A stretch of 64,000 bases of DNA from assembly GCA_021371995.1 (NCBI GenBank), contig JAJFVA010000010.1:124001-188000 (forward strand). Reading direction: 5' to 3'. Positions 1-64,000 of the stretch are shown here, piece by piece. This DNA comes from Methanoregulaceae archaeon (GTDB lineage Archaea; Halobacteriota; Methanomicrobia; Methanomicrobiales; Methanospirillaceae). Every line of letters starts with the position of its first letter. Positions within the stretch are counted from its first letter, which is position 1. Position numbers and translations under genes: made by a program. Below the pieces are notes generated by a model that was not told where the DNA came from, did no database searches, and saw only the letters and a list, made by a program, of their open reading frames with translations.

Positions 1-117
1 GTGCTGCAGGCAATCGAACGATCGATTGCTGACGGCGTGGTAACAAAAGATATGGGGGGCCATGCAAAGACCTCTGATGTCGGTAACTATCTTTCGAGGA
101 TTGTCCTTTCAGGCTAA
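1..117 (+). CDS. Isopropylmalate/isocitrate dehydrogenase family, C-terminal fragment
   Basis: Frame 1 is open from the window edge to a TAA at 115-117 and gives 38 residues. The stretch AIERSIADG, then VVTKDMGG and KTSDVGNYL, matches the C-terminal helix and the 'LGG-x-(A/K)-(T/S)-(T/S)' end of the beta-decarboxylating dehydrogenase family (LeuB, Icd, AksF). These enzymes oxidise a 2-hydroxy acid with NAD(P) and decarboxylate it. In methanogens they serve leucine synthesis or 2-oxosuberate synthesis for coenzyme B. The substrate cannot be told from this tail, and the start lies outside the window. Confidence 0.75.
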   Translation: MLQAIERSIADGVVTKDMGGHAKTSDVGNYLSRIVLSG

Positions 118-123
118 GTGGTA

Positions 124-567
124 TCAGGCAGGGAGGGCACCCAAAACAGAACCTTCCCGTGAAGTACCCGGGCAATAATCGGTGATCTGCCGGTTCCTCT
201 CGATCGGTCCTGCGACGCTGTAGGGAAGTGCTGCAACTGAGGCATACCGCTCCCTGGAGCAGAGGACCGCGTGGAGGGAGTCCAGGGCCACGGTGAACCG
301 TTCGCCATTCCTGAGTTCGATATTCAGGGCTTTTCCTGATTTTGATATCCGGGCATTGCCTGCACTCCCCCCGATATATGCCATCCAGTTCCACCGTATT
401 TTTTCCACCCGTGCTGAAACACCGGAACGGAGTGCATTCCGGAGTTCATTAACCCGGATACAGAGCCTCGTGCCATAGAGATACAGTTCAAGGATATCCA
501 TGGGTATTCCGTCTTCATCAAGAACAGGACGACGATTCAGCTGGAGATACCCTGCATTTTTCATCAT
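124..567 (-). CDS. Hypothetical protein, 147 aa
   Basis: I do not recognise this family. The protein has no signal peptide or membrane segment. It has a mixed alpha/beta composition, with a basic, Trp-containing middle (IRWNWMAYIGG near residues 57-67) and a later segment, NIELRNGERFTVALDSL, that looks like beta strands. Two ATG codons stand in a row (567 and 564). A box-A-like TTATATAA at 606-614 lies at the right distance for a promoter of its own. It ends 7 nt from the convergent dehydrogenase gene. The coding call rests on the length of the open frame and the promoter. Confidence 0.6.
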   Translation of the reverse strand: MMKNAGYLQLNRRPVLDEDGIPMDILELYLYGTRLCIRVNELRNALRSGVSARVEKIRWNWMAYIGGSAGNARISKSGKALNIELRNGERFTVALDSLHAVLCSRERYASVAALPYSVAGPIERNRQITDYCPGTSREGSVLGALPA

Positions 568-605
568 GGTTCCCGACTCTTCCTGATACTACGTCGAAAG
601 TACAG

Positions 606-614
606 TTATATAAG
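606..614 (-). promoter_or_regulatory. Box A (TATA) for the 147-aa hypothetical gene
   Basis: The minus strand reads CTTATATAA here. Transcription would start near 581-585, leaving a leader of about 15 nt before the ATG at 567. This is read from the sequence only. Confidence 0.45.
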
Positions 615-696
615 CATTCAATGTGCGCGGAGTGAAAGTGACTGACAGAAAGCGGTTGTCAGGAAGATTCCCTGATGCTCGTGCCTGGGAGAGGGT

Positions 697-1827
697 TCAG
701 GGATCCCTGGCGTGCTGATGATCCAGGCAGGCATTGAGTACATCCTCCATCAACCCTGCCAGACCCTGGATACCGATGATAGGCCGGGCTCTCAGTCTCA
801 CCATGCCTCTCAGAGGATAAGTGAACGGGATAAAAGCTGCAGTCGGGCAGGCCATGCGTTCAAATGAAGACCCGAGAAGGAGATCGGGAGGATCACCTGC
901 GATAAGTTCCTGCACCGCAGAAAGGGAGCATGCTTCAGCAACCCTGAACGGTGAATGCCGGATACCATTACGGCAGCCGATAACAGTAATCGATGCATCG
1001 AGATATTTTTTAAGCATTCGTGCAGCAAAATCGGCATAGGAAAAGCCTGAGAATAGGGCAACCTCCGGGGGGTCATGCCGCATCAGGAATTTCTCGCAGG
1101 ATGTCTCGATTGCATGTTCTGCGATATCCCGCTCTCTTTCGAATGCATCCAGTCTCACATCGTCATAATGCTTTTCCAGGCATTTGAGCGCTTTTTCTGT
1201 ATCATCAATCCCGAGAAACGTCCCCCTGGCCAGCCCGTGACCGGAAGCAAGATCCGGATTTGTCTGAACCGTACTACACGAAGCCGGATTTATCTGGTCA
1301 AAGGTACAGTCACAAAACCGGGCTGCAACCGGGATTCCGGCGGATGCAAGGATTCGCTCCGCCTCAAGGGAATTTCCTGAACAGAACGGGTCGAGGAGCT
1401 GTATCCCGTCAAGATTGACCCCGCAGACATCGGGATCCGGCTTCACGGGCAGTGCCCGGCATGCAGCCAGGTAGCCATCCTCAAAATTGCCGAGGAACCC
1501 GGGACTGTCCACCATGATGATTTCGCCGGGAAGGTAATGGCGGATGTCTTCGCCAATTATTGCCGGGGTGCAGGTATTAACAACGGCAACTGCTCTGTAA
1601 CGCTCCTGCAATGACCGGACGAGATCAAGAAGGCGCTCTTCTGCACCGAATATTATATCTTCCTCGATCAGGAAGGTGCAGTGAAGTTCACGGTGAAGGA
1701 TAGTCGCAGGATAAAAATAGCATCCGCTTGGCCCGTGGATGACAGTACCGATTCCCCCGATACCTGCAAAACAGGTGACTGCGCCCGTCATTGCACAGGG
1801 CCACAGGGCATTCATGCATTCACGCAT
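697..1827 (-). CDS. Nitrogenase-like component 1, NifK/NifN-like subunit
   Basis: This 376-aa protein belongs to the nitrogenase component 1 / protochlorophyllide reductase superfamily. With the start at 1827, Cys11 (WPCAMTGAV), Cys36 (HGPSGC) and Cys86 (VVNTC, followed by IIGEDI) fall on the three P-cluster ligand positions of NifK. It is much shorter than nitrogenase NifK (about 500 aa) and is unusually cysteine rich. I chose 1827 over the longer frame (1914) because it has a GAGGG ribosome site and overlaps the upstream gene by only 8 nt, suggesting translational coupling. It is the third gene of a NifH-like, D-like, K-like operon. Likely it forms the second half of a heteromeric reductase. 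The substrate is unknown; nothing nearby (no NifB/E/N) supports N2 fixation. Confidence 0.8.
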   Translation of the reverse strand: MRECMNALWPCAMTGAVTCFAGIGGIGTVIHGPSGCYFYPATILHRELHCTFLIEEDIIFGAEERLLDLVRSLQERYRAVAVVNTCTPAIIGEDIRHYLPGEIIMVDSPGFLGNFEDGYLAACRALPVKPDPDVCGVNLDGIQLLDPFCSGNSLEAERILASAGIPVAARFCDCTFDQINPASCSTVQTNPDLASGHGLARGTFLGIDDTEKALKCLEKHYDDVRLDAFERERDIAEHAIETSCEKFLMRHDPPEVALFSGFSYADFAARMLKKYLDASITVIGCRNGIRHSPFRVAEACSLSAVQELIAGDPPDLLLGSSFERMACPTAAFIPFTYPLRGMVRLRARPIIGIQGLAGLMEDVLNACLDHQHARDP

Positions 1828-2833
1828 GGATAACCCTCTGCCATCGGCTGAGCATCCGAAAAAGACCTGCTGTACCGACCGGAAGCGGATCAGGAAAAGA
1901 AAGCAGCCGTCCATGATCCTTCAGTTCAAGGTCAAAAGTCTCCAGCAACTCGGTAAGAACCGGACCGGATGTCTGACCCCAGTGGTGAATCATGACCGTT
2001 TTTCTCCTTAAATCAGAAAAATGTTCAATAATTCCTTTCTGGTACGCCCTTTCAGCAGCGATGGCACTGTCGCTTTCGATGTCCAGTTCTTCCCCCACGC
2101 GGGAAAGGAAACGAAGAGTTCCTTCAAACCCGACAGGGAAGGAAGGAAGAAACGGGGTGCCAAACCGATTCTCAAGGGCAGAGCCGACATCGGTAAGCGA
2201 CTCGTCGCGCAATATATTGAGTGAAGCACATCCAAGGTTTCCTATCGCAGAAACCGGAATATTCCTGACAAACCGGAGCTGGATCTTCACCCCGAGCAAT
2301 GAGAGGAGGCGTGCTACTTCGCGATAGTTTGCTTCGGCTTCGTACTCGAGGTTTTTTTCACCGACCAGATTTACCATCCCGGACTGATTCCCTCCATGAC
2401 AAAGGGAGGAGAGCGCGATGAGTGCCGATTTCACGCCATCAGAAAATCCCCCTCCAAGGAATCCGCCAGTGGGGACAATAATAACAGGGCACCCATGAAC
2501 CTCACAACAGACTGACCGGACATCGTCACCTATCGCCGCGGCAACACAGGAAGTCAGGATGAAAACAGCTCCGTGATTCCCTTCAAACGCCCTTGTGATC
2601 GTATCCTCAAGTGCTTTTTCCCCGCCGAATATGATCTCCTGTTCCTTCAGCGATGTTGAGAGGATGGAAGGCAGCACGAGCTGGTCGTTGTCGAAATGAA
2701 GGGCATGAAGGAGGGAGAAATTATGGTGGGCACAACCGTCAGGGCCATGAATTATCGAGACTGCATCCTGAACAGACGTGGTGACCGACAGCGCTCCGGT
2801 GAGCGTGCACCCCTCAGTCCGCGATGAAGTCAT
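1820..2833 (-). CDS. Nitrogenase-like component 1, NifD/CfbD-like subunit
   Basis: This 337-aa protein is another component 1 paralogue. With the ATG at 2833 it has Cys9 ([10 protein letters not shown]), Cys34 (HGPDGC) and Cys96 ([13 protein letters not shown]), the three positions that ligate the P-cluster in NifD. CfbD, encoded at 16709-17782, keeps only the second and third. The FeMo-co cysteine and histidine of NifD cannot be identified, and the protein lacks about 140 residues relative to nitrogenase NifD. The start at 2833 overlaps the NifH-like gene by 20 nt and fits the family N-terminus better than 2950. Probable role: the catalytic subunit, with the 697-1827 product, of an ATP-driven reductase fed by the adjacent NifH-like protein. 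The substrate is unassigned; a tetrapyrrole or a small sulfur- or carbon-containing compound would fit known relatives. Confidence 0.8.
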
Positions 2834-3632
2834 AGGCCAGGGCCTCAAGATCCTCAATTTCGAGTGGCTCAGGAATGTCGAGCCGTTTATTCTCGAGTAT
2901 TTTTCCGGCCAGGAGACGATAAGCTCCTGCCTGCGGCGTGTCAGGAGCAAACTCTATCACCGTCATCCGGTTGAGTTCGGCACGCTGAACAACCGGGTCC
3001 CTTGGAATAAACTGAATGAGCGTACTACCTATCCTGTCGGCGAATGTTGCCACAAGCTCCTCTTCATCGGGGAGGTTCTTTGCATTGCATATCACCCCGC
3101 CAAGGCGGCACTGGCCCCGGGAACGTCCGGAGAGCCGCTTGATCGCCTTACAGATATTATTGGCCGCATAAAGGGACATCAACTCCCCGGAGGTGACCAG
3201 GTACACTTCCTTTGCGTACCCTTCCCGCATCGGCATGGCAAAACCCCCGCAGACAACATCGCCGAGCACATCATAGACCACCACATCGGCATGGAGGGCA
3301 CCAAGCCGCTCCAGGACCTGGAAAGTAGCAATAATCCCCCGCCCGGCACAGCCCACCCCGGGTTCCGGACCCCCGGCTTCCACGCACCGGACGCCGCCAT
3401 ACCCGGTGAAAACCACGTCTTTTAAGGTAATTTCCTTGTCGCCCCGCTCCCGGACCTGATCCATGACCGTGGGAATCAGTCTGCCATGCATCAGCATACG
3501 GGTACTGTCACGTTTCGGGTCACACCCTATCTGGAGAACATCAAGCCCCATTCCGGAAAGGGCTGCGGAGATATTGGTTGATGTGGTGGATTTCCCGATG
3601 CCGCCTTTTCCGTACAGGGCGATCTGTTTCAT
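2814..3632 (-). CDS. NifH/CfbC-like ATP-dependent iron-sulfur reductase
   Basis: This 272-aa protein has the P-loop GKGGIGKS (residues 8-15), switch II DVLGD (121-125), and Cys95 (GVGCAGRG) and Cys128 (VVCGGFAMP), which ligate the [4Fe-4S] cluster between the two halves of a NifH-type dimer. It therefore keeps every residue needed for ATP-gated electron transfer. Length and motifs suit CfbC (the F430 reductase) as well as NifH. It is the first gene of an operon with two NifD/K-like genes, so its direct partner is probably that pair. The cfbA-E-D-B cluster at 15.1-19.2 kb has no cfbC of its own, so it could also serve CfbD. The box A lies about 25 nt before the ATG, so the mRNA is probably leaderless. 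Confidence 0.85.
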
Positions 3633-3650
3633 TATCAGATATTGGTCGGG

Positions 3651-3688
3651 ATTTTATATTAGCTATTCTGAAGTTTACACCAGTTTAC
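3651..3688 (-). promoter_or_regulatory. Promoter of the nitrogenase-like operon with phased direct repeats
   Basis: The minus strand shows AATATAAAAT (3651-3660), centred about 24 nt from the start codon at 3632, which predicts a leaderless transcript. Just upstream the heptamer GTAAACT (plus-strand AGTTTAC) occurs at 3672-3678 and 3682-3688, exactly 10 bp apart, so both copies face the same side of the helix. That is a typical layout for an activator site next to box A. The regulator is unknown, and it does not match the NrpR nitrogen operator (GGAA-N6-TTCC). Confidence 0.5.
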
Positions 3689-3698
3689 TTGAGTCCGC

Positions 3699-5156
3699 CT
3701 ATTCATGACCCCGGAAGATCCCCATAAAGAGAACAATGACCGGAATTACTTCGAGCCTCCCTATCCACATGACCAGGATGAACACCCATTTTGACACAAA
3801 GGGCATGCCTGGAGAGACATACCCGGTTGAAAGTCCGCAGGAGCTTAATGCTGACACAATATCAAAGACAAGATCGGTTACTTCAAGGGAGATAAGGTGA
3901 AACTGGAGGACCACCATTGTTGCAATGAATACTGTGAGCACTGACAGGATAATAACAAGCATATTCTTGGACAACTCGGGTTCTGCGACGCTGTCAGGCA
4001 CCTTCTCTCCCGCATAGGTGAATGGGACAAGTACTTTGGCCCGGATAAAGATTCTTTTAAACCACCAGAGGATTCCCCGATACCCGATGGCAATACGGGA
4101 GAGCTTGATGCCTCCTGCGCTGCTTTCCGATGAACCGCCAATAAACATTAACAACATAAGGAACACGATAGTGACGCTCGGAAAATACTGGAGGTTTTGC
4201 TCCGGGTATCCAGTCGTACTGATTGCAGCAGCCGTGACGAAAAGACCCTGCCGGACTGCATCGGAAAGGGCGAGACTGTCCAGGTAGTAGAGATCCGCAA
4301 TAACGATTGCGGCCCCGCCGGCAAGAAAGAGCAGGAGAAGTTTGACCTGCTCGTTTCCAAGGAGAGAGAGTTTCCGTTTCCGGTAGGAGATATAATACAG
4401 CGTGAACGGTGTTGACCCCACAATCATTACCGGGATAAGGAGATATTCAAGGAGACGGCTGTTATAGGCAGCAAGCCCCCCTTCAACCGGCACAAAACCC
4501 CCCGTAGATATAGTGGTGATGGAAAGGTTGATCGCTTCATAGAGGGGTATCCCTGCAACCAGTATCACCCCGGCACCGATGAGCGTGAGAAAGATATAGA
4601 CCGCCCAGAGCTCCTTTCCGGTTGCGATCACTCCCGGGAGAATCCTTTCGCTCCTGCTGTCGGAGCGAAAGAGCGGGGACTGTATGAGACCCCCCCGGCT
4701 TGCCATCGTTATGGAGAGGGCAATCACCCCCATCCCTCCGATCCACTGCATAAAAGTCCTCCAGAAAAGCAGCGTTTCAGGGATATACGGGGATGGCATG
4801 ATGAGTGAAAAACCGGTTCCGGTCCAGCCCGCCATAGTTTCAAACAGGGCATCGGTAAGCGACAGATCAAGGACGAGAATGAATGGTATCGTACTGGCAA
4901 GCGCAAAAGCCAGCCAGACAAGAGCCACCGAGCAGAAGGCTGACGAGAGTCTGATATCCTCTTTCCTCCGGGGCAGATGATTTAGCAGAAACCCAAGAGA
5001 AAAAAGGGTGACCGGTACAGCAGCCATGGGGAGGATTACTGAATACTCCCTGAATGCAAATGCTATAAGGAGAGGTACGGCTGTCAGAGGGCTAATATAT
5101 TCGAGCATCCCTCCAAGTTCAGAAAGAACAGTGGAAAAATACTGGATGCGGCCCAT
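3699..5156 (-). CDS. trkH: Potassium uptake protein, TrkH/KtrB family
   Basis: This 485-aa, highly hydrophobic protein has about ten to twelve membrane segments. Four selectivity-filter loops are visible: TGTGFS (about residue 112), STGGF (about 217), STTGYP (about 299) and SSCGLSTGY (about 444). This four-fold M-P-M pattern defines TrkH/KtrB channels, which import K+ through the cytoplasmic membrane and need a cytosolic nucleotide-binding TrkA/KtrA partner. No trkA is visible in the window. The gene follows the phosphoribulokinase gene by 59 nt, in an AT-rich gap that may hold its own promoter. The length is normal for the family. Confidence 0.9.
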   Translation of the reverse strand: MGRIQYFSTVLSELGGMLEYISPLTAVPLLIAFAFREYSVILPMAAVPVTLFSLGFLLNHLPRRKEDIRLSSAFCSVALVWLAFALASTIPFILVLDLSLTDALFETMAGWTGTGFSLIMPSPYIPETLLFWRTFMQWIGGMGVIALSITMASRGGLIQSPLFRSDSRSERILPGVIATGKELWAVYIFLTLIGAGVILVAGIPLYEAINLSITTISTGGFVPVEGGLAAYNSRLLEYLLIPVMIVGSTPFTLYYISYRKRKLSLLGNEQVKLLLLFLAGGAAIVIADLYYLDSLALSDAVRQGLFVTAAAISTTGYPEQNLQYFPSVTIVFLMLLMFIGGSSESSAGGIKLSRIAIGYRGILWWFKRIFIRAKVLVPFTYAGEKVPDSVAEPELSKNMLVIILSVLTVFIATMVVLQFHLISLEVTDLVFDIVSALSSCGLSTGYVSPGMPFVSKWVFILVMWIGRLEVIPVIVLFMGIFRGHE

Positions 5157-5215
5157 TACTACAAAATGATGTTTTCAAGAGAATATCTTTTTTCATGGTT
5201 TTTTAGCGTGACTGC

Positions 5216-6184
5216 TCATGCAGCCATGATAATCTCCTGCATGATCCTCCAGGCCAGCAATGCCTTGACGATATCCGGGGGTGTGAGCAGCTTCCGTTCT
5301 CCCAGAATCCGGCACGGGCTCCCCCTGGCCTCACCGGAAAAGAGATCAGCAAGGCCGGAAATAAAATGACAATCAAACTCCCCGTCAAAGGTGAGGGATG
5401 CAAGGGTCCGGCCACCAAGGATCTCACGGGAGTAAGAGAGAGAGAACTGCCCGGGCACGAGCGTCATGAACGCAGGGAGGCTTATCGCGAGGTCAGCCCC
5501 TGGAATGTCCCCCGTAAGAGGGATTTGTGAGAGAGTTGTCCGGTAAATATTTTTCAGCCATCCGAGATCCCGCCCATATCGTGAAAATCCGATGTGGATC
5601 ACTGCATCGGCGTATTCTTTCTGGGGGAAGATATACCGTTCATAATCATCCTGCCTCTTTTTGATCTCTTCCATCACCTCGCGCTCTGAATATCCGCGCT
5701 TTTCGATATCCCGTTTCAGTTTCCACTCCCTTCTGACATCATCCGCGGGATCGACATAGAGAGAGAAATCGAAAGACTCACGGAGCATTGGGGTAAACAG
5801 GGTATGCAAACCTTCGAGAATCACAATTTTTGAGGGACGGAACGTAACCGGTCCCTCAAGGATCCCAAGCGAATGGTTATAGACCATCTTCCTGACCGGA
5901 TTTCCCCCCTTCAGGTCAGACAGGTCCTTTTCAAGTCCGGAGATATTATTTGCTTCAGGGGCGAGCGGAGTGATATTGCGTGCCCTTCGCTGCTCCCGGT
6001 CAAGAAGATGATAATCGTCAAGACTGATCGTTGAGACGAGTTCATCGCCGAACAGATGCCGGATTGACTGGGTAAAACTGGTCTTTCCTGAACCTGAATC
6101 CCCTGCAACACCGATGATATACACTCCTTTTCTTCCGATTACCGCTTCCTGAAACGAGTAATGGCCGTTCATACCCCGGAACAC
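5216..6184 (-). CDS. prk: Phosphoribulokinase/uridine kinase family, archaeal PRK type
   Basis: The first 210 or so residues are a P-loop kinase: Walker A GDSGSGKTS (about residues 29-37), then SLDDYH (about 55-60), ILEGLHTLFTP and YVDPADDVRREWKLKRD, matching the phosphoribulokinase pattern. Archaeal PRK of Methanospirillum is known to phosphorylate ribulose 5-phosphate in the reductive hexulose-phosphate pathway, which joins RuBisCO to formaldehyde-level sugar metabolism. Resemblance to that protein is the basis for the name; no RuBisCO gene lies in this window. The remaining 110 residues form a second domain I cannot assign. The start could also be Met5 (6172). It follows the flavodiiron gene by about 80 nt on the same strand. 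Confidence 0.8.
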   Translation of the reverse strand: MFRGMNGHYSFQEAVIGRKGVYIIGVAGDSGSGKTSFTQSIRHLFGDELVSTISLDDYHLLDREQRRARNITPLAPEANNISGLEKDLSDLKGGNPVRKMVYNHSLGILEGPVTFRPSKIVILEGLHTLFTPMLRESFDFSLYVDPADDVRREWKLKRDIEKRGYSEREVMEEIKKRQDDYERYIFPQKEYADAVIHIGFSRYGRDLGWLKNIYRTTLSQIPLTGDIPGADLAISLPAFMTLVPGQFSLSYSREILGGRTLASLTFDGEFDCHFISGLADLFSGEARGSPCRILGERKLLTPPDIVKALLAWRIMQEIIMAA

Positions 6185-6265
6185 CTGCCGGTGATGCGAG
6201 CGATCAGGGCGAACCAGGGAATTTTCAGGATTTTGTGCTCCGCAGGATTACAGGGCATACAGGGC

Positions 6266-7456
6266 CTAATGAACCATAATTCCGGCTTTGCGGTGTTTGT
6301 CAGCTATTCGTTCAGCGAGAGCTTCGAGGTCGCGCAGACATGCGCTGTCAGGGGCTCCCTTGATATAGACGGGATCGATTACTTCAATGGAGAGATGGTT
6401 CAGCATCCCTTTCAGTGCTTCAACCGTGTTTCCCCCCCAGCCGTATGAACCGATCACCGTCGCGAACTTTACTTTTGGCCTGATGAGGTTTGTGATAAAT
6501 GCGGCATTTGCAACGAGCGGGTGGGGTCCGAAAAGCAGGGTAGGGGTGCCGATGACAATCGTTGCCGCATCAACAAGGGAAGCGGCCAGTTCGCCCAGAT
6601 CCGTGGATACCAGGTCGAACGGCTTCACCCTGATGCCGCGATCAATAAGAGCCCCGGTGAGGTGCATGACCATTTTATCAGTGCTTCCATGCATGCTTAC
6701 ATAGGGGATCACCACTTCGTTCTTCACTTCATCGGAGATCCATTCTGCATAGACCTGGAGGACCGGATCGGGGGGATGGTAGAGGGGACCATGACTGGGT
6801 GCGATGATCCCGATATCGAGTGCCGAGATCTTTTTCAGGTGCTCCCTGATTTGTAACCGGAACGGCATCATAATCTCGGCATAATACCGTTTTGCTGAAT
6901 GGTATACATCAGCCATGTCCTTTACAAAGAGATCGCTCGTGGCCAGGTGAGAGCCGAACAGGTCACAGGAAAAGAGTACTTTATCCTCCCTTACATAGGT
7001 CAGCATGGTCTCCGGCCAGTGAACCCAGGGGGCCATAATGAATTCAAGGGTCTTGTTGCCAAGGGAGATGGTATCGTGAGCCTTTACCACGAGGCACCGT
7101 TCAGGATCGATATCAAGGAGTTTCACCACGAGGTCTTTGCATTTCTCGCTGGTTACCACGGTAGCTCCAGGGAAGAGCTCGGCTGCCATGGGAAGCGATC
7201 CCGAGTGGTCCTGCTCGGCATGATTCACAATAATATAATCGACTTTTTCAACCCCGAGTTTGATGAGGTTGCATACATATTCGAATTCCTTAGTCGGATC
7301 TACCGTATCGATAAGGGCCGTCTTCTCGCTTCCTTTCACGAGATATGCATTGTAGCTTGTACCATCAGGGAGGGGGATAAGGGAGTCGAAAAGTCTCCTG
7401 TTCCAGTCAATCGCCCCGATCCAGTAGATATCGGGCAACACTTCTCTCACAGTCAT
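6266..7456 (-). CDS. fprA: Flavodiiron protein, F420H2 oxidase type
   Basis: This 396-aa protein has an N-terminal metallo-beta-lactamase domain with the di-iron motif NHAEQDHSG (about residues 79-87), a later HWPETM and an APSHGPLY iron-ligand histidine. A C-terminal flavodoxin domain binds FMN (VSMHGSTDKM about 260, then PTLLFGPHP). Methanogen homologues reduce O2 to water with reduced F420, so this is an oxygen-defence enzyme of the cytosol. I chose the ATG at 7456 because GGTGA stands about 8 nt upstream; a GTG at 7468 is the alternative. The gene is divergent from the DUF2148 gene and may be cotranscribed with prk. Confidence 0.9.
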   Translation of the reverse strand: MTVREVLPDIYWIGAIDWNRRLFDSLIPLPDGTSYNAYLVKGSEKTALIDTVDPTKEFEYVCNLIKLGVEKVDYIIVNHAEQDHSGSLPMAAELFPGATVVTSEKCKDLVVKLLDIDPERCLVVKAHDTISLGNKTLEFIMAPWVHWPETMLTYVREDKVLFSCDLFGSHLATSDLFVKDMADVYHSAKRYYAEIMMPFRLQIREHLKKISALDIGIIAPSHGPLYHPPDPVLQVYAEWISDEVKNEVVIPYVSMHGSTDKMVMHLTGALIDRGIRVKPFDLVSTDLGELAASLVDAATIVIGTPTLLFGPHPLVANAAFITNLIRPKVKFATVIGSYGWGGNTVEALKGMLNHLSIEVIDPVYIKGAPDSACLRDLEALAERIADKHRKAGIMVH

Positions 7457-7737
7457 TGTATCGGTCACCTTTCAATTGTCCCGGCCATCCTCCTGTTTGC
7501 CTGTCTCATGCAGGATGTACTTCATGTCATCCCCTCATCAGGTGCAGGGAGCAGGATTGCAAGGCCAGTCGCTCTCTTCTCATAGGACTTGATTCCCGGG
7601 GTGGCATAACGGTTTCTATGAAAGAATGCGGAACGATAAAAAAATCATCCAGGATTGTTTCAAGATTACAAAAGGCCGGCATCAGGGGACCGGTGCAACC
7701 GGCAGTCTTTTTCTCCGCTCCAGTACCTAGTATCATC

Positions 7738-8286
7738 ATGAACGAAAGCGATGAAGCAGTCCGCCTGGCAGTCTCCCTCATGGCAGTTTCAGCCAGGACG
7801 GCACCGAAGGGAAAGGGGAACGATTCTCTGGTAACCCTGACGGTTCACAAAACCGATCTTCCGCTGCTTTCCCAGGCAATGACCAGGTTCGGGCAGGACC
7901 ATGCACAGCCCATTTTTATCAGGGATGCGAAAAATATTGCGGCATCGGAAGCCTGCCTCATTATTGGTATCCGGGGGCAGGAGGTTCTTGGTCTCAACTG
8001 CCAGGGATGCGGGTACCAGTGCTGCGCCGATATGGAGGCTGCCTGCAGGAGTACCGTGGTTGAGGGATCACCATTCTCCGGACCGAACTGTGTGATCAAG
8101 ATGGCTGATCTCGGCATTGCGGTCGGTTCTGCCGTGAAAACCGCTTCTCTCCTCAACCTGGACAACAGGGTCATGTATACCGCCGGTGTTGCTGCACGCT
8201 CCCTTGGCTGGGTCGAGGGATGCAGTGTTGCGTATGGAATTCCTGTGAGTGTCACCGGCAAGAACATATTCTTTGATCGATCATGA
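7738..8286 (+). CDS. DUF2148 ferredoxin-like protein
   Basis: This 182-aa protein has the AVSARTAPKGKG segment near the N-terminus and a dense cysteine cluster, LNCQGCGYQCCADMEAAC, around residue 85, followed by GPNCVIKMADLGIAVGSAVKTA. These are the hallmarks of DUF2148, whose members are probable iron-sulfur proteins of unknown function. The start is uncertain. The frame is open back to 7456, but the region around 7630-7645 (GATAAAAAAATC) looks like a box A, which favours the ATG at 7738. An ATG at 7618 is possible. It lies 26 nt before mptG on the same strand and is probably cotranscribed. Confidence 0.75.
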   Translation: MNESDEAVRLAVSLMAVSARTAPKGKGNDSLVTLTVHKTDLPLLSQAMTRFGQDHAQPIFIRDAKNIAASEACLIIGIRGQEVLGLNCQGCGYQCCADMEAACRSTVVEGSPFSGPNCVIKMADLGIAVGSAVKTASLLNLDNRVMYTAGVAARSLGWVEGCSVAYGIPVSVTGKNIFFDRS

Positions 8287-8312
8287 TCGTGAACAGAAAA
8301 GGAGAGTAAGTC

Positions 8313-9389
8313 ATGGCAGTTATGAAGATCAGAGGCGGGGATCTCGACCTTGTCGAATACGAGTTTCTTTCGTTCCATCCCGGAGAGAATATCCGGACAC
8401 TCGGGCTTGAGCGATCCTATCCCCTCACCCCGGTGTCAGGGACTGTAACGGTTCGTGCACCGGCACGGATACACCTGACCGTCCTTGATATGAACCGGTT
8501 TGCACCGGCACGGGCGGGAGGAGGGGGGATTGGGTTCGCCATTCAGCTCTATTGCAGTGTTGATGTCTCCTGCACAGAATCAGGGCTTGAGATCGATTAC
8601 TCGCGACCCGGTATCATCCGGCATTTTGTCGAGGTCTTTAAAGCCATCACCGGATATCGTGGAGGGTTCCGGATCCGGGCGCGGGACCATCAGCACCAGC
8701 ATGTCGGGCTTGGTTCCACAAGCACGATCATGATCTCGCTTGCCAATGCACTCAATTATGCAGTAGGGTCACCTCTGACCTCGGATCAGCTCAGAAAAAT
8801 TATCGGGAACAACTATGTTGAGGAGACTGCTGACAATACGATCGCTTTCGGTTTTGAAACGGGGGTCGGCCCCGCTGTCAGCACCTATGGAGGAATGGCT
8901 ATTATGGGGGATGAGCTCGCCCTTGCGTATCACCACCCCTTTGCCCGGGATAAGAACGTGTTTGTTGTCATCCCGCCAAGTGATATCTCATCAGCAGGCA
9001 CCAAGGAGTTCGATCTGCTCATGAATAAAGCGCGGGTCCTTGACTACCGCGACCGGGAGCTGAAGGCATATCTGATGCTGATGGACATGATACCTGCCCT
9101 TGAGGAAGACAACCTGAAGCGGATAGGGAATATCATCTGGGAGATAGAGTTCAGGGGTTCAAAGCGTGCAGAGGTCGAGCACCACAGCTTCGAGATCTAC
9201 CACTACATGAGCCGCCTCAGGGAATCAGGGCTCGAATTTGTCGGTATGAGTTCGGTTGGGCCATCAATTGCCATCATTACTGAAAAAGACCGGGCATTTG
9301 TGGAAAATGTCGTAAAGGGAATTGGCCTCTCAATTGCCGTGGAGACAAAGATCGATAACGAAGGACTCCGGATGAACCATACCTGCTAG
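8313..9389 (+). CDS. mptG: Beta-ribofuranosylaminobenzene 5'-phosphate synthase
   Basis: This 358-aa protein contains a GHMP-kinase-like fold: APARIHLTVLDMN (about residues 50-62), the glycine-rich GLGSTSTIMISLANAL (about 132-147) and a C-terminal GMSSVGPSIAII. That pattern is diagnostic of the RFAP synthase family, which condenses p-hydroxybenzoate/aminobenzoate with PRPP and decarboxylates it in the first committed step of methanopterin side-chain synthesis. A GGAGAG site 6-11 nt before the ATG fixes the start. The length is normal. It is the likely second gene after the DUF2148 gene. The CitG-like and DUF447 genes 3.5 kb away may serve the same pathway. Confidence 0.85.
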   Translation: MAVMKIRGGDLDLVEYEFLSFHPGENIRTLGLERSYPLTPVSGTVTVRAPARIHLTVLDMNRFAPARAGGGGIGFAIQLYCSVDVSCTESGLEIDYSRPGIIRHFVEVFKAITGYRGGFRIRARDHQHQHVGLGSTSTIMISLANALNYAVGSPLTSDQLRKIIGNNYVEETADNTIAFGFETGVGPAVSTYGGMAIMGDELALAYHHPFARDKNVFVVIPPSDISSAGTKEFDLLMNKARVLDYRDRELKAYLMLMDMIPALEEDNLKRIGNIIWEIEFRGSKRAEVEHHSFEIYHYMSRLRESGLEFVGMSSVGPSIAIITEKDRAFVENVVKGIGLSIAVETKIDNEGLRMNHTC

Positions 9390-9480
9390 GACCGGGTATA
9401 ACACCAACATGAATAACGACGGCATCATCCCATCTCCGGGAAAGACAGCAGATTTATAAATTGGATCCTTGAGAGAGATC

Positions 9481-10140
9481 TCAATCGTTCTTTTCTTCTC
9501 TTCTCTCCCTTGTAAGAACACCATTCACGGACAAGAGCACAATCACCAGTACGGTTGCCAGGGTAAACGCGATGATGATCAGGATTATCAGGCCTATATG
9601 TTCCCTGATCCAGGGTACCGAACCGAGGAGATATCCGGCACCGGTGACAGCTACCGCCCAGCACAGGGCCGAGAGGACATTATAGAACATGAAAACCCTG
9701 TAGTTCATGGTGCCGATACCGGCAAGGAAAGGGGCAAATGTCCTGACAACCGGGATGAACCTCCCGATGAAGATGGTCTTTTTCCCGTACCGTTCAAAAT
9801 ACCGGGTGGTCCGGTCGATGTACTCGTCTGGCACGAGCTCCGGGAACCGTTCCCGGAAGACCTTCAGCCCGATGTGATGCCCAAAGCAGTAATTCAGGAT
9901 ATCTCCGGCTATTGCTGCAATGAAAAAGATCAGTATCAGCCAGGGGAGGGCAAAGAGTCCCGAAGCGGATCCGGCACCTGCCACAAAGAGGAGCGAATCT
10001 CCGGGCAGAAAAACGGTGACAATACATCCCGTCTCGAGCAGGATAATCGAAAAGAGGATAAGATAGGCACCGGGACCGAATTCGGTGATGAGGTACGTGA
10101 GGTTCTGATCGAGGTGCAATAAAAGATCCAGCATTGCCAT
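9481..10140 (-). CDS. DedA family membrane protein
   Basis: This 219-aa protein has about five hydrophobic segments and the DedA signature: ETGCIVTVFLPGDSLLFVAG (about residues 35-54), a central FERYGKKTIFIGRFIPVVRTFAPFLAG with the conserved F-x-GRxxPxxR motif, and GAGYLLG near the end. DedA proteins sit in the cytoplasmic membrane and are linked to phospholipid scrambling and proton-dependent membrane homeostasis. The start at 10140 replaces a longer frame (10218) because the extension has no family resemblance and AAGG precedes 10140. The gene converges on mptG, with a 91-nt gap. Confidence 0.85.
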   Translation of the reverse strand: MAMLDLLLHLDQNLTYLITEFGPGAYLILFSIILLETGCIVTVFLPGDSLLFVAGAGSASGLFALPWLILIFFIAAIAGDILNYCFGHHIGLKVFRERFPELVPDEYIDRTTRYFERYGKKTIFIGRFIPVVRTFAPFLAGIGTMNYRVFMFYNVLSALCWAVAVTGAGYLLGSVPWIREHIGLIILIIIAFTLATVLVIVLLSVNGVLTRERREEKND

Positions 10141-10275
10141 GACCTTGCCGGTACTTACTCTAAAAAAGGGAGTATATGAAGAAATCCCCGGCGTTGTAAA
10201 CCGGTAATATGCGATCATTTATTGCGAAGCCGGCAGAAAATGTATAAGAATGTACGCGGGTCCTCTGCCGTTTAT

Positions 10276-10295
10276 GCGCCGGAATGTTCCGGTGC
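10276..10295 (+). promoter_or_regulatory. Near-perfect palindrome in the hypA leader
   Basis: GCGCCGGAATGTTCCGGTGC pairs with itself in all but one position around a TG centre. It lies about 35 nt after a TATA-like GTATAAG (about 10238-10245) and 54 nt before hypA. As DNA it could be a repressor site; as RNA it would be a 9-bp hairpin. No regulator is identified. Confidence 0.45.
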
Positions 10296-10348
10296 AATAA
10301 GAGACGACGCAGACGGGCCGGTTCTCTTTGGGGGAATCCGGGAACAGT

Positions 10349-10687
10349 ATGCACGAGTTTGGAATTGCCTACGATATTTTTGAGACGGCACGGAAGGCGG
10401 CGTCTGATAACCATGCCACCCAGGTGAAAAAAGTGTGTGTCGATATTGGCGAGATGTCGATGGTCAACCCTGAACAGGTGCAGTTCCTGTTTGAAACGCT
10501 TATCGAGGAAGATCCGATCCTGAAGGGAGCGGTCCTCGAAAGCAGGGTGGTGGCTCCCGAGACGCGGTGTACCTGCGGTTACTATGGAAATGAAAAATTT
10601 GTCTGTCCCTCCTGCGGGGCACTCCCGGAACTGGTCCGGGGCAGGGAGATCGTCGTCACCCATATCGAGATAGAGGTGGATGAATAG
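10349..10687 (+). CDS. hypA: Hydrogenase nickel incorporation protein HypA
   Basis: This 112-aa protein begins MHEFGIA; His2 of the MHE start is the nickel ligand of HypA. A zinc site is formed by CTCG and CPSC (about residues 77-96). HypA delivers nickel to the large subunit of NiFe hydrogenases together with HypB, in the cytosol. The start at 10349 is required by the MHE motif, although the frame is open to 10328. It is separated from hypE by zero bases (TAG then ATG), so the two form an operon. hypC lies separately at 27.5 kb. Confidence 0.92.
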   Translation: MHEFGIAYDIFETARKAASDNHATQVKKVCVDIGEMSMVNPEQVQFLFETLIEEDPILKGAVLESRVVAPETRCTCGYYGNEKFVCPSCGALPELVRGREIVVTHIEIEVDE

Positions 10688-11683
10688 ATGAAAGTCAGCC
10701 TGATGCATGGGGCCGGCGGGGAAGTGATGGGGGAGCTCCTGAAGGTACTTACGAAGATCGAGCACAACAACGCGGGCGGGATCGGCCTCGAAGCGCTGGA
10801 TGATGGTGCCGTCATCCCTCTTGGCGGGATGAATATCGTCTTTACCACGGATTCGCATGTGGTGCGGCCCATCTTTTTCCCTGGCGGCGATATCGGAAGG
10901 ATCTCGATCTGCGGAACCGTCAATGACCTGGCGATGATGGGGGGAAGGCCGATCGCCCTCTCCTGCGGCATGATCATCGAGGAGGGATTCGAGGTGTCCG
11001 ACCTTGAGCGTATCGTCCGGTCCATGGATACCGCTCTCGGGGAATGCGGGGCGAGCCTGGTGACAGGGGATACGAAGGTGCTCGAACGGGGAGCCCTTGA
11101 CGGGATCGCCATCAACACCGCGGGGATCGGTATTGCAGAGACCATCGTCCGCGACTCGGGGCTTGTGGCCGGGGATGTGATTATCGTGAGCGGGACGCTT
11201 GGCGACCACGGGCTTGCGATCATGGCCGAGCGATCAGGCCTCTCGTTTGGCGAGCAGATACGGTCGGATGTCGCCCCGCTCTGGGGCCTTGTCTCGAGGG
11301 CCCTTGACGCAGGGACCATCCACGCGATGAAAGATCCGACCCGCGGGGGGTTTGCGAGCGCTGTCAACGAGATGGCAGGGAAAAGCCGGGTCTCGATCCG
11401 AATTGACGAGGAGGCACTGCCCATCAGAAAGAGCGTGAGAAGCGCCTCCTCGATGCTTGGGATCGATCCGCTGCAGGTTGCAAACGAGGGGAAAGTCGTG
11501 ATGGGGGTCCCGCAGAAGGATGCAGAAGCGATACTTAAAGCGCTCCGGTCACATCATTACGGGAAGGATGCTGCAATCATCGGGAGGGTAACTGCCGGGG
11601 CCCATGTGATCATGGAGACTGCGGTGGGGGGCGAGCGATTCATCGAGCCTCCGGTGGGAGACCCGGTCCCGCGGGTCTGCTGA
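10688..11683 (+). CDS. hypE: Hydrogenase maturation protein HypE
   Basis: This 331-aa protein of the PurM/ThiL-like ATP-binding fold has MHGAGGEVM near the N-terminus, DDGAVI, and the catalytic C-terminus PRVC. HypE dehydrates the carbamoyl group placed on its terminal cysteine by HypF to give the cyanide ligands of the NiFe site. An intact C-terminal cysteine is visible, so the enzyme should be active. It directly follows hypA. A T-rich stretch just past the stop (CCTTTTCTAAAATATT, about 11701-11716) may end transcription. Confidence 0.93.
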   Translation: MKVSLMHGAGGEVMGELLKVLTKIEHNNAGGIGLEALDDGAVIPLGGMNIVFTTDSHVVRPIFFPGGDIGRISICGTVNDLAMMGGRPIALSCGMIIEEGFEVSDLERIVRSMDTALGECGASLVTGDTKVLERGALDGIAINTAGIGIAETIVRDSGLVAGDVIIVSGTLGDHGLAIMAERSGLSFGEQIRSDVAPLWGLVSRALDAGTIHAMKDPTRGGFASAVNEMAGKSRVSIRIDEEALPIRKSVRSASSMLGIDPLQVANEGKVVMGVPQKDAEAILKALRSHHYGKDAAIIGRVTAGAHVIMETAVGGERFIEPPVGDPVPRVC

Positions 11684-11762
11684 CCGGTCGCGGGGTACCT
11701 CCTTTTCTAAAATATTACCCGGTTATCTGGTAGAGTAAAAATATAAAAAATCAGCATACCTT

Positions 11763-12071
11763 TTACTTTTTAGCCGCTGCTGCAGCCGATTTGACATGTG
11801 CGATAACCTCATCGACACCGATCACAGGCCTGATATCAAACTGGATGTACGGAAGCCAAGTCACCACAGTGGCGTGAAGGGTTTTTTCATCGGTGTCTGC
11901 GAAACAGTAGCCTTCGGCATTGTCACAGGTAATGCCCCAGTCCTTCAGATCACCGGATTTCAGCTGAGCCCGGACTCCTTCGAGCAATGACAACCAGTAT
12001 TTCACCCGATCAGCCGGATCTGCCGGGACGGTCATCGGATTCATCTTCCATTTCATGTAGTATTTTGTCAT
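11763..12071 (-). CDS. Small conserved-looking protein, 102 aa
   Basis: The protein begins MTKYYMKWKMNP, has a Trp/Asp-rich core (LKDWGITCDNAEGYCFAD) and ends in an alanine/lysine helix (VKSAAAAAKK). Its pattern of short strands and helices resembles small alpha/beta, ferredoxin-like dimeric proteins. I recall similar unannotated proteins in methanogens, but no function. It has no signal peptide or membrane helix. It converges on hypE. A hairpin plus T-run lies about 50 nt upstream, so it is probably transcribed on its own. Confidence 0.7.
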   Translation of the reverse strand: MTKYYMKWKMNPMTVPADPADRVKYWLSLLEGVRAQLKSGDLKDWGITCDNAEGYCFADTDEKTLHATVVTWLPYIQFDIRPVIGVDEVIAHVKSAAAAAKK

Positions 12072-12123
12072 TTCAATACCCCCTGTCTCTGATTTCCTGC
12101 TCTGATACCTCCGCCCGTCAGTT

Positions 12124-12147
12124 AAAAAAGGAGAGAATGTAATCTCC
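12124..12147 (-). terminator. Intrinsic-type terminator
   Basis: On the minus strand GGAGA and TCTCC enclose 8 nt and are followed by a run of six T (plus-strand A at 12124-12129). It lies about 220 nt past the end of the DUF447 gene and would stop read-through from the marker-9 operon before the small 102-aa gene. Confidence 0.5.
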
Positions 12148-12364
12148 CGGAAAATTTCTACGATATTTCAGAGCGATTTTCAATTTGATTGAACTACGAT
12201 AAAACTATTGCCCAGGTACAAATGATGGAGTATCCCCTGTTTAATAATCAGGAACATGGTCTGGCGAAAGATGGTTTGGGAAAGCGGCTGCAAGCGAGTG
12301 CATGGGACCGTTGTGCTGGTAACCTGTACTGGATAACAACGAGGACAAAATCCCGGGATTCTCT

Positions 12365-12940
12365 TCAGTCATCGTTCCCGAAGTCAAGGTAGGTGGAGAG
12401 GAGTTCGAGCGCTTCGAGCTCCCGCGGGCCGCCGCATCGGCGGACAAGGGAAGCATGGTGCCGGATCAGGTCATGCAGCCGGGGCTCGCGGGACTGCTGG
12501 AAACGGGTCGCATGGACGGTCGCCTCGATGATGCTGTTGAAACCACGGTTTACCGGGTGCAGGGTAGTAATGCAGACCTCTTCTTTCAGGAGCGTGAGCC
12601 TCACGATCAGGGCATCGTCGCTCTCGTTCTCGACCACGGCACGATAGGCCGCCCAGGCCTCTGCATCACACAGCCGCTGCATGGTGACGCCCCCCACTGT
12701 CTCATCCCTGTATGCGTCCGGAGGAAGATCTTCAAACGCCGTTTTCACATATACCAGCGGATCGAAGATGAAATTGGCCACCACCCAGCCGTGCTGCCTG
12801 ATCCGCTCTGCCGTATGGCTCCCCCGGAACACCACCATCCTCACCATCCCGTTCCGGCATAGTATCCCCATCGGGGCCGCGTTATCACAGGTGGTCGCAA
12901 TGACCTCGTTAATCCCCTCTTTTAAGAGTCCCAGGCCCAT
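12365..12940 (-). CDS. DUF447 family protein (flavin-binding split-barrel type)
   Basis: This 191-aa protein starts GLGLLKEGINEVIATTCDNAAPMGI, the usual N-terminus of DUF447, followed by RGSHTAERIRQHG and ANFIFDPLVYVKTAFEDLP. Family structures show an FMN-binding split barrel; the reaction is unknown. Its start overlaps the end of the CitG-like gene by 19 nt, so the two are translationally coupled. My recollection is that CitG-like and DUF447 genes also occur together in the tetrahydromethanopterin clusters of methylotrophic bacteria, which would suggest a role in methanopterin synthesis here. That is inference. Confidence 0.8.
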   Translation of the reverse strand: MGLGLLKEGINEVIATTCDNAAPMGILCRNGMVRMVVFRGSHTAERIRQHGWVVANFIFDPLVYVKTAFEDLPPDAYRDETVGGVTMQRLCDAEAWAAYRAVVENESDDALIVRLTLLKEEVCITTLHPVNRGFNSIIEATVHATRFQQSREPRLHDLIRHHASLVRRCGGPRELEALELLSTYLDFGNDD

Positions 12941-13746
12941 CCTTCACCCAGAGCGATATAGAGGGATGCGATGATAATATCTGCGATTGACCCGGGATTG
13001 ATCCTTTTATCGATGCACTCCTGATCGAACCGCACGATGTCGCGGACCCCGTCCCTGACCTCTCGTGCCTTCTTCATAACCTCCCAGGCGACATCCTGCC
13101 CGTGCTTCTTGATAATGAACGTGTCAGGTTCGGTTGACAGCAGCTCGAGAAATGTCCCCATCACGGCGCCGCATCCCCCTCCGCCATAGGAATGGAGGAG
13201 ATCAGCCCCGCGTCGTGTCAGGGTAAAACCGTTGATCCATTCCCGTGCAACCATATCATTTCGTGCAGAGTAGAGCATGACATCATACAGGGTCATCTGC
13301 CGCTTCCTGAGTTCCTCAACCGCCCCGGGATCGTTGACGTCAAGCTCATCGTTTGTAAGAACCCTCACCCTGGTCTTTCCAAAAGCCTCGTAAAAGAGCA
13401 CGGCGTCTTCCACGGTCGTCTCTGCCACAATCCGGCAGGCTCCAGGGATATCCCTTCCGAGGAGAAGGGGGATGAGGAGGATATATGCTCCAAAATGGGT
13501 ATTTCCGCCGGAATGAATATTGGTGCTTTCGACGGCATCGAGAATAAGTTCTCCAACACTCCCATCACCCTTTTCTGCCCTCTCAAGTGCTGGACGCGCA
13601 AGGATAGTTGATGCAAGGAAATGCTCAAGGCGGGTTTCAGGGTAATCGTGACACCGGTCTACATTCCCGGGTTTTGGGAATGCGCATACCTCAAGCATCA
13701 TCGCAAGCTGGGCACGTTCAGCACACGTTATCTTTCGCCCGTTCAT
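12922..13746 (-). CDS. Triphosphoribosyl-dephospho-CoA synthase-like (CitG family)
   Basis: This 274-aa protein has CAFPKPGNVDRCHDYPETRLEHFLAS (about residues 21-46), NIHSGGNTHFGAYILLIPLL (about 75-94) and SYGGGGCGAVMG. These match CitG/MdcB, which join dephospho-CoA to ATP to make the citrate or malonate lyase prosthetic group. No citrate or malonate lyase is present here, and methanogens generally lack them. A different nucleotide- or phosphoribosyl-transfer role, perhaps in methanopterin synthesis, is more likely. It overlaps marker 9 by 29 nt and DUF447 by 19 nt, forming a tight three-gene operon. Confidence 0.82.
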   Translation of the reverse strand: MNGRKITCAERAQLAMMLEVCAFPKPGNVDRCHDYPETRLEHFLASTILARPALERAEKGDGSVGELILDAVESTNIHSGGNTHFGAYILLIPLLLGRDIPGACRIVAETTVEDAVLFYEAFGKTRVRVLTNDELDVNDPGAVEELRKRQMTLYDVMLYSARNDMVAREWINGFTLTRRGADLLHSYGGGGCGAVMGTFLELLSTEPDTFIIKKHGQDVAWEVMKKAREVRDGVRDIVRFDQECIDKRINPGSIADIIIASLYIALGEGWAWDS

Positions 13747-14869
13747 AAAACAGCCAGTGCATCAGTTTATCGGAAATCTCGCGCTTCTTCCGCATATATT
13801 CTCCGTTTGAAAGCCCGGCCTGCCGGATGGAAAGATCGCGGAACATGCAGGGAGACGAATCCTTGCAGCACCAGGCAAGGCTGCCAAAACAGGTCTGTTT
13901 TCCTTCTGACAGAGGAGTGCCCCGGACATATTCCTGCTTTATTGCCATGTATTCCTCCCTTGTTATCCCGAGTTTTTCAAGCGTGGGGATGAGAGGACAG
14001 TTCTTGACAGGCATGCAACAGAAGGTGAGGGCGCGAAGGTCACCACCCCTGCAGAGCTGTTTTGGTGAATTGTACCAGCCATGTTCGTCTGCGTACCTTG
14101 ATATGGCTGCGTCAAGACCTCCGAGCGTGCGCTCATCAGACTTCCGGGCGAGCGATACCATGTCAGCACCATGCGAGAACATCTCCTTTACCCTCTCAAA
14201 GGTATGCATCGAGTTGTTAGCGATGATGAACAGGGGGCAGCTGTTCCGGATCTGCCGGATTTTCTGGTATCCAAAGTCCATGAGATCGATATGAATGATG
14301 TCAGCCCCGGCTTTCCAGAGGCTGGCAGCAAGAACGGCATCATTGGCATGCACCCCGGCCCGGATCTTTACGGAGACCGTGACATCCTCGGACTTGAGTG
14401 CCTTGATACAGCGGGCAAGTTCATCGGGATGATGAAGGTAATATTCGCCGCATCCGGCCCTGATCATTGGTTCCTGACGGCAATGGGCATCGATCTCGTA
14501 TATTACCCTGTCTCCCAGATAACGGGTGATGTCCTGGTATGATTGCTCGCTGCTTCCCCTGAGATTGATCCCGGTCACCACATCACTCCCCTCAAGCAGC
14601 CGGGACTGATCCTCAAGTTCTTTTAACGGGTCGTCACAAAGGAACTCTTTTCTTCCCTGTTTGGCCATCTCATGGCTTGCTTCAAGGGTTTTTTCATCAA
14701 TGGAATACCCCCCGATAAAGGCAACCCCGACATGCGCTTTCCGGGCGAGCACGTAATTCGCATCGACCCATCCTGCCATCGAAGCTATGGCTATCGGGGT
14801 CTTTACGACCTTTCGATTGAGAACGATACCGAATCTTTGGAAATACTCGTTATTTTCCATATTGAACAC
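13718..14869 (-). CDS. Methanogenesis marker protein 9-like
   Basis: Residues 15-270 form a TIM barrel like dihydrouridine synthase or dihydroorotate dehydrogenase: MAGWVDANYVLARK, VKIRAGVHANDAV, ADIIHIDLMDFG and FIIANNSMHTF. The C-terminal 100 residues are cysteine rich, with FCCMPVKNC, then QTC, WCC and SPC, consistent with an iron-sulfur domain. This combination corresponds to the methanogenesis marker 9 family, found throughout methanogens with no assigned reaction. A flavin-dependent redox step on a methanogenesis cofactor is a reasonable guess. It leads the operon with the CitG-like and DUF447 genes. Start at 14869, or Met4 at 14860. Confidence 0.78.
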   Translation of the reverse strand: MFNMENNEYFQRFGIVLNRKVVKTPIAIASMAGWVDANYVLARKAHVGVAFIGGYSIDEKTLEASHEMAKQGRKEFLCDDPLKELEDQSRLLEGSDVVTGINLRGSSEQSYQDITRYLGDRVIYEIDAHCRQEPMIRAGCGEYYLHHPDELARCIKALKSEDVTVSVKIRAGVHANDAVLAASLWKAGADIIHIDLMDFGYQKIRQIRNSCPLFIIANNSMHTFERVKEMFSHGADMVSLARKSDERTLGGLDAAISRYADEHGWYNSPKQLCRGGDLRALTFCCMPVKNCPLIPTLEKLGITREEYMAIKQEYVRGTPLSEGKQTCFGSLAWCCKDSSPCMFRDLSIRQAGLSNGEYMRKKREISDKLMHWLFYERAKDNVC

Positions 14870-15078
14870 GGTTATTTTTACGAAAATTATGCAGCGTTCA
14901 TTACAGGATCATTGTATGGGATTATAAATCGCTGGAATACTTTAAAAATAAACCGGAGGGATTACTCAAACGGTCTCCCTGATATCGGCGATATACCCTC
15001 TGATGATACATTAGTGCCAGACAATACAGTGGAAGGCCCGCCTGTTGCAATCCCGCGGAGAGAATTGGGAATTGTTTT

Positions 15079-15097
15079 ACGTGGTACAGTACAACGT
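15079..15097 (+). promoter_or_regulatory. Palindromic operator candidate before cfbA
   Basis: ACGTGGTACAGTACAACGT is a palindrome about A15088 with eight of nine pairs matching. It ends 8 nt before the cfbA start codon and overlaps the expected transcription start of a leaderless mRNA. A repressor site controlling F430 synthesis, for example by nickel or tetrapyrrole supply, is plausible but untested. Confidence 0.5.
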
Positions 15098-15105
15098 ATT
15101 AGCAT

Positions 15106-15507
15106 ATGAGTAAGAAGGGCATCCTACTGGTTGGCCATGGAAGCAAACTCCCCTACAATAAGGAACTTGTTGAAGAGACTGCAGGGCTTATTGCCCGTAA
15201 ATACCCGGATTTTATTGTAAAATGCGGTTTTATGAATATGAACTCCCCCTCTATCAAGGAATCGATGGACGAGTTCCGGAAGGAGCCTATCGGGGTGCTG
15301 GTGGTCGTCCCCCTGTTCCTTGCCAAGGGGGTCCATATCCTGCAGGATATCCCGGAAATCATCGGTCTTTCTGAGGGAGAGACCCGCGGGCAGTTTGCAT
15401 TAAACGGGAAGAGCATCCCCCTCCTCTATGCCGACCCCATCGGAAGCGACCCGCTCCTTGCAGACCTGATGGTAAAGAATGCGCAGAGGGTGCTTTCGGG
15501 CCTGTAA
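15106..15507 (+). CDS. cfbA: Sirohydrochlorin nickelochelatase
   Basis: This 133-aa protein belongs to the small CbiX (CbiX-S) family. The metal-binding histidines are in GILLVGHGSK (His at about residue 11) and FLAKGVHI (about 75). CfbA inserts Ni2+ into sirohydrochlorin in the first dedicated step of coenzyme F430 synthesis; it can also insert Co2+. There is no Shine-Dalgarno sequence and the palindrome at 15079-15097 is adjacent, so the mRNA may be leaderless. It leads cfbE-cfbD-cfbB with 6-nt spacing to the next gene. The half-size length is normal for archaea, where the enzyme is a homodimer. Confidence 0.92.
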   Translation: MSKKGILLVGHGSKLPYNKELVEETAGLIARKYPDFIVKCGFMNMNSPSIKESMDEFRKEPIGVLVVVPLFLAKGVHILQDIPEIIGLSEGETRGQFALNGKSIPLLYADPIGSDPLLADLMVKNAQRVLSGL

Positions 15508-15513
15508 CCCTCC

Positions 15514-16701
15514 ATGAGAGTTCTTGTTATCGACACGATCCATGGCGGCCTCGATATCGCGAGGTACCTGAACGGTAAAGGGCATTTTACCGATACGGTC
15601 GATATTTACCGGGGAAAGTCGGGGATCGATGCCGCAACAGCCGCGTCAAGGGACTATGACCTGGCGGTGGTGCCGGTACATCTCGACCCTGCACACCCGC
15701 TGGTGCGGTCACTCTCCATCCCCTCTATCACGCACCATGATGCGGTCAGGTGGATCCTGGGAAAGGACCGGCCCACACCATTCGTGGAGATAACGGGAGC
15801 CCGCGGAAAGACCACCACGGCATGTGCCCTTGCCCATACCATGGATGGTCCCGGTATCCTCCATACCTCGATGGGAACCTATCGTTTCCCGGGAAAGGAA
15901 CTGCTCTTCAGGAAGAGCATCACCCCGGCATCCGTCCTCCCTGCCGCAGATGAGGCGTTCCGGGAAAACGGCTGGCTGATTTCTGAGGTATCGCTGGGCT
16001 GCACTGGAGCCGGGGACTACGGGATTATCACTTCGGGCGAGGATTATCTTTTTGCAGGGGGAAAGCGGCATGCCCTTGCAGAGAAGGTACGGTCCGCAGG
16101 AAGAATGCCCCGCCTCCTTGTTGCGCCGGGAGTCGATGCCCCGGGGGCAGTACGGGTGGAGTCGGCAGCGCTTGTGCAGGGCGGTTCCTGCAGGTATCAT
16201 TGTGCCGGGGGGGATGGCACGTTTTCATCCCCTCTCCTCTCTCTCGAGGGTTACCGGATACCGCTGATGCTTGCCGCTGCGGCCGGCTGCGAACTTTCGG
16301 CCGATCCCGGGAAGCTCTCCTCGTTTCCGGCAATCCCGGGCAGGATGTCGGAGTCGTCTGAGGGTGGCATCCTGATAATCGACAACGCCAATTCCGGGAC
16401 CAATGCCCAAACCACCATCGATGCCGCCGAATATGCACGGAAGATCTCGGGAACGGACGAAATTACCCTCGTGATCGGGCAGGAAGCGGGGGCAGTATGC
16501 GAGGGATTCCCTTCCGACGAGATCATGGCCGCGGTCAGCAGGATCCGCCCGGCCCGGCTCATTCTGGTCGGCGATGCCGGAATCGGGGAGTGTGCCGGCA
16601 TCCCCGTGACCCGTGCAGGGACTCTGGCCGATGGAACGGCCATCGCACGATCCATGACAAAACAAGGGAGCATTGTCCTCTCTGTGAAGTGCTGGAGGTA
16701 A
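15514..16701 (+). CDS. cfbE: Coenzyme F430 synthase (Mur ligase-like)
   Basis: This 395-aa protein has a Mur-ligase ATP site, TGARGKTTTACAL (about residues 89-101), and the later IIDNANSGTNAQTTIDAA (about 288-305). CfbE is the last enzyme of the F430 pathway: it activates the g-propionate side chain of 15,17(3)-seco-F430-17(3)-acid with ATP and closes the six-membered carbocyclic ring. Position between cfbA and cfbD, with 6-7 nt gaps, supports the call. The length is typical. Confidence 0.9.
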   Translation: MRVLVIDTIHGGLDIARYLNGKGHFTDTVDIYRGKSGIDAATAASRDYDLAVVPVHLDPAHPLVRSLSIPSITHHDAVRWILGKDRPTPFVEITGARGKTTTACALAHTMDGPGILHTSMGTYRFPGKELLFRKSITPASVLPAADEAFRENGWLISEVSLGCTGAGDYGIITSGEDYLFAGGKRHALAEKVRSAGRMPRLLVAPGVDAPGAVRVESAALVQGGSCRYHCAGGDGTFSSPLLSLEGYRIPLMLAAAAGCELSADPGKLSSFPAIPGRMSESSEGGILIIDNANSGTNAQTTIDAAEYARKISGTDEITLVIGQEAGAVCEGFPSDEIMAAVSRIRPARLILVGDAGIGECAGIPVTRAGTLADGTAIARSMTKQGSIVLSVKCWR

Positions 16702-16708
16702 GAAGGAT

Positions 16709-17782
16709 ATGAAATACATGCAGCCGAGGCCGAGTTCGATTGTTGCAGCCCTTTACACGGCACGGGATCTCGAAGTCGATGTTGCGGTGCTCCACGGCCC
16801 GTCAGGATGCTCCTTCAAGCATGCCCGGCTCCTCGAGGAGGACGGGATGCGGGTGCTGACTACCTCCCTTGCGGACCATGAGTTCATCTTCGGCGGACAG
16901 GAGCCGCTTGAACGGGTGCTGAAGTACGCGGAGGAGACGTTCCACCCGCACCGGATGGCGGTGGTGGGCACGTGCGTCTCCATGATCATCGGGGAGGACC
17001 TCAAGTCGGCTGTCAGCCTTTCCGGGGTCACGACACCGACAATTGCAATCGAAATCCATGCGGGGTTCCCGGAAAACATCGAGGGAGTGATCGCAACCCT
17101 CGAACCGGCTGCCGAGGCAGGATGGATCTCTGCCGAAGAACTCGAACGCCAGAAGCATCTCCTTGCCATGGCTAACGAGGTCGAACGGCTCCGCGGCGCC
17201 GCGTCCAAGCCTTATATCGAACCGTCACGGGGGGATCTCAAGCATCAGGTCGCCCGGCGGCTTGCCGACCTTGCAGGGTCAGGGAAGAAGGGGGTGGCGG
17301 TCATGAATGCCAAGAAGGAGACCGCCTACATGTTTGCCGACGAACTCCTTGCACTCCATGATGCCTGCCCCCGTGCCACTATCACGTACATCGCCAACCT
17401 CGAGTCGCGGGGTCTTCCAAAGGTGAGGGAAGATGCCCGGAGGATCCTCTCCGGGATGCAGGAAAGGGGAGTGGCGCCCGAACTTCTCGGGGCCCTCGAT
17501 GAATATGGCGCCAACGGTGATGCTATCGGCAGGCGGCTTTTGGAACTTGAACCGGATTTTGCCCTCATTGCCGGGGTGCCGCATGCTATCCCGCAGGAGT
17601 ATACTGATGGGATCGAGTGCATCTCTGTCACAAACGGCCCCCGGCAGGTCGAGCCCCTCAGGGATCTTGGCCACCGGCACGTCATTGTCGAGATTGATCT
17701 CCATCCCCAGACCCTCGGTGTCAGGGATATTGTCGGGAGCGAGTTTGGCGCTGTCATCCGGAGCATGCCATGCGGTCCCTGA
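16709..17782 (+). CDS. cfbD: Ni-sirohydrochlorin a,c-diamide reductive cyclase, catalytic subunit
   Basis: This 357-aa NifD-like protein has Cys34 (HGPSGC) and Cys89 (VVGTCVSMIIGEDL). It lacks the first of the three P-cluster cysteines of NifD, as expected for CfbD, whose homodimer holds a shared [4Fe-4S] cluster. With the CfbC reductase it performs the six-electron reduction and lactam-ring closure of Ni-sirohydrochlorin a,c-diamide. Its partner gene cfbC is absent from this cluster. The nearest candidate is the NifH-like gene at 2814-3632. The stop overlaps the start of cfbB by 13 nt. Confidence 0.92.
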   Translation: MKYMQPRPSSIVAALYTARDLEVDVAVLHGPSGCSFKHARLLEEDGMRVLTTSLADHEFIFGGQEPLERVLKYAEETFHPHRMAVVGTCVSMIIGEDLKSAVSLSGVTTPTIAIEIHAGFPENIEGVIATLEPAAEAGWISAEELERQKHLLAMANEVERLRGAASKPYIEPSRGDLKHQVARRLADLAGSGKKGVAVMNAKKETAYMFADELLALHDACPRATITYIANLESRGLPKVREDARRILSGMQERGVAPELLGALDEYGANGDAIGRRLLELEPDFALIAGVPHAIPQEYTDGIECISVTNGPRQVEPLRDLGHRHVIVEIDLHPQTLGVRDIVGSEFGAVIRSMPCGP

Positions 17783-19152
17783 TGGTATCCGGGGACCGGT
17801 CGGGGAGCGGAAAGACGAGCATCAGCCTCGCCATTGCGGCTCTTCTCTCCGAGAAGATGGCGGTCCAGACCTTCAAGGTGGGCATGGACTATATCGACCC
17901 CTCCTACCTGACGGGAGTCACCGGCCGCCCCTGCCGGAACCTGGACACGTTCGTGATGGACCGGGAGGACCTGATGAGGATATTTTTCCACGGGATGCAG
18001 GGTTCCGACTTAGGCCTGATCGAGGGGGTGCGGGGACTCTACGAGGGAGCCGAGTCGCTTGAGGATACCGGGAGCAGTGCTGCCGTCGCAAAACTCCTGA
18101 ACGTCCCGGTCGTGCTCGTGGTGAGTGCGCGGAGTATCACAAGGAGCGCTGCGGCTATCGTCAGGGGGTTCCAGTCCTTTGATCCTGCCATAGATATCAG
18201 GGGGATCATCCTGAACAATGTCTCGGGCTCGCAGCATATCCGGAAGGCAACCGAGGCGATCGAGCACCACTGCGGGATCCCGGTCATCGGCGCTGTCCCC
18301 CGGCAGCCCGAAATGGAGCTTGCCATGCGGCACCTGGGCCTTGTCCCTTATCTGGAAGGGAAGGCCGCTCCTGCTTTTCTCAAGCGGATCGAGGCAGTCA
18401 CCGCCATGGTCGGGGACCATATCGACCTCGATGCCCTGCTCGGCCTCGCCCGCCCGGTTGCTCAGCCTCCTGGCACTGACCCGTTCTTCGAGCCGGCGGA
18501 TCCACCCGCGACGACGATCGCAGTTGCCCTCGATGAAGCGTTCAATTTCTACTATGCAGATCTCTTCGATGTGCTCCGGGCAGAGGGTGCCCGGGTGACG
18601 ACATTCAGCCCGGTGCACGATATCCTCCCCGATGCCGACGGCTACATATTCGGCGGGGGGTACCCGGAACTGTTCCTCAACGAACTGGAGGCTAATGACC
18701 GGATGAGGGAAGCGGTCTTTGAGCGCTCGCGGGAAGGTGCCCCGATCTATGCCGAATGCGGGGGCCTGATGTATCTTACCGGGGGGATACGGACGCTCCC
18801 GGGGTGGCAGGGATCAGATGAGGGGGAGTCGTGCCGGATGTGCGGGGTCTTTGAAGGCGAAACGGTCATGCCGGCAAAAAGGGTAGTGAGTTATGTTGAA
18901 GGGGAGAGCCTCGGCAGAAACCCTGTCGGTCCCGGCCGTTTCCGGGGCCATGAATTCCATTATTCGGACGTGATCCTTCCCGAGAACACCCGTTTTTCGT
19001 ACGTGCTCTCCCGGGGAAAGGGCATCCGGGGGCAGCTTGACGGCGCTCTCATGGACAACACGATCGGGAGCTACACCCATCTTCACCCGGTGAGCAGCCG
19101 TGGTATGTTCTCTTCCTTTGTCTCCCTTTGCCGCGACCAGTCCCGGAGATAA
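17770..19152 (+). CDS. cfbB: Ni-sirohydrochlorin a,c-diamide synthase
   Basis: This 460-aa protein has the CobB/CbiA layout. An N-terminal ATP-binding domain carries GDRSGSGKTSISLAIAALL (about residues 8-26), and a C-terminal class I glutamine amidotransferase domain has YAECGGLMYL (nucleophile Cys at about 328) and a late EFHYSDV histidine. It amidates the a and c acetate side chains of Ni-sirohydrochlorin with glutamine and ATP. The closest alternative is cobyrinate a,c-diamide synthase of B12 synthesis, but the position as the last gene of cfbA-E-D-B decides it. ilvE begins 41 nt later from its own promoter. Confidence 0.9.
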   Translation: MRSLMVSGDRSGSGKTSISLAIAALLSEKMAVQTFKVGMDYIDPSYLTGVTGRPCRNLDTFVMDREDLMRIFFHGMQGSDLGLIEGVRGLYEGAESLEDTGSSAAVAKLLNVPVVLVVSARSITRSAAAIVRGFQSFDPAIDIRGIILNNVSGSQHIRKATEAIEHHCGIPVIGAVPRQPEMELAMRHLGLVPYLEGKAAPAFLKRIEAVTAMVGDHIDLDALLGLARPVAQPPGTDPFFEPADPPATTIAVALDEAFNFYYADLFDVLRAEGARVTTFSPVHDILPDADGYIFGGGYPELFLNELEANDRMREAVFERSREGAPIYAECGGLMYLTGGIRTLPGWQGSDEGESCRMCGVFEGETVMPAKRVVSYVEGESLGRNPVGPGRFRGHEFHYSDVILPENTRFSYVLSRGKGIRGQLDGALMDNTIGSYTHLHPVSSRGMFSSFVSLCRDQSRR

Positions 19153-19193
19153 CCAGCAGGTAAAAAATACTAGTACTTCCAAACCTAGCAGGT

Positions 19194-20063
19194 ATGATCA
19201 TATATATTGACGGCAAGTATGTGCCCCGTGAAGAGGCACGCATCTCTGTCTTTGATCACGGATTTCTTTACGGGGACGGGGTCTTTGAAGGGATCCGGGC
19301 CTACAATGGGAGGGTCTTTCGCCTCCAGGAGCATCTCGACCGGTTATACGATTCGGCACGGACGATCGATCTCGCTGTCCCGGTCTCAAAGGAGGAGATG
19401 GGAGAGATCATTCTCGAGACGCTCCGGAGGAACAAGTTAAAGGACGGATATATCCGGCCGCTCGTTTCAAGGGGTGTCGGTGATCTTGGCCTTGACCCGA
19501 GGAAGTGCCCGAAGGCCTCGGTGATCGTGATCGCGGTCGAATGGGGCGCGATGTACGGGGATCTCTATGAGAAGGGCCTCAAGGCGATAACGGTCTCGAT
19601 CCGGAGGAACCCGGCCGATGCACTCCCGCCGAATGTCAAGAGCCTGAACTACCTCAATAACATCCTTGCCAAGATCGAGGCGAACTACAAGGGCGGCGAT
19701 GAGGCGATCTTCTTTGATACCAACGGGTATATTGCAGAAGGTTCGGGAGACAATATATTCGTCGTCAAGAACGGCGTCATCCTCACCCCCCCGACCCTGA
19801 ACAACCTCCGCGGGATCACCCGGGCAGTGGTCCTCGAGCTCGCAAAATCGCACGGAATAACGCTCGTTGAGCAGAACCTGGGATACTATGACATGTACTC
19901 GGCTGACGAGGTGTTTGTCACGGGCACTGCTGCAGAGGTCGCCCCGATCGTCCTGATTGACGGACGCTCAATCGGAACCGGGAGACCGGGACCGGTCACC
20001 CGCCAGCTGATGGCAGCATTCAAAGCCGTTACCGAGACCGAAGGAACACCGATCTACAAGTGA
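19194..20063 (+). CDS. ilvE: Branched-chain amino acid aminotransferase
   Basis: This 289-aa fold-type IV PLP enzyme begins [30 protein letters not shown], with R-x-Y-x-G-R in the first 45 residues. The PLP lysine lies in [10 protein letters not shown] (about residue 148), followed by [11 protein letters not shown] and [11 protein letters not shown]. It catalyses the last step of valine, leucine and isoleucine synthesis. A box A (TAAAAAATAC, 19161-19170) is centred about 27 nt before the ATG, so the transcript is probably leaderless. Separate transcription from cfbB is likely. Confidence 0.9.
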
Positions 20064-20126
20064 AAGGCCCGGACAGCCATATACACAATTATTTTTACGT
20101 TGAAGATCTAACAGGATAGGCAACTT

Positions 20127-20201
20127 GCTGCTATAGTGTAGTCCGGCCAATCATTTCGGCCTTTCACGCCGAAGACTGGGGTTCGAATCCCCATAGCAGC
20201 A
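20127..20201 (+). tRNA. tRNA-Glu (UUC)
   Basis: The cloverleaf reads directly. The acceptor GCTGCTA (20127-20133) pairs with TAGCAGC (20194-20200), with discriminator A. The anticodon stem TCGGC/GCCGA has loop CTTTCAC with anticodon TTC at 20163-20165, and the T arm is GGGGTTCGAATCCCC. There is no intron and no encoded CCA. A T-run follows at about 20213-20221 as terminator. The box A is probably the AT-rich stretch around 20090-20100. Confidence 0.95.
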
Positions 20202-20349
20202 CTTTTCACATTCTTTTTTTTAGGATTATTATGACCAGACGTAAGGAAGCATGATAATTTTTGGATAATTCTTCAAATCCCGAAAATACGGAATAGAATT
20301 CATCGTGCTGAAACAGGACCAGTGATACAAAAAAGTAATTGGTTGATAA

Positions 20350-20511
20350 TTATTTTCTTCTCTTGTTCTTCTGGTTGGCTGCGATCTTTTCTTTGGAGGT
20401 CATCGGAACATTTCTGTCAGGGGCGGCTTGTTCGGGAGTCCCTGCTGCCGTTTTTGCATCACTACTCTCCACTTTCCGGCTTTTCCCTTTCTGGGTTCCT
20501 TTATCTTTCAT
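20350..20511 (-). CDS. Small lysine-rich protein, 53 aa (tentative)
   Basis: From the ATG at 20511 the product is almost entirely Lys, Ser, Ala, Gln and Asn, beginning MKDKGTQKGKSRK and ending in NQKNKRRK. This composition suggests a disordered, basic, perhaps nucleic-acid- or ribosome-associated peptide. There is no clear ribosome-binding site, and the frame is open to 20550. It lies alone between tRNA-Glu and another small gene. I do not recognise it. Confidence 0.45.
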   Translation of the reverse strand: MKDKGTQKGKSRKVESSDAKTAAGTPEQAAPDRNVPMTSKEKIAANQKNKRRK

Positions 20512-20716
20512 GGGTTGAAGATATGCCCTGATAGAATAAATACACTCCATGTAACACCAGTTTTACGAACTCCCGGGATTTTTTTTATGACTTCCGGAAT
20601 ACTTCCGTACGATGAATCATGGTACGAAAACACTTTTTACTGAGGACCTGATCGGGAGATTATTCCAGCATGACGCATCTATGCAGATTCCATAGCCAGT
20701 AATCGGGAGGTGGTAT

Positions 20717-20929
20717 ATGTCGAAAACAGGGGTAAAATGGGTTTTTCGCCTCGATAGGTCTTATCAGAAAAAAGCCCTGTACGGCCTCCTTTTCCCATTT
20801 TTCGATCCCGGAAACAATGTTCCATGGGAATTTGTGTTTACTCTCATGGAAAATACCGATATAATGGCTTATTTTCAAAAAATAACGACATATACCAGAG
20901 ATAAAATTTCCCTTTTATTGCAATTCTGA
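20717..20929 (+). CDS. Small protein of unknown function, 70 aa
   Basis: A strong Shine-Dalgarno sequence, GGGAGGTG (20705-20712), stands 4-5 nt before the ATG, unusual for this window and the main support for the gene. The product is aromatic rich (VKWVFRLD, GLLFPFFDPG, WEFVFTLM) with no clear membrane helix or metal motif. It is flanked by noncoding AT-rich sequence on both sides and has no operon partner. I do not recognise the family. Confidence 0.5.
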   Translation: MSKTGVKWVFRLDRSYQKKALYGLLFPFFDPGNNVPWEFVFTLMENTDIMAYFQKITTYTRDKISLLLQF

Positions 20930-21178
20930 ACGAGGGCAATTATGGGGGCATAATTCACCGATACCTGATCAGAAACCCTGCTGGAGCCAATCTATGAAGG
21001 TCAATAGAAACACTATAAGCCTGGCATATTATCCAATTAAACAGATAATTAACCATATATTTTAAATAGAACCGCTTTTTTGGAGATGTAATGCTAATAC
21101 GGATTCCCAAGATCCAAAACCCCCCATCCTCCGAAACCTTTAAAATCCAGGAGCCGATTCTCACAGTGGGGGATAATT

Positions 21179-22003
21179 ATGGCTGCACCAGATAAACCCG
21201 GTATTGAATTCCCGAGTGTGCTTGATCGTGCCTACAAGGAATATAAGCGCCACATGAAGGTTGAGGATGTCATGAGCAGGGAGGTTGCCATGACACCTCC
21301 CGATACCACCATGGCGGATGCTGCAATGCGGATGGGGGAGAGACACATCGGGAGCCTGGTCGTCCAGCAATACGGGACACCGGTCGGGATCGTTACCGAG
21401 CGTGACCTGCTCTCAAAAGTACTTGCCGGAGGGCTCGATCTCGAGACGACAAAAGTCGGCCAGGTCATGTCGTACCCGCTGATCAAGATTTGTCCTAATC
21501 TTGAGATCCGTGAAGCGGCACGAACGATGATCAAGAGGAAGGGGAGGCTTGGCGTCTTCCATTGCGGGGATATCTGCGGGGTCATCACCGCATCGGACCT
21601 CATCAGGGAGATGCCCGACGCACCTGAGACCTCGCTTGTGGTCGATGAATTCATGACAAAGGAGGTCATCAGCGTCGGAGAGGACGAGACCGTCGAAGAG
21701 GCGGCACGGATCATGGGCAGGGAGCGGGTCGGCAGCGTAATCGTGACCCGTGACGGAAATCCTTATGGCATATTCACCGAACGTGACCTTCTCTCGACCT
21801 TCCTTGCCCGGGGCAGGCCTCTTGATGCCCCGGTGAGCCTTGCCTCCTCATCCCCGCTGATCACGGCACCTGCCGGGATAAGCATCCATGCCGCGGCAAA
21901 GACCATGGCTGCACAGCACATACGAAGGCTCATCCTGATGAAAAAGAAGAAGATAGCGGGGATCATCACCGCAAGGGACCTCGTCGAGGCCTACGCACGC
22001 TAA
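21179..22003 (+). CDS. Four-CBS-domain protein
   Basis: This 274-aa protein consists of a short N-terminal helix and four CBS motifs. Each starts with a VxDVMSxE- or VGQVM-like strand and ends with GIVTERDLL, GVITASDL, GIFTERDLL and GIITARDLV (ends near residues 82, 142, 206 and 270). Paired CBS domains bind adenine nucleotides, so this is a likely energy-charge sensor, but no catalytic domain is attached and the target is unknown. GGGGGAT, 5-11 nt upstream, supports the start. A box-A-like TTTAAAAT lies near 21140. The gene is monocistronic. Confidence 0.88.
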   Translation: MAAPDKPGIEFPSVLDRAYKEYKRHMKVEDVMSREVAMTPPDTTMADAAMRMGERHIGSLVVQQYGTPVGIVTERDLLSKVLAGGLDLETTKVGQVMSYPLIKICPNLEIREAARTMIKRKGRLGVFHCGDICGVITASDLIREMPDAPETSLVVDEFMTKEVISVGEDETVEEAARIMGRERVGSVIVTRDGNPYGIFTERDLLSTFLARGRPLDAPVSLASSSPLITAPAGISIHAAAKTMAAQHIRRLILMKKKKIAGIITARDLVEAYAR

Positions 22004-22021
22004 AAAAGAGGGGTATCCCTC
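22002..22021. terminator. Bidirectional terminator hairpin between CBS and UbiA genes
   Basis: GAGGG (22008-22012) and CCCTC (22017-22021) form a hairpin with a 4-nt loop. On the minus strand it is followed by six T (plus-strand A 22002-22007), so it best serves the UbiA gene. On the plus strand a T8 run follows about 18 nt later (22041-22048) for the CBS gene. Confidence 0.5.
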
Positions 22022-22077
22022 CATGCTCGTATCCCGATATTTTTTTTACGCCAGGGCATAGCCGCCCGGGCCAGGGC

Positions 22078-22172
22078 ACTGAATCGAGCCCGATCGACAC
22101 CGGGCAGGTGGTCCCAGCAGCCCCTGTACTCCCCGCTCGCGTCAGAATACTGAATCAAGCCCGATTGAAACC
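22078..22172. repeat. 24-bp imperfect direct repeat at the UbiA 3' end
   Basis: 22078-22101 and 22149-22172 agree in 21 of 24 positions (shared core GAGCCCGAT/AAGCCCGAT), offset by 71 bp. The second copy encodes the last residues of UbiA (SIGLDSV). The first, downstream on the minus strand, encodes the same SIGLDSV peptide beyond the stop codon. This points to a small past duplication of the gene end. Confidence 0.6.
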
Positions 22173-23038
22173 GCATAGATCAGCATGGTGACGTGGAAGA
22201 GCGGCAGCACTTTCAGAGCGGTATCCGGGGTCCTGTTTTTGTTAATCACGGCTGCAGCAGTGGCAAGGAGGCAGAGCCCAAGCAAGATCCCTCCCCGTGC
22301 AATCCAGCCGAGACGGGTCATGAAGAGGAGCGCTGTCACGACATGAATGCCGGTACATCCGGCAATCCAGACCACTGTCCCGGAGATCCCGTAGAGCGTT
22401 GTCACAGTGTTCATCCCTCGTGCCTCGTCATTCCTTACATCGATCAGGTCGTTTGCGCCCAGATGAGCCAGAGCAAACGGGTAGAAGAAGACAAAATAAA
22501 GGAGGGCGTGGATATCAGGAATTCCGGCGCAGAGATACCCGGCGACAGGGAACAGGGCAAAGTCAGTACGGCCTGCCACCTGCGCGACGGGGAAATGCTG
22601 GTCCCGCTTCCGGAGCTGGTAAAAGACCTCCACCCCGTACGAGTAGACCATGATGAGGAATACATAGGCAGAATGAGGATACGGGAGTGTTGCGATGAGG
22701 ACTATGGTCGCCCCGGTAAGCAGACCAAACAGGCAGAGTGCCTGCCGGGGAGAGATAATGCCATCCGGAATCGGCCGCCTCCCAAAAGTTCTCCAGTATT
22801 TGGTCAGTTTTTCTGGCTCAATATCCCTGGCATCGTAGTTCCGGTCGACATAATCGTTCAGGACAAACCCGCCCTCGAATCCCAGAAACCCGATAAGGGC
22901 TACCTTTGCGAGGTCAAACCAGGAGAAAAAACCGTAGGCTGACGTGGCAAGGAGATACCCGGAACAGAAGAGGACAGGCCATGCAAAAAAGAACTGCAGC
23001 CGGAGGAGATCGGTATATCCCCTCAGTACCGGATTCAT
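22142..23038 (-). CDS. UbiA-family prenyltransferase
   Basis: This roughly 298-aa protein has about eight hydrophobic helices. Two aspartate-rich motifs define the family: LNDYVDRNYDARD (about residues 60-72) and GANDLIDVRNDEARG (about 195-209). These bind the Mg-diphosphate of a polyprenyl donor and transfer it to an acceptor in the membrane. In archaea the family includes DGGGP synthase for lipid ether formation and quinone-type enzymes. The acceptor is not evident here. The start is the ATG at 23038; a TTG at 23056 would add six residues. Confidence 0.82.
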   Translation of the reverse strand: MNPVLRGYTDLLRLQFFFAWPVLFCSGYLLATSAYGFFSWFDLAKVALIGFLGFEGGFVLNDYVDRNYDARDIEPEKLTKYWRTFGRRPIPDGIISPRQALCLFGLLTGATIVLIATLPYPHSAYVFLIMVYSYGVEVFYQLRKRDQHFPVAQVAGRTDFALFPVAGYLCAGIPDIHALLYFVFFYPFALAHLGANDLIDVRNDEARGMNTVTTLYGISGTVVWIAGCTGIHVVTALLFMTRLGWIARGGILLGLCLLATAAAVINKNRTPDTALKVLPLFHVTMLIYAVSIGLDSVF

Positions 23039-23423
23039 AAACAGGAATTTTGGCAAGGAAGATACATACAGGCTTCGGTTAGCGGATCATCAGGTCATTC
23101 CTGGGGGAAAGACCTCCATACAATTACCAGGGTCATTTCCCGATGGCCCGAACCACCTGCCCCTTTCAGCCTCCACGATCGGACCGTCCACCCTCATGAC
23201 CGGATGCATAACCCGGCCTCTATAGCGGCACGACACCTGCAAGTTGCAATGCACGGGTGTTTTTCATCAGAACATACTGTGATCGCGCTCTGCAGAATAA
23301 ATAAAGCAGTCAGTGGCGGAACGGGAAAGGTATCTCAAAACAACGTCAGAACCAGAGTGTTACTAGTGAATGTGAGGGGAGTCAGGGAGATAACCCCTGG
23401 CATATATGCATTGAACGCTTCTT
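23039..23423. other. Gene-free stretch
   Basis: No frame here looks coding. It holds only the upstream region of the UbiA gene and a short palindrome, TGCAAGTTGCA, at 23238-23248. I see no convincing RNA gene or repeat. Confidence 0.5.
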
Positions 23424-23654
23424 TCAGGATTGTTTCATACAAGGGCGGTGCTTTTTCAACTGCTGATCGACATCCTCATTGATGATCTGTTTGATCTCCT
23501 GAATCAGCTGCAGACTTACAACGGCAGGATCCTCCCCTGTTTTCTTTGCGATCTCCTGTGACACATAGGGGATCGAGTACTCGGAAAACTTCATAGGAGT
23601 ACCGGTTATCTTCCAGATGGCGTACTCAAGTTCTTCTTTCAGGGTCGGGCGCAT
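23424..23654 (-). CDS. Small hypothetical protein, 76 aa
   Basis: The sequence is regular and helical (RPTLKEELEYAIWKITG, SIPYVSQEIAKKTGEDPAVVSLQLIQEIKQIINEDVDQQLKK), like a compact all-alpha domain, perhaps DNA or protein binding. It has no cysteine motif or membrane segment. There is no strong ribosome-binding site. AT-rich sequence upstream (23690-23740, including TTTTTATTATATTAAC) could hold the promoter. I do not recognise the family. The balanced amino-acid composition makes it more likely real than chance. Confidence 0.6.
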   Translation of the reverse strand: MRPTLKEELEYAIWKITGTPMKFSEYSIPYVSQEIAKKTGEDPAVVSLQLIQEIKQIINEDVDQQLKKHRPCMKQS

Positions 23655-23872
23655 GGATCATTTCCGATGAGGGGACGAAAACCTTTGAAAAAAGTCTGGT
23701 TTTTATTATATTAACAGGATTATTTTATAAAATTAATGGAACCGGCAGAACGATTTCCGAGGTAGATAGCACTCCCTCCCTGCAGGAACCTGAGAGCATC
23801 GCGCCATGGTCATCATCAGGGAACCATTACCTGCAGGCCCACTGATCTCTTTTATCACGCACATCTTTCATG

Positions 23873-23940
23873 ACCAGAGATCGGGGCACTTCTTATGTTT
23901 ACCAGAGATCACGGCACTTCTTTCCTTCACCAGATACGGC
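23873..23940 (+). repeat. Degenerate tandem repeat, 28-bp period
   Basis: ACCAGAGATC starts at 23873 and 23901, and ACCAGATAC at 23929, each 28 bp apart. The first two units also share GGCACTTCTT. The array is in the 420-nt gene-free stretch 23655-24074 upstream of the beta-propeller gene. There are no spacers, so it is not a CRISPR. It might be a protein-binding array or slipped replication. Confidence 0.55.
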
Positions 23941-24074
23941 TACCTGTGTGTCCATCGCCGGCTCCCGGAAAATCGCTTTAATAGCGCCCGGAATCGGGAA
24001 TAATTGCGAAAATATTCGCATTCAAAGGAAACTACATAACCGATGAGGGAAGAGGGTGAGGGTAAGAAAATCTG

Positions 24075-26024
24075 GTGATAAGCGTGCAGTTCCGAATACT
24101 CTGGCTTCTGCTGTTTGCCGGCATTGTGGTCGCTGGTGCAATCGTTGGTATTGCTATCATGAAAGACGACACTCTGCCCGATAGCAGCGGGGCCATCAAC
24201 AAGTTTGAATCGACCGAAGCGCTGAAAGCATACCTGAAGGCACACCGTGGCGCGATGACGACTGGTTATTATCGGCAGGGCATCCCGGAACCTGCGATAG
24301 CAGACACAAAGGAACTCCAGGCTGGCGGGGGAGGTGATGGGAGCTCGCTTTCCATGCCTCCCGTTTCAGCTGAGGAGTACTCGGCCACCAATATCCAGGT
24401 AAAGGGAGTGGATGAGGCCGACTTTGTAAAAAACGACGGGAAGTACATCTACCTCATCTCTGACGGGGCACTGGTCATCATCGATGCCTACCCGGCCAGG
24501 CAGGCACGGATCGTCTCAACCACACCGGTCAGCGGGACCCCCGCAGAGATCTTCCTGAAGGGAGACCGGCTCGTGGTATTCGCAAACGCGAACGATGAGA
24601 CCTTTATCAAGCCTGCAGGAAGTGTAGCTCCGGTCCCCTCATGGCGCCAGGTGACAAACGCACTCGTGTTCGATATCACCGACCGGAGCTCACCCGATCT
24701 CGAGAGGACTCTTACCATGACCGGCAGTTATTATGACTCCCGGATGATTGGAGACTACGTGTATACCATCACCACGGAATCCGTCAACTACTATCTTGAC
24801 GAGCCTGTCATTCCGATGGTAAAGGAGAGCGATGGCGAGGAGCGTTACCCGGACGTCTACTATTTCGACATGCCGTACTCCTATTACCTGTACCAGACCA
24901 TCACCTCATTCAATATCCGTGGAGATGCACCCCCTGCAGCCGAATCCTTCCTCGTTGGTCCGTCAACCACGCTCTACTCCTCGCAATCAAACCTGTACCT
25001 CGCGTACCAGAGGAGTATTCCCACCCCGCGCTGGAACGAGATGCGCCCCGATGTTTCGGAGCAGATAGCAGTACAGGAATATAACCAGGAGGGCACAATT
25101 ATCCATAAGTTCTCAATCGATAACGGCAAGGTCCGGTATGCTGCGACCGGCGATGTTCCCGGACACCTGCTGAACCAGTTCTCGATGGACGAGTATGAAG
25201 ACCACCTGAGAGTAGCGACAACGGTCGAAGGATGGACTGCTTCCCGGACGTATCTTTTCAACAATGTCTACGTGCTGGACGATGCCCTGCAGACCGTGGG
25301 GAAGATAGAGTACATCGCTCCTGATGAGAGGATCTACTCCACCCGTTTCATCGGTGATCGGCTCTACATGGTGACCTTCAAAAGGATCGATCCCTTCTTT
25401 GTAATCGACCTGTCCGATCCGGAGAAACCCGGGATACTCGGAATGCTGAAGATCCCCGGATTCTCGGATTACCTCCATCCCTATGATGAGAACCACATCA
25501 TCGGGATCGGACGCGAGACTTCTGAAAACCAGTGGGGAGGCGTCACAACAGAAGGCCTCAAACTGGCCCTCTTCGATGTAACCGATGTGAACAACCCGGC
25601 CATGATCGATAAGGTTGAGATCGGAACGGCTGGCACAGATTCAGAGGCCCTCCGCGACCACAAGGCATTCCTGTTCGACCGTTCCAAAAACCTGCTCGTA
25701 ATACCGGTAGAAGCGATCCAGAATGTTCCCGTATATGACGGGAAACAGGCGCCCTACACCATGCAGTACTGGAACGGCGCTTATGTCTTTGGGGTTACCC
25801 CGGAGGCAGGATTTGTGCTGAAGGGGAAGGTTCCCCATGGCACAGGATCCGATATGTTCTATGGTGCCGACAGGGTCACCCGGTCGCTCTACATGGGTGA
25901 TGTCCTCTCGACACTGTCATCATCAGAAGTGATCCTCAGTGACCTGGACAACCCCTCGACCCAGCTGAATAAAATTACTCTTCCCTATCCTGCATACAGA
26001 GGGGAATATCCTGTCCTGCAATAA
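24075..26024 (+). CDS. Membrane-anchored beta-propeller domain protein
   Basis: This 649-aa protein has an N-terminal hydrophobic anchor (ILWLLLFAGIVVAGAIVGIAI, residues 8-28) and an extracellular part. It contains YSATNIQVKGVDEADFVKNDGKYIYLISDG (from about residue 101), the characteristic opening of the archaeal/bacterial beta-propeller family PF09826, followed by repeated strands and turns such as YSTRFIGDRLYMVTF. The role is unknown; cell-surface binding or structural functions are usual for propellers. The start is GTG at 24075. A second GTG at 24084 has GGTGAT just upstream and is an equal candidate. No operon partner. Confidence 0.8.
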   Translation: MISVQFRILWLLLFAGIVVAGAIVGIAIMKDDTLPDSSGAINKFESTEALKAYLKAHRGAMTTGYYRQGIPEPAIADTKELQAGGGGDGSSLSMPPVSAEEYSATNIQVKGVDEADFVKNDGKYIYLISDGALVIIDAYPARQARIVSTTPVSGTPAEIFLKGDRLVVFANANDETFIKPAGSVAPVPSWRQVTNALVFDITDRSSPDLERTLTMTGSYYDSRMIGDYVYTITTESVNYYLDEPVIPMVKESDGEERYPDVYYFDMPYSYYLYQTITSFNIRGDAPPAAESFLVGPSTTLYSSQSNLYLAYQRSIPTPRWNEMRPDVSEQIAVQEYNQEGTIIHKFSIDNGKVRYAATGDVPGHLLNQFSMDEYEDHLRVATTVEGWTASRTYLFNNVYVLDDALQTVGKIEYIAPDERIYSTRFIGDRLYMVTFKRIDPFFVIDLSDPEKPGILGMLKIPGFSDYLHPYDENHIIGIGRETSENQWGGVTTEGLKLALFDVTDVNNPAMIDKVEIGTAGTDSEALRDHKAFLFDRSKNLLVIPVEAIQNVPVYDGKQAPYTMQYWNGAYVFGVTPEAGFVLKGKVPHGTGSDMFYGADRVTRSLYMGDVLSTLSSSEVILSDLDNPSTQLNKITLPYPAYRGEYPVLQ

Positions 26025-26203
26025 TTCGGGACCATATCTTCTCCTTTCATACATGCGGAATTTCCCATAAGATCATTTTTAGTTGAATGCCGGAGGTAAC
26101 TTCCCTTCAGCAAAACCCGGACTCATTACTGTTTCTCAGGAGTCAGGATTTGAATACCAATTTTAAAAGACAGAAGAGAGGTTCAGGATTTTCCCAAAAC
26201 CAC

Positions 26204-27091
26204 TCATGCAGGTTTATATGTCCGGGTCACGCTGAACGAATCCACGATTCCCTGGGCATCAGCCTTGTTATGATCGTAGACATTTTCCCAGGATGAGTAT
26301 GGACCGAAATAGCTCAGAATGTAGCCCTTTCCATCGATAATTGTATAATACTGCATGAAGTCCCGGTCGGCATTTCCCCGTTCATCATGGGTATAATATT
26401 CGATCTGGTACGATCGTGAATTGGACATGATTGCCGGTGCACTCTTGCTCGTTGTGGTGATATGATATTCGAGCTGGAGGAGAGATACCGCCTTGTTGAA
26501 ATAGTCTTCAAGGACAAGGGTGTGAGGGTTCTGATCAACCTCCACGGTAAAGGTCGCGATGTACTCATAGCACTGGCTGGTCTCTGAGTCACATCCCGTT
26601 TCAATCGGTGCAACAAGAGTGAGCACGGTACGGCCGGCAACCGCCTCGTTCATTGTCCAGTTCCTCGGGTATCGGAGAGAGAATCCGTATCTGGTGCTGG
26701 TGTAGTTGACAAGGGGATCAACCGGTACTGGTTCCGTCACTTCGGTGTCTGGTATAAGCGTTCCTTCAGGGGTAGGAAGCTCGCCTTCCCTTTGATCCTC
26801 ACTATCCTGATCTACCCCCGGGGTATCAGGAGGGCTCTCAAAAGAATCCTCCCCGGGAGGGGGCAGATCCGGTGTCAGTTCAATGGCTGGTGAGGGAGAG
26901 ACGGCGATTATCTCACCGTTTTCATCCACAATGTAATTATTCTGGCCTGATATGTTCGAGAGGTCGGCTACCGGTATACCGTTCACACCGGGGATATACT
27001 GGTCGATTGGCGAATGACTGAAAAAAATCAGATAGGCATTGGCGCAGAGGGATAGGACCAGTAACAGAGCAAGCACGTTCTCCCGCATCAT
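26204..27091 (-). CDS. Secreted or anchored protein with Pro-rich linker and PsbP-like domain
   Basis: This roughly 295-aa protein has an N-terminal membrane segment (VLALLLVLSLCANAYLIFFS). A long linker rich in Pro, Glu, Asp and Thr follows (about residues 70-130). The C-terminal 165-residue domain begins YTSTRYGFSLRYPRNWTM, with later LEDYFNKAVSLL and DGKGYILSYFGP, as in PsbP-like/lipoprotein domains. Probably extracellular and anchored to the membrane. GAGGA about 7 nt before the ATG at 27091 sets the start; the frame is open to a TTG at 27097. Function unknown. Confidence 0.75.
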   Translation of the reverse strand: MMRENVLALLLVLSLCANAYLIFFSHSPIDQYIPGVNGIPVADLSNISGQNNYIVDENGEIIAVSPSPAIELTPDLPPPGEDSFESPPDTPGVDQDSEDQREGELPTPEGTLIPDTEVTEPVPVDPLVNYTSTRYGFSLRYPRNWTMNEAVAGRTVLTLVAPIETGCDSETSQCYEYIATFTVEVDQNPHTLVLEDYFNKAVSLLQLEYHITTTSKSAPAIMSNSRSYQIEYYTHDERGNADRDFMQYYTIIDGKGYILSYFGPYSSWENVYDHNKADAQGIVDSFSVTRTYKPA

Positions 27092-27141
27092 GAGCAATCC
27101 TCGAAAAAGACGAGAAGATTCCTGTTATCAGGATAATCTAT

Positions 27142-27159
27142 GACCTTATAGACCTTATA
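27142..27159. repeat. Tandem 9-bp repeat in a promoter region
   Basis: GACCTTATA occurs twice without a gap (27142-27150, 27151-27159). On the minus strand it reads TATAAGGTC twice, giving two box-A-like TATAAGG elements about 50-60 nt before the gene starting at 27091. It may give two alternative transcription starts. Confidence 0.4.
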
Positions 27160-27220
27160 ATTTAACATCCGGGTCAGGTCACCACACAATATCACATATG
27201 GGTGAGAGAAAAATGGGGAT

Positions 27221-27400
27221 TTAGTCCTTGATAAGAATTGCACCAAATATCACCAGGAAGATCCCGATGATGACTGCGAGGATCCCGATTGAACCCTTCA
27301 GGACGGTGATTACATCGGGAAGGAACACCCATATCCCATAGGCTCCCAGCGCCAGCAGGATAATTCCTCCAATGAGGCTTGCAACACCTGTCTTATCCAT
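27221..27400 (-). CDS. Small two-helix membrane protein, 59 aa
   Basis: The ATG at 27398-27400 has GGAGG about 7 nt upstream and opens a 59-codon frame ending TAA at 27221. The product starts MDKTGVASLIGGIILLALGA and is two hydrophobic helices (about residues 8-28 and 35-57) joined by a short polar turn, ending LIKD. It resembles small unannotated membrane proteins of methanogens. The strong ribosome site and consistent hydrophobic pattern support a real gene despite its size. Function unknown. Confidence 0.75.
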   Translation of the reverse strand: MDKTGVASLIGGIILLALGAYGIWVFLPDVITVLKGSIGILAVIIGIFLVIFGAILIKD

Positions 27401-27517
27401 TCCATATCCTCCTTTACCTATTCTATCATTTCGCGGGATACATAAGGATAGTGCTTATGAAAGGCTATTTTTGTCCTGAAAAGGTACCGGGTCACGATTA
27501 TTCCAATAGAAGAAAGA

Positions 27518-27766
27518 TCAGGATGACTGGTTTTTCGGAGCCTCTTCTTCAAGTGCTGCATACACCTGCCTGAAGATCTCTCTTGTTTCGAGGCCTTCCT
27601 CCCGGGAAAGCTTCTGTATGGCAAATCCCACGTGGATAAGGACAAACTCCCCGACCTCCACATCCACAAGATCGAGCCTGACTTCCTGCCGCAGATCGCC
27701 GTAATCCACCACCCCGATATTGCCTTCTTTCTTCTCAATCAGTTCCGCGGGTATTGCTATGCACAT
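27518..27766 (-). CDS. hypC: Hydrogenase maturation chaperone HypC
   Basis: This 82-aa protein begins MCIAIPAELIE; Cys2 is the essential ligand that carries the Fe(CN)2CO unit with HypD. The middle VDYGDLRQEVRLDLVDVEVGEFVLIHVGFAIQKL is the usual HypC beta barrel. GGAGGAG stands 7-13 nt before the ATG. It is unlinked to hypA-hypE (17 kb away); hypB, hypD and hypF are outside the window. Confidence 0.92.
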   Translation of the reverse strand: MCIAIPAELIEKKEGNIGVVDYGDLRQEVRLDLVDVEVGEFVLIHVGFAIQKLSREEGLETREIFRQVYAALEEEAPKNQSS

Positions 27767-27961
27767 GGTATGGGCTCCTCCCGTGAATATACGATCTTAC
27801 ACGAGATAAAAGAAATGATTGAGGTGATAACCAACCCCTGCAACCGGACCTGCAAATTGAACCGTCGGGAGAAGTCCATGAAATACGGTATCAGGATGTG
27901 CCATAACATACCCGGAGGATTCCATGATTCCCAGAGCGGAGTGGGGGTCAACGGAAAAAAA

Positions 27962-29281
27962 TTAAGAGGCTGCTGCCTCAAACCAATCCGGGAGGACGAA
28001 ATTCCCCTGCTTAAGGTGGTCAGGCCAGACAATTACCGGCCGGAGAGCCTGGGCTGTTTCGTTCCACCGCAGCTGTTCCATGTACAGTTCAAAACGGGCC
28101 TCCCGGTAATCATTCGTGAACTGGATAGTGCCGTTCTCCATCACTTCGATGATCTGGGGCATCTCAAGAGATGACAGGGCTGAAGTCACTGCAGTTTTAT
28201 CACGGGTACCGGCATTCTCAACTGCCTGTACCGCGACATAGACCCCTTCGTACGTTGATGCTCCCATCATCCCGGGGAATCCACCCCATCTCTTTTCGAA
28301 ATTCTCCTTGAACTGAGCGGTATCGTTTGCAATAGGTCCTGCCGGGATCGTGTAGGGACTGAACCGGGATTCAATGATCGAATATTCACCGTACTTTCCG
28401 ACTCCGGCATAATAATCAGGGTCATCGTTGCATTCGACTGCAAGGAAGATGGCGTTGATCCCCACATCCCTCCGGGCCTGGGTAACCATTGGTATCTGCT
28501 CGTTTAAGAAGGCTGCCGGGTAAATAACGTCAGGGGTCGCTGCCTTTACTGAGGTGAGCAGAGTACGGAAATCGGTCTCCCCCATCTTGAATGTCTCGTT
28601 TGCGACAATGACGACCGGGAGATTTTCACTCTCAATCGTGTTGATCACCGCAGCCTGCACCCCCTTTCCATAGGGGCTGTCCTGGTAGATGAGCGCCATC
28701 CGTAAGGGTCGATCTTCGGAAAAGCCGAACTTCTCGATGATCGCCGGCCGGATAACATCGTTTGCAAAGATGGTAGTCTGCCGTCCATAATCATCGGTTG
28801 TCGGACAGTAGTGGAACGTCGTATTCGTATCCATGTCCGTCCGGTGGGTGATAATCGGACTTGATGCCCCGGTCACGATGTAAGGAACCTTGTGTTCATT
28901 GACGATTGCCTGGTGGGAGGATACGACGGCGCTCGAAAAGCCCCCGGCCAGGAGATCGACCTTGTCTTCGGTGACAAGCCGGGTGACTGCCTTCTGGCCA
29001 CCTTCACGGGTGGATTCGTCATCCCCGAGAATCACCTCGACCGGAACTTTTTTCCCGAGATCTTTAACGTATACGCCGCCATCGGCATTGATCTCCTCTG
29101 CAGCGAGCACTGCCGACTGCCAGATGTCTTTTCCCGTGGTGCTGGCCGATCCGGTCATGGAAGCGACAACACCGATCTTGATCGATTCCTCTGCCTGCGG
29201 CTGCTGGGTACATCCTGCAATGAGAATGACACCGATTAACAGCACTGCTCCAACTACAATCCTTGTGTCCAATCCGATCAC
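27962..29281 (-). CDS. Branched-chain amino acid/amide-type ABC substrate-binding lipoprotein
   Basis: This 439-aa protein has an N-terminal signal with lipobox LIAGC (Cys about residue 24). The mature part starts ESIKIGVVASMTGSASTTGKDIWQSAVLAAEEIN, the LivK/periplasmic-binding type I pattern, followed by DDESTREGGQKAV and YQDSPYGKGV. It should bind amino acids, short amides or urea outside the cell. No permease or ATPase genes are adjacent, so it is an orphan or partners with a distant transporter. The start is GTG at 29281; a TTG at 29272 preceded by GGTGAT is also possible. A perfect 20-bp inverted repeat lies 3 nt upstream. Confidence 0.85.
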   Translation of the reverse strand: MIGLDTRIVVGAVLLIGVILIAGCTQQPQAEESIKIGVVASMTGSASTTGKDIWQSAVLAAEEINADGGVYVKDLGKKVPVEVILGDDESTREGGQKAVTRLVTEDKVDLLAGGFSSAVVSSHQAIVNEHKVPYIVTGASSPIITHRTDMDTNTTFHYCPTTDDYGRQTTIFANDVIRPAIIEKFGFSEDRPLRMALIYQDSPYGKGVQAAVINTIESENLPVVIVANETFKMGETDFRTLLTSVKAATPDVIYPAAFLNEQIPMVTQARRDVGINAIFLAVECNDDPDYYAGVGKYGEYSIIESRFSPYTIPAGPIANDTAQFKENFEKRWGGFPGMMGASTYEGVYVAVQAVENAGTRDKTAVTSALSSLEMPQIIEVMENGTIQFTNDYREARFELYMEQLRWNETAQALRPVIVWPDHLKQGNFVLPDWFEAAAS

Positions 29282-29283
29282 CT

Positions 29284-29303
29284 TGCTATGCTAATGCATA
29301 GCA
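29284..29303 (-). promoter_or_regulatory. Perfect inverted repeat at the binding-protein promoter
   Basis: TGCTATGC and GCATAGCA (29284-29291 and 29296-29303) are perfect inverted arms with a 4-nt centre. The box A AATAATATAGG lies at about 29313-29323 on the minus strand, so the repeat covers the predicted transcription start. It is a good candidate operator. Confidence 0.6.
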
Positions 29304-29361
29304 GAGCAGTACCTATATTATTTTCCCTTTGGGAACGATGAAACCACAAGAGAGAATGGAA

Positions 29362-30312
29362 TTACCCGACAGTGATATGGGTTACCTTTTTATCAGGAAA
29401 CAGTGCTTCGGGCGATTCTGCCGGATTGATCACGACAATCTCGGGGGTCGCAAAGAGCCGGAGTTCCACGCCAAGGTTCGAGGTTCCGATTCCCCGGGTA
29501 ATGTATGTGCTCACATTGTTCCGGTCAACGAGTCCGCTCAGCTCGAATCCCGGCACAGGTATGTTCTGCGGTAAGAACTGCCCGCCGTGGGTATGTCCTG
29601 CCAGTATAAGATCGCAGTCCCAGTCTGCCCGGCAGTCAGGCTCATGGATCATGTAAAGAGTAAATGCTCCGGTATCGGGAACTTCCGGCGGGTCTGCCAT
29701 ACCGGCCCAGCCGTCATCGATTCCGACAAGCATCAGATCCTGTCCTCCGGCATCCATCATGACGTACTCGTTTTTAAGCACTATCACACCGTTCTTCTCA
29801 AGTTCGGTTGTCAGGCGTTCAGCATAAGCGAGGTCGGTCGATTCGTCCCTCAGGCTGCTCACATCATACGTATTTTTGTCAAACGATGCAGAACTCACGG
29901 CGCGGTTCTTCTCCACCCAGGACGTGGAAGTGATGCCAGACATATAGTCGTGGTTCCCGAGAATGGCATAGACCGGGGCGTCGATATCCGCCCAGACTTC
30001 CTGATACGAGAGATTCTCCCCGTCCCCGTACACAAAATCCCCGCCAATCAGGACCACGGAGGGTTCAAGGGAATTGATCTCACTGGTGATGGTCCGGATA
30101 TACTCAATATTCCCCTCCTTCAGGTGAGGGTCAGCAATGAACACGATATTCTCCGGGGCTCCCTCGATGTGCAGTACGGTGATTTCCGAGCTCTTTGCCT
30201 CAACGTATGCAACACCGATCGATGCATTCAGCAGGCCGAGAAAAACGATGAGGGTAAGGTAATGGGTTGCCGCGATCTTCGGCAGCTTTGGGAGAGCAGG
30301 TTTCAACCCCAT
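29362..30312 (-). CDS. Membrane-anchored metallophosphoesterase (YaeI-like)
   Basis: This 316-aa protein has one N-terminal membrane segment (YLTLIVFLGLLNASIGVAYV, residues 18-37). The calcineurin-like metal motifs follow in order: FIADPHL (about 58-64), IGGDFVYG (about 88-95), LGNHDYM (about 117-123), LAGHTHGGQ (about 236-244). It resembles bacterial YaeI/YkuE phosphodiesterases that act at the membrane surface on lipid-linked phosphates. The substrate here is unknown. tRNA-Ser lies upstream on the same strand. Confidence 0.85.
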   Translation of the reverse strand: MGLKPALPKLPKIAATHYLTLIVFLGLLNASIGVAYVEAKSSEITVLHIEGAPENIVFIADPHLKEGNIEYIRTITSEINSLEPSVVLIGGDFVYGDGENLSYQEVWADIDAPVYAILGNHDYMSGITSTSWVEKNRAVSSASFDKNTYDVSSLRDESTDLAYAERLTTELEKNGVIVLKNEYVMMDAGGQDLMLVGIDDGWAGMADPPEVPDTGAFTLYMIHEPDCRADWDCDLILAGHTHGGQFLPQNIPVPGFELSGLVDRNNVSTYITRGIGTSNLGVELRLFATPEIVVINPAESPEALFPDKKVTHITVG

Positions 30313-30425
30313 TTATGCTTTTTGTTTTGGTGATGATGGATAAAAATGGTGTGGGTTGGGGCAGGGGAGTACTGTGCAAAATTGTATACGCTTGAGGGGA
30401 AATCAACAAAAAAATTCCGTTCTGA

Positions 30426-30510
30426 CGCCGGGGAAGAGATTTGAACTCTTGAGGTGCAGGGCACCAGTGGCTTTCAAGGCCACCGCCTTACCGGTCTAGA
30501 CTACCCCGGC
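30426..30510 (-). tRNA. tRNA-Ser (UGA)
   Basis: On the minus strand the acceptor GCCGGGG pairs with CCCCGGC, with discriminator G. The anticodon loop CTTGAAA contains TGA, a long variable arm (GGTGCCCTGCACC) typical of serine tRNA is present, and the T arm carries GTTCAAATC. It is 85 nt, with no intron. A T7 run follows immediately past the 3' end (plus-strand A 30407-30413) as terminator. The box A is likely TATATAC/CTATATCC just upstream (30514-30525). Confidence 0.95.
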
Positions 30511-30539
30511 CCGGATATAGTATATGCGTTCCCATAGCA

Positions 30540-30606
30540 TAAAAAAACTACAGGATTCCCTTCGTGACGCAGGCATAAAGAATGAAAATGCAAAGGAGCA
30601 TTTTCA
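30540..30606 (-). repeat. Hairpin element, copy A (paired with 58499-58564)
   Basis: Arms TGAAAATGC (30583-30591) and GCATTTTCA (30598-30606) form a perfect 9-bp hairpin with a 6-nt loop. The flank GAATGAAAATG, the block GGATTCCC and an A7 run (30541-30547) are shared with the copy at 58499-58564. On the minus strand it sits 10 nt past the stop of the 30617-31750 gene and ends in T7, so it probably works as a 3' end/terminator module. The conserved sequence exceeds what a plain terminator needs. Confidence 0.7.
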
Positions 30607-30616
30607 CAGTACAATA

Positions 30617-31750
30617 TCACCAGTATCTCCGGACCACAAGGATTGCCGCCGCGGCGAAGACTGCGACAACGACACCGATAAGCGGCAGCGGAGAGGACTT
30701 TTCGGTCGTTGCTGTGATACCGGTCGTGGCTGAAGGTGTACCTGACTCTGAGGCTTCGACCTTCACTGCTCCGTCAGCTGACAGGAGCACCTCTCCTTCC
30801 GCTGCGTAACTGTAAGGGTAGACTGTCAGGACAATGACATCCTCAGTCGTATCAATGATGATCTCTTCATTCCCGACCGACCCTTTCTCATTCACCTTCA
30901 CCGTTTTCCCGGCCGGGTCGGTATACTCGATCACCCAGTCTACCCCTGATGAAGTGAAGACCCGGATGGTCCCCGGTCCACCGGTTACCACTGCAAAGGC
31001 TGCCGGTTTGTCCCTTGATGCATGGGCACTTGCGGACACAATCGGATTTGTCGTAGGAACTGCGGTGGGGGGGACCGTCGCTTGAGGCTTATCTGTCACA
31101 GTGACCCCCACGGTCCCGATAAATCCCTTGCTGTCGGTGAAACTGATAGTGTAATTCCCCGGTTTGGTGATAGGGACCTCCTTTGAAAACGAGCTGTCAC
31201 TTTTCACGGTAATGTATGCCGGGCCGAACACCGCCTCACCTTCAGGACCTGTCACTCCGATCTGGACCCCGGAATTTTTCAGTCCGCTAATTGTCCCTTC
31301 GATATCCAGTGTCCCGTCCATCTCCTGCGAAGTAAAAGCATTGAAATCAATCTCATCACTGCGGTCGATGATCTCGACAACCCGGAGCGTCACCGAATCC
31401 CCGAGATAAGAATACCCTGATATCGCCGGGACTTCGACCTTATATACCCCTTTTGTAAAATCAGAAGTGTCAAATATGACGGAAAACTCCCTGTTTGCCT
31501 GGAGTGTGACCGTTTGGCGCTCCATCTCCTCCGAAACATACCCGGATTTTGTGAGGACGATATCCACACTGATTCCGGGAGGAAGATTACTTGTCCCGTT
31601 TACTATGAGAGGCATCCCCCGCTGGATGTTCGAAGGGGCTTTGATCACGAGTTCGTAGGCCTGGGCGAATCCTCCACAAAAGGCACAACAAAGGAGTGCT
31701 GCAAAGGCAATTCGAACCAGGAAACGAATGGTTTGTCTCTTCTGTTTCAT
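30617..31750 (-). CDS. Secreted, C-terminally anchored surface protein
   Basis: This 377-aa protein has an N-terminal signal peptide (LVRIAFAALLCCAFCGGFAQA), then Ig-like beta domains (YELVIKAPSNIQRGMPLIVNGTS and onward) and a Thr/Pro linker (TVPPTAVPTTNP, about residue 225). After a further beta domain comes a C-terminal membrane helix (LIGVVVAVFAAAAILVV) followed by RRYW. This is the layout of archaeal cell-envelope proteins exported and held by a C-terminal anchor, near S-layer proteins in composition. The start is ATG 31750; the longer frame to 31777 would place extra residues before the signal. Function unknown. Confidence 0.75.
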   Translation of the reverse strand: MKQKRQTIRFLVRIAFAALLCCAFCGGFAQAYELVIKAPSNIQRGMPLIVNGTSNLPPGISVDIVLTKSGYVSEEMERQTVTLQANREFSVIFDTSDFTKGVYKVEVPAISGYSYLGDSVTLRVVEIIDRSDEIDFNAFTSQEMDGTLDIEGTISGLKNSGVQIGVTGPEGEAVFGPAYITVKSDSSFSKEVPITKPGNYTISFTDSKGFIGTVGVTVTDKPQATVPPTAVPTTNPIVSASAHASRDKPAAFAVVTGGPGTIRVFTSSGVDWVIEYTDPAGKTVKVNEKGSVGNEEIIIDTTEDVIVLTVYPYSYAAEGEVLLSADGAVKVEASESGTPSATTGITATTEKSSPLPLIGVVVAVFAAAAILVVRRYW

Positions 31751-31885
31751 CGATGAATCCCGCCGGATTGCGTGCATAGGTCGCTCTGTTTTCCGACTAT
31801 TGCTCCAGTAAAAATTTGTGCTGCCCCTTTAATACCTTGCCCATCCGGCAGGAAGCCCAGTTCATGCTAAATAGATGAATGACCC

Positions 31886-32872
31886 ATGAAACAAGAGTTG
31901 TGTTCCATGGAACGGCCACTCGCATGCTGGCAGGGGGAGGAGAGATTCGCCGGGAATGTACTCCCCTCGCTCACCATTATCCTTAAAACAGGGGGATGCC
32001 GGCACAACCGTTGCAGGATGTGCAGTTACCGGTTTGAGCGGTACAGCGGGGAGATCCCGCTCACCGGGCTCCTTCTCTCCCAGCTCGAATGGGTTGTGCA
32101 TCACCACCCGCTGGCGGATGTTGCCATTGTTAAACTGTATACTTCGGGCAGTTTTTTCGATCCTGATGAAGTACCTGACGATGTGGTGAAGGAAGCGGCA
32201 CGTCTCCTGAAAGGGAAACTTGTCATTGCCGAGACACGCCCCGAATTTGTTGATCCGGTCCGGATAGAGGAATTCATTTCACACATCGATACCGGGGATC
32301 ACCCGACACCGCTTTATATTGCGATGGGCCTTGAGACCACCAGTGACCCGATCCGGGAGAAGTCCATTGACAAGGGGTTCTCCTTCTCGGACTTTTTAAT
32401 TGCTGTGGACAATGCAAGAAAGGGCGGTGCAGGGGTCAAGGCCTATCTCCTTCATAAACCTCTCTTTCTCACGGAGAGTGAGGCCCTCCTTGACATGGAT
32501 CAGTCCATCCGCGAAATTGCCGGTGTTGCCGATATCATCTCCATGAACCCGTGTACTGTTCAAAAGCACACGGAGCTTGAATATTACTGGAAACGGGGTG
32601 CATACCGGCCGCCCTATCTCTGGAGTGTCCTTGCAGCCCTGCTCTCTGCCCCGGTCCAGGTAAGCTGCGACCCTGTCGGAGGCGGTCGTGCAAGGGGACC
32701 ACATAACTGCGGAACCTGTGATTACGAGATTGTCAGGGCGATAAGGGAATACAATCTGACGGCGGACCGCGGGGTTCTCCAGGAAATATTTGAAAAAGGG
32801 TGTGAATGCAGGGAAGAATGGGAGAGCGTTCTTTTACTCGAGAAACCGTATTGCATGCCGCTCACTCGCTGA
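31886..32872 (+). CDS. Radical SAM protein, RaSEA-like archaeosine synthase subunit
   Basis: This 328-aa radical SAM protein has the cluster motif GCRHNRCRMCSYR (about residues 37-49; three cysteines spaced C-x4-C-x2-C), then KLYTSGSFFDPDEV and a C-terminal cysteine set, GPHNCGTCDYE and KGCECREE. The pattern fits the TIGR01210 group, now known as RaSEA, which works with ArcS to convert the lysine-preQ0 adduct at tRNA position 15 to archaeosine. The presence of arcS and tgtA at 55-58 kb supports this. It lies 23 kb from them. Its last 39 nt overlap the convergent next gene. Confidence 0.75.
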   Translation: MKQELCSMERPLACWQGEERFAGNVLPSLTIILKTGGCRHNRCRMCSYRFERYSGEIPLTGLLLSQLEWVVHHHPLADVAIVKLYTSGSFFDPDEVPDDVVKEAARLLKGKLVIAETRPEFVDPVRIEEFISHIDTGDHPTPLYIAMGLETTSDPIREKSIDKGFSFSDFLIAVDNARKGGAGVKAYLLHKPLFLTESEALLDMDQSIREIAGVADIISMNPCTVQKHTELEYYWKRGAYRPPYLWSVLAALLSAPVQVSCDPVGGGRARGPHNCGTCDYEIVRAIREYNLTADRGVLQEIFEKGCECREEWESVLLLEKPYCMPLTR

Positions 32873-34099
32873 CGGGACGCTCTGGATTTCAAGCTGCTTT
32901 TCAAGGAGCGGGAGGAACGTCCCTGCATCGCTCACCACCCCTATCGCCTGCATGGTTCCCCTGTCCATCAGTTTTGTGAGGGAGGAGGGGTTGATGTCCA
33001 CGCAGATGGTTTTCACGTAGGAGGGGAGGCAGTTCCCCACCGCTATGGAATGGAGGAGTGTTGCCACCATCAGTACCATCCCGCACCCTTCGACATGTTC
33101 ACGGATCTGGTCCTGCGCCACCACTGCATCGGTAATCACATCCGGGAGAGGGCCGTCATCACGAATGGATCCTGCAAGAACGAACGGAATGTCTCTTTGG
33201 ACGCATTCATACATGATCCCTCCCGTGATCACCCCGTCTTCGATTGCTTTCCTGATCGACCCGGATCGCATCACTTCCGATATGGCATAAAGATGATTTT
33301 TATGCCCCCCGGTAACAGGCTTTCCGGTGCAGATGTCCATGCCAAGCGACGTCCCGTAGAGGTTGTACTCGATATCATGGGTTGCGAGGGCGTTACCCGC
33401 AAAGAGAACATCAATGTATCCCTTCCGGACAATCGCTGCGAGTGCCCGCGCTGCTCCGGTATGAATAATGGCAGGACCGCCTACAAGACCAATTTTTCCA
33501 CCCTTCGCTTTCAGTGCGATCATTTCAGCTGCAACCTTCGCGATGATCGTTTCGCTCGGCCGTTCAGGAGAGACGGTGCCGTGCATGAATTCGAAATTAG
33601 AGAGCTGCCGGGGCCGTTCAGGGGGGTCCACCCTGACCCCTTCCTCTCCGACAACGACGAGGTCATTCTTTTTCAGTTTCGAGAGCGGTGTGCAACGGGC
33701 TGACCTCCCCTCCGGGTCGACAACGATAGTGCAGTCCATCTCAATATGTTCCACGGGAAGCCAGCATCCCCTGAACTTGACCGAGGTCGGGTGATGGGTG
33801 GTGGAGTAAAATCCTTTCGGAACAATACGGTCCCCTTCAGCAGGCGCTACATTGATCTCCTTCTCTTCGAGCAGGTGCGCACCAAAACGGTGGATTTCGG
33901 AGAGAATGGCCTGCAGCTGCTGATCGTTGTCAGCATTTACCTTCAGGCGTGCATAGCTCGGATCCATCTTCCGCTTGCCGACTTCAAAGGTGATAATCTC
34001 GAAGTTACCTCCCTTGTCCATGATCCGATCAAAGACCTTCGTCATGATGCCCGAGTCGATGATATGCCCCTCGAGCTCGACTTCGCGGAAGACCTGCAT
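32834..34099 (-). CDS. Ornithine cyclodeaminase-type protein, LOR/SDH family
   Basis: This 421-aa protein has an N-terminal regulatory/hydrolase-like part (residues 1-105, REVELEGHIIDSGIMTKV), the joining segment GFYSTTHHPTSVKF, and a C-terminal dinucleotide- or cofactor-binding part with GKIGLVGGPAIIHTGAA and LFAGNALATHDIEYNLYGTSLGMD. The family is the archaeal ornithine cyclodeaminase group (TIGR00300), linked to a nickel-pincer nucleotide cofactor and converting ornithine to proline. The activity in this organism is inferred. Its own promoter is probable (TAATATAAGC near 34123-34132). It overlaps the RaSEA-like gene tail to tail. Confidence 0.8.
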   Translation of the reverse strand: MQVFREVELEGHIIDSGIMTKVFDRIMDKGGNFEIITFEVGKRKMDPSYARLKVNADNDQQLQAILSEIHRFGAHLLEEKEINVAPAEGDRIVPKGFYSTTHHPTSVKFRGCWLPVEHIEMDCTIVVDPEGRSARCTPLSKLKKNDLVVVGEEGVRVDPPERPRQLSNFEFMHGTVSPERPSETIIAKVAAEMIALKAKGGKIGLVGGPAIIHTGAARALAAIVRKGYIDVLFAGNALATHDIEYNLYGTSLGMDICTGKPVTGGHKNHLYAISEVMRSGSIRKAIEDGVITGGIMYECVQRDIPFVLAGSIRDDGPLPDVITDAVVAQDQIREHVEGCGMVLMVATLLHSIAVGNCLPSYVKTICVDINPSSLTKLMDRGTMQAIGVVSDAGTFLPLLEKQLEIQSVPSASERHAIRFLE

Positions 34100-34173
34100 A
34101 GAAGTATAATTCAGTGGTGATCGCTTATATTATTTCCCCGGTTATCGGAGGAATCGGAAAAAACAGACTGTTC

Positions 34174-34782
34174 CTATTGTTTTTCAGATTCTCGTGCTCT
34201 AAAAACCAGACGAATGCGCTCCAGTTCATCCCGCGTATTTATGTTAAAAACAAGGCTCTCGTCATGAAAGAGGAGCTGACATTCCTCCTGCGGTCTTTCA
34301 ATGATGTCCCCCCGCAGGATATTGATCCCTGCGGGACAGGCAGGAACTCCGCAAACCTGGCCGACATATGATGAGCGGCATCCGGCGTTCATGGTCAGAT
34401 CCCTCGGGACCCAGACAGAGCATGCCTCTTTTCCAGATTCCCGGTACTTTCCTTCAATCTCCCGTATGACTGCAGGCTTCAGACAAGGGAGATCGGCGAC
34501 ACAGGTAAAAAAAGGATTCACCTCTTCAAGAAACCCTGCGGCTTCAACAATATCCTCAATATAGCCTGAACCGGAGGCGGTGAAATGAGGGATACCCCGC
34601 GCCCTGCACCAGTTGCGGGTGTAGGGTGTTTTTTTTGAGAGAATAACGATAACCTCGTGTCCTGCAGCCTGGAATGCATCGATGACATATTCGATCATCG
34701 GTGTTCCATTCAGGGTGACAAGGGGTTTTTCACCGAGATCAAGCCGGGTCCCACACCCGCCGGCAAGGATCAACGCATGCAT
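34174..34782 (-). CDS. cobY: GTP:adenosylcobinamide-phosphate guanylyltransferase
   Basis: This 202-aa nucleotidyltransferase begins MHALILAGGCGTRLDLGEKPLVTLNGTPMI, the sugar-nucleotidyltransferase signature, with the later ADLPCL metal region. CobY is the archaeal, non-orthologous replacement for CobU and activates adenosylcobinamide phosphate with GTP in the cobamide nucleotide loop. The alternative is MobA (molybdopterin guanylyltransferase). The neighbouring CobD-like gene, overlapping by 13 nt, decides for cobamide synthesis. Confidence 0.85.
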   Translation of the reverse strand: MHALILAGGCGTRLDLGEKPLVTLNGTPMIEYVIDAFQAAGHEVIVILSKKTPYTRNWCRARGIPHFTASGSGYIEDIVEAAGFLEEVNPFFTCVADLPCLKPAVIREIEGKYRESGKEACSVWVPRDLTMNAGCRSSYVGQVCGVPACPAGINILRGDIIERPQEECQLLFHDESLVFNINTRDELERIRLVFRARESEKQ

Positions 34783-35756
34783 GTTCCCATAGCCTCAAGG
34801 AGCTGGCGGTTCTCTTCCCGGGTCCGGACGGCAATCCTGATAGAATCCGGGAGCCCGAACGAATGGCAGTCCCGGACAAGGATACCCGATCGTGCCAGGC
34901 CGGCACAAAGTGCAGTGGCATCATACGGCAGGGTGAGGAGAAGGAAATTGGTCGAAGACGGATGCACCTTTACCGGGAACTCATGCAGGGCAGAGACCAG
35001 CCATTCCCGTTCTGCATTGATCCTTGACCGTGATCGTTCCAGCTCGTCAAAGACCCCGAATGCACGGATTGCAAACTGTTCAGCGATTGAATTCACGCTC
35101 CATGGAGGGCGGATGGTCTCAATCTGCTCGACAAGATCGGGATCTCCGAAGGCATATCCGAAACGGATCCCGGGAACAGAGAAGCATTTAGTGAGCGATC
35201 GGCAGGTAAAAACTGCGGGATCCCTGATATCCACAATACTCTGGCAGATGTCAGACAGTTCAATAAATGCTTCATCGACAAAGAGCAGGTTCACGTCTGA
35301 CAACTCATCAAGTACAGCGCTTCTTGTCTGCAGTGTGCCGGTCGGGTTATTCGGGTTGCAGAGAAATCCGGCAGAAGGCTGTTCTCCGTCTCTTGCAGGG
35401 AGGGCGCCGGCCAGTCTCGCCGACATTTCATACTCCCCGAAGGTTGGCTGCCTGATCCGGACACGATCGCCCGGAGATAAGGTGGCGAGGCAAAAAACCC
35501 TGATCAGCTCGATGGATCCGTTTCCCACCGCAATTTCTTCGACAGGTCTGTGGAACCTCCCGGCAATCGTCTCCTTAAGAAGCTGATACCGGTCATCCGG
35601 GTAACATGATACCATTTCACTGGAGATATCAAGGGAGACGGCTGGAGGCCAGGGGTTGAGATTCGCACTGAAGTCGATGACTTTCTCTCCTTTCTCCTGA
35701 CAGAATTGCCGGACAAGTCCGCCGTGCACCACTTTATCTGGAAGATCCCGGTTCAC
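34770..35756 (-). CDS. cobD: Threonine-phosphate decarboxylase-like aminotransferase
   Basis: This 328-aa fold-type I PLP enzyme has VVHGGLVR and IDFSANLNPWPP at the N-terminus, the CobD pattern. FLCNPNNPTGT binds the phosphate end, FVDEAF carries the cofactor Asp, and SLTKCFSVPGIRFGY includes the PLP lysine (about residue 205). CobD makes (R)-1-amino-2-propanol phosphate from threonine phosphate for the nucleotide loop of cobamides. Histidinol-phosphate aminotransferase is the close paralogue and cannot be fully excluded, but overlap with cobY supports CobD. Confidence 0.8.
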   Translation of the reverse strand: MNRDLPDKVVHGGLVRQFCQEKGEKVIDFSANLNPWPPAVSLDISSEMVSCYPDDRYQLLKETIAGRFHRPVEEIAVGNGSIELIRVFCLATLSPGDRVRIRQPTFGEYEMSARLAGALPARDGEQPSAGFLCNPNNPTGTLQTRSAVLDELSDVNLLFVDEAFIELSDICQSIVDIRDPAVFTCRSLTKCFSVPGIRFGYAFGDPDLVEQIETIRPPWSVNSIAEQFAIRAFGVFDELERSRSRINAEREWLVSALHEFPVKVHPSSTNFLLLTLPYDATALCAGLARSGILVRDCHSFGLPDSIRIAVRTREENRQLLEAMGTCMR

Positions 35757-35830
35757 GAAAGTATTCCCTTCAGAAATGGGAGCAACCGGACGATTAAGGT
35801 ATGCAGAAGGTATTTGAGAGGAAAAGCAAA

Positions 35831-35932
35831 AGTATATATACTATTGTGTTGAAGTAGGATTCATCTGCTCAAAGTCAGACAATCGGTAGCTCCATGACTG
35901 ACAAAAGGCAGACAAATGTCTGACAATTGTCA
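35831..35932 (+). promoter_or_regulatory. Promoter and palindrome array before the RHH-ftsZ genes
   Basis: Box A AGTATATATACTATT is at 35831-35845, predicting transcription near 35863. Downstream lie GTCAGACA (35874-35881), GACTGACA (35895-35902), CAGACA-AA-TGTCTG (35909-35922) and the perfect palindrome TGACAATTGTCA (35921-35932). The shared half-site is TGTC(T/A)GAC-like. The array ends 18 nt before a gene for a ribbon-helix-helix protein, a family that binds such repeats, so autoregulation of that gene and ftsZ is likely. Confidence 0.65.
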
Positions 35933-35950
35933 TATAATGAGGAACACAAA

Positions 35951-36127
35951 ATGCAGAGAATCACGCTCAGGCTTCCCGACCAGCAGATCGAGATGCTTCA
36001 GCAGATGGTGGAAGCGGGGGAGTTTCCTACCGTGTCTGAAGCCGTGCGGGATGCAGTCCGACAACTGATAGAGAAACGAGCGGGTCGTGTCCTCAAAGAG
36101 AGTGACCAGGTTTCATTCAAGGTTTAG
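35951..36127 (+). CDS. Ribbon-helix-helix transcription regulator, 58 aa
   Basis: This 58-aa protein begins [19 protein letters not shown] and continues [25 protein letters not shown], the strand-helix-helix of the CopG/Arc fold. The strand residues (Gln, Thr, Arg) contact DNA in the dimer. The start at 35951 has GAGG (35938-35941) upstream; a TTG at 35927 is less likely. It stands 11 nt before ftsZ, behind a palindrome array it may itself bind. It is probably an autorepressor and regulator of ftsZ. Confidence 0.85.
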
Positions 36128-36138
36128 GAGGGTCAGAA

Positions 36139-37296
36139 ATGCAGAGTATTATCAATGAAGCGCTTAAAAACGCAGAAATTGAGAAAGAACTGAAAAGTCC
36201 GCAGAGTTCTGTGGATGACGACTTCATCGGACAGCCGCGTATCATGATCATCGGCTGCGGTGGAGCCGGGAACAACACCGTCAACCGCCTTCACCACATG
36301 GGAGTGGCAGGGGCGGAGACACTTGCAATCAATACCGACAAGCAGCACCTGGACATGATCCAGGCCGACAAAAGAGTCCTGATCGGAAAGTCGCTCACCA
36401 GGGGACTTGGTGCGGGCGGGTATCCCGATGTTGGGAAGCGTGCCGCAGAGATGGCACGGCCAACTCTCGAAGCCCTTCTTGAAAATGCCGATCTTGTGTT
36501 CATCACCGCCGGTATGGGTGGAGGAACCGGGACAGGCTCAGCCCCCGTTGTAGCCCAGATCGCGAAGGAGCAGGGCGCCATCGTTGTCGGAATGGTCAGC
36601 TATCCATTTCAGGTTGAGAAAGCCCGCCTGATTCGGGCAGAGGAGGGGCTTGAGACGCTCGCTTCCAACTCCGACTCGGTCATTGTGCTCGACAACAACC
36701 GCCTGAAGAACTTTGTGCCAAACCTCCCCCTCGGACAGGCTTTCTCGGTCATGGACCAGCTGATTGGTGAGACCGTGAAGGGGATCTCCGAGACCATCAC
36801 CGAGCCGTCGCTCATCAACATTGATTATGCTGATGTGCGGGCGATCATGAGCAAGGGAGGAGTTGCGGTGATGCTGGTAGGCGAAAGCAAGCAGCAGAAC
36901 AAATCTGAAAGCGTTGTCAGGGAATGCCTGAGCAACCCGATGCTTGACGTCGATTACCGCGGAGCAACCGGAAGTCTCATCCACATCACCGGTGGAAGTG
37001 ACCTTACCCTGCAGGATGCCGAAGAGATTGCCACCTCGCTCACCTATGAACTTGACCCGCACGCCGATGTAATCTGGGGTGCCCGCGTCAGGAATGATAT
37101 GGAGGGCAAAGTCCGCGTCATGGCCATCATGACAGGAGTGCAGAGTGGAAAGATTCTTGGAAACCGTGTCTCTTACAAGTCGGTTCTCGAGGAGGAGGCC
37201 AGGAAAACGGAGAACCCGAAGGTCCCCCAGCTCCCCAAGAACCGCAAGGCGCGGGACTTTACGAGCGGAGGTAACTTACTCGAATGGGTTGGATAA
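36139..37296 (+). CDS. ftsZ: Cell-division GTPase FtsZ
   Basis: This 385-aa protein has [17 protein letters not shown] (about residues 35-51), the tubulin signature [12 protein letters not shown] (about 125-136) and, later, [19 protein letters not shown], the T7-loop region that activates GTP hydrolysis. It assembles into filaments that form the division ring. The first 30 residues are a polar extension, and the C-terminal tail ([16 protein letters not shown]) is a plausible partner-binding peptide. GGAGG stands 7 nt upstream. Coupling to a dedicated RHH regulator is the interesting feature. Archaeal FtsZ paralogues elsewhere in the genome are likely. Confidence 0.95.
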
Positions 37297-37319
37297 AAAA
37301 ACGATACCACCTTGATTCA

Positions 37320-37361
37320 CAACTGCCCCGGCACATCTGCCACCTTGTGCCGGAATATACC
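37320..37361. repeat. 42-bp hairpin repeat, first copy
   Basis: Identical over 42 bp to 37449-37490. Inside it CCGGCACA and TGTGCCGG form a perfect 8-bp stem with a 10-nt loop. It begins 23 nt past the ftsZ stop and may stabilise or end the ftsZ mRNA. Confidence 0.7.
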
Positions 37362-37448
37362 AACAATCATAAGCGGAATCGGGTCCTGACACCTGATTGC
37401 CCTTTTTTCAGCAGGGTCAGGAGTAATAACTGATACCGTCCCGCATTG

Positions 37449-37490
37449 CAACTGCCCCGGCACATCTGCCACCTTGTGCCGGAATATACC
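37449..37490. repeat. 42-bp hairpin repeat, second copy
   Basis: Second copy, 129 bp downstream, with the same perfect stem-loop. The sequences after both copies are also related (ACCTGATTGCCC against ACCTGGTTGTCC, each before a T6 run and a CAGGA motif), so a unit of about 130 bp has been duplicated and has diverged outside the hairpin. Most of the region 37297-37730 is explained by these two units; I see no gene in it. Confidence 0.7.
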
Positions 37491-37731
37491 CACAAATCAG
37501 ACTCAGGTCCCGGACCTGGTTGTCCTGTTTTTTCATCTTGAACACTGACAGGACCATAATGGTATGGCAACTGACACCAGGCATATCCGACCAGATACCA
37601 CATACGGGATTTTGACAGCATATACCGGCAGATACCGCCCAATCAACAGGAAATCATTCTCTTCAGCCTGCTTGCCAGTCTTCCGTCGCTCGGAAATTAT
37701 TAAATCAGAGGATGACGTGTACAATATAGAA

Positions 37732-37745
37732 AATCCTTAAGGATT
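37732..37745. promoter_or_regulatory. 14-bp perfect palindrome
   Basis: AATCCTTAAGGATT is self-complementary and follows a TATA-like TACAATATAG at 37720-37729. It may be an operator for the transcript leading to the small frame at 37842 and the coiled-coil gene. Confidence 0.4.
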
Positions 37746-37841
37746 ATCCCACACGGAACCGTCTGCTGTGTGAAGGGTTATTCCCGGAAGTTTTCAAAAC
37801 AGGCATCCGGAAAAATTCCCTTCTGGTATCGGGAGTCGAAC

Positions 37842-38063
37842 ATGATGGACAGACAATTGAACAAGGGCTCGAGCAAAATCGCATACGCGGTGCGTGCTGG
37901 CGCCCGGTCTCTCTTACAAAGGAAGGGACTCTCTTTTACCGTTCCTGACATGAGTGACTGTAAGCATCAGACATGCGCAGTTGACTGTATCCATATTATC
38001 CGGCACACCGTTCCGAAACAGGATAATTACCCGGCCAAGGTCGAGGGAGGTAGGGCATGTTGA
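37842..38063 (+). CDS. Possible small protein, 73 aa (weak)
   Basis: An ATG pair at 37842/37845 follows GGGAG at a fair distance, and the frame runs to a stop overlapping the next gene by 7 nt. The product has three cysteines and a histidine close together (DCKHQTCAVDC) but fits no family I know. The overlap with a well-supported start and the presence of a TATA/palindrome upstream are the only support. It could equally be leader sequence. Confidence 0.3.
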   Translation: MMDRQLNKGSSKIAYAVRAGARSLLQRKGLSFTVPDMSDCKHQTCAVDCIHIIRHTVPKQDNYPAKVEGGRAC

Positions 38064-38917
38064 ACGAACTGATTGAGAAACGTAAAAAGATTCTTGCCGA
38101 GTCTGAACAGCATAAAAACCGAAGAAATGAACTCAACGCGAATGCCAGCAAATTCGCTCGCGAACGGAACACCTTAAACAACCAGACCCGGGAGTATGTT
38201 GAGGAAGCGCAGAAGAACAAGGAGCAGCGCGACCAATTCAACAACGAGGTCCAGGCGTTAAAGGACCAGCGGAACGAGATCAATGAACAGGCCAATACCC
38301 TGTTTGAAGAGATCGAGGGGTTTAAAAAAGACCACGGCGGAATGAAAAACCGTGGATTAAAAGAGCTCCAGAAACAGATCGAGCACCTTGAATTCCGCCA
38401 GCAGACAGAGGTCATCAGCACTGACAAGGAACGCGAGCTGATCGAAAAGATCAAGCAGATGAAAGAATCGATGCGTGAGCAGGAAGCTGAACTTGAGCAG
38501 AACAAGGAAGTAAAAGTAAAAGTCACTACTGCCCGCGATCTTCGCCGCCAGGCCTCTGAAATGCATGCAAAGGTCACCGAAATGGCAGAGCTTGCCCAGA
38601 AGCACCATGACATGATGGTCGAGTTCTACCGGAAAGCTGACAAATCCCGGGAGGATGCCGATGCATCCCACCGTAATTTTGTCGAGGCCCAGGAGGCAGC
38701 TGATGCTGAGCACAAATACTTCATTGCATGCCAGAAAGAATTACGCGACTATGACAAGGTGATATCCGGCCTCCGCAAGAAGACCAAAAAGGCCAAGGTA
38801 TCAAAAGAGCAGAAGGCGGTCAGGAAGGAGGCCGAGCACCTGTTCAAGATGTTCAGGGCAGGGGAGAAACTCACTACCGATGACATCCTTCTCCTCCAGC
38901 GCTCAAAACTTATATAA
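38057..38917 (+). CDS. Coiled-coil protein (COG1340-like)
   Basis: This 286-aa protein is almost wholly heptad-patterned helix rich in Glu, Lys, Gln, Arg and Asn from residue 1 to about 235 (LIEKRKKILAESEQHKNRRNELN, then LKELQKQIEHLEFRQQTEV). A basic C-terminal section (GLRKKTKKAKVSKEQKA) and LTTDDILLLQ follow. This matches the uncharacterised archaeal coiled-coil group COG1340, probably structural or a scaffold. GGAGGT lies 7 nt before the ATG. The location after ftsZ hints at a cell-shape or division role, which is inference. Confidence 0.82.
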   Translation: MLNELIEKRKKILAESEQHKNRRNELNANASKFARERNTLNNQTREYVEEAQKNKEQRDQFNNEVQALKDQRNEINEQANTLFEEIEGFKKDHGGMKNRGLKELQKQIEHLEFRQQTEVISTDKERELIEKIKQMKESMREQEAELEQNKEVKVKVTTARDLRRQASEMHAKVTEMAELAQKHHDMMVEFYRKADKSREDADASHRNFVEAQEAADAEHKYFIACQKELRDYDKVISGLRKKTKKAKVSKEQKAVRKEAEHLFKMFRAGEKLTTDDILLLQRSKLI

Positions 38918-38978
38918 CTTTATTTTTCCCCGGTTACCGAAGTAACCATTTAATAGATATATCGCGATTTCTATAGTG

Positions 38979-40103
38979 ATGCAAACGGGGCGGACACTGG
39001 TTCTCTGTGTCGATCGGGACGATGATATCGGATATAAAGGTAAAATCGAGAGCCCCGTCATCGGCCGTCCGGCATGCCTCAGGGCAGCCTATGCACTCGC
39101 CCTTGCCGACCCTGAAGATTCCGATCTTAATGCCATTTTCCAGGCCATTAAAATGTATGATGAACTCTCCGCTGCTGGTGAGAGCGTGGAGATTGCGCTC
39201 GTTGCTGGCGACCATATGCACATGCTCGAGGGCGACCGAAAGATTGGTGCATCGATCGACAGCCTTGTCAAAGAGACAGGGGTCGACAACTGTATTGTTG
39301 TCACCGATGGTGCAGAAGATGAATTTGTGATTCCTATCGTCCAGTCAAGGGTTCCTGTCTCAAGCATCCGGAGAGTCATTGTCAGTCAGATGCCCAATCT
39401 CGAAGGGACCTATTACCTGATAAAAAAATTCTTCAATGACCCCAAGGTTTCCCGGCTGGTCCTTGTCCCTGTCGGCCTCCTGATGCTTCTGTGGCCGATA
39501 GCATACCTGCTGGGAAGATCGGAACTTGCACCGGTTATCGTGGTCGGAGCCATCGGTATTTATCTCCTGTATCGTGGTCTTGGTGTCGATGACCTTTTCA
39601 GGGGGTTTGCAACAGCGCTCCAGACCTCACTCACACGGGGCCGGTTCTCATTTGTCACCTATATCGCAGGGATCCTTCTCGTGATTATCGGTATAATTCT
39701 GGGACTGATGAATATCCTTATTTATTACACTGAGGTAGGGATCCTTCTCTACGTGCTCATGTTCGTCTATGGTGCGGTGCTCTGGATCGCCCTTGCCGGG
39801 ATCGTCGCTTCTGCGGGAATTGTTATCGATAATTTCTTCCATGACCGTCAGAGCCTTGCCAAAGTTATTGTCTTTCCGTTCTTTATCGGAGCTATCGGTC
39901 TGATCACCTATGGGGCAAGTATCTATGCCATTGCGGTCAGTAACGTCCCGGATTTCCCATTTTCGACAGCAAATGCAATAACATATATGCTCTACGGCAC
40001 CATAGGAGGCCTCGTTTGTGCATTTGCGGGCATCGGAATCCAACATCTTGTCAATCGATACGTCACGACCAGTGAAACCCCGGACGTAATCGAGCTGATC
40101 TGA
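38979..40103 (+). CDS. DUF373 membrane protein
   Basis: This 374-aa protein has a soluble N-terminal half (LVLCVDRDDDIGYKG, GRPACLRAAYALALADPEDSDLNAI, VALVAGDHMHMLEGDR) and a C-terminal half with about six membrane helices. That is the DUF373 family of archaea, function unknown. The N-terminal part looks like a nucleotide- or phosphate-binding Rossmann-like domain facing the cytosol. The box A TTTAATAG (about 38949-38956) is about 26 nt before the ATG, so the mRNA should be leaderless. A GTG directly before the ATG (38976) is not needed. A hairpin GGTTAC-CGAA-GTAACC (38932-38947) sits just upstream of box A. Confidence 0.85.
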   Translation: MQTGRTLVLCVDRDDDIGYKGKIESPVIGRPACLRAAYALALADPEDSDLNAIFQAIKMYDELSAAGESVEIALVAGDHMHMLEGDRKIGASIDSLVKETGVDNCIVVTDGAEDEFVIPIVQSRVPVSSIRRVIVSQMPNLEGTYYLIKKFFNDPKVSRLVLVPVGLLMLLWPIAYLLGRSELAPVIVVGAIGIYLLYRGLGVDDLFRGFATALQTSLTRGRFSFVTYIAGILLVIIGIILGLMNILIYYTEVGILLYVLMFVYGAVLWIALAGIVASAGIVIDNFFHDRQSLAKVIVFPFFIGAIGLITYGASIYAIAVSNVPDFPFSTANAITYMLYGTIGGLVCAFAGIGIQHLVNRYVTTSETPDVIELI

Positions 40104-40692
40104 ATACACCGGGATTCTTCCTTTTATTCATCGGCATATCGATCAGATGGTTCCCTGCCTCTCTCCCGTGCCAATTCCAGAGAACCTCCTCTTTACCTGG
40201 GGTGAGACAACAGGAATATCAACAAGATTCATCAAGTTCCGTCCGCACCGGAACCATCTATGGGATGCTGATTATTGGACTTCCTGGTACTATTTCAGTC
40301 AAAGATGCTTTGGACGCAATAGTATCAGAAGTTACCATCGGTATAAAGGGTATAGTACCAATTTCACCATTGAATCTGCCAATCAGTTAACGATTGTAAA
40401 CAGGCCATCCCCACAGTCCTGACATCATTAGCAGAAAAGTCATACCACAATAGGAACAGAAAAGAAAGGATCGGTGATTGATACCGGGTTATCGCATAGG
40501 GTCGGGTGGCCACAGCGGTGGGGGTAAGCCAAAAGGCGCAACCCACAGGAGTGTCTTGACCAGGAACCTGAATGGTACTACCGTGCATCATTAGCAGTTG
40601 GAATGACACTATCCCCTCATTGTTAAAAGAGTTTGATCCCACTCTCTTCCAGCATTCAAAAAGACGGTGAAACCGGTCCTGAATAATCCCGT
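40104..40692. other. Gene-free stretch, 590 nt
   Basis: No frame here is convincing. The longest (40202-40390, 62 aa) has no ribosome site and no known pattern. The 12-mer CATCATTAGCAG occurs at 40424-40435 and again at about 40586-40597, an isolated direct repeat of unclear meaning. The stretch may be decayed sequence. Confidence 0.5.
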
Positions 40693-41139
40693 TCAGGTAG
40701 CAAAATAACCGATCCCGTTCGGGATCTCGTTCACTCCCGCATATTCGCGGGAGACCTGGGGAGTAGTAATCCGGAGGGTGGGTATGAGGACGTTGAAAGA
40801 ATGAGACGGGAACCAGTAGACACCCCGCCCATATGAGTAGGAGACATCGTCCACAACAAGTTCAGCGGAATTCAGGTCGAGACTTTTCACCTCGGCATCC
40901 TCATAATTGAGCACGGTAAGGAGCCGGTTTTTAAGATCCTGTTTTCCAAGCAGAAGAACAATCACCCGTGTCGGTTCATCAAGGGTATACTTCATATTAA
41001 TGTTGGCTTTTCCCCCGTCAAGGGTGATGTCAACCGCTTCAATAGTGATATAGCCGTATTTATCGGTATTCGTCGCAAGTGCAGGTACTGCGAGGGCAGC
41101 CATAAAAATCAGGCACACTGCGATGGCCCAGCCTTTCAT
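40693..41139 (-). CDS. Exported protein, 148 aa
   Basis: It has a clear signal peptide (MKGWAIAVCLIFMAALAVPALA, cleavage after about residue 22) and a mature part of about 125 residues with beta-strand character (YGYITIEAVDITLDGGKANINMKY, then TPQVSREYAGVNEIPNGIGYF). No anchor or metal site is seen, so it is probably free or surface associated outside the cell. The family is unknown to me, but the regular beta pattern resembles a small immunoglobulin-like domain. TTTTATATCC at 41161-41170 is a likely box A. Confidence 0.7.
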   Translation of the reverse strand: MKGWAIAVCLIFMAALAVPALATNTDKYGYITIEAVDITLDGGKANINMKYTLDEPTRVIVLLLGKQDLKNRLLTVLNYEDAEVKSLDLNSAELVVDDVSYSYGRGVYWFPSHSFNVLIPTLRITTPQVSREYAGVNEIPNGIGYFAT

Positions 41140-41290
41140 TGAATACTAAGTGATGTTGAGACTTTTATATCCTTTCTGGTGGTTACCAGCATGAACTACG
41201 GGGTACACCCCTTGAACCCGGGAGTTATAGGGAAAACCTGGGATTCCTTTCAGACAGGTGGGTGGAAAAACGGATAAAAAAAAGGTGAAT

Positions 41291-41566
41291 TCATCTCTGG
41301 TTTACGAGAACAATTTCAATGCTGGAAACGTTTGTCTTTCCGCTGTCCGTGTCGATAATCTCGGTAGAGGTGATGATCTCTTTCTTACTCACGTTTTCGA
41401 GAAACCGGTTCAGGGCAATCTCGGCGGTATCAACAGCCCGGGATATGGCTTTTCCCCGTGCCTTGATCGCGACTTCTGAGGCTCCATTGTTGAACTGTGT
41501 TACTACTGCGAGCACGTAGTTCATGACCGGTTTGTTTCCGACGAATACTGTGTTGTCTTTCAGCAT
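41291..41566 (-). CDS. albA: DNA/RNA-binding protein Alba
   Basis: This 91-aa protein contains [22 protein letters not shown] (from residue 4), with the lysine and valine pattern of the Alba loop. [22 protein letters not shown] and the C-terminal [11 protein letters not shown] strand complete the Alba fold. It binds double-stranded DNA and RNA as a dimer and organises archaeal chromatin; the Lys in NKPVM is a modification and contact site. The start is ATG 41566 rather than the GTG three codons before. It lies 10 nt past asd on the same strand and is probably cotranscribed. Confidence 0.93.
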
Positions 41567-41576
41567 GGATACCACT

Positions 41577-42593
41577 TCAGAGATATTTTTTGGAGGAGAT
41601 CAGTTCAGCGTTCAGTACTGAGGCACCGGCTGCACCCCGGATGGTGTTATGCCCCATGGCAATAAACCGGATGCCTTCACGGAGGCGTCCTACCGATACG
41701 GTCATACCGTTACCCCTGTTACGATCAAGTCGTGGCTGAGGCCGGTCAGGATCATCCATGAAATGCACCGACTCCTTCGGCTGTGTCGGCAGCCCTTTGA
41801 TAGGGGGCTTATAGCGAATGAATGCCTCTTTCACTTTTTCAACGGGTTCCTGGATGTCCACCCACATTGCCATCGTGTGCCCGTCAATCACCGGAACCCG
41901 GTGACAGCTGGCGCTTACACGGTATGCAGCGGGCCTGACCGTTTTTTGCTCGAATGTGCCCATAATCTTGAGCGTCTCGGTCTCCATCTTCTGTTCTTCC
42001 TGGCCGATATAGGGGATGACATTGTCATAGATTCCCATGGCAGGGACTCCCTCAAACCCGGCTCCCGAGATCGCCTGCATGGTTGCCACATGGATGGAAT
42101 GAAACCCAAACCCGCGAAGAGGTGCGAGCGCAAGGGTCATGACAATCGTTGAACAGTTGGGGTTTGTCACAATAAACCCGTCCCGCCCGTGATCCCGCTG
42201 CACATCGATGAGAGCGAGATGATCAGGATTGACTTCAGGGACAACCAGGGGTATATCAGGCTCCATCCGGTGCGAACTCGCGTTGCTGCAGACCGCAAGC
42301 CCGGCATTGGCACATGCAGTCTCTGTCTCTTTGGCCACTTCTGCCGGGAGGGCCGAGAAAACGAGGTCCACATCTTTCAGGCTGGAAACACTGGTCGGGC
42401 TTACCCTGATAGTTCCGATACTTTCCGGAAACGGGACATCAAGGCGCCATTTGACGACATCCCTATACAGTTTTCCTGCACTCCGCTCGGAAGCCGTCAG
42501 GGTTGTCAGTTTAAACCATGGATGCTCAGCCAGGAGCTGAACAAACCTCTGCCCGACTGCTCCTGTAGCACCAAGCACTCCGACATTGATCAT
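41577..42593 (-). CDS. asd: Aspartate-semialdehyde dehydrogenase
   Basis: This 338-aa protein has an N-terminal nucleotide-binding site, [15 protein letters not shown] (residues 4-18), the catalytic cysteine in NPNCST (about 149) and the HRVPV-DGH segment (about 231-239). It reduces aspartyl phosphate to the semialdehyde for lysine, threonine and methionine. The next genes upstream on this strand, ferredoxin, dapB and dapA, use the product for diaminopimelate, so a biosynthetic operon is probable. The length is typical. Confidence 0.93.
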
Positions 42594-42637
42594 AAGTAAA
42601 AGCAGTTTGTCAGTCGGAGTAATTAAATCGTGTGTTT

Positions 42638-42811
42638 TTATTCCAGTGTGATGGCTTCTGACGGGCAGACGTCCACACAGGAACCGCAGTCAACACAGAG
42701 TTCCTTGTCCACTTTGGCCTTATCGCCGTTAATGGTAATTGCTGCCGCAGGGCATTCATCAACACATGTCTCGCAACCCGTACATTTATCCTTGTCAACA
42801 ACAGCTGTCAT
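42638..42811 (-). CDS. 2[4Fe-4S] ferredoxin, 57 aa
   Basis: The ATG at 42809-42811 opens a 57-codon frame ending TAA at 42638. The product has two CxxCxxCxxxCP clusters, CTGCETCVDECP (residues 10-21) and CVDCGSCVDVCP (about 39-50), the complete ligand set for two [4Fe-4S] centres. It is a small electron carrier of the cytosol, as used widely in methanogen metabolism. It lies between dapB and asd in the same direction. The partner enzyme is unknown. Confidence 0.9.
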   Translation of the reverse strand: MTAVVDKDKCTGCETCVDECPAAAITINGDKAKVDKELCVDCGSCVDVCPSEAITLE

Positions 42812-42874
42812 GGTATACCTTACCCGTTTTTTCCAGAAAAAAGAAATATGTTTCGTTCTGGTTAATGTCCGGGA

Positions 42875-43636
42875 TTACCTGAGATCCAGCACATCGTTCA
42901 TTCCATAGAGCCCGGGCTTCTTTCCGGCCACAAAACGTGCAGCTTTGAGTGCCCCGTGAGCAAAGACGGTCCGATCATAGGCACGGTGCGAGAGCTGGAT
43001 TGTCTCAAAATTACCCGAGAAGAGGACGGAATGATCACCCACGATATCTCCCCCGCGGATTACATGGACCCCGATCTCCTTGCCGCGTTCCATCATCCCT
43101 TCCCGCCCGTACTTTTTCTCCCGGGAACCTAACTCTTCATCAAGGATCTGAAGGATAGTCTTTGCGGTACCGCTCGGTGCGTCTTTCTTGTACCGGTGAT
43201 GTGCTTCAATAACCTCAATATCATAATCGGGGAGCATGCGGGCCGCTTCCCTGAGCAGGTTCCAGAAGATGTTCACTCCAATCGAAAAATTGCTGGACAT
43301 TACTGCAGGAATGGTCCCCTCGATTGCCTTTGCCATCTCCGCGCGTTGTTCCGTTGAAAACCCGGTAGTCCCTACGACCACTGCAGTCCTGCTCTTTGCG
43401 GCCGCCCTGACATGGGTGACGGATGCAGCGGGTGCGGTAAAATCGATCAGCACGTCAGGTTGTGCCGAAGCGAGTAGCGAATCGATCAGGGGTGCCTCGG
43501 TGACATCCACGCCAAAGAACGACCCGCCGCGAAGATCGATCCCCCCGACGAGTTCCATATCAGGAGCTTCGTTAACAAGCCTCCCGACTGTCGTGCCCAT
43601 TCTCCCGAGCGCACCGCAGACAACAACTTTAATCAT
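42875..43636 (-). CDS. dapB: 4-hydroxy-tetrahydrodipicolinate reductase
   Basis: This 253-aa protein has VVVCGALGRMGTTVGRLV (residues 4-21, the dinucleotide site), VVGTTGFS, SSNFSIGVN (about 112-120) and the catalytic EAHHRYKKDAPSGTAK (about 142-157). It is the second step of the diaminopimelate route to lysine. The start at 43636 was chosen because the upstream residues of the longer frame (to 43690) overlap dapA and have no family match; the resulting overlap with dapA is 8 nt, typical of coupling. Confidence 0.93.
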   Translation of the reverse strand: MIKVVVCGALGRMGTTVGRLVNEAPDMELVGGIDLRGGSFFGVDVTEAPLIDSLLASAQPDVLIDFTAPAASVTHVRAAAKSRTAVVVGTTGFSTEQRAEMAKAIEGTIPAVMSSNFSIGVNIFWNLLREAARMLPDYDIEVIEAHHRYKKDAPSGTAKTILQILDEELGSREKKYGREGMMERGKEIGVHVIRGGDIVGDHSVLFSGNFETIQLSHRAYDRTVFAHGALKAARFVAGKKPGLYGMNDVLDLR

Positions 43637-44504
43637 AGCAGACAAGGACCTCCCGCAGGCGTGCGGTCTTCTCGCTGTCGAGCTCGTCAAGAGGCAATCT
43701 TACCGGGCCCGCCGCCATCCCGCGGAGTTCTACTGCTTTTTTAACCGGGATCGGGTTCGTATCAATGAACATGGACCTGAAGAGCGGTGACAGTTCATAG
43801 TGGAGGTCAAGCGCAGTCTCAAAGTCCCCCTCGCAGAACGCCTCGAACATTGCGACCATCCGGCCAGGCTCGACATTGGCAGCGACCGAGATGACCCCGC
43901 TCCCCCCCAGTGCAAGGATCGGGAAGGTCAGGTTGTCGTCCCCGGAGATGACCTGGAAATCGTCATCAAGAGTCCCCTCGATGATCCGCGATATCTGGCC
44001 GATATCACCGGATGCCTCCTTGACCCCTACGATGTTTGGGTGTTTGGCAAGTTCGATCACCAGGTCAGGGGTGAGGTTCTGGCCGGTCCTGCCCGGTACA
44101 TTGTATACAATAACCGGGATATCAAGGTCGGCGAGGATAGTGTAGTGCTTGACGAGCCCGGAACGGTTGGGCTTGTTATAATACGGGCTGATTACGAGCA
44201 CCCCGTCAGCACCAAGGTCTTTTGCAGCCTTGGTGAACCGCACGGCTTCTGCAGTATTATTTGAACCGGTGCCTGCAATAACGGGCACCCGCCCGTTGAC
44301 CACCTCGATTGTCTTTTCGATGACGGTCTCATGTTCTTCAAAACTGAGCGTTGCTGATTCCCCGGTAGAGCCGCACGGGACAATCCCGTGCACTCCGTTC
44401 TCAACAAGAAATTCGATGTTTGACGCAAGACCCGGGAGGTCAAGATCCATCGAATGATTTCTTTGAAAAGGGGTAATGACTGCAGGAAGAACTCCCTCGA
44501 ACAT
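43629..44504 (-). CDS. dapA: 4-hydroxy-tetrahydrodipicolinate synthase
   Basis: This 291-aa TIM-barrel aldolase has CGSTGESATLSFEEHE (about residues 40-55), VIVYNVPGRTG (about 131-141, catalytic Tyr) and NIVGVKEASGDI (about 155-166), with the Schiff-base lysine in GVKEASGD. It condenses aspartate semialdehyde with pyruvate. The archaeal family also has sugar-acid aldolases, but direct coupling to dapB fixes the identity. S17e lies 13 nt upstream on the same strand. Confidence 0.93.
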   Translation of the reverse strand: MFEGVLPAVITPFQRNHSMDLDLPGLASNIEFLVENGVHGIVPCGSTGESATLSFEEHETVIEKTIEVVNGRVPVIAGTGSNNTAEAVRFTKAAKDLGADGVLVISPYYNKPNRSGLVKHYTILADLDIPVIVYNVPGRTGQNLTPDLVIELAKHPNIVGVKEASGDIGQISRIIEGTLDDDFQVISGDDNLTFPILALGGSGVISVAANVEPGRMVAMFEAFCEGDFETALDLHYELSPLFRSMFIDTNPIPVKKAVELRGMAAGPVRLPLDELDSEKTARLREVLVCYD

Positions 44505-44517
44505 ACAAGAGGGTAAT

Positions 44518-44706
44518 CTAGTATCTTCCTGTATTTATTTTTCTTGTGATGAACCCGGCAACCCGGTTCCGTACCCGCTTGCTCTCTACCGTTGTAACTT
44601 CGGTTACAATCTGCTTATTCTCATCAAAATCCCTGGAAAAACGCGGCCCGTAGCTGGAGAGGAGCTCCAGTCCGAGCGCTTTTATGTATGTCGGCTTGAT
44701 ACCCAT
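44518..44706 (-). CDS. rps17e: 30S ribosomal protein S17e
   Basis: This 62-aa protein reads MGIKPTYIKALGLELL, DFDENKQIVTEVTTVESKRVRNRVAGFITRK, the standard archaeal S17e. It is a component of the small ribosomal subunit shared with eukaryotes. It heads the dap genes and sits after the ThiN-domain gene. The length is normal for archaeal S17e, which is shorter than the eukaryotic protein. Confidence 0.93.
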   Translation of the reverse strand: MGIKPTYIKALGLELLSSYGPRFSRDFDENKQIVTEVTTVESKRVRNRVAGFITRKINTGRY

Positions 44707-44769
44707 GCTTTTTTCACCGGTGTGTTCTTAAATAATGCACCATAATGGCATAAAAATATATGGCATTAT

Positions 44770-45348
44770 TCACCTGTTTTCCTGTTCATGCCCCTGTTTT
44801 ATGCAGCCACTGCGAAACCTGTTGCTGATCCTGCCAATAATCCCTGCCACTTCCGCGGGATCCTGACCAAGAACCCGTACCATTGGCTCTTTTCCAACGG
44901 CTCCACGATCAAAGATAACGTCCGGTACACCGGAGCGGCAGCAGAATGCGACCCCCCAGTCCATGGTGCGCGTGCCGGGCGGCTCATTCCCGCGGTCAAA
45001 TGAACAGGTCATCAGAAGCAGATCCTCGATGATTTCGATAATCTCGGGGGTGAACCTGATATTTGCCGCGCAGCGGATATCCGGATCGAACTTCATCACC
45101 GTGAGCACGATTCGCGCCACATGGTCGCTTGCACCGAAATCCACCGGACCGACCGGGTGGGGCTGCCCTGACAGGCGCACAATCCGTCCCTGTACCGCAG
45201 CAACGTCATCCTTATCACGTGCACCAGGGAGGGCGTAGGCGATGTTACTCCCCACTTCAGGGATGAGGGCAGCATCCATGGAATGGGTCAGCTCTTCAAC
45301 GGCATCCACAAGCGCCGTAAGTAGTAGCTTTCGCATATCCCCGGTCAT
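44770..45348 (-). CDS. ThiN-domain protein (thiamine-phosphate synthase type)
   Basis: This 192-aa protein has EVGSNIAYALPGARDKDDVAAVQGRI (about residues 31-56), a central RCAANIRFTPEII (about 94-106), and PPGTRTMDWGV with the glycine-rich nucleotide-binding end. These match ThiN, the archaeal domain that couples the pyrimidine and thiazole phosphates, usually fused to ThiD. Here it is alone, without ThiD. A stand-alone ThiN may act as enzyme or as a thiamine-responsive regulator; I cannot distinguish these. It lies before S17e and the dap genes. Confidence 0.75.
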   Translation of the reverse strand: MTGDMRKLLLTALVDAVEELTHSMDAALIPEVGSNIAYALPGARDKDDVAAVQGRIVRLSGQPHPVGPVDFGASDHVARIVLTVMKFDPDIRCAANIRFTPEIIEIIEDLLLMTCSFDRGNEPPGTRTMDWGVAFCCRSGVPDVIFDRGAVGKEPMVRVLGQDPAEVAGIIGRISNRFRSGCIKQGHEQENR

Positions 45349-45477
45349 CTTTTATCACTTTGAGCAGGACAGGCATATATCCCTTACCGCGATAGTGCAT
45401 TTGCGAGGTAACAGGTCAGGGAACAAACCGCTGCCGACCCGGATAAAGCCATAAGGAATGATGACATACCGGATTAT

Positions 45478-45675
45478 ATGGAAACCGGAACGAAAGCCAT
45501 GGACCCCCGGCTCATGGACATCATCATCGCGGTCACCGCATTTGCGGTCTTTCTCCTTCTCGTAGAGTTATTACCGATGTTCCTCAATGCCGGTATCGCA
45601 TATCTCGGTGCAATTATTGTATTTATCATCATCATGGCTGTTGCAGGGATTATGATCAATCGGAAGGCGAAGTAG
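45478..45675 (+). CDS. Small two-helix membrane protein, 65 aa
   Basis: This 65-aa protein has two strong hydrophobic stretches (IIIAVTAFAVFLLLVELLPMFL and AYLGAIIVFIIIMAVAGIMI) and a basic end, NRKAK. It is a probable integral membrane peptide. The only upstream signal is a TATA-like ATTATATG that overlaps the start, so the start is uncertain; a second ATG lies at residue 8. Its last 20 nt overlap the convergent priL. Function unknown. Confidence 0.6.
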   Translation: METGTKAMDPRLMDIIIAVTAFAVFLLLVELLPMFLNAGIAYLGAIIVFIIIMAVAGIMINRKAK

Positions 45676-46687
45676 GCTCTTTTTTCCCTTCCCTGCGTTT
45701 TTTTGCCCGGTAATAATTGAGGGGGTGGTTCACCTTCTCGCAGATGCTGTCACTATGGACGCAGAGTCCGTACGTCCTCATCGCAGCGCACGAGGGAGCA
45801 GTATATTCAGTGCCACTCCTGCCCGAGATATGTTCTACCTGGTACTGGGTTTTTGAGAGATCGAAATCCGGGGCTCTGCAGTACAGCTCGATAATCTGGG
45901 CTGCACCCATCCCGATATTATGGAGAAACGCAGTGAGAGCAAAACGTCCTGAATGGGGGATGTTCGTGCCGCCCGTGAGTGCTTTTGCGAGCGCCTGGAT
46001 ACAGGGGGGAAAACATTCCTCCTCTACCGTCCCGAACTGCTCCAGGATTGTCTTCTGATAGGCTGCCCTGATCTCTTCCACCTGGGGTTTGAGAATGCTG
46101 CACACCTTTTCAGGGACTCGCAGCGGGAGCTGGCGGAAGAGGATAACACGGATCTGCTCCCGCAACAGTTCATTCATCTCAGCCGGACTGACACTGACAC
46201 GCCCCTCGCCCACATCCCGGTTCACAAGCCTCCACCGTTCTTCGTGGAGTCCTGCCACAATCTCGACATACTGGACAACGGAAAGGCTTGGTTCCCCAAT
46301 GTCCAGACCGACACTGGAGGCGACGTATACTTTTTTTTTGTCCTCTTCATCAAGAAGAAACGAGAAGGCGCGCTGGGCCTCATACCGCACAAGCCGTTCC
46401 ATCAGGGCACGATCCGCTGCGCACGAGATGATGATCCGGGCGAGAACATACCCCGAGATCGAAAGCTTCACATCGATACTGTCCGAAGGAATCCGATCTT
46501 CATCGCGATCACGTTCCACCATACGGAGTGAGATACGGATCCGTTCCATGGCATGGCGGACAGCGATCCTTCCGGAGGCTGAGCTGAGAAACCGGTCGAG
46601 GGTATCGGCAGAGGCCCCTATGAACTGCTGGGATTCTTTTAAAAAAGGGTACTTGGCTAAATCTTTCAGTTCAAGGGAGACCCTCAT
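45656..46687 (-). CDS. priL: DNA primase large subunit
   Basis: This 343-aa protein has an N-terminal helical part (LKDLAKYPFLKESQQFI) and a C-terminal domain with the [4Fe-4S] cysteines in EECFPPCIQAL (about residue 230), ELYCRAPDF (about 271), CAAMRTYGLCVH (about 304-315) and a final Cys (ICEKVNHPL). GGTNIPHSGRFALTAFLHN is the conserved nucleic-acid contact segment. PriL supports primer synthesis by PriS at replication forks. It directly follows pcn on the minus strand with no gap, a sensible replication pair. Confidence 0.9.
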   Translation of the reverse strand: MRVSLELKDLAKYPFLKESQQFIGASADTLDRFLSSASGRIAVRHAMERIRISLRMVERDRDEDRIPSDSIDVKLSISGYVLARIIISCAADRALMERLVRYEAQRAFSFLLDEEDKKKVYVASSVGLDIGEPSLSVVQYVEIVAGLHEERWRLVNRDVGEGRVSVSPAEMNELLREQIRVILFRQLPLRVPEKVCSILKPQVEEIRAAYQKTILEQFGTVEEECFPPCIQALAKALTGGTNIPHSGRFALTAFLHNIGMGAAQIIELYCRAPDFDLSKTQYQVEHISGRSGTEYTAPSCAAMRTYGLCVHSDSICEKVNHPLNYYRAKKRREGKKEPTSPSD

Positions 46688-47431
46688 TCAGTCGGCCTCT
46701 ATCCGGGGTGCGAGGAGATACTCCACGTGACCGTTTCCATTCGCAATATAGAATGAGAACTTGGCGGGATGATCGATGCCGATTGCAACTTCAACTTCCG
46801 CCGCCCTGCTCATCACTTTTCCCATGTCCTTCAGGTAGTCGAGCGAGAAGAGGGAGCGGGCCTCAGTGCCGTTGATAAAGTTGACTTCACTCTTGCCGAA
46901 TGCACGCCGGATATGATCGGTATCGCCGTCGGCTGTCATGAAAAAGGTCTGGGTGGCAGGATCGATCCCGAGCGCTATCTTATCGGAGACAACGGAGGCT
47001 GCTTTTATCGTATTGTTCAGCTCGTTTCCCGAGAGTACGACACGGCCGGGCAGATCGATGTTTGGCGGGTTTGGGTCTTTCCTGATGGTGTTTGGATCAA
47101 GGAGGGTAAGGGAATACCGGTATCCTTCAAAACTGATCTCCAGTTTATGGCTGTCCTCAGGAAGTTCAAGGGTGATGATATCGTTCTTTCCCATCATGCC
47201 AAAGACATTTTTCATTTTTGCAATGTCAAGACCGAGCTCATTTTTTGTAGAAGTATATCCTTCAAAAGCCTCCTTTTTAAGGGTAAGGGAGACCATTGCC
47301 ACATTTGCCGTGTCAACTGCACGGGTGGAGAACCCATTTTCATCAGCATGGAGCCGGCATTCGGTGACGAGCGCTGATATCGCGTCTATTGACTCTTTCA
47401 GAATATCTGCATCAATCGTTGCTTTTAACAT
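46688..47431 (-). CDS. pcn: DNA polymerase sliding clamp (PCNA)
   Basis: This 247-aa protein begins MLKATIDADILKESIDAISALV. It has the clamp pattern HADENGFSTRAVDTANVAMVSL (about residues 28-49), DIAKMKNVFGMMGKNDIITLELPED and a C-terminal YLLAPRIEAD. It forms the trimeric ring that tethers DNA polymerase and other repair enzymes. The ATG at 47431 is preferred to 47461, since the extension overlaps TATA boxes. TATAATAG at about 47452-47459 gives a start near 47430 and a leaderless mRNA. Confidence 0.93.
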   Translation of the reverse strand: MLKATIDADILKESIDAISALVTECRLHADENGFSTRAVDTANVAMVSLTLKKEAFEGYTSTKNELGLDIAKMKNVFGMMGKNDIITLELPEDSHKLEISFEGYRYSLTLLDPNTIRKDPNPPNIDLPGRVVLSGNELNNTIKAASVVSDKIALGIDPATQTFFMTADGDTDHIRRAFGKSEVNFINGTEARSLFSLDYLKDMGKVMSRAAEVEVAIGIDHPAKFSFYIANGNGHVEYLLAPRIEAD

Positions 47432-47534
47432 CATACACCCCTTATATAGTCTATTATACACTATGCCACTATATTTTTAATAATATCTACTTTTGTTACC
47501 GGAGCCGGCACACTGAATACAGGAGAATTGAGAG

Positions 47535-48140
47535 ATGGGTTCGCAGTGGGGTAAAGACAGCGCGTACCTTCGGGCGATGCGGGAAGGATACCGCTCACGG
47601 GCTGCTTACAAACTTATCGAGATCCAGAACCGGTATCATGTCATCAGGGAAACGGACAACGTCGTCGATCTTGGCGCCGCACCCGGAAGCTGGCTCCAGG
47701 TTATCCGGGGAATATCAAAGGGAAAAGTACTCGGGATCGATCTCTCCCAGATCGCTCCCATTGAGGGAGTCCTTACCATGGCGGGAGACATCTCCGACAG
47801 GCAGATCCGCTCGGAAGTCAGGGCACTGCTCGGTATCGTGAACGTGGTGACCTCTGATGCCGCACCAAAACTCTCGGGGCACAAGAGCTATGACCAGGCA
47901 CGATCCATAGCGCTTGGTGAAGAAGCGCTCTCCTTTGCCACCGATCTTCTCAAACCCGGCGGAAATTTTGTTGTAAAAGCATTCCAGGGAGAGGATTTTA
48001 ACCAGCTCATCCAAAAGATCCGTGACCATTTCCTTTCAGTAAGGACCTTCCGGAGTACAGCAAGCAGGAAAGGGAGCGCGGAGATCTACATCATCGCAAG
48101 GAACTTCGTGAACATACATGAAACTGAAGGACCCGTATAA
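47535..48140 (+). CDS. rlmE: 23S rRNA 2'-O-methyltransferase RlmE (FtsJ family)
   Basis: This 201-aa protein has the SAM motif VVDLGAAPGSWLQV (about residues 43-56), the SDAAPKLSG catalytic region (about 109-117) and the K-D-K-E tetrad, with the Lys in SRAAYKLIEI (about 26) and VVKAFQGEDF. It methylates the ribose of a uridine in 23S rRNA in the ribosome's catalytic centre, or possibly tRNA. GGAG at about 47521 precedes the ATG. It is divergent from pcn, with a TATA-rich spacer, and its end overlaps moaA by 23 nt. Confidence 0.9.
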   Translation: MGSQWGKDSAYLRAMREGYRSRAAYKLIEIQNRYHVIRETDNVVDLGAAPGSWLQVIRGISKGKVLGIDLSQIAPIEGVLTMAGDISDRQIRSEVRALLGIVNVVTSDAAPKLSGHKSYDQARSIALGEEALSFATDLLKPGGNFVVKAFQGEDFNQLIQKIRDHFLSVRTFRSTASRKGSAEIYIIARNFVNIHETEGPV

Positions 48141-48996
48141 CCGCCCGGCAAGCAACCTCAGGGTGAGTCTCACACCCGCATGCAATCTCCGCTGTATATA
48201 CTGCCATGCCGAAGGGGAGGTCTCACCAGAATCCAGCCTGACCGCTCCCGAGATTGCCAGGATAATGCAGGTGGCGCATGAGTTTGAGTTCAGGAGCGTC
48301 AAGTTCACGGGGGGAGAGCCCCTGCTCCGCAAGGATGTACTTGACATTGTCCGGTCGGTCCCGGATGGTATGGAGAGTTCTATGACCACAAACGGAACTC
48401 TCCTCGCTGATCTTGCTCCTGCACTGTGCGATGCAGGATTATCACGGGTCAACATCAGTCTTGACAGCCTTGATCACGAGACCTACAAGGCAATTACCGG
48501 GAAGGACTGCCTTGATGAGGTGGTGGCAGGGATCGATGCTTCCCTTGCTGCAGGACTGACCCCGGTCAAGCTGAACATGGTGGTCCTAAAGGGGATCAAC
48601 GATCATGAAATCGACGAGTTCATCAGGTTTGTAAAGGGAAACAGGGACCTGATTCTCCAGCTGATCGAACTGATGGAAACAAAAGGATGCAGTTACCACA
48701 GCGAGCTGAACGGGCTTGAGGAGAGGCTTTCCGAGCGGTCAACCCAGGTGCTCACGCGCCGTATGCATCACCGGAAAAAATACTGCCTTGAAGGTTCGGA
48801 GGTCGAGGTGGTCCGGCCGCTCCACAACACCGAGTTCTGTGCGTTCTGCAACCGCCTGCGGCTCACTTCCGACGGGAAACTGAAACCCTGCCTGCTCCGG
48901 ACTGATAATCACGTGGACGTCCGCGGTAAGACCGGCGAGGAGCTGCGCGAGCTTTTCATCGAGGCAGTGCGACGCCGGGCTCCGTATTACCGGTAG
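48118..48996 (+). CDS. moaA: GTP 3',8-cyclase (molybdenum cofactor)
   Basis: This 292-aa radical SAM protein has the first cluster motif CNLRCIYC (about residues 22-29), GGEPLLR (about 65-71) and a second cluster in CAFCNRLRLTSDGKLKPCL (about 241-259), the two-cluster layout of MoaA. It converts GTP to the precursor of molybdopterin in the cytosol, for formylmethanofuran dehydrogenase or formate dehydrogenase. It ends RRAPYYR and lacks the C-terminal Gly-Gly of many bacterial MoaA, as archaeal members may. It overlaps rlmE. Confidence 0.88.
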   Translation: MKLKDPYNRPASNLRVSLTPACNLRCIYCHAEGEVSPESSLTAPEIARIMQVAHEFEFRSVKFTGGEPLLRKDVLDIVRSVPDGMESSMTTNGTLLADLAPALCDAGLSRVNISLDSLDHETYKAITGKDCLDEVVAGIDASLAAGLTPVKLNMVVLKGINDHEIDEFIRFVKGNRDLILQLIELMETKGCSYHSELNGLEERLSERSTQVLTRRMHHRKKYCLEGSEVEVVRPLHNTEFCAFCNRLRLTSDGKLKPCLLRTDNHVDVRGKTGEELRELFIEAVRRRAPYYR

Positions 48997-49067
48997 TCCG
49001 ATCTCTCCCGTGGGAATGGATTGTCCGGTTGCGAATTTATATACCGCTCCGCGGCGAAGTAGTACCC

Positions 49068-49571
49068 ATGGCTTCCGACCCGGATTATATCCATATTCTG
49101 GAACATTTGTATGAAAAATCCCTGATCCTTCAGGATGAGAGCATGTGGCATCCGGTGCTTGCGTTCTACTTCATGGATGCTCTTGCCCACATCGATTATA
49201 CTGTCGGACTCATGGCATATCACTACAAATCACCCCGGGTGATGATGACCGGCGAATATCTCAGGTGCAGGGTCGATCTGGAGAAGAAAGGCGATCGTCC
49301 AAAGTTCCCGGCATTCATCAACTGGCTCAAGGAGAACCATTCAGGGAGGTTCGATGACCTTCCCCATCTCTGGAAAAGGATCTATGATTCAAAGGATCCC
49401 GCATCCTACCGGAGCTTCAGGATTGTCTTTGATCCGGACAGCCAGGAGCCGTTACGGCCGCATGTATTTTTCAATATGATCGAGGAGTTCTTCAAACCGG
49501 AGTTTTTGAAGAGCCTGTATGGGGATGCTTCGCTTGGGAACCTTTTTTCTGAGTTCCAGGGCTGCAGCTGA
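49068..49571 (+). CDS. Hypothetical protein, 167 aa
   Basis: This soluble, mostly helical, aromatic-rich protein (WHPVLAFYFMDALAHIDYTVGLMAYHYKSPRVMM) has a Glu/Asp/His content that could bind metal, but there is no recognised motif and I know no family. The start at 49068 (rather than 49029) is supported by TTTATATA at 49036-49043, centred about 28 nt upstream, which predicts a leaderless mRNA. It precedes the M20 peptidase gene by 26 nt in the same direction, so the two may be cotranscribed. Confidence 0.65.
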   Translation: MASDPDYIHILEHLYEKSLILQDESMWHPVLAFYFMDALAHIDYTVGLMAYHYKSPRVMMTGEYLRCRVDLEKKGDRPKFPAFINWLKENHSGRFDDLPHLWKRIYDSKDPASYRSFRIVFDPDSQEPLRPHVFFNMIEEFFKPEFLKSLYGDASLGNLFSEFQGCS

Positions 49572-49597
49572 AGCGACAAAGAAAGGAGAGCCATGGA

Positions 49598-50773
49598 ATG
49601 ACTCCTGCCCGTATCTGTGCCGATCTTGTCCGTATCCGGAGTGAAAACCCTCCGGGAGATACAACGGACGTGATCGAGTATATCCGGGATTTCACCGATT
49701 CCTGTGGAATCAGGACAAAGGTGATACGGAGCAGGGGGGGGAGGCACAACCTTGTATCCGCAAACGCCAGGGGCAGGATCCTGTTCTGCGGCCATGTCGA
49801 TGTAGTCCCTGCACTCCCTCGTTCGTGGCGGCATGACCCGTTTTCAGGAACAATCGAGGACGGAAAGGTCTGGGGGAGAGGAAGCACCGATATGAAAGGG
49901 GGCTGTGCCTCGATGCTCTCGGCATGCAAAGAGTGTATCGAATCCGGTCGGGAGCTCCCTGCTGATATCGCGTTTGTCTGTGACGAAGAAACGAGCGGCA
50001 CCTTCGGGATCAGGACGCTGCTTGCAAAGCACCTTCTTGTTCCCTGTGACACCATCATTGCAGAACCGACGCCGGAACTTTCTCCCAATGTCGGGCAGAA
50101 AGGACTGATGCGGCTCTGCTGCATCTTTCATGGAACACCCGGGCACGGATCACTCTATCCGGCGAGGGGGGTGAGCGCCGTAATGGAAGCCTTCTCCCTC
50201 CTTGAGTTCATGAAGGTGCTGCATACCCGCGAGTATGATCCCGGGGATCCGGCACTCGCCCGGATCATCAGCGATTCATCAGAGATTCTCGGGGAACTCT
50301 TTGCCATGGACGATACGAAGGATGTCCTCACCCACGTGATGTTCAACCCGGGAACAATCGAGGGAGGCGAGAAGGCAAACATTGTCGCAGAACAGTGCAG
50401 CCTCGAGCTCGACCTCCGGATCCCATGGGGATGCAGTCTCCCGGACCTCATCGATGAGATACGGGGTCAGGCTAAGAAGGCCGATATATCAGTCACGAAC
50501 ATGTCGGAGCCTAGCATCACTTCGCCCGGTTCGCTGCTGGTTACCCGTCTCCTTGAGGAGATTGTGAGCGTGCATCAGCGGGCCGCCCGGCCCATCGTCC
50601 AGTGGGCGGCAAGCGATGCCCGGTACCTGCGCCGCGAGGGATTTCCCGTCGTGGAGTACGGTCCGGGAGAGATCCAGACCCTCCATGCGGTCGACGAGCA
50701 TGTCACTATCAGGTCCCTGGAGAATGCTGCAAGGGTGTATGCGGGGATGCTCGGTCGTTATGCAGGAGAGTGA
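49598..50773 (+). CDS. M20 metallopeptidase (DapE/ArgE-like)
   Basis: This 391-aa protein has the metal motifs of the M20 family: GHVDVVP (about residues 65-71, zinc His/Asp), WGRGSTDMKGG (about 90-100), CDEETSG (about 128-134, catalytic Glu) and GPGEIQTLHAVDEHV near the end. DapE removes the succinyl group from N-succinyl-LL-diaminopimelate and ArgE deacetylates ornithine. The motifs do not choose between these or carboxypeptidase. Most methanogens make diaminopimelate through DapL without succinylation, so a DapE role is doubtful even though dapA and dapB are near. Confidence 0.8.
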   Translation: MTPARICADLVRIRSENPPGDTTDVIEYIRDFTDSCGIRTKVIRSRGGRHNLVSANARGRILFCGHVDVVPALPRSWRHDPFSGTIEDGKVWGRGSTDMKGGCASMLSACKECIESGRELPADIAFVCDEETSGTFGIRTLLAKHLLVPCDTIIAEPTPELSPNVGQKGLMRLCCIFHGTPGHGSLYPARGVSAVMEAFSLLEFMKVLHTREYDPGDPALARIISDSSEILGELFAMDDTKDVLTHVMFNPGTIEGGEKANIVAEQCSLELDLRIPWGCSLPDLIDEIRGQAKKADISVTNMSEPSITSPGSLLVTRLLEEIVSVHQRAARPIVQWAASDARYLRREGFPVVEYGPGEIQTLHAVDEHVTIRSLENAARVYAGMLGRYAGE

Positions 50774-50891
50774 TGCAACAGGGGTGCACAATCACCCTGT
50801 TCCCGGCCCTTGTTCTCGGGATCTGTATTCCCGAAATGAAATTACCTGCCCGGGGATTCGCACCTTCACAGAATTCAATCATTCAAGGGGG

Positions 50892-50912
50892 TCCGATTGC
50901 CTGGCAATCGGA
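50892..50912. promoter_or_regulatory. 21-bp perfect palindrome in the 50774-51123 gap
   Basis: TCCGATTGCC, then T, then GGCAATCGGA: all ten flanking pairs match. It lies in a gene-free stretch of 350 nt between the M20 peptidase and the methyltransferase (convergent). No gene starts close to it, so it is more likely an RNA hairpin at a 3' end than an operator. I see nothing else in the gap. Confidence 0.5.
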
Positions 50913-51123
50913 TATCCGGCCTGTTTCTCATACAGAAGAGCAGGGGCGATGTATGCCGTATGTGTTCCGGGACGGCAGGAATATTCTCCGGACGGTGCGG
51001 TGATGAACATGTTCCGGGTCAGACCAGCGAGTGGCTATGTATGGACCAGGAGGGGTGGTGGGTGAGGGCCTGGTTTTTCCCCTGATTTTTCCGACTACGC
51101 TGTATTTCCGGATCCGGAATCCT

Positions 51124-51963
51124 CTATCGGTTCTCTTTTGTCCACCAGATCGCAGCAGTCGGTCTTGAAGCTGTCTCGATGTATCTGCCGGATTCATTCC
51201 TTGACAGCACCCGTGAGAAATACTCCCGGACCACAGAGAGGTCTTCCTGCCCGGGGTTGTGCATTTCCACCCAGTTCCGGGCTGCCTCATCGATTGAGTC
51301 GTATACCGAATCCCAGACTTCACGGTAGATCTGCACATTTGGATAGATGCCGGCATCGTGAAGGATGTTGACCGGGTAGATGTAATCCGGATACCCTTTC
51401 CGCATGGCTCCCTCTTCCCCGAAAACTCCCCGGTAGAGCGCCATCTCCTCAGGGTTCCGCCACTCCCCCGCATGCCAGAAGAGGTAGACCGACCGGCGGG
51501 CTGCCGCATCGAGCTTTTCGAGAGCTGCAGCAAGATCATAGAACCCGAGCGAGAATGCCGCGATGACCACATCGTGGGGCTCAATGTCCCTGCCGATTTC
51601 GGTATCCTCCCATCGCATCCGGACGCAGGAGTAATTGGTCTGCCCTTTTTCTGCCATGCGTTCCTTCAGGATCGAGAGCATGCCTCCCGACGGGTCAAGG
51701 GCTGTCACGTGGGCCACGGCCTGTGCGATGGGCACGGCAAGCCGTCCCGTCCCTGCACCCATATCGAGTACGGTGTCGCCCGGTCGCAGGTCCAGGACGG
51801 CAAGTTCCTGCCGGGTCGCCTTCGTCTCATCACGGGTGACCCGGTGATAAGCGGAAGCTCGCCGATCCCATACCGCAGCCGGGTCGCGGTCTTTCTCAGC
51901 CCTCCCTGGTGAACCGGTGTGGATCGCCTTCCAGAGCTCGTTCCAGTCAATAATCCGGTGCAT
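51124..51963 (-). CDS. SAM-dependent methyltransferase, class I
   Basis: This roughly 279-aa protein has VLDMGAGTGRLAVPIAQAVAHVTALDPSGGML (about residues 64-95), the SAM-binding motif with its acidic end, and DVVIAAFSLGFYDLAAALEKL. The C-terminal half (WNPEEMALYRGVFGEEG, DYIYPVNILHDAGIYPNV) is not assigned, so the substrate is unknown. GAGAGGA stands before the start pair at 51969/51963. The residues of the longer frame (to 52098) have no family character and were omitted. Located alone, convergent with the M20 gene. Confidence 0.8.
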   Translation of the reverse strand: MHRIIDWNELWKAIHTGSPGRAEKDRDPAAVWDRRASAYHRVTRDETKATRQELAVLDLRPGDTVLDMGAGTGRLAVPIAQAVAHVTALDPSGGMLSILKERMAEKGQTNYSCVRMRWEDTEIGRDIEPHDVVIAAFSLGFYDLAAALEKLDAAARRSVYLFWHAGEWRNPEEMALYRGVFGEEGAMRKGYPDYIYPVNILHDAGIYPNVQIYREVWDSVYDSIDEAARNWVEMHNPGQEDLSVVREYFSRVLSRNESGRYIETASRPTAAIWWTKENR

Positions 51964-52311
51964 GTACATTCCTCTCACCTGACAGGTTTCAATCCTTTGT
52001 TCCCGGGCGCGGGGTGCCCGGAAAGTTCCGGGAAGAAAACAAACGTCAGAAAAGTGAGGTTCAGTCCTTATTGCTAGGATGCCTGAAGGGGTTGGCATCT
52101 GACTAACAACAGTGAAACCGGTTTTATCCTGTTATCGTAAACAGGGCCCGTATAGAAAACACCCGTCATGGATAGAGGAAGTCACGCGTAGCAGATTAGG
52201 TTCTGCTTGTTATGGGTGAGGGGAGTTTAAGACCCTGAAGCTTTTTCTGCGTGCGGCCGCCCGGTGCTCAATTCCACCTCATCATCCGGTCGATCCCGCA
52301 AAATAGCGAAA

Positions 52312-52352
52312 CGTGGGCGTTGCGGGCCCGCATTACCCTGTCCTGGCCCACG
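52312..52352 (-). terminator. Stem-loop after pntB in the 51964-52368 gap
   Basis: CGTGGGC (52312-52318) and GCCCACG (52346-52352) enclose 27 nt that include the palindrome GCGGGCCCGC (52322-52331). On the minus strand it begins about 17 nt past the pntB stop, after a T7 run (plus-strand A 52361-52367). It is a probable 3' structure of the pnt transcript. The rest of the gap, upstream of the methyltransferase gene, shows nothing clear. Confidence 0.45.
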
Positions 52353-52368
52353 ATTCTACGAAAAAAAG

Positions 52369-53754
52369 TTATAGTTTCTTGAGTGCCTGCACAACCGTTC
52401 CGATCGTTTCCTTTGCGTCGCCATAGAGCATCCGCGTGTTGTCCCGGTAGAACAGGTCGTTCTCGATTCCTGCAAAGCCCTTCCCCTGGCCGCGCTTGAG
52501 GACGATAACGTTCTTTGCCTTTTCAACATCGAGGATTGGCATGCCGTAGAGGGGGCTGCCCTGCCGGTGCGCTGCCGGGTTGACGACATCGTTTGCACCG
52601 ATGACAAGAACCACATCAGTGTCCGGAAACTCCGGGTTGATCTCGTCACGGTCGAAAAGCTGGTCGTACGAGATTCCTGCCTCGGCAAGAAGCACATTCA
52701 TATGACCGGGCATCCGCCCGGCAACCGGGTGGATGGCAAACTTTACCGGGATGTTCTTACTCTCGAGGAGATCAGCCAGTTCCTTGACCTTCTGCTGTGC
52801 CTGGGCGACCGCCATTCCGTAACCGGGAACGATGATCGCCTGGTTCGCATACGCCAGCATGATCGCTACATCGTCAGCATCGACAGGCTTCATGCTGCCA
52901 TGGATCTCTGTCCCGGTCTCCTCTGTTGCCCCAAAAGCGCCAAAAAGGATATTCGTGATCGAGCGGTTCATCGCACGTGCCATCATGATCGTCAGCAGGG
53001 TGCCGGCCGCACCGACGATAATACCCGCAACGACCATCGCGTAGTTGGGGGTTGCAAACGAGAACCCGTCAAGACCGACCGCAAGCCCGGTGAATGCATT
53101 GAACATCGAGATGACGACCGGCATATCGGCACCTCCGATCGGGAGTGTCATCAGGACCCCGAATCCAAGCGAGAGGAGGAAAAACAGGGAAAGCAACGCG
53201 GTATAAGAGATCGGGATCCAGGAGGGCTGCAGCAGAACGAGCACCCCGGATATGACGGCGAGGATAAGCACTGCCATGTTGATGACCTGCTGGGCCGGGA
53301 AGGTGATCGGACGCGGACGCATCCAGCCCTGGAGCTTCAGGAACGCAATCATGCTCCCTGAGAACGATACGGCTCCAATCAGACCCCCGATGACAGCAAG
53401 GCTGCTTGTAACGGTAGTGGTAGTGCCGAGGAGATGGACCGCCGCGATCCCGGCCGCTGCACCGCCACCCATCCCGTTGTAGATCGCGACCATCTGGGGC
53501 ATATCGGTCATCGCCACACGTTTCGCTGCGATATAGCCGAGGCCTCCACCGATAACGATCGCGATTGCTATCAGGGCGAAGTTGGTGAGGTCCGGGGTGA
53601 GGAACGTGACGAGCGTTGCAATGAGCATTGCAGCGCCGGCCCAGATGATCCCGCTCCGGGCAGTGAGGGGATGGCTCATCCGCTGCAGGCCGACGATGAA
53701 GATGATAATCGTCGCGATATAGACGGGGTCTATCAGGAAGGAAAGGTCGACCAT
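52369..53754 (-). CDS. pntB: NAD(P) transhydrogenase, beta subunit
   Basis: This 461-aa protein has about nine membrane helices in its first 270 residues. The soluble NADP-binding domain III follows, with VPGYGMAVAQAQ (about 309-320), HPVAGRMPGHMNVLLAEA (about 342-359) and VIGANDVVNPAA (about 387-398). With PntAA and PntAB it uses the proton gradient to drive hydride transfer from NADH to NADP. The start at 53754 was chosen because earlier residues of the frame overlap pntAB and are basic, unlike the family. The length is normal. Confidence 0.92.
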   Translation of the reverse strand: MVDLSFLIDPVYIATIIIFIVGLQRMSHPLTARSGIIWAGAAMLIATLVTFLTPDLTNFALIAIAIVIGGGLGYIAAKRVAMTDMPQMVAIYNGMGGGAAAGIAAVHLLGTTTTVTSSLAVIGGLIGAVSFSGSMIAFLKLQGWMRPRPITFPAQQVINMAVLILAVISGVLVLLQPSWIPISYTALLSLFFLLSLGFGVLMTLPIGGADMPVVISMFNAFTGLAVGLDGFSFATPNYAMVVAGIIVGAAGTLLTIMMARAMNRSITNILFGAFGATEETGTEIHGSMKPVDADDVAIMLAYANQAIIVPGYGMAVAQAQQKVKELADLLESKNIPVKFAIHPVAGRMPGHMNVLLAEAGISYDQLFDRDEINPEFPDTDVVLVIGANDVVNPAAHRQGSPLYGMPILDVEKAKNVIVLKRGQGKGFAGIENDLFYRDNTRMLYGDAKETIGTVVQALKKL

Positions 53755-53755
53755 T

Positions 53756-54067
53756 TCAGTCCTCCTTTCCCGGCCTCTTTTTACCAGGGTCAAACATCTG
53801 GAGGATCCGCTCCGTAATGACATACCCCCCGGTAACATTCGCCGCACCCAGGATGACCGCGATAAAACCGATGATCTGTTCCGCGGTTGTCGTTGCGAGG
53901 CCGAGCGCGACCATCGCCCCGATAAGCACAATCCCGTGGATGAAGTTCGAGCCGCTCATCAGTGGCGTGTGGAGGATGACAGGAACCCGGCTGATGACAA
54001 CATAACCGGTAAAAGCTGCAAGAACAACGATATAGACCGCAGTCCAGAACATGGTTATTTCGATCAC
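53756..54067 (-). CDS. pntAB: NAD(P) transhydrogenase, alpha subunit 2 (membrane part)
   Basis: This 103-aa protein has three or four helices (TAVYIVVLAAFTGYVVI, LIGAMVALGLATTTAEQIIGFIAVILGAANV) and SNFIHGIVLIG, the usual sequence of the separate alpha-2 polypeptide. The split-alpha (three-gene) arrangement is like that of Rhodospirillum. It supplies domain II helices of the proton channel. It overlaps pntAA by 4 nt and precedes pntB by 1 nt. Confidence 0.92.
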   Translation of the reverse strand: MIEITMFWTAVYIVVLAAFTGYVVISRVPVILHTPLMSGSNFIHGIVLIGAMVALGLATTTAEQIIGFIAVILGAANVTGGYVITERILQMFDPGKKRPGKED

Positions 54068-55206
54068 GATTTCACCCCGGACAGAAGGTCGCGTGTCGGC
54101 CCGTGGCGCACTTCGCCCGCGTAGACGAGGAGGCTTGCGGCCAGTATCTCATCGGAAAACTCCCTGACAGGCGCTCCATCCTTGTCAAAAAGGAGTGACA
54201 GAAATGACTGGAGGTTCTTTGCAAACATCTGGCTCGAATGGAACGGTACCTGTGCAGGGAGGTTTTGCGGGCCGAGGATCGTGATGCCATGCTCCTGTAC
54301 GGTCTTCCCTGGCCGGGTCAGCTCGCAGTTGCCACCCGACTCGGCAGCCAGGTCGACAATGACGGCACCCGGCCGCATCATTGCGACGGTTTCCTTCGTG
54401 ATGAGGAGAGGGGCCCTCCTTCCGGGTATAGCCGCGGTCGTGATGACAATATCGGCCCGTGCGACCGCCTCGGATACCATCTGCTGCTCCTGCACCTTCT
54501 CCTCTGGCGTGAGCTCGCGGGCATAGCCACCCTGGCCTTCGGCATTGATCTCAAGTTCGAGAAACTTCGCACCGAGACTCCTGACCTGCTCACCTGCGGC
54601 GCGCCTGACATCGTAGGCCTCGACAACAGCACCGAGCCGCTTTGCCGTGGCAATCGCCATCAGACCGGCGACTCCGGCACCAAGGATGAGCACAGTCGCC
54701 GGCCTGATGGTGCCCGCAGCAGTTGTCAGCATCGGGAGGAACTTCGGGCAGTGTGCGCTGCCCAGTATGGCGGCCGAGTACCCGGCGGCGGTTGCCTGGG
54801 AACTGAGGGCATCCATACTCTGGGCACGGGTGATCCGGGGGACAAGCTCGAGGGCAAACGCAGTCACCTTCCGGTCACGCATCCGGATGACCGCTTCCGG
54901 ATTGCGCGCCGGGTTCATAAACCCGATGATGATGGCGCCCTCGGCGATCTGATCGACATCGGCTACGGTCGGGGGCTGGACACAAAGCACGATATTGGCG
55001 CCGTTCAGCAGGTCGGCACGGCTGAATGCGATCGTTGCACCAGCAGCTGAGAAGAGATTGTCCGGATAATATGCACTCATCCCGGCGTCATGCTCGATCC
55101 GGACCTCGTGGCCGGACTTCGTAAGCTTCATAACGACCTCCGGTACAGTCGCTACGCGCTTCTCCCCTTCGGTCATCTCCTTTGGAACGGCAATCACAAA
55201 CGGCAT
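54064..55206 (-). CDS. pntAA: NAD(P) transhydrogenase, alpha subunit 1 (NAD-binding)
   Basis: This 380-aa soluble protein has KEMTEGEKRVATVPEVV (about residues 8-24), the NAD site VLILGAGVAGLMAIATAKRLGAVVEAYDVRRAA (about 174-206) and DIVITTAAIPGRRAP. It is domain I, which receives hydride from NADH. The family is close to alanine dehydrogenase, but the adjacent pntAB and pntB decide. A 64-nt gap separates it from arcS upstream, where a promoter may lie. A three-subunit transhydrogenase is uncommon in methanogens, which balance electrons mainly through F420. Confidence 0.92.
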   Translation of the reverse strand: MPFVIAVPKEMTEGEKRVATVPEVVMKLTKSGHEVRIEHDAGMSAYYPDNLFSAAGATIAFSRADLLNGANIVLCVQPPTVADVDQIAEGAIIIGFMNPARNPEAVIRMRDRKVTAFALELVPRITRAQSMDALSSQATAAGYSAAILGSAHCPKFLPMLTTAAGTIRPATVLILGAGVAGLMAIATAKRLGAVVEAYDVRRAAGEQVRSLGAKFLELEINAEGQGGYARELTPEEKVQEQQMVSEAVARADIVITTAAIPGRRAPLLITKETVAMMRPGAVIVDLAAESGGNCELTRPGKTVQEHGITILGPQNLPAQVPFHSSQMFAKNLQSFLSLLFDKDGAPVREFSDEILAASLLVYAGEVRHGPTRDLLSGVKS

Positions 55207-55270
55207 GGCCGGTTCACCCTGTACATGGTTGTTTACTCCCTCGCAACATGTGTGCTATAACAATGGGGTG

Positions 55271-56902
55271 TCACTCTTTCAATACTTTACGCACCCTGAC
55301 CGCGACACCCCTCGCGGATGCCTCCATCCCGGATGCGGACATTGCCGCCCTGCCGGTCGCAAGCGCCAGGGAACCCTCAACGAGCACTTCATCCCCTTCC
55401 CGTATTGCCGGATCGGCAGTTATGACCCCGGGAACAAGGATGTCCCCCTGCGGGACAAAATCATCGATCCGTACCCGGTATACCCCTGGAATAAACTTCC
55501 ATCCCGCGAATGTCGGACGGAGAAGCCCGGTTCCCGGGTCAAGCGAGAAGAGCGGCTCTTTCCCCTTTTTCACCGAGAGATTCGGTGGTTTCCACCGAAC
55601 AATCATGCCCCGGGTATCCACATCGATGCCAAACTGCCATGAGAGCGTACCATGCACGGAATCCTGCCTGACCTGACGCTCACCATCAAGAAGACTCCCG
55701 AGGTTCCTGAGCGAATCCCCGGCTGCCGGGCGGATGCTGCAGCTCTCCTCCAGGCTGATACCCGCAATGGCAGCTGCCATCCGTGCCGTTTCAAGTGCAC
55801 CCCCTTCAAGGTGGGCAATCACTCTCCGGAACGGGTGTTTTTTAAGAAAATCTGCGACAATTCCGGCCGTGAACGCCAGCTCCTCCCGGTCCCAGTAGCC
55901 GGTTACAGGAATATCATAATGGGCAGCCGGGTAGATCCGCTCAAGTTCCCGTGGGACAAGACCAAGAGGGGAGGTCACAATCAGCTCGAGTGCCCTCCCC
56001 CCAATCGCATCGGAAAACTTCCGGTGGCTCTGGGAAGTTGAATAGGGTTTCCGGGCCGAGCAGGGAAGGAGAACGGCAACATCGGCTGGCGGGGGGAGGT
56101 AGCGACTGAGAACGCGCCCGGCAAACCTCCTTACCTCTGGCCGTTTCAGCGCATCCCCGCTCATGGCTCCGAGCCGGCCGCTCCTTGCCACCGGAAGATG
56201 CTGCTCAATAAAAGAGTAGCAATTGTCCAGATGACGGAGGATTGCCACGTGTGCTGCCTCCATCCTTGAACGTGCCTCGACAAATTCACGGAGCTGCTGG
56301 TCAGCGATAAAACGGGTGACAAGGGCAATTTCGTGCCCGAGAGCAAGCCGGTTATGGGTTTTCAAGTCCCCCTCCCTGCAGCCTTCGCAACCACAGACCC
56401 CTGTGTCCATGATCTCTGCCGGGAACTCTCCTTCCGGCAGGCAGAACCGGTGCTGGGCGGTCTTCAAATCGACCGCGATGAAATCAAAGAGGTCAAACCC
56501 CGAATAGCAGAGGATATGCACGTTCGAGGGCAGGGCTGCACCCGGGGCATACCAGGCAGTATCAGGGGGAAGGTGTTCCTTCAGCCGGACCAGCCATTCC
56601 GTGTAATTCCGTGGGTTCCCAAGTGCCGTATTCCAGTTCGCGACCATGACGCAGTCGCCGGACGAGGCAGTACTGGTGAGGGCAGGATGCACCGTCACCG
56701 GCTGGCCCTTTGAGGGTGACAGACAGGCAGCGGCAAATGCCCCGGGAGCGGTCAGCGGAACGTTTGAGAAGGAGCGGTCGGCAAGGTCCGGGAAGAGATC
56801 TTCCGCATCCAGCACACCAGGCAGTCTGACAATCTCTTCTCCAAGAGTAAGAATGCCGGTTCGCGCAAGACCGTCCCTTTTTTTCACCTCAACTGTTGCC
56901 AC
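55271..56902 (-). CDS. arcS: Archaeosine synthase ArcS
   Basis: This 543-aa protein has an N-terminal TGT-like part without the catalytic Asp, the core [16 protein letters not shown] (about residues 280-295), which is the hallmark PC-x-KPY-SxSQSH motif of ArcS, and a C-terminal PUA domain ([31 protein letters not shown], from about 490). ArcS adds lysine to preQ0 at position 15 of tRNA; RaSEA then completes archaeosine. Its start overlaps tgtA by 14 nt, as an operon. A cysteine cluster, CGCEGC (about 172), is also visible. Confidence 0.88.
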
Positions 56903-58343
56903 AATACACCTCGGTTCCCGGCAGTTCCTGGCAGATCAGGTCGTGCCATTCCGGGCGGGAATAGACGGTGAAGTGGCACCCGGGGTTTTCTGCAATAAGC
57001 CGGAGAATCCCCCTGCATCCCCGTGTTACCATCCCTTTGTCCCAGTCCGGGATCTCGCTCTGCCCTATAGGGAATGTCTCGCTCATTGCAGGATGGTACG
57101 GACCAAACGGCGGTTTGAAGAGGAGGAGGGTATCGTATCCCTCCCGCATACTACCATCCATCGCTATCAGTACCCGGCCGGAAACGGGCAGGCGGGAGAG
57201 CCGGTCCTGATAGGTCACGACCTCGGTTCGTTGACAGCTCTCATCTCCCCGGTAAAAGAAACGGCGTTTTGAGATGCGGTCCTCTCCGGCCAGCCTCTCG
57301 CCGTACTTCAGGAGTTCCCGAAATCCCCTGAGCAGCTGGGGATGGGACCGGCACCGGTCATCGACAAGCTCCCAGAGGGTTCCTTCCGTAATCGCCTGGC
57401 GGATACCGCTGATCTCAGCAAGGCTCACCGCAAGATTATGCAGGGAGAGGAGGCGAATTACATCATCCGACTCCCGGATCTCCTGTGCCGAATAGTCCCT
57501 GCAGACCCGGCAGGCACAGGGCAGCTCGGCAAGCTCGTTGAGCCGGTAGCTTCCCTGGGGGGTCAGGTAGCGCCCGTCCTTTGCATAGAGGGCATACGCG
57601 GCCGAGTCAAAGACATCACATCCCATCGCAACCGCAAGGGCGAACATGGCGGGATGCCCTGCACCAAAGAGATGGATACATGCAGAGGAGGGAAGGCCTT
57701 TTTTTGCAGCCATCACTACCCTTACAAGGTCGGGATACCGGTACGATTCCATGAGAGGAACCACTGCCCCGATCGGGCAGAATGAAAACCCGAGTTTTCC
57801 CGCCTCTCTTCCGGCCTTTTCCCGGAGATCCTCAAAAATGCCTCCCTGGACGGGGCCGGCGAGAGGGGCATCGGGGCCGAATACCTCTTTTGCTTCGCAT
57901 AACCGCTCCATGGTGACAGCCAGCTCTTCGGTAGCCCTCATCCGGTCAGCATCAGGAGGAGTGGGAATGTCCAGCGGCACATGGATATCGCTCCCGATCG
58001 CCTTCTGGAATTCAAGTGTCTCCAGGTTCGTGATCTCCACATCACCGTAGACAGAGAGCTGGAATGACCCGGAATCAGTCATGATCAGCCCGTCAAACCC
58101 GAGAAGGTCATGGAGGCCTGATGCGAGCGCCTGCTCCCGGTATTCGCTGCTTCGCGAGAAGATGTAGGCGTTCGTGATGATCCCCTCGGCGCCCATCGCC
58201 TTCATCTCACCGGGCAGGACCGGCTGCAGGTGCGGGTTGATGACTGGCAGGAGGAGGGGGGTGCGTACCGTTTTATCCCCGGCTTTCAGCCGGCCGGTCC
58301 TTCCGGCGATATCTTTTTCAAGGACCTCGAAGGTGACAGACAT
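56889..58343 (-). CDS. tgtA: tRNA-guanine(15) transglycosylase
   Basis: This 484-aa protein has [14 protein letters not shown] (about residues 88-101), where Asp is the nucleophile that takes position 15, and [16 protein letters not shown]. The zinc site is [14 protein letters not shown] (about 280), completed by a later His. TgtA exchanges guanine 15 of tRNA for preQ0. It ends soon after the second domain, and no C-terminal PUA domain is visible, so it is shorter than the roughly 580-aa enzymes of Pyrococcus; the PUA domain is present in the adjacent ArcS. The start at 58343 excludes an unlike extension to 58427. Confidence 0.9.
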
Positions 58344-58498
58344 GGCATGATCCTGGATTTCTGCATTAGGTAGGGTCGGGGGGAGGTAATAAGGTATGGC
58401 TCCCTGAAACGAACATGGACTGAACAACAGGCAGGATCACTGGTGGAAAGAGACCATGCCCGGGGCCGTTTATCCCTGGCCCGCCTTCATTACACGGT

Positions 58499-58564
58499 TA
58501 AAAAATCACATGATTCCCCTGTGTGAAGCAGGTATGCAGAATGAAAATGGCGGAGGCATTTTCA
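58499..58564 (-). repeat. Hairpin element, copy B (paired with 30540-30606)
   Basis: TGAAAATG (58542-58549) and CATTTTCA (58557-58564) form a perfect 8-bp hairpin. A second stem, TCACA (58506-58510) with TGTGA (58522-58526), is followed on the minus strand by T6 (plus-strand A 58500-58505). Shared with copy A are GAATGAAAATG, CATTTTCA, GATTCCC and the A-run. It is downstream of the 58595 gene by 30 nt. The T-run and second stem make an intrinsic terminator likely. Confidence 0.7.
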
Positions 58565-58594
58565 TATAAAAAAGGGAGGAACATCTTCTGAATC

Positions 58595-59044
58595 TTACGG
58601 TGAAACCCTTTTTTCCCGCAACTCAGTCCCGATCCGACTGAGAATTCCTCCCGGGTCCGGGCCGAAATGGATGACCTGATCTCCAACGACAACAAGCGTT
58701 CCTGCTGTCTTTCCTTTTCCAACAGATTGTGCACTGAAGGTGAGAATGGCTGCATCCCTTGACCCGGCCGAATCGAACGTCTGGGTCTGGACTGCCAGCG
58801 TATTGCCGGCATCATCTGCGAGGATATAGGTCTTCCCCCCGATCGCCCCTGTGAGAGGCCAGGTGATATTGCCGGCGCTGATCACCGTTATTCCGGCGGC
58901 CCCGGCCGCTTCACGGACCGGTTCGCCCGTCACCACGTAGTGAGGTTCAGCAGGATATGCAAAGAATATCCATCCGATCGGGAGCAGGAACATCATCACG
59001 AGGATGATGACTATGACCCAGGTTGCAGAATCTTCATCGCTCAT
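58595..59044 (-). CDS. Membrane-anchored small protein, 149 aa
   Basis: It has one N-terminal helix (WVIVIILVMMFLLPIGWIFFAY, residues 9-30) and an external domain of about 115 residues with beta character (YVVTGEPVREAAGAAGITVISAGNITWPLTG, later GTLVVVGDQVIHFGPDPGG). No family known to me. It follows the APC antiporter gene by 37 nt on the same strand and may be the third gene of the decarboxylase-antiporter operon. The hairpin element at 58499-58564 closes the unit. Confidence 0.7.
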   Translation of the reverse strand: MSDEDSATWVIVIILVMMFLLPIGWIFFAYPAEPHYVVTGEPVREAAGAAGITVISAGNITWPLTGAIGGKTYILADDAGNTLAVQTQTFDSAGSRDAAILTFSAQSVGKGKTAGTLVVVGDQVIHFGPDPGGILSRIGTELREKRVSP

Positions 59045-59081
59045 TTCCGGCCTCCATCAGGATGATTGTATCTCGTCAGCC

Positions 59082-60533
59082 TCATTTTGACTCCTCCTGG
59101 ATCGTCCCTCCTTCCACCCAGGAAGGCTTCTTCAGTTTCAGGAAGATCAACGGGGGGACTGCGAGCAGGAATGTGCCGAACAACACCCCGGCGACATACG
59201 AGATCGCCTGGGTGCTCGTGAAATCTCCCGTGGGCATCAGCCCGACAATAAACGCGAAGATCACGCCAAAAGCTCCCATCCCGCCAATCAGCCAGATACC
59301 GTGAATTCCGCCCGGGATCCTGAAGGGCCGCGGGGCATCGGGTCTGGTATAGCGGAGCCTGATGAGCGATGCAAAGACAAGCAGGTAGACGATGCAGAGC
59401 AGTTCCACGGTCATTGCAGAAAGGATCCAGTATGCCTGGTTGACTGAGGGGAGGAACACATAGAGCAGGGAGATGATGGTCCCGATGAGTGCCTGGATCA
59501 CGAGCACCGCCACGGGCGATCCGTACTTGTTGGTCCGGTTAAATACCGGAGGGAGGTTGCCCTCATCGGCAACGACCCCAAGACCCTTTGCCGGACCGAT
59601 GAGCCATGCGGCAAGGGAGACCACTCCGCCGATCGTGATCAGGACTGCCATCGGGGCGACCGCCCCTGGGATACCGAGCGCCTCGAAGAAATACTGGATC
59701 GCCTGCATGACTCCGGCAGCTAGGCTGAGTTCATCAGCCGGGATCACGAAAGCAATTGCCAGCGTTGCAAGCACGGTGCATGCGAAGATGATGACAGCTG
59801 ATATTGCCATGGCCTTCGGGTAATCACGACCCGGGTTCCTTGTCTCGAGGGCATGGAACCCCGCCATCTCCATTCCGGCAAAGAGCAGGATCACGGTGGC
59901 GAAGAACGGCAGGGTGGACAGGTTGAAGGTCGGTACGATCTCTCCGGGGGAGAACGGGGGAAGAACGATCGGTGCTCCTGAAACAATCCAGTAGATACCA
60001 AGCCCGATGATGAGAAGAGAGGGAATAATGCTGCCGAGGATTACCCCGTAATTCTGGAATTTGGTTGAAACGTTCTCCCCGAAATAGGCAATGGCTGTCG
60101 TTCCCCAGAATGCGATCATCATCACGACAAACAGGTAGACCGAATTGCTCCCGAGTGCCGGCGAGAGAGCATACGCGAGGGTCGAGGCAATGAATGCAAG
60201 AACGGTCGGAAACCAGACGAGGTTATTGGACCATTCGCAGAATATGGCAACAAACCCGCCTTTTTCACCAAATGCCTCTTTGCACCAGGCATACACGCCG
60301 CCCCCTTTGTCGGACAGCATTGTTGCAAGCTCGGCGCCGGCAAGCGAGAGCGGTATGAGGAACAGAATCGTCCCTATGATGTACCACCCTATGCAGGACC
60401 ATCCGAACTCAGCCATTGAGGGAAAATTCCTGATGCTGAGTACAGCGGCGACGTTGATCATTGCCAGGGCAAAAATCCCAAGGACTTTCTGCGGCGCTAT
60501 ACTGGTCTTTGCGGGCGGAGCAGCTTCGCTCAT
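59082..60533 (-). CDS. APC-family amino acid antiporter, GadC/AdiC-like
   Basis: This 483-aa protein has about twelve hydrophobic helices. It has LSDKGGGVYAWCKEAFGEKGGFVAIFCEW (about residues 75-103), the conserved loop of APC exchangers, and WLIGPAKGLGVVADEGNLPP (about 307-326), a pattern close to GadC-type antiporters. It should exchange an amino acid for its decarboxylated amine across the membrane. The ATG overlaps the stop of the decarboxylase gene (ATGA), so the enzyme and exchanger are coupled. The family cannot tell arginine, lysine and glutamate exchange apart; the enzyme suggests a basic amino acid. Confidence 0.85.
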   Translation of the reverse strand: MSEAAPPAKTSIAPQKVLGIFALAMINVAAVLSIRNFPSMAEFGWSCIGWYIIGTILFLIPLSLAGAELATMLSDKGGGVYAWCKEAFGEKGGFVAIFCEWSNNLVWFPTVLAFIASTLAYALSPALGSNSVYLFVVMMIAFWGTTAIAYFGENVSTKFQNYGVILGSIIPSLLIIGLGIYWIVSGAPIVLPPFSPGEIVPTFNLSTLPFFATVILLFAGMEMAGFHALETRNPGRDYPKAMAISAVIIFACTVLATLAIAFVIPADELSLAAGVMQAIQYFFEALGIPGAVAPMAVLITIGGVVSLAAWLIGPAKGLGVVADEGNLPPVFNRTNKYGSPVAVLVIQALIGTIISLLYVFLPSVNQAYWILSAMTVELLCIVYLLVFASLIRLRYTRPDAPRPFRIPGGIHGIWLIGGMGAFGVIFAFIVGLMPTGDFTSTQAISYVAGVLFGTFLLAVPPLIFLKLKKPSWVEGGTIQEESK

Positions 60534-62848
60534 TTCCGCCCCTCTCTGATACAATACATCATGTACTCACCTTTCATGCTTTCAACTCCATGCGTGTCAT
60601 GTTCAAAACCGGGGAATTGTCTGTCGAAATCCTGCAGGGAGGTAAGATACCGGAGGATGGGGCCGTCCTGTTTGCCCGTCCGTTCGCCAGGCGCAAGGAC
60701 AGGAATGCCCGGCGGATATGGGAATATCCCCGTGGCAACGATCCTGTTTCCGGCGTTTGAAACCCGGACCTGGTCGACTTCTCCCCGTACAAGGCTCCTG
60801 AATGCATCAGCATAGGTGACAGCAGGTTCCGGGAGTGTGGAGTACGCCTCTTCCAGCAACTCACACATCCTGTGCTCTTTCTTGAATGCATGCATCTCGT
60901 CGGCAAGTGATTTCAGGGTCATGCCGCCGTACCGGTCCGGATATGCCATTGTGAGATCAGGGAAGATCTCCTCAAGCGGGGTCTTTTCATCATAGTGTCG
61001 TTTGAACTCGAAGAGCTCGGTGATGAGGGTCCCCCATTTTCCCTTTGTATTGCCCATCGAGAAGAGGAACAGGATGATATAGTCACCGGATTTCTCGTTC
61101 ACGATCCCCCGGGTATCAAGGAATTTGACGACCACGGCAGCCGGAATTCCCCACGTGTCCAGGGAGCCGTCATCCTTCACCCCGGGCATGACTACGGTGA
61201 CCTTGATCGGGTCGAGCATGCAGTAGTTATCAGGGAGTCCTGCAAACCCATGCCATCTCTCCCCGGGATGCAGCACCCAGCATGAGGGGGTGTCACGAAG
61301 TGTCTCAAGCGATACCTTCTCAAACGCGGTCTTCTTCTTTGTCTTTGGATCAATGACGGTGTCCGGCTGCCACATGCCAAACCACCAGTCGCCCTGTTTC
61401 CCCCTGCCGCAGATCTCCTGGCGGATACGTGCCATGGACCTCCGGAACCGGATAGCCTCTTCGATCGATTCATTGGTGAGAACCCGGCCTGCCGCCCCCT
61501 CCATCATCTTTGATGAGACATCCAGGGATGCCATGATCGTATAGAGGGGGGAGGTGGAGCTGTGCATCATGAACCCTTCATTGAACCGCGAATGAACGAT
61601 CGGGATCCGTCCGTTCCTGACATGGATCATCGATGCCTGCGAGAGGGCTGCGAGAAGCTTGTGAGTGGACTGGGTGGCAAAGACGGTTGGTCCTTTTGGG
61701 TTTTTTGCCCCGTCACGCATGGCAAAACGTTCGCTGTACAGCGGATTGAACCGTGCATAGCCGTACCATGCTTCATCGAAATGAATGCTGTCAACACTTC
61801 TCCCGAGGAGATCCTCCACCTCCGCGGCATGGTAGCAGAGCCCGTCATACGTCGAATTCGTGATAATGGCGTGCACCGGTTTTGTATCGGCAAGGTTCTT
61901 TGTCAACGGGCATTCAGTAATCTTTGCCCTTATCTTTTTTACCGCCATCTCACCAGGCGGGATGGGGCCGATGATCCCGTACCGGTTCCGGGTGGGGACC
62001 ATAAATACCGCGACCGAATGGGTCATGGTGAGGGCATGTTCGGCGGATTTATGGCAGTTCCGGTCCACAAGCACGATATCATCCTTTGATACCCGGCCGA
62101 AAAAGACGATTTTATTCGCGGTTGACGTCCCGTTCGTAACAAAATAGGTCTGTTCGGCACCAAATACCTTGGCGGCATACCGTTCCGCCTCTCCGAGGGG
62201 GCCGGAATGATCCAGCAGTGAACCAAGTTCACCTACCGAGATGGAGAGATCGGACCTGAACAGTTGTTCGCCGAAAAACTTGTAGAACAACCTTCCTGCA
62301 GGAGATTTGCGAAATGCAGTGCCGCCGGCGTGGCCCGGGGTATGCCATGAATACTCAAAATCTTTTGAGAACCTGACAAGGGCACCGAAGAATGGTGGAA
62401 GGAGCTGTTGCTTGTACCGGTTGGCTGCAGCGGTGATTCGCCCGGCGATAAATTCCGGGGTATCATCCATAATGTAGATGTATTCGTTGATCTCGCGGAT
62501 GGTATCGACAGTGAGGGAAGTGAGTGTCGTTGCGGTCTCCTCGGCTGGTTCAGCCATAAGGAAGATAGGAATATCTTCGTTTCGCTGCCTGATCTCATGG
62601 ATCAGCTCTTTTGCATCGGCATGGGTTTTTGAACCGGAATCACCGAGGTTCCAGTTCACCAGGATGCAGTCGGCTTCCGGGAGATTTGCATAGGCAGACC
62701 GGGCATCCTCAAGCGATGCAATAGTAACGACAGCGAGGTCAAAATCAGCAAGACCCTTTACGATCCGGTTTATCGTACGGCCGTGGGGGGTATCAGTATG
62801 GATGGTGTCATCAATAATTACAACGGTTAATTTTTCCTCTGGGTTCAT
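60530..62848 (-). CDS. Orn/Lys/Arg decarboxylase, bacterial inducible type
   Basis: This 772-aa PLP enzyme has an N-terminal receiver-like wing domain (TVVIIDDTIHTDTPHGR to about residue 135), the core with HTPGHAGGTAFRKSPAG (about 168-184), SIHFDEAWYGYARFNPLY with the PLP Asp, and the Schiff-base lysine in FATQSTHKLLAALSQA (about 400). Length and domain order match AdiA/LdcI/SpeF. It decarboxylates arginine, lysine or ornithine and consumes a proton. Archaea normally use pyruvoyl or SpeA-like enzymes, so this one probably came from bacteria. An inverted repeat lies near its predicted transcription start. Confidence 0.9.
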   Translation of the reverse strand: MNPEEKLTVVIIDDTIHTDTPHGRTINRIVKGLADFDLAVVTIASLEDARSAYANLPEADCILVNWNLGDSGSKTHADAKELIHEIRQRNEDIPIFLMAEPAEETATTLTSLTVDTIREINEYIYIMDDTPEFIAGRITAAANRYKQQLLPPFFGALVRFSKDFEYSWHTPGHAGGTAFRKSPAGRLFYKFFGEQLFRSDLSISVGELGSLLDHSGPLGEAERYAAKVFGAEQTYFVTNGTSTANKIVFFGRVSKDDIVLVDRNCHKSAEHALTMTHSVAVFMVPTRNRYGIIGPIPPGEMAVKKIRAKITECPLTKNLADTKPVHAIITNSTYDGLCYHAAEVEDLLGRSVDSIHFDEAWYGYARFNPLYSERFAMRDGAKNPKGPTVFATQSTHKLLAALSQASMIHVRNGRIPIVHSRFNEGFMMHSSTSPLYTIMASLDVSSKMMEGAAGRVLTNESIEEAIRFRRSMARIRQEICGRGKQGDWWFGMWQPDTVIDPKTKKKTAFEKVSLETLRDTPSCWVLHPGERWHGFAGLPDNYCMLDPIKVTVVMPGVKDDGSLDTWGIPAAVVVKFLDTRGIVNEKSGDYIILFLFSMGNTKGKWGTLITELFEFKRHYDEKTPLEEIFPDLTMAYPDRYGGMTLKSLADEMHAFKKEHRMCELLEEAYSTLPEPAVTYADAFRSLVRGEVDQVRVSNAGNRIVATGIFPYPPGIPVLAPGERTGKQDGPILRYLTSLQDFDRQFPGFEHDTHGVESMKGEYMMYCIREGRK

Positions 62849-62915
62849 GGATCCCTCCCAAGGGACCTGGTAAGAATTTTTCTCCGGCCATTTCCCAATC
62901 TCGCTATCCTCCCTG

Positions 62916-62931
62916 AGTGATGTCCATCACT
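62916..62931 (-). promoter_or_regulatory. Inverted repeat and promoter region of the decarboxylase
   Basis: AGTGATG-TC-CATCACT (7-bp arms) lies about 68 nt before the decarboxylase ATG. On the minus strand GATTTAAAAAACC (about 62953-62965) is a possible box A, which puts transcription near 62930, on the repeat. Another TATA-like TTTATAAG lies at 63099-63106. The gap 62849-63277 shows nothing else. Confidence 0.45.
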
Positions 62932-63277
62932 GCCGGCATCCTGCAGCAGGTGGGTTTTTTAAATCGAGTAATTCCAGGGAAGGTAAACGGATTATCGGTT
63001 CCGGAATTCCTTGTTTTCAGACAGGGTACGCCAGGGATTATGCTCCATTCCCTGCATGTATGCCGGCAGGAACTCCTGCGAGCAACCAGACACACCCCTC
63101 TTATAAAGCCTTTTCCGGTTAGTATTTATTTCTTTCTGGTATCGGTTTCTGAGTTTTCCGTCGTAAAAAAATGAATGAAATGTCCTGAGTGGGAGAATTC
63201 CTGAGTATTTCTCCTGATAACCCGGTCTGTAACAGAAAAGAGAGGTGAATATCCGGGTACAACCTGCTTTTCCGGCT

Positions 63278-63853
63278 TCACCGCTCTTTTTCCTGCTCTT
63301 CACAGAATATCTGCCCTTCAAATGTGTAAAACTCCACGCAGTCCTCCTTCCAGCACCCTGCAGGAAGTCCTGCCTTGATGCAGGTATGATCCAGGAATTC
63401 CCCGCTGTCCCATCCCCACTCAACGGGAACCTGCGGAAGGAGAAGTCCGCTTCGACCGTAACCTCGCACGAAAAGGCCGTGTTTCCCGACCTCAACTGCT
63501 CCCGGACGTTGTACCGGTTCCACCCTCATGAGCTCCGGCACCGAGAGCACGGTCACTTCCACCCTGATGCAGGGGAGTTCTGCTGCCCGGACCTGGGGGA
63601 AACGGGGGTCCTGAAGCGCCGCAGAAACCGCGGCCTCCCGGATAGCCTCACCAAGCGGGAGGTGAGGATACGGGAATCCTATGCACCCCCTGAGCTCTCC
63701 GTTCTCGGTAAGTGTCACAAAGACCCCGCGCTTTTCATCAAATATCGGGGCGAGGGCGGGGAGATGCGCAGTTCTGCCGCCGATCCTCTGTTCAAGAGTC
63801 GCCCTGGCAAGTTGCACGGCACATGTACCCTCTTCTGCGGTGAGGAGATCCAT
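63278..63853 (-). CDS. AMMECR1 domain protein
   Basis: This 191-aa protein begins MDLLTAEEGTCAVQLARATLEQRI and has the AMMECR1 motif LRGCIGFPYPHLPLGEAIREAAVSAALQDPRF (about residues 54-85), then WGWDSGEFLDHTC and GCWKEDCVEFYTFEGQIF. The family is found in archaea and eukaryotes with no clear activity; a role in nucleic acid or redox chemistry has been suggested. The ATG at 63853 was chosen since TATAAATA lies at the proper distance upstream and the longer frame runs into RNase P RNA. Confidence 0.88.
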   Translation of the reverse strand: MDLLTAEEGTCAVQLARATLEQRIGGRTAHLPALAPIFDEKRGVFVTLTENGELRGCIGFPYPHLPLGEAIREAAVSAALQDPRFPQVRAAELPCIRVEVTVLSVPELMRVEPVQRPGAVEVGKHGLFVRGYGRSGLLLPQVPVEWGWDSGEFLDHTCIKAGLPAGCWKEDCVEFYTFEGQIFCEEQEKER

Positions 63854-63877
63854 CAAAGTAAATAATGCGAAAGCCCC

Positions 63878-63888
63878 ATATTTATATG
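63878..63888. promoter_or_regulatory. TATA element between AMMECR1 and RNase P RNA
   Basis: The plus strand reads ATATTTATATG; the minus strand reads CATATAAATAT, which contains TATAAATA, an excellent box A about 26-30 nt from the AMMECR1 start at 63853. The plus-strand TTTATATG also resembles box A, but its distance fits a start near 63909, inside the expected RNase P RNA, so a different box (AAATAAT near 63860) may drive that RNA. Confidence 0.5.
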
Positions 63889-64000
63889 AGAGGGAGTGTG
63901 CGGCTGACGGTGGCCGGAGACGGCTGCTGAGGAAAGTCCCCCCACCACCTGGGCACGCAGCCATACGCAAGTATGGGTGGCGAGAGTCACGGCAATGGCA
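63889..64000 (+). ncRNA. rnpB: RNase P RNA, 5' part (truncated by the window end)
   Basis: The universally conserved P4/CR-I block GAGGAAAGTCC is at 63929-63939. It follows a GNRA-capped stem (GGCCG-GAGA-CGGCT, 63911-63924) expected for P3. A further stem, CCATAC-GCAA-GTATGG (63961-63976), lies downstream. This matches the 5' half of archaeal RNase P RNA, the ribozyme that removes tRNA 5' leaders. The exact 5' end is uncertain (63889-63909), and the 3' half lies outside the window. Confidence 0.88.

What the first reader, a model, noticed from the sequence alone, without database searches (positions are those of the whole stretch)
697..3632. Nitrogenase-like H-D-K operon of unassigned substrate, distinct from the F430 reductase
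Three overlapping minus-strand genes encode a complete NifH-like ATPase (P-loop, Cys95, Cys128) and two component 1 proteins of 337 and 376 aa. Each component 1 protein keeps three cysteines at the P-cluster positions (Cys9/34/96 and Cys11/36/86). CfbD in this same window keeps only two (Cys34, Cys89). Retention of all six ligands suggests a heteromeric D-K complex with a larger, P-cluster-like centre, unlike the homodimeric CfbD. The subunits are too short for nitrogenase, the FeMo-co ligands are not visible and no NifB/E/N is adjacent. Known relatives reduce protochlorophyllide, chlorophyllide, Ni-sirohydrochlorin or methylthio-alkanes; none fits the context. This is the best candidate for a new reductase system.
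Basis: partly seen in the sequence, partly recalled or inferred. Interest (0 to 1): 0.88.

Follow-up and report, generated by a model that had tools for sequence, protein, structure and literature searches.

The report
Nitrogenase-like operon sharing F430's electron donor
Methanogens of one order carry a three-gene nitrogenase-like operon whose first gene is very probably the only electron donor for making the methane coenzyme F430, while the other two genes encode a conserved second enzyme, of unknown substrate, that appears to share that donor.

Summary
The H-D-K operon is real (window 697-3632, minus strand) and conserved: D and K occur in about 200 of 232 genomes of the order (Methanomicrobiales by its named members) and in no other sampled genome of the phylum. 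All six P-cluster-position cysteines are invariant. The nitrogenase cofactor ligand is not conserved.

The claim 'distinct from the F430 reductase' fails for H. H passes NCBI's curated CfbC cut-off and is the only NifH protein in this genome and most relatives checked. The window's cfbA-E-D-B cluster has no cfbC. So H is very probably CfbC, and D-K a second catalytic component sharing it.

D is a shortened NifE/NifD-type subunit, K a NifK/NifN-type subunit. Each forms its own fully supported clade outside NifDK, NifEN, VnfEN, a MAR-like pair, DPOR, COR and CfbD. The nearest relatives are NifH-NifE fusion systems beside cobamide-type genes. D-K's substrate is unknown; a corrin-reductase role was tested and rejected. 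Six cysteines without a cofactor ligand were seen in no other pair examined.

The parts
2814..3632 (-). H: NifH-type ATPase / [4Fe-4S] reductase; the genome's only NifH and very probably its CfbC
   Evidence: Fer4_NifH 364 bits; NCBIfam F430_CfbC 413.1 against cut-off 402; sole NifH in genome; Cys95 and Cys128 invariant
1820..2833 (-). D: alpha/NifE-type component 1 subunit, C-terminal domain shortened; Cys9, Cys34, Cys96 at P-cluster positions
   Evidence: Oxidored_nitro 185 bits; 43/43 invariant Cys; AF2 pLDDT 88.7, Foldseek best NifE chains
697..1827 (-). K: beta/NifN-type component 1 subunit; Cys11, Cys36, Cys86 at P-cluster positions
   Evidence: Oxidored_nitro 122 bits; 43/43 invariant Cys; AF2 pLDDT 91.8, Foldseek best VnfK/NifN/BchB chains
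2814..2833 (-). H-D gene overlap (20 bp), suggests translational coupling
   Evidence: ORF coordinates; H-D adjacency throughout the order
1820..1827 (-). D-K gene overlap (8 bp)
   Evidence: ORF coordinates
3651..3691 (-). Putative promoter of the operon: TATA-like AATATAAAAT (3660-3651) preceded by a conserved element CAAGTAAACTGGTGTAAACTTCAG (about 3691-3668)
   Evidence: Upstream alignment of orthologues; single match in the window, 0.01 expected; 61 matches to the extended motif in fetched loci, all upstream of an H gene
16709..17782 (+). CfbD, the other catalytic component that H must serve
   Evidence: TIGR03282 514.5 bits against cut-off 268.4
15106..19152 (+). cfbA-cfbE-cfbD-cfbB cluster without a cfbC
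   Evidence: ORF list; only cfbD was tested against a curated model, A/E/B named by position and sequence; no NifH within the cluster

Best explanation
The operon encodes one ATP-driven electron donor and a second catalytic component that uses it. H is CfbC, the Fe-protein that docks on CfbD for F430 synthesis (strongly supported by inference, not assayed). D and K form an alpha-beta (probably alpha2-beta2) nitrogenase-like component 1 in which three cysteines from each subunit meet at the interface and hold one Fe-S centre, either a P-cluster-type 8Fe centre or a [4Fe-4S] (inferred by homology). ATP-bound H passes electrons one at a time to this centre. Because the ligand of the nitrogenase active-site cluster is not conserved and the D domain that would enclose it is shortened, D-K most likely reduces a bulky organic substrate directly from the interface centre, as DPOR and CfbD do, rather than on an L- or M-cluster. 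A tetrapyrrole-like substrate is favoured because the nearest relatives sit beside cobalt-chelatase and cobamide-type uptake genes. The substrate itself is not identified.
For: H = CfbC: passes the curated CfbC cut-off of 402 bits (413 and 419 for two order members; CfbC genes adjacent to cfbD score 405 and 418, while NifH and other Nfl H proteins score 324-382). It is the only NifH over 300 bits in this 98.6% complete genome and in 11 of 13 other order genomes checked, one of which also has a NifH-NifE fusion. cfbD loci of other orders often have a NifH next to them, those of this order do not. Methanospirillum keeps orf147-H-prkB-fprA in place with D and K missing; in G130 (99% complete) the only component 1 protein is CfbD, and in G204 the D and K searches give a single CfbD-level match. 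D-K as a heteromer: overlapping genes, co-occurrence and co-loss, D alpha-type and K beta-type folds, six invariant Cys in P-cluster columns. Own clades with 100% support. Tetrapyrrole leaning: D groups with the E part of NifH-NifE fusions (SH-aLRT 93), whose neighbours include CbiK, CobN, FecCD and ABC proteins.
Against: No biochemical or expression data. The H clade does not group with CfbD-adjacent CfbC in the tree (AU p = 0.019) and sits nearer NifH (89/83), so H would be a replacement or strongly diverged CfbC. Support for the sister relation of D to the fusion proteins is below 95. Neighbouring genes give no substrate. The D-K complex could not be modelled, so the interface geometry is by homology only. 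One genome pair (G142/G143) has CfbD-level matches but no orthologue of H, so the H requirement may not be absolute.
Confidence: 0.5

Rival explanations
1. D-K is a NifEN-like scaffold that binds, holds or passes on complex Fe-S clusters (for instance L-clusters for the MCR activation proteins), with H acting as delivery or reducing partner.
For: Best profile and fold matches of D are NifE; all six P/O-cluster cysteines kept; methanogens need NifB-type clusters for MCR activation even without nitrogenase (PMC12176620).
Against: Far below the NifE cut-off (104.9 of 505.1 bits); the cofactor-ligand Cys is not conserved; restricted to one order and lost in Methanospirillum, whereas MCR activation is general to methanogens (PMC12176620).
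Confidence: 0.2
2. D-K is an accessory part of the F430 reductase: it modifies or assists the CfbC/CfbD reaction (extra subunits or an alternative reductase for the same intermediate).
For: Shares CfbC; K falls in a deep group with CfbD and the fusion N proteins (SH-aLRT 94).
Against: Methanospirillum and G130 have CfbD and H without D-K; CfbC and CfbD of other methanogens suffice for the step (PMC7242693).
Confidence: 0.15
3. D-K is the missing cobalt-precorrin-6A reductase (CbiJ) of the order.
For: CbiJ is absent from all 232 genomes.
Against: D-K-less genomes (G130, G204, Methanospirillum) also lack CbiJ but keep CbiD, a corrin-ring gene; several D-K-bearing genomes 94-98% complete (G160, G172, G182, G227) lack CbiD.
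Confidence: 0.03
4. D-K is a carbon-sulfur bond reductase of the MAR or isethionate-reductase kind.
For: Heteromeric H-D-K operon form and six cysteines as in MAR (PMC12552129).
Against: The MAR-like pair (Nfl2, matching MarD/MarK of 9d9u/9fmg at 240 and 296 bits) is a separate clade with the cofactor Cys conserved; no sulfur genes or radical-SAM maturase seen beside the operon.
Confidence: 0.05

Closest known systems
[quoted passage not shown]
   Same: H passes the CfbC model and is the only candidate partner for the genome's CfbD; ATP-driven transfer to a component 1 protein without an L-cluster.
   Different: D-K is heteromeric with six cysteines, CfbD is homodimeric with two per subunit; D and K score 41 and 47 bits on the CfbD model (cut-off 268).
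NifH-NifE fusion plus NifN-like systems (noted as 'data not shown' by Dos Santos 2012, PMC3464626)
   Same: Nearest relatives of D in profile search and tree; alpha/beta pair with NifH.
   Different: H and D are separate genes here; the fusion systems' N subunit keeps only one of the three Cys, K keeps all three; several of those lie beside CbiK, CobN or ABC uptake genes, D-K does not.
NifEN cofactor maturase
   Same: D and K folds match NifE and NifN; six P/O-cluster cysteines.
   Different: No conserved L-cluster Cys; D C-terminal domain shortened; scores far under the family cut-offs.
Methylthio-alkane reductase (MarHDK)
   Same: H-D-K operon; six P-cluster cysteines.
   Different: Lacks the Cys270/His429-type ligands; separate clade from a MAR-like pair.
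DPOR / COR (BchLNB, BchXYZ)
   Same: Proposed mode of action: Fe protein to interface cluster to organic substrate.
   Different: DPOR uses three Cys plus one Asp for a [4Fe-4S]; six Cys here; separate clades.
Mlab_1039/1040 pair of Methanocorpusculum labreanum (PMC3464626)
   Same: Methanomicrobiales nitrogenase-like pair without FeMo-co ligands.
   Different: Most likely the separate locus L246 of the same genome (inferred from map position), with fewer cysteines and an ABC transporter; the H-D-K operon of that genome is L247.

Membership tests
CfbC | Curated family score (NF033200, cut-off 402 bits) | tested here: met
   413.1 bits; controls behave as expected
CfbC | Only available NifH-type partner for CfbD in the genome | tested here: met
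CfbC | Same clade as CfbC genes adjacent to cfbD | tested here: not met
   Separate clade, AU p = 0.019 for holding them together
CfbC | Supports CfbD-dependent reduction in vitro | not testable with these tools
   No assay possible
Nitrogenase NifDK | Six P-cluster cysteines | tested here: met
Nitrogenase NifDK | Cys275 and His442 cofactor ligands | tested here: not met
   Cys202 region not conserved; D lacks part of the C-terminal domain
NifEN | TIGR01283 nifE cut-off and conserved L-cluster Cys | tested here: not met
   D 104.9 and K 55 of 505.1 bits; Cys not conserved
CfbD | TIGR03282 cut-off 268.4; single subunit | tested here: not met
   D 41.2, K 47.1 bits; two different subunits
DPOR/COR catalytic subunits | TIGR01278/01279/02014/02015 cut-offs | tested here: not met
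   All well below cut-off; separate clades
Methylthio-alkane reductase | [Fe8S9C] ligands and grouping with MAR-like pairs | tested here: not met
NifH-NifE fusion / NifN system | Fused NifH-NifE reading frame | tested here: not met
   Separate H and D genes in fetched loci of the order
P-cluster protein | [8Fe-7S] cluster actually bound | not testable with these tools
   Needs purified protein and spectroscopy

The most novel reading that the evidence does not exclude
D-K is a new, order-specific reductase in which a P-cluster-type 8Fe centre, held by six cysteines in the absence of any L- or M-type cofactor, is the terminal electron donor to an organic (probably tetrapyrrole-like) substrate, and it shares its ATP-driven Fe protein with F430 synthesis.
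Probability: 0.3. Interest if true: 0.85.

Novelty: new variant of a known kind. Interest (0 to 1): 0.55.

Why it matters
It would show that one Fe protein serves both F430 biosynthesis and an unassigned enzyme across a whole order of methanogens. It places the order's F430 reductase ATPase outside its cfb cluster, and it offers a natural gene-loss experiment (Methanospirillum against its relatives) for finding the substrate. A six-cysteine component 1 without the cofactor ligand would also fill a gap between DPOR/CfbD-type and nitrogenase-type enzymes, which bears on how the P-cluster arose.

Tried and rejected
Corrin-reductase (CbiJ replacement) idea: CbiJ is absent in 232/232 genomes, but CbiD is kept in D-K-less genomes and missing in several D-K-bearing ones; rejected. 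Neighbourhood clustering: trkH, prkB, fprA, desulfoferrodoxin and leuCDB-like genes recur but give no substrate clue. Separation of K from H-D in one genus (g27, family f4) and its kin reflects inserted genes, not a new partner. Nitrogen-regulation operator GGAA-N6-TTCC upstream of H: not found. Shared regulatory element with the cfb cluster: the upstream element occurs once in the window, only at H. A search for a second NifH in the genome found none. A D-K complex model could not be made because the structure tool takes single window proteins only.

Full report
Observation. The three genes are at 3632-2814 (H), 2833-1820 (D) and 1827-697 (K) on the minus strand, overlapping by 20 and 8 bp. 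H is a full NifH protein (364 bits); D and K are nitrogenase component 1 proteins (185 and 122 bits). In alignments of 48 H and 43 D and K orthologues, H Cys95 and Cys128, D Cys9/34/96 and K Cys11/36/86 are all invariant, and in an alignment with Nif, Vnf, Anf, MAR-like, Bch and CfbD proteins they occupy the P-cluster ligand columns; CfbD has two of the three.

Distribution. The window lies in a 1.85 Mb, 98.6% complete genome. Its closest named relatives are Methanoregulaceae MAGs, and the named loci found with D are nearly all Methanomicrobiales. By my count from the genome rows, D matches at E below 1e-50 in about 200 of 232 genomes of the order; K follows the same pattern. A profile search of 393 genomes drawn from the phylum found orthologues (E below 1e-100) only in the order; the best matches outside are NifH-NifE fusion proteins of about 740-800 aa. 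The order orf147-K-D-H-trkH-prkB-fprA recurs across families.

H is very probably CfbC. (1) NCBI's curated CfbC model: 413.1 bits for H and 419.2 for its Methanospirillum orthologue, cut-off 402; two CfbC genes adjacent to cfbD in other orders score 405 and 418, NifH 382, other Nfl H proteins 324-360. (2) PF00142 finds one real NifH in this genome (363 bits; next 40 bits), and the H orthologue is the only one over 300 bits in 11 of 13 other order genomes checked. (3) The window's cfb cluster (15106-19152) has A, E, D and B but no C; cfbD loci of other orders often have a NifH beside them, those of this order do not. G130 has H and a single component 1 protein, CfbD; G204 likewise by the D and K searches. 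Caveat: H does not group with CfbD-adjacent CfbC in the NifH tree (AU p = 0.019; nearer NifH, 89/83), so it looks like a replacement or a strongly diverged CfbC. This step is inference; nothing was assayed.

D and K. AlphaFold models are confident (pLDDT 88.7 and 91.8). Foldseek puts D with NifE-type alpha chains and K with VnfK/NifN/BchB-type beta chains. D lacks part of the C-terminal domain (Pfam match ends at profile position 293 of 399). In the component 1 tree the D and K orthologues are each monophyletic with full support and lie outside NifDK, NifEN, VnfEN, Anf, BchNB, BchYZ, CfbD and a MAR-like pair (MAR-likeness shown by 240 and 296 bit matches to the solved MAR chains). D groups with the E part of NifH-NifE fusions (93), K with fusion N proteins and CfbD (94); these two deep joins are only moderately supported, and the tree was a quick search. 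Among the pairs examined, D-K alone combines all six P-cluster cysteines with no conserved cofactor-ligand Cys.

Function. Shown: conserved pair, six cysteines, shared locus with the only NifH. Inferred: heteromeric complex, interface cluster, electron supply from H. Favoured but open: direct reduction of an organic substrate, perhaps a tetrapyrrole, from the neighbourhood of the fusion relatives (CbiK, CobN, FecCD, ABC proteins). Tested and rejected: corrin reductase. A NifEN-like scaffold role remains possible (about 0.2).

Regulation. A conserved element ending GTWAACWTCAG lies just upstream of a TATA-like box before H in family f1 and was found only upstream of H in the loci fetched. Its meaning is unknown.

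Literature. Dos Santos 2012 (PMC3464626) described several archaeal nitrogenase-like clades including fused NifH-NifE genes; Ramirez-Amador 2025 (PMC12176620) and the MAR structure paper (PMC12552129) treat the family's evolution. I found no paper in the searchable library that describes this operon or its sharing of CfbC; subscription journals are largely missing there.

Verdict. Observation confirmed; interpretation partly supported. The finding is better described as the order's CfbC operon carrying a second, unassigned nitrogenase-like catalytic component.

Noticed in passing
L009:11300-12463 (genome C15:61306-62427, outside the window): Orphan NifE-like component 1 protein (387 aa) with three P-cluster Cys and a conserved Cys at the cofactor-ligand position, without a partner subunit gene; orthologues in 56 of 232 order genomes. 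In L265 it follows cfbE-cfbD-cfbB-ilvE directly and in L264 it lies about 2.4 kb from cfbD.
   Followed up: partly
All 232 order genomes: CbiJ (cobalt-precorrin-6A reductase) has no match in any genome although CbiD is present in 194, so the reductase of that corrin step in this order is unknown.
   Followed up: partly
L230, L240, L246, L248: NifH-NifE fusion or pair systems next to FecCD/ABC uptake genes, and in some CbiK or CobN chelatase genes.
   Followed up: partly
G142 and G143 (genus g9): CfbD-level component 1 match only, no orthologue of H; the only NifH in G142 belongs to a different Nfl clade. Genomes are 85% and 62% complete.
   Followed up: no
G183 C28:1248-4174 and C32:5311-8237: Two copies of the H-D-K operon in one genome.
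   Followed up: no
window 3651-3691: Family-specific conserved element upstream of the operon's TATA-like box, found only at H genes among fetched loci and absent in Methanospirillum.
   Followed up: partly
L084-L087, L101, L111, L112, L116 (family f4): K is separated from H-D by about 2 to 15 kb of inserted genes, often on the opposite strand.
   Followed up: partly
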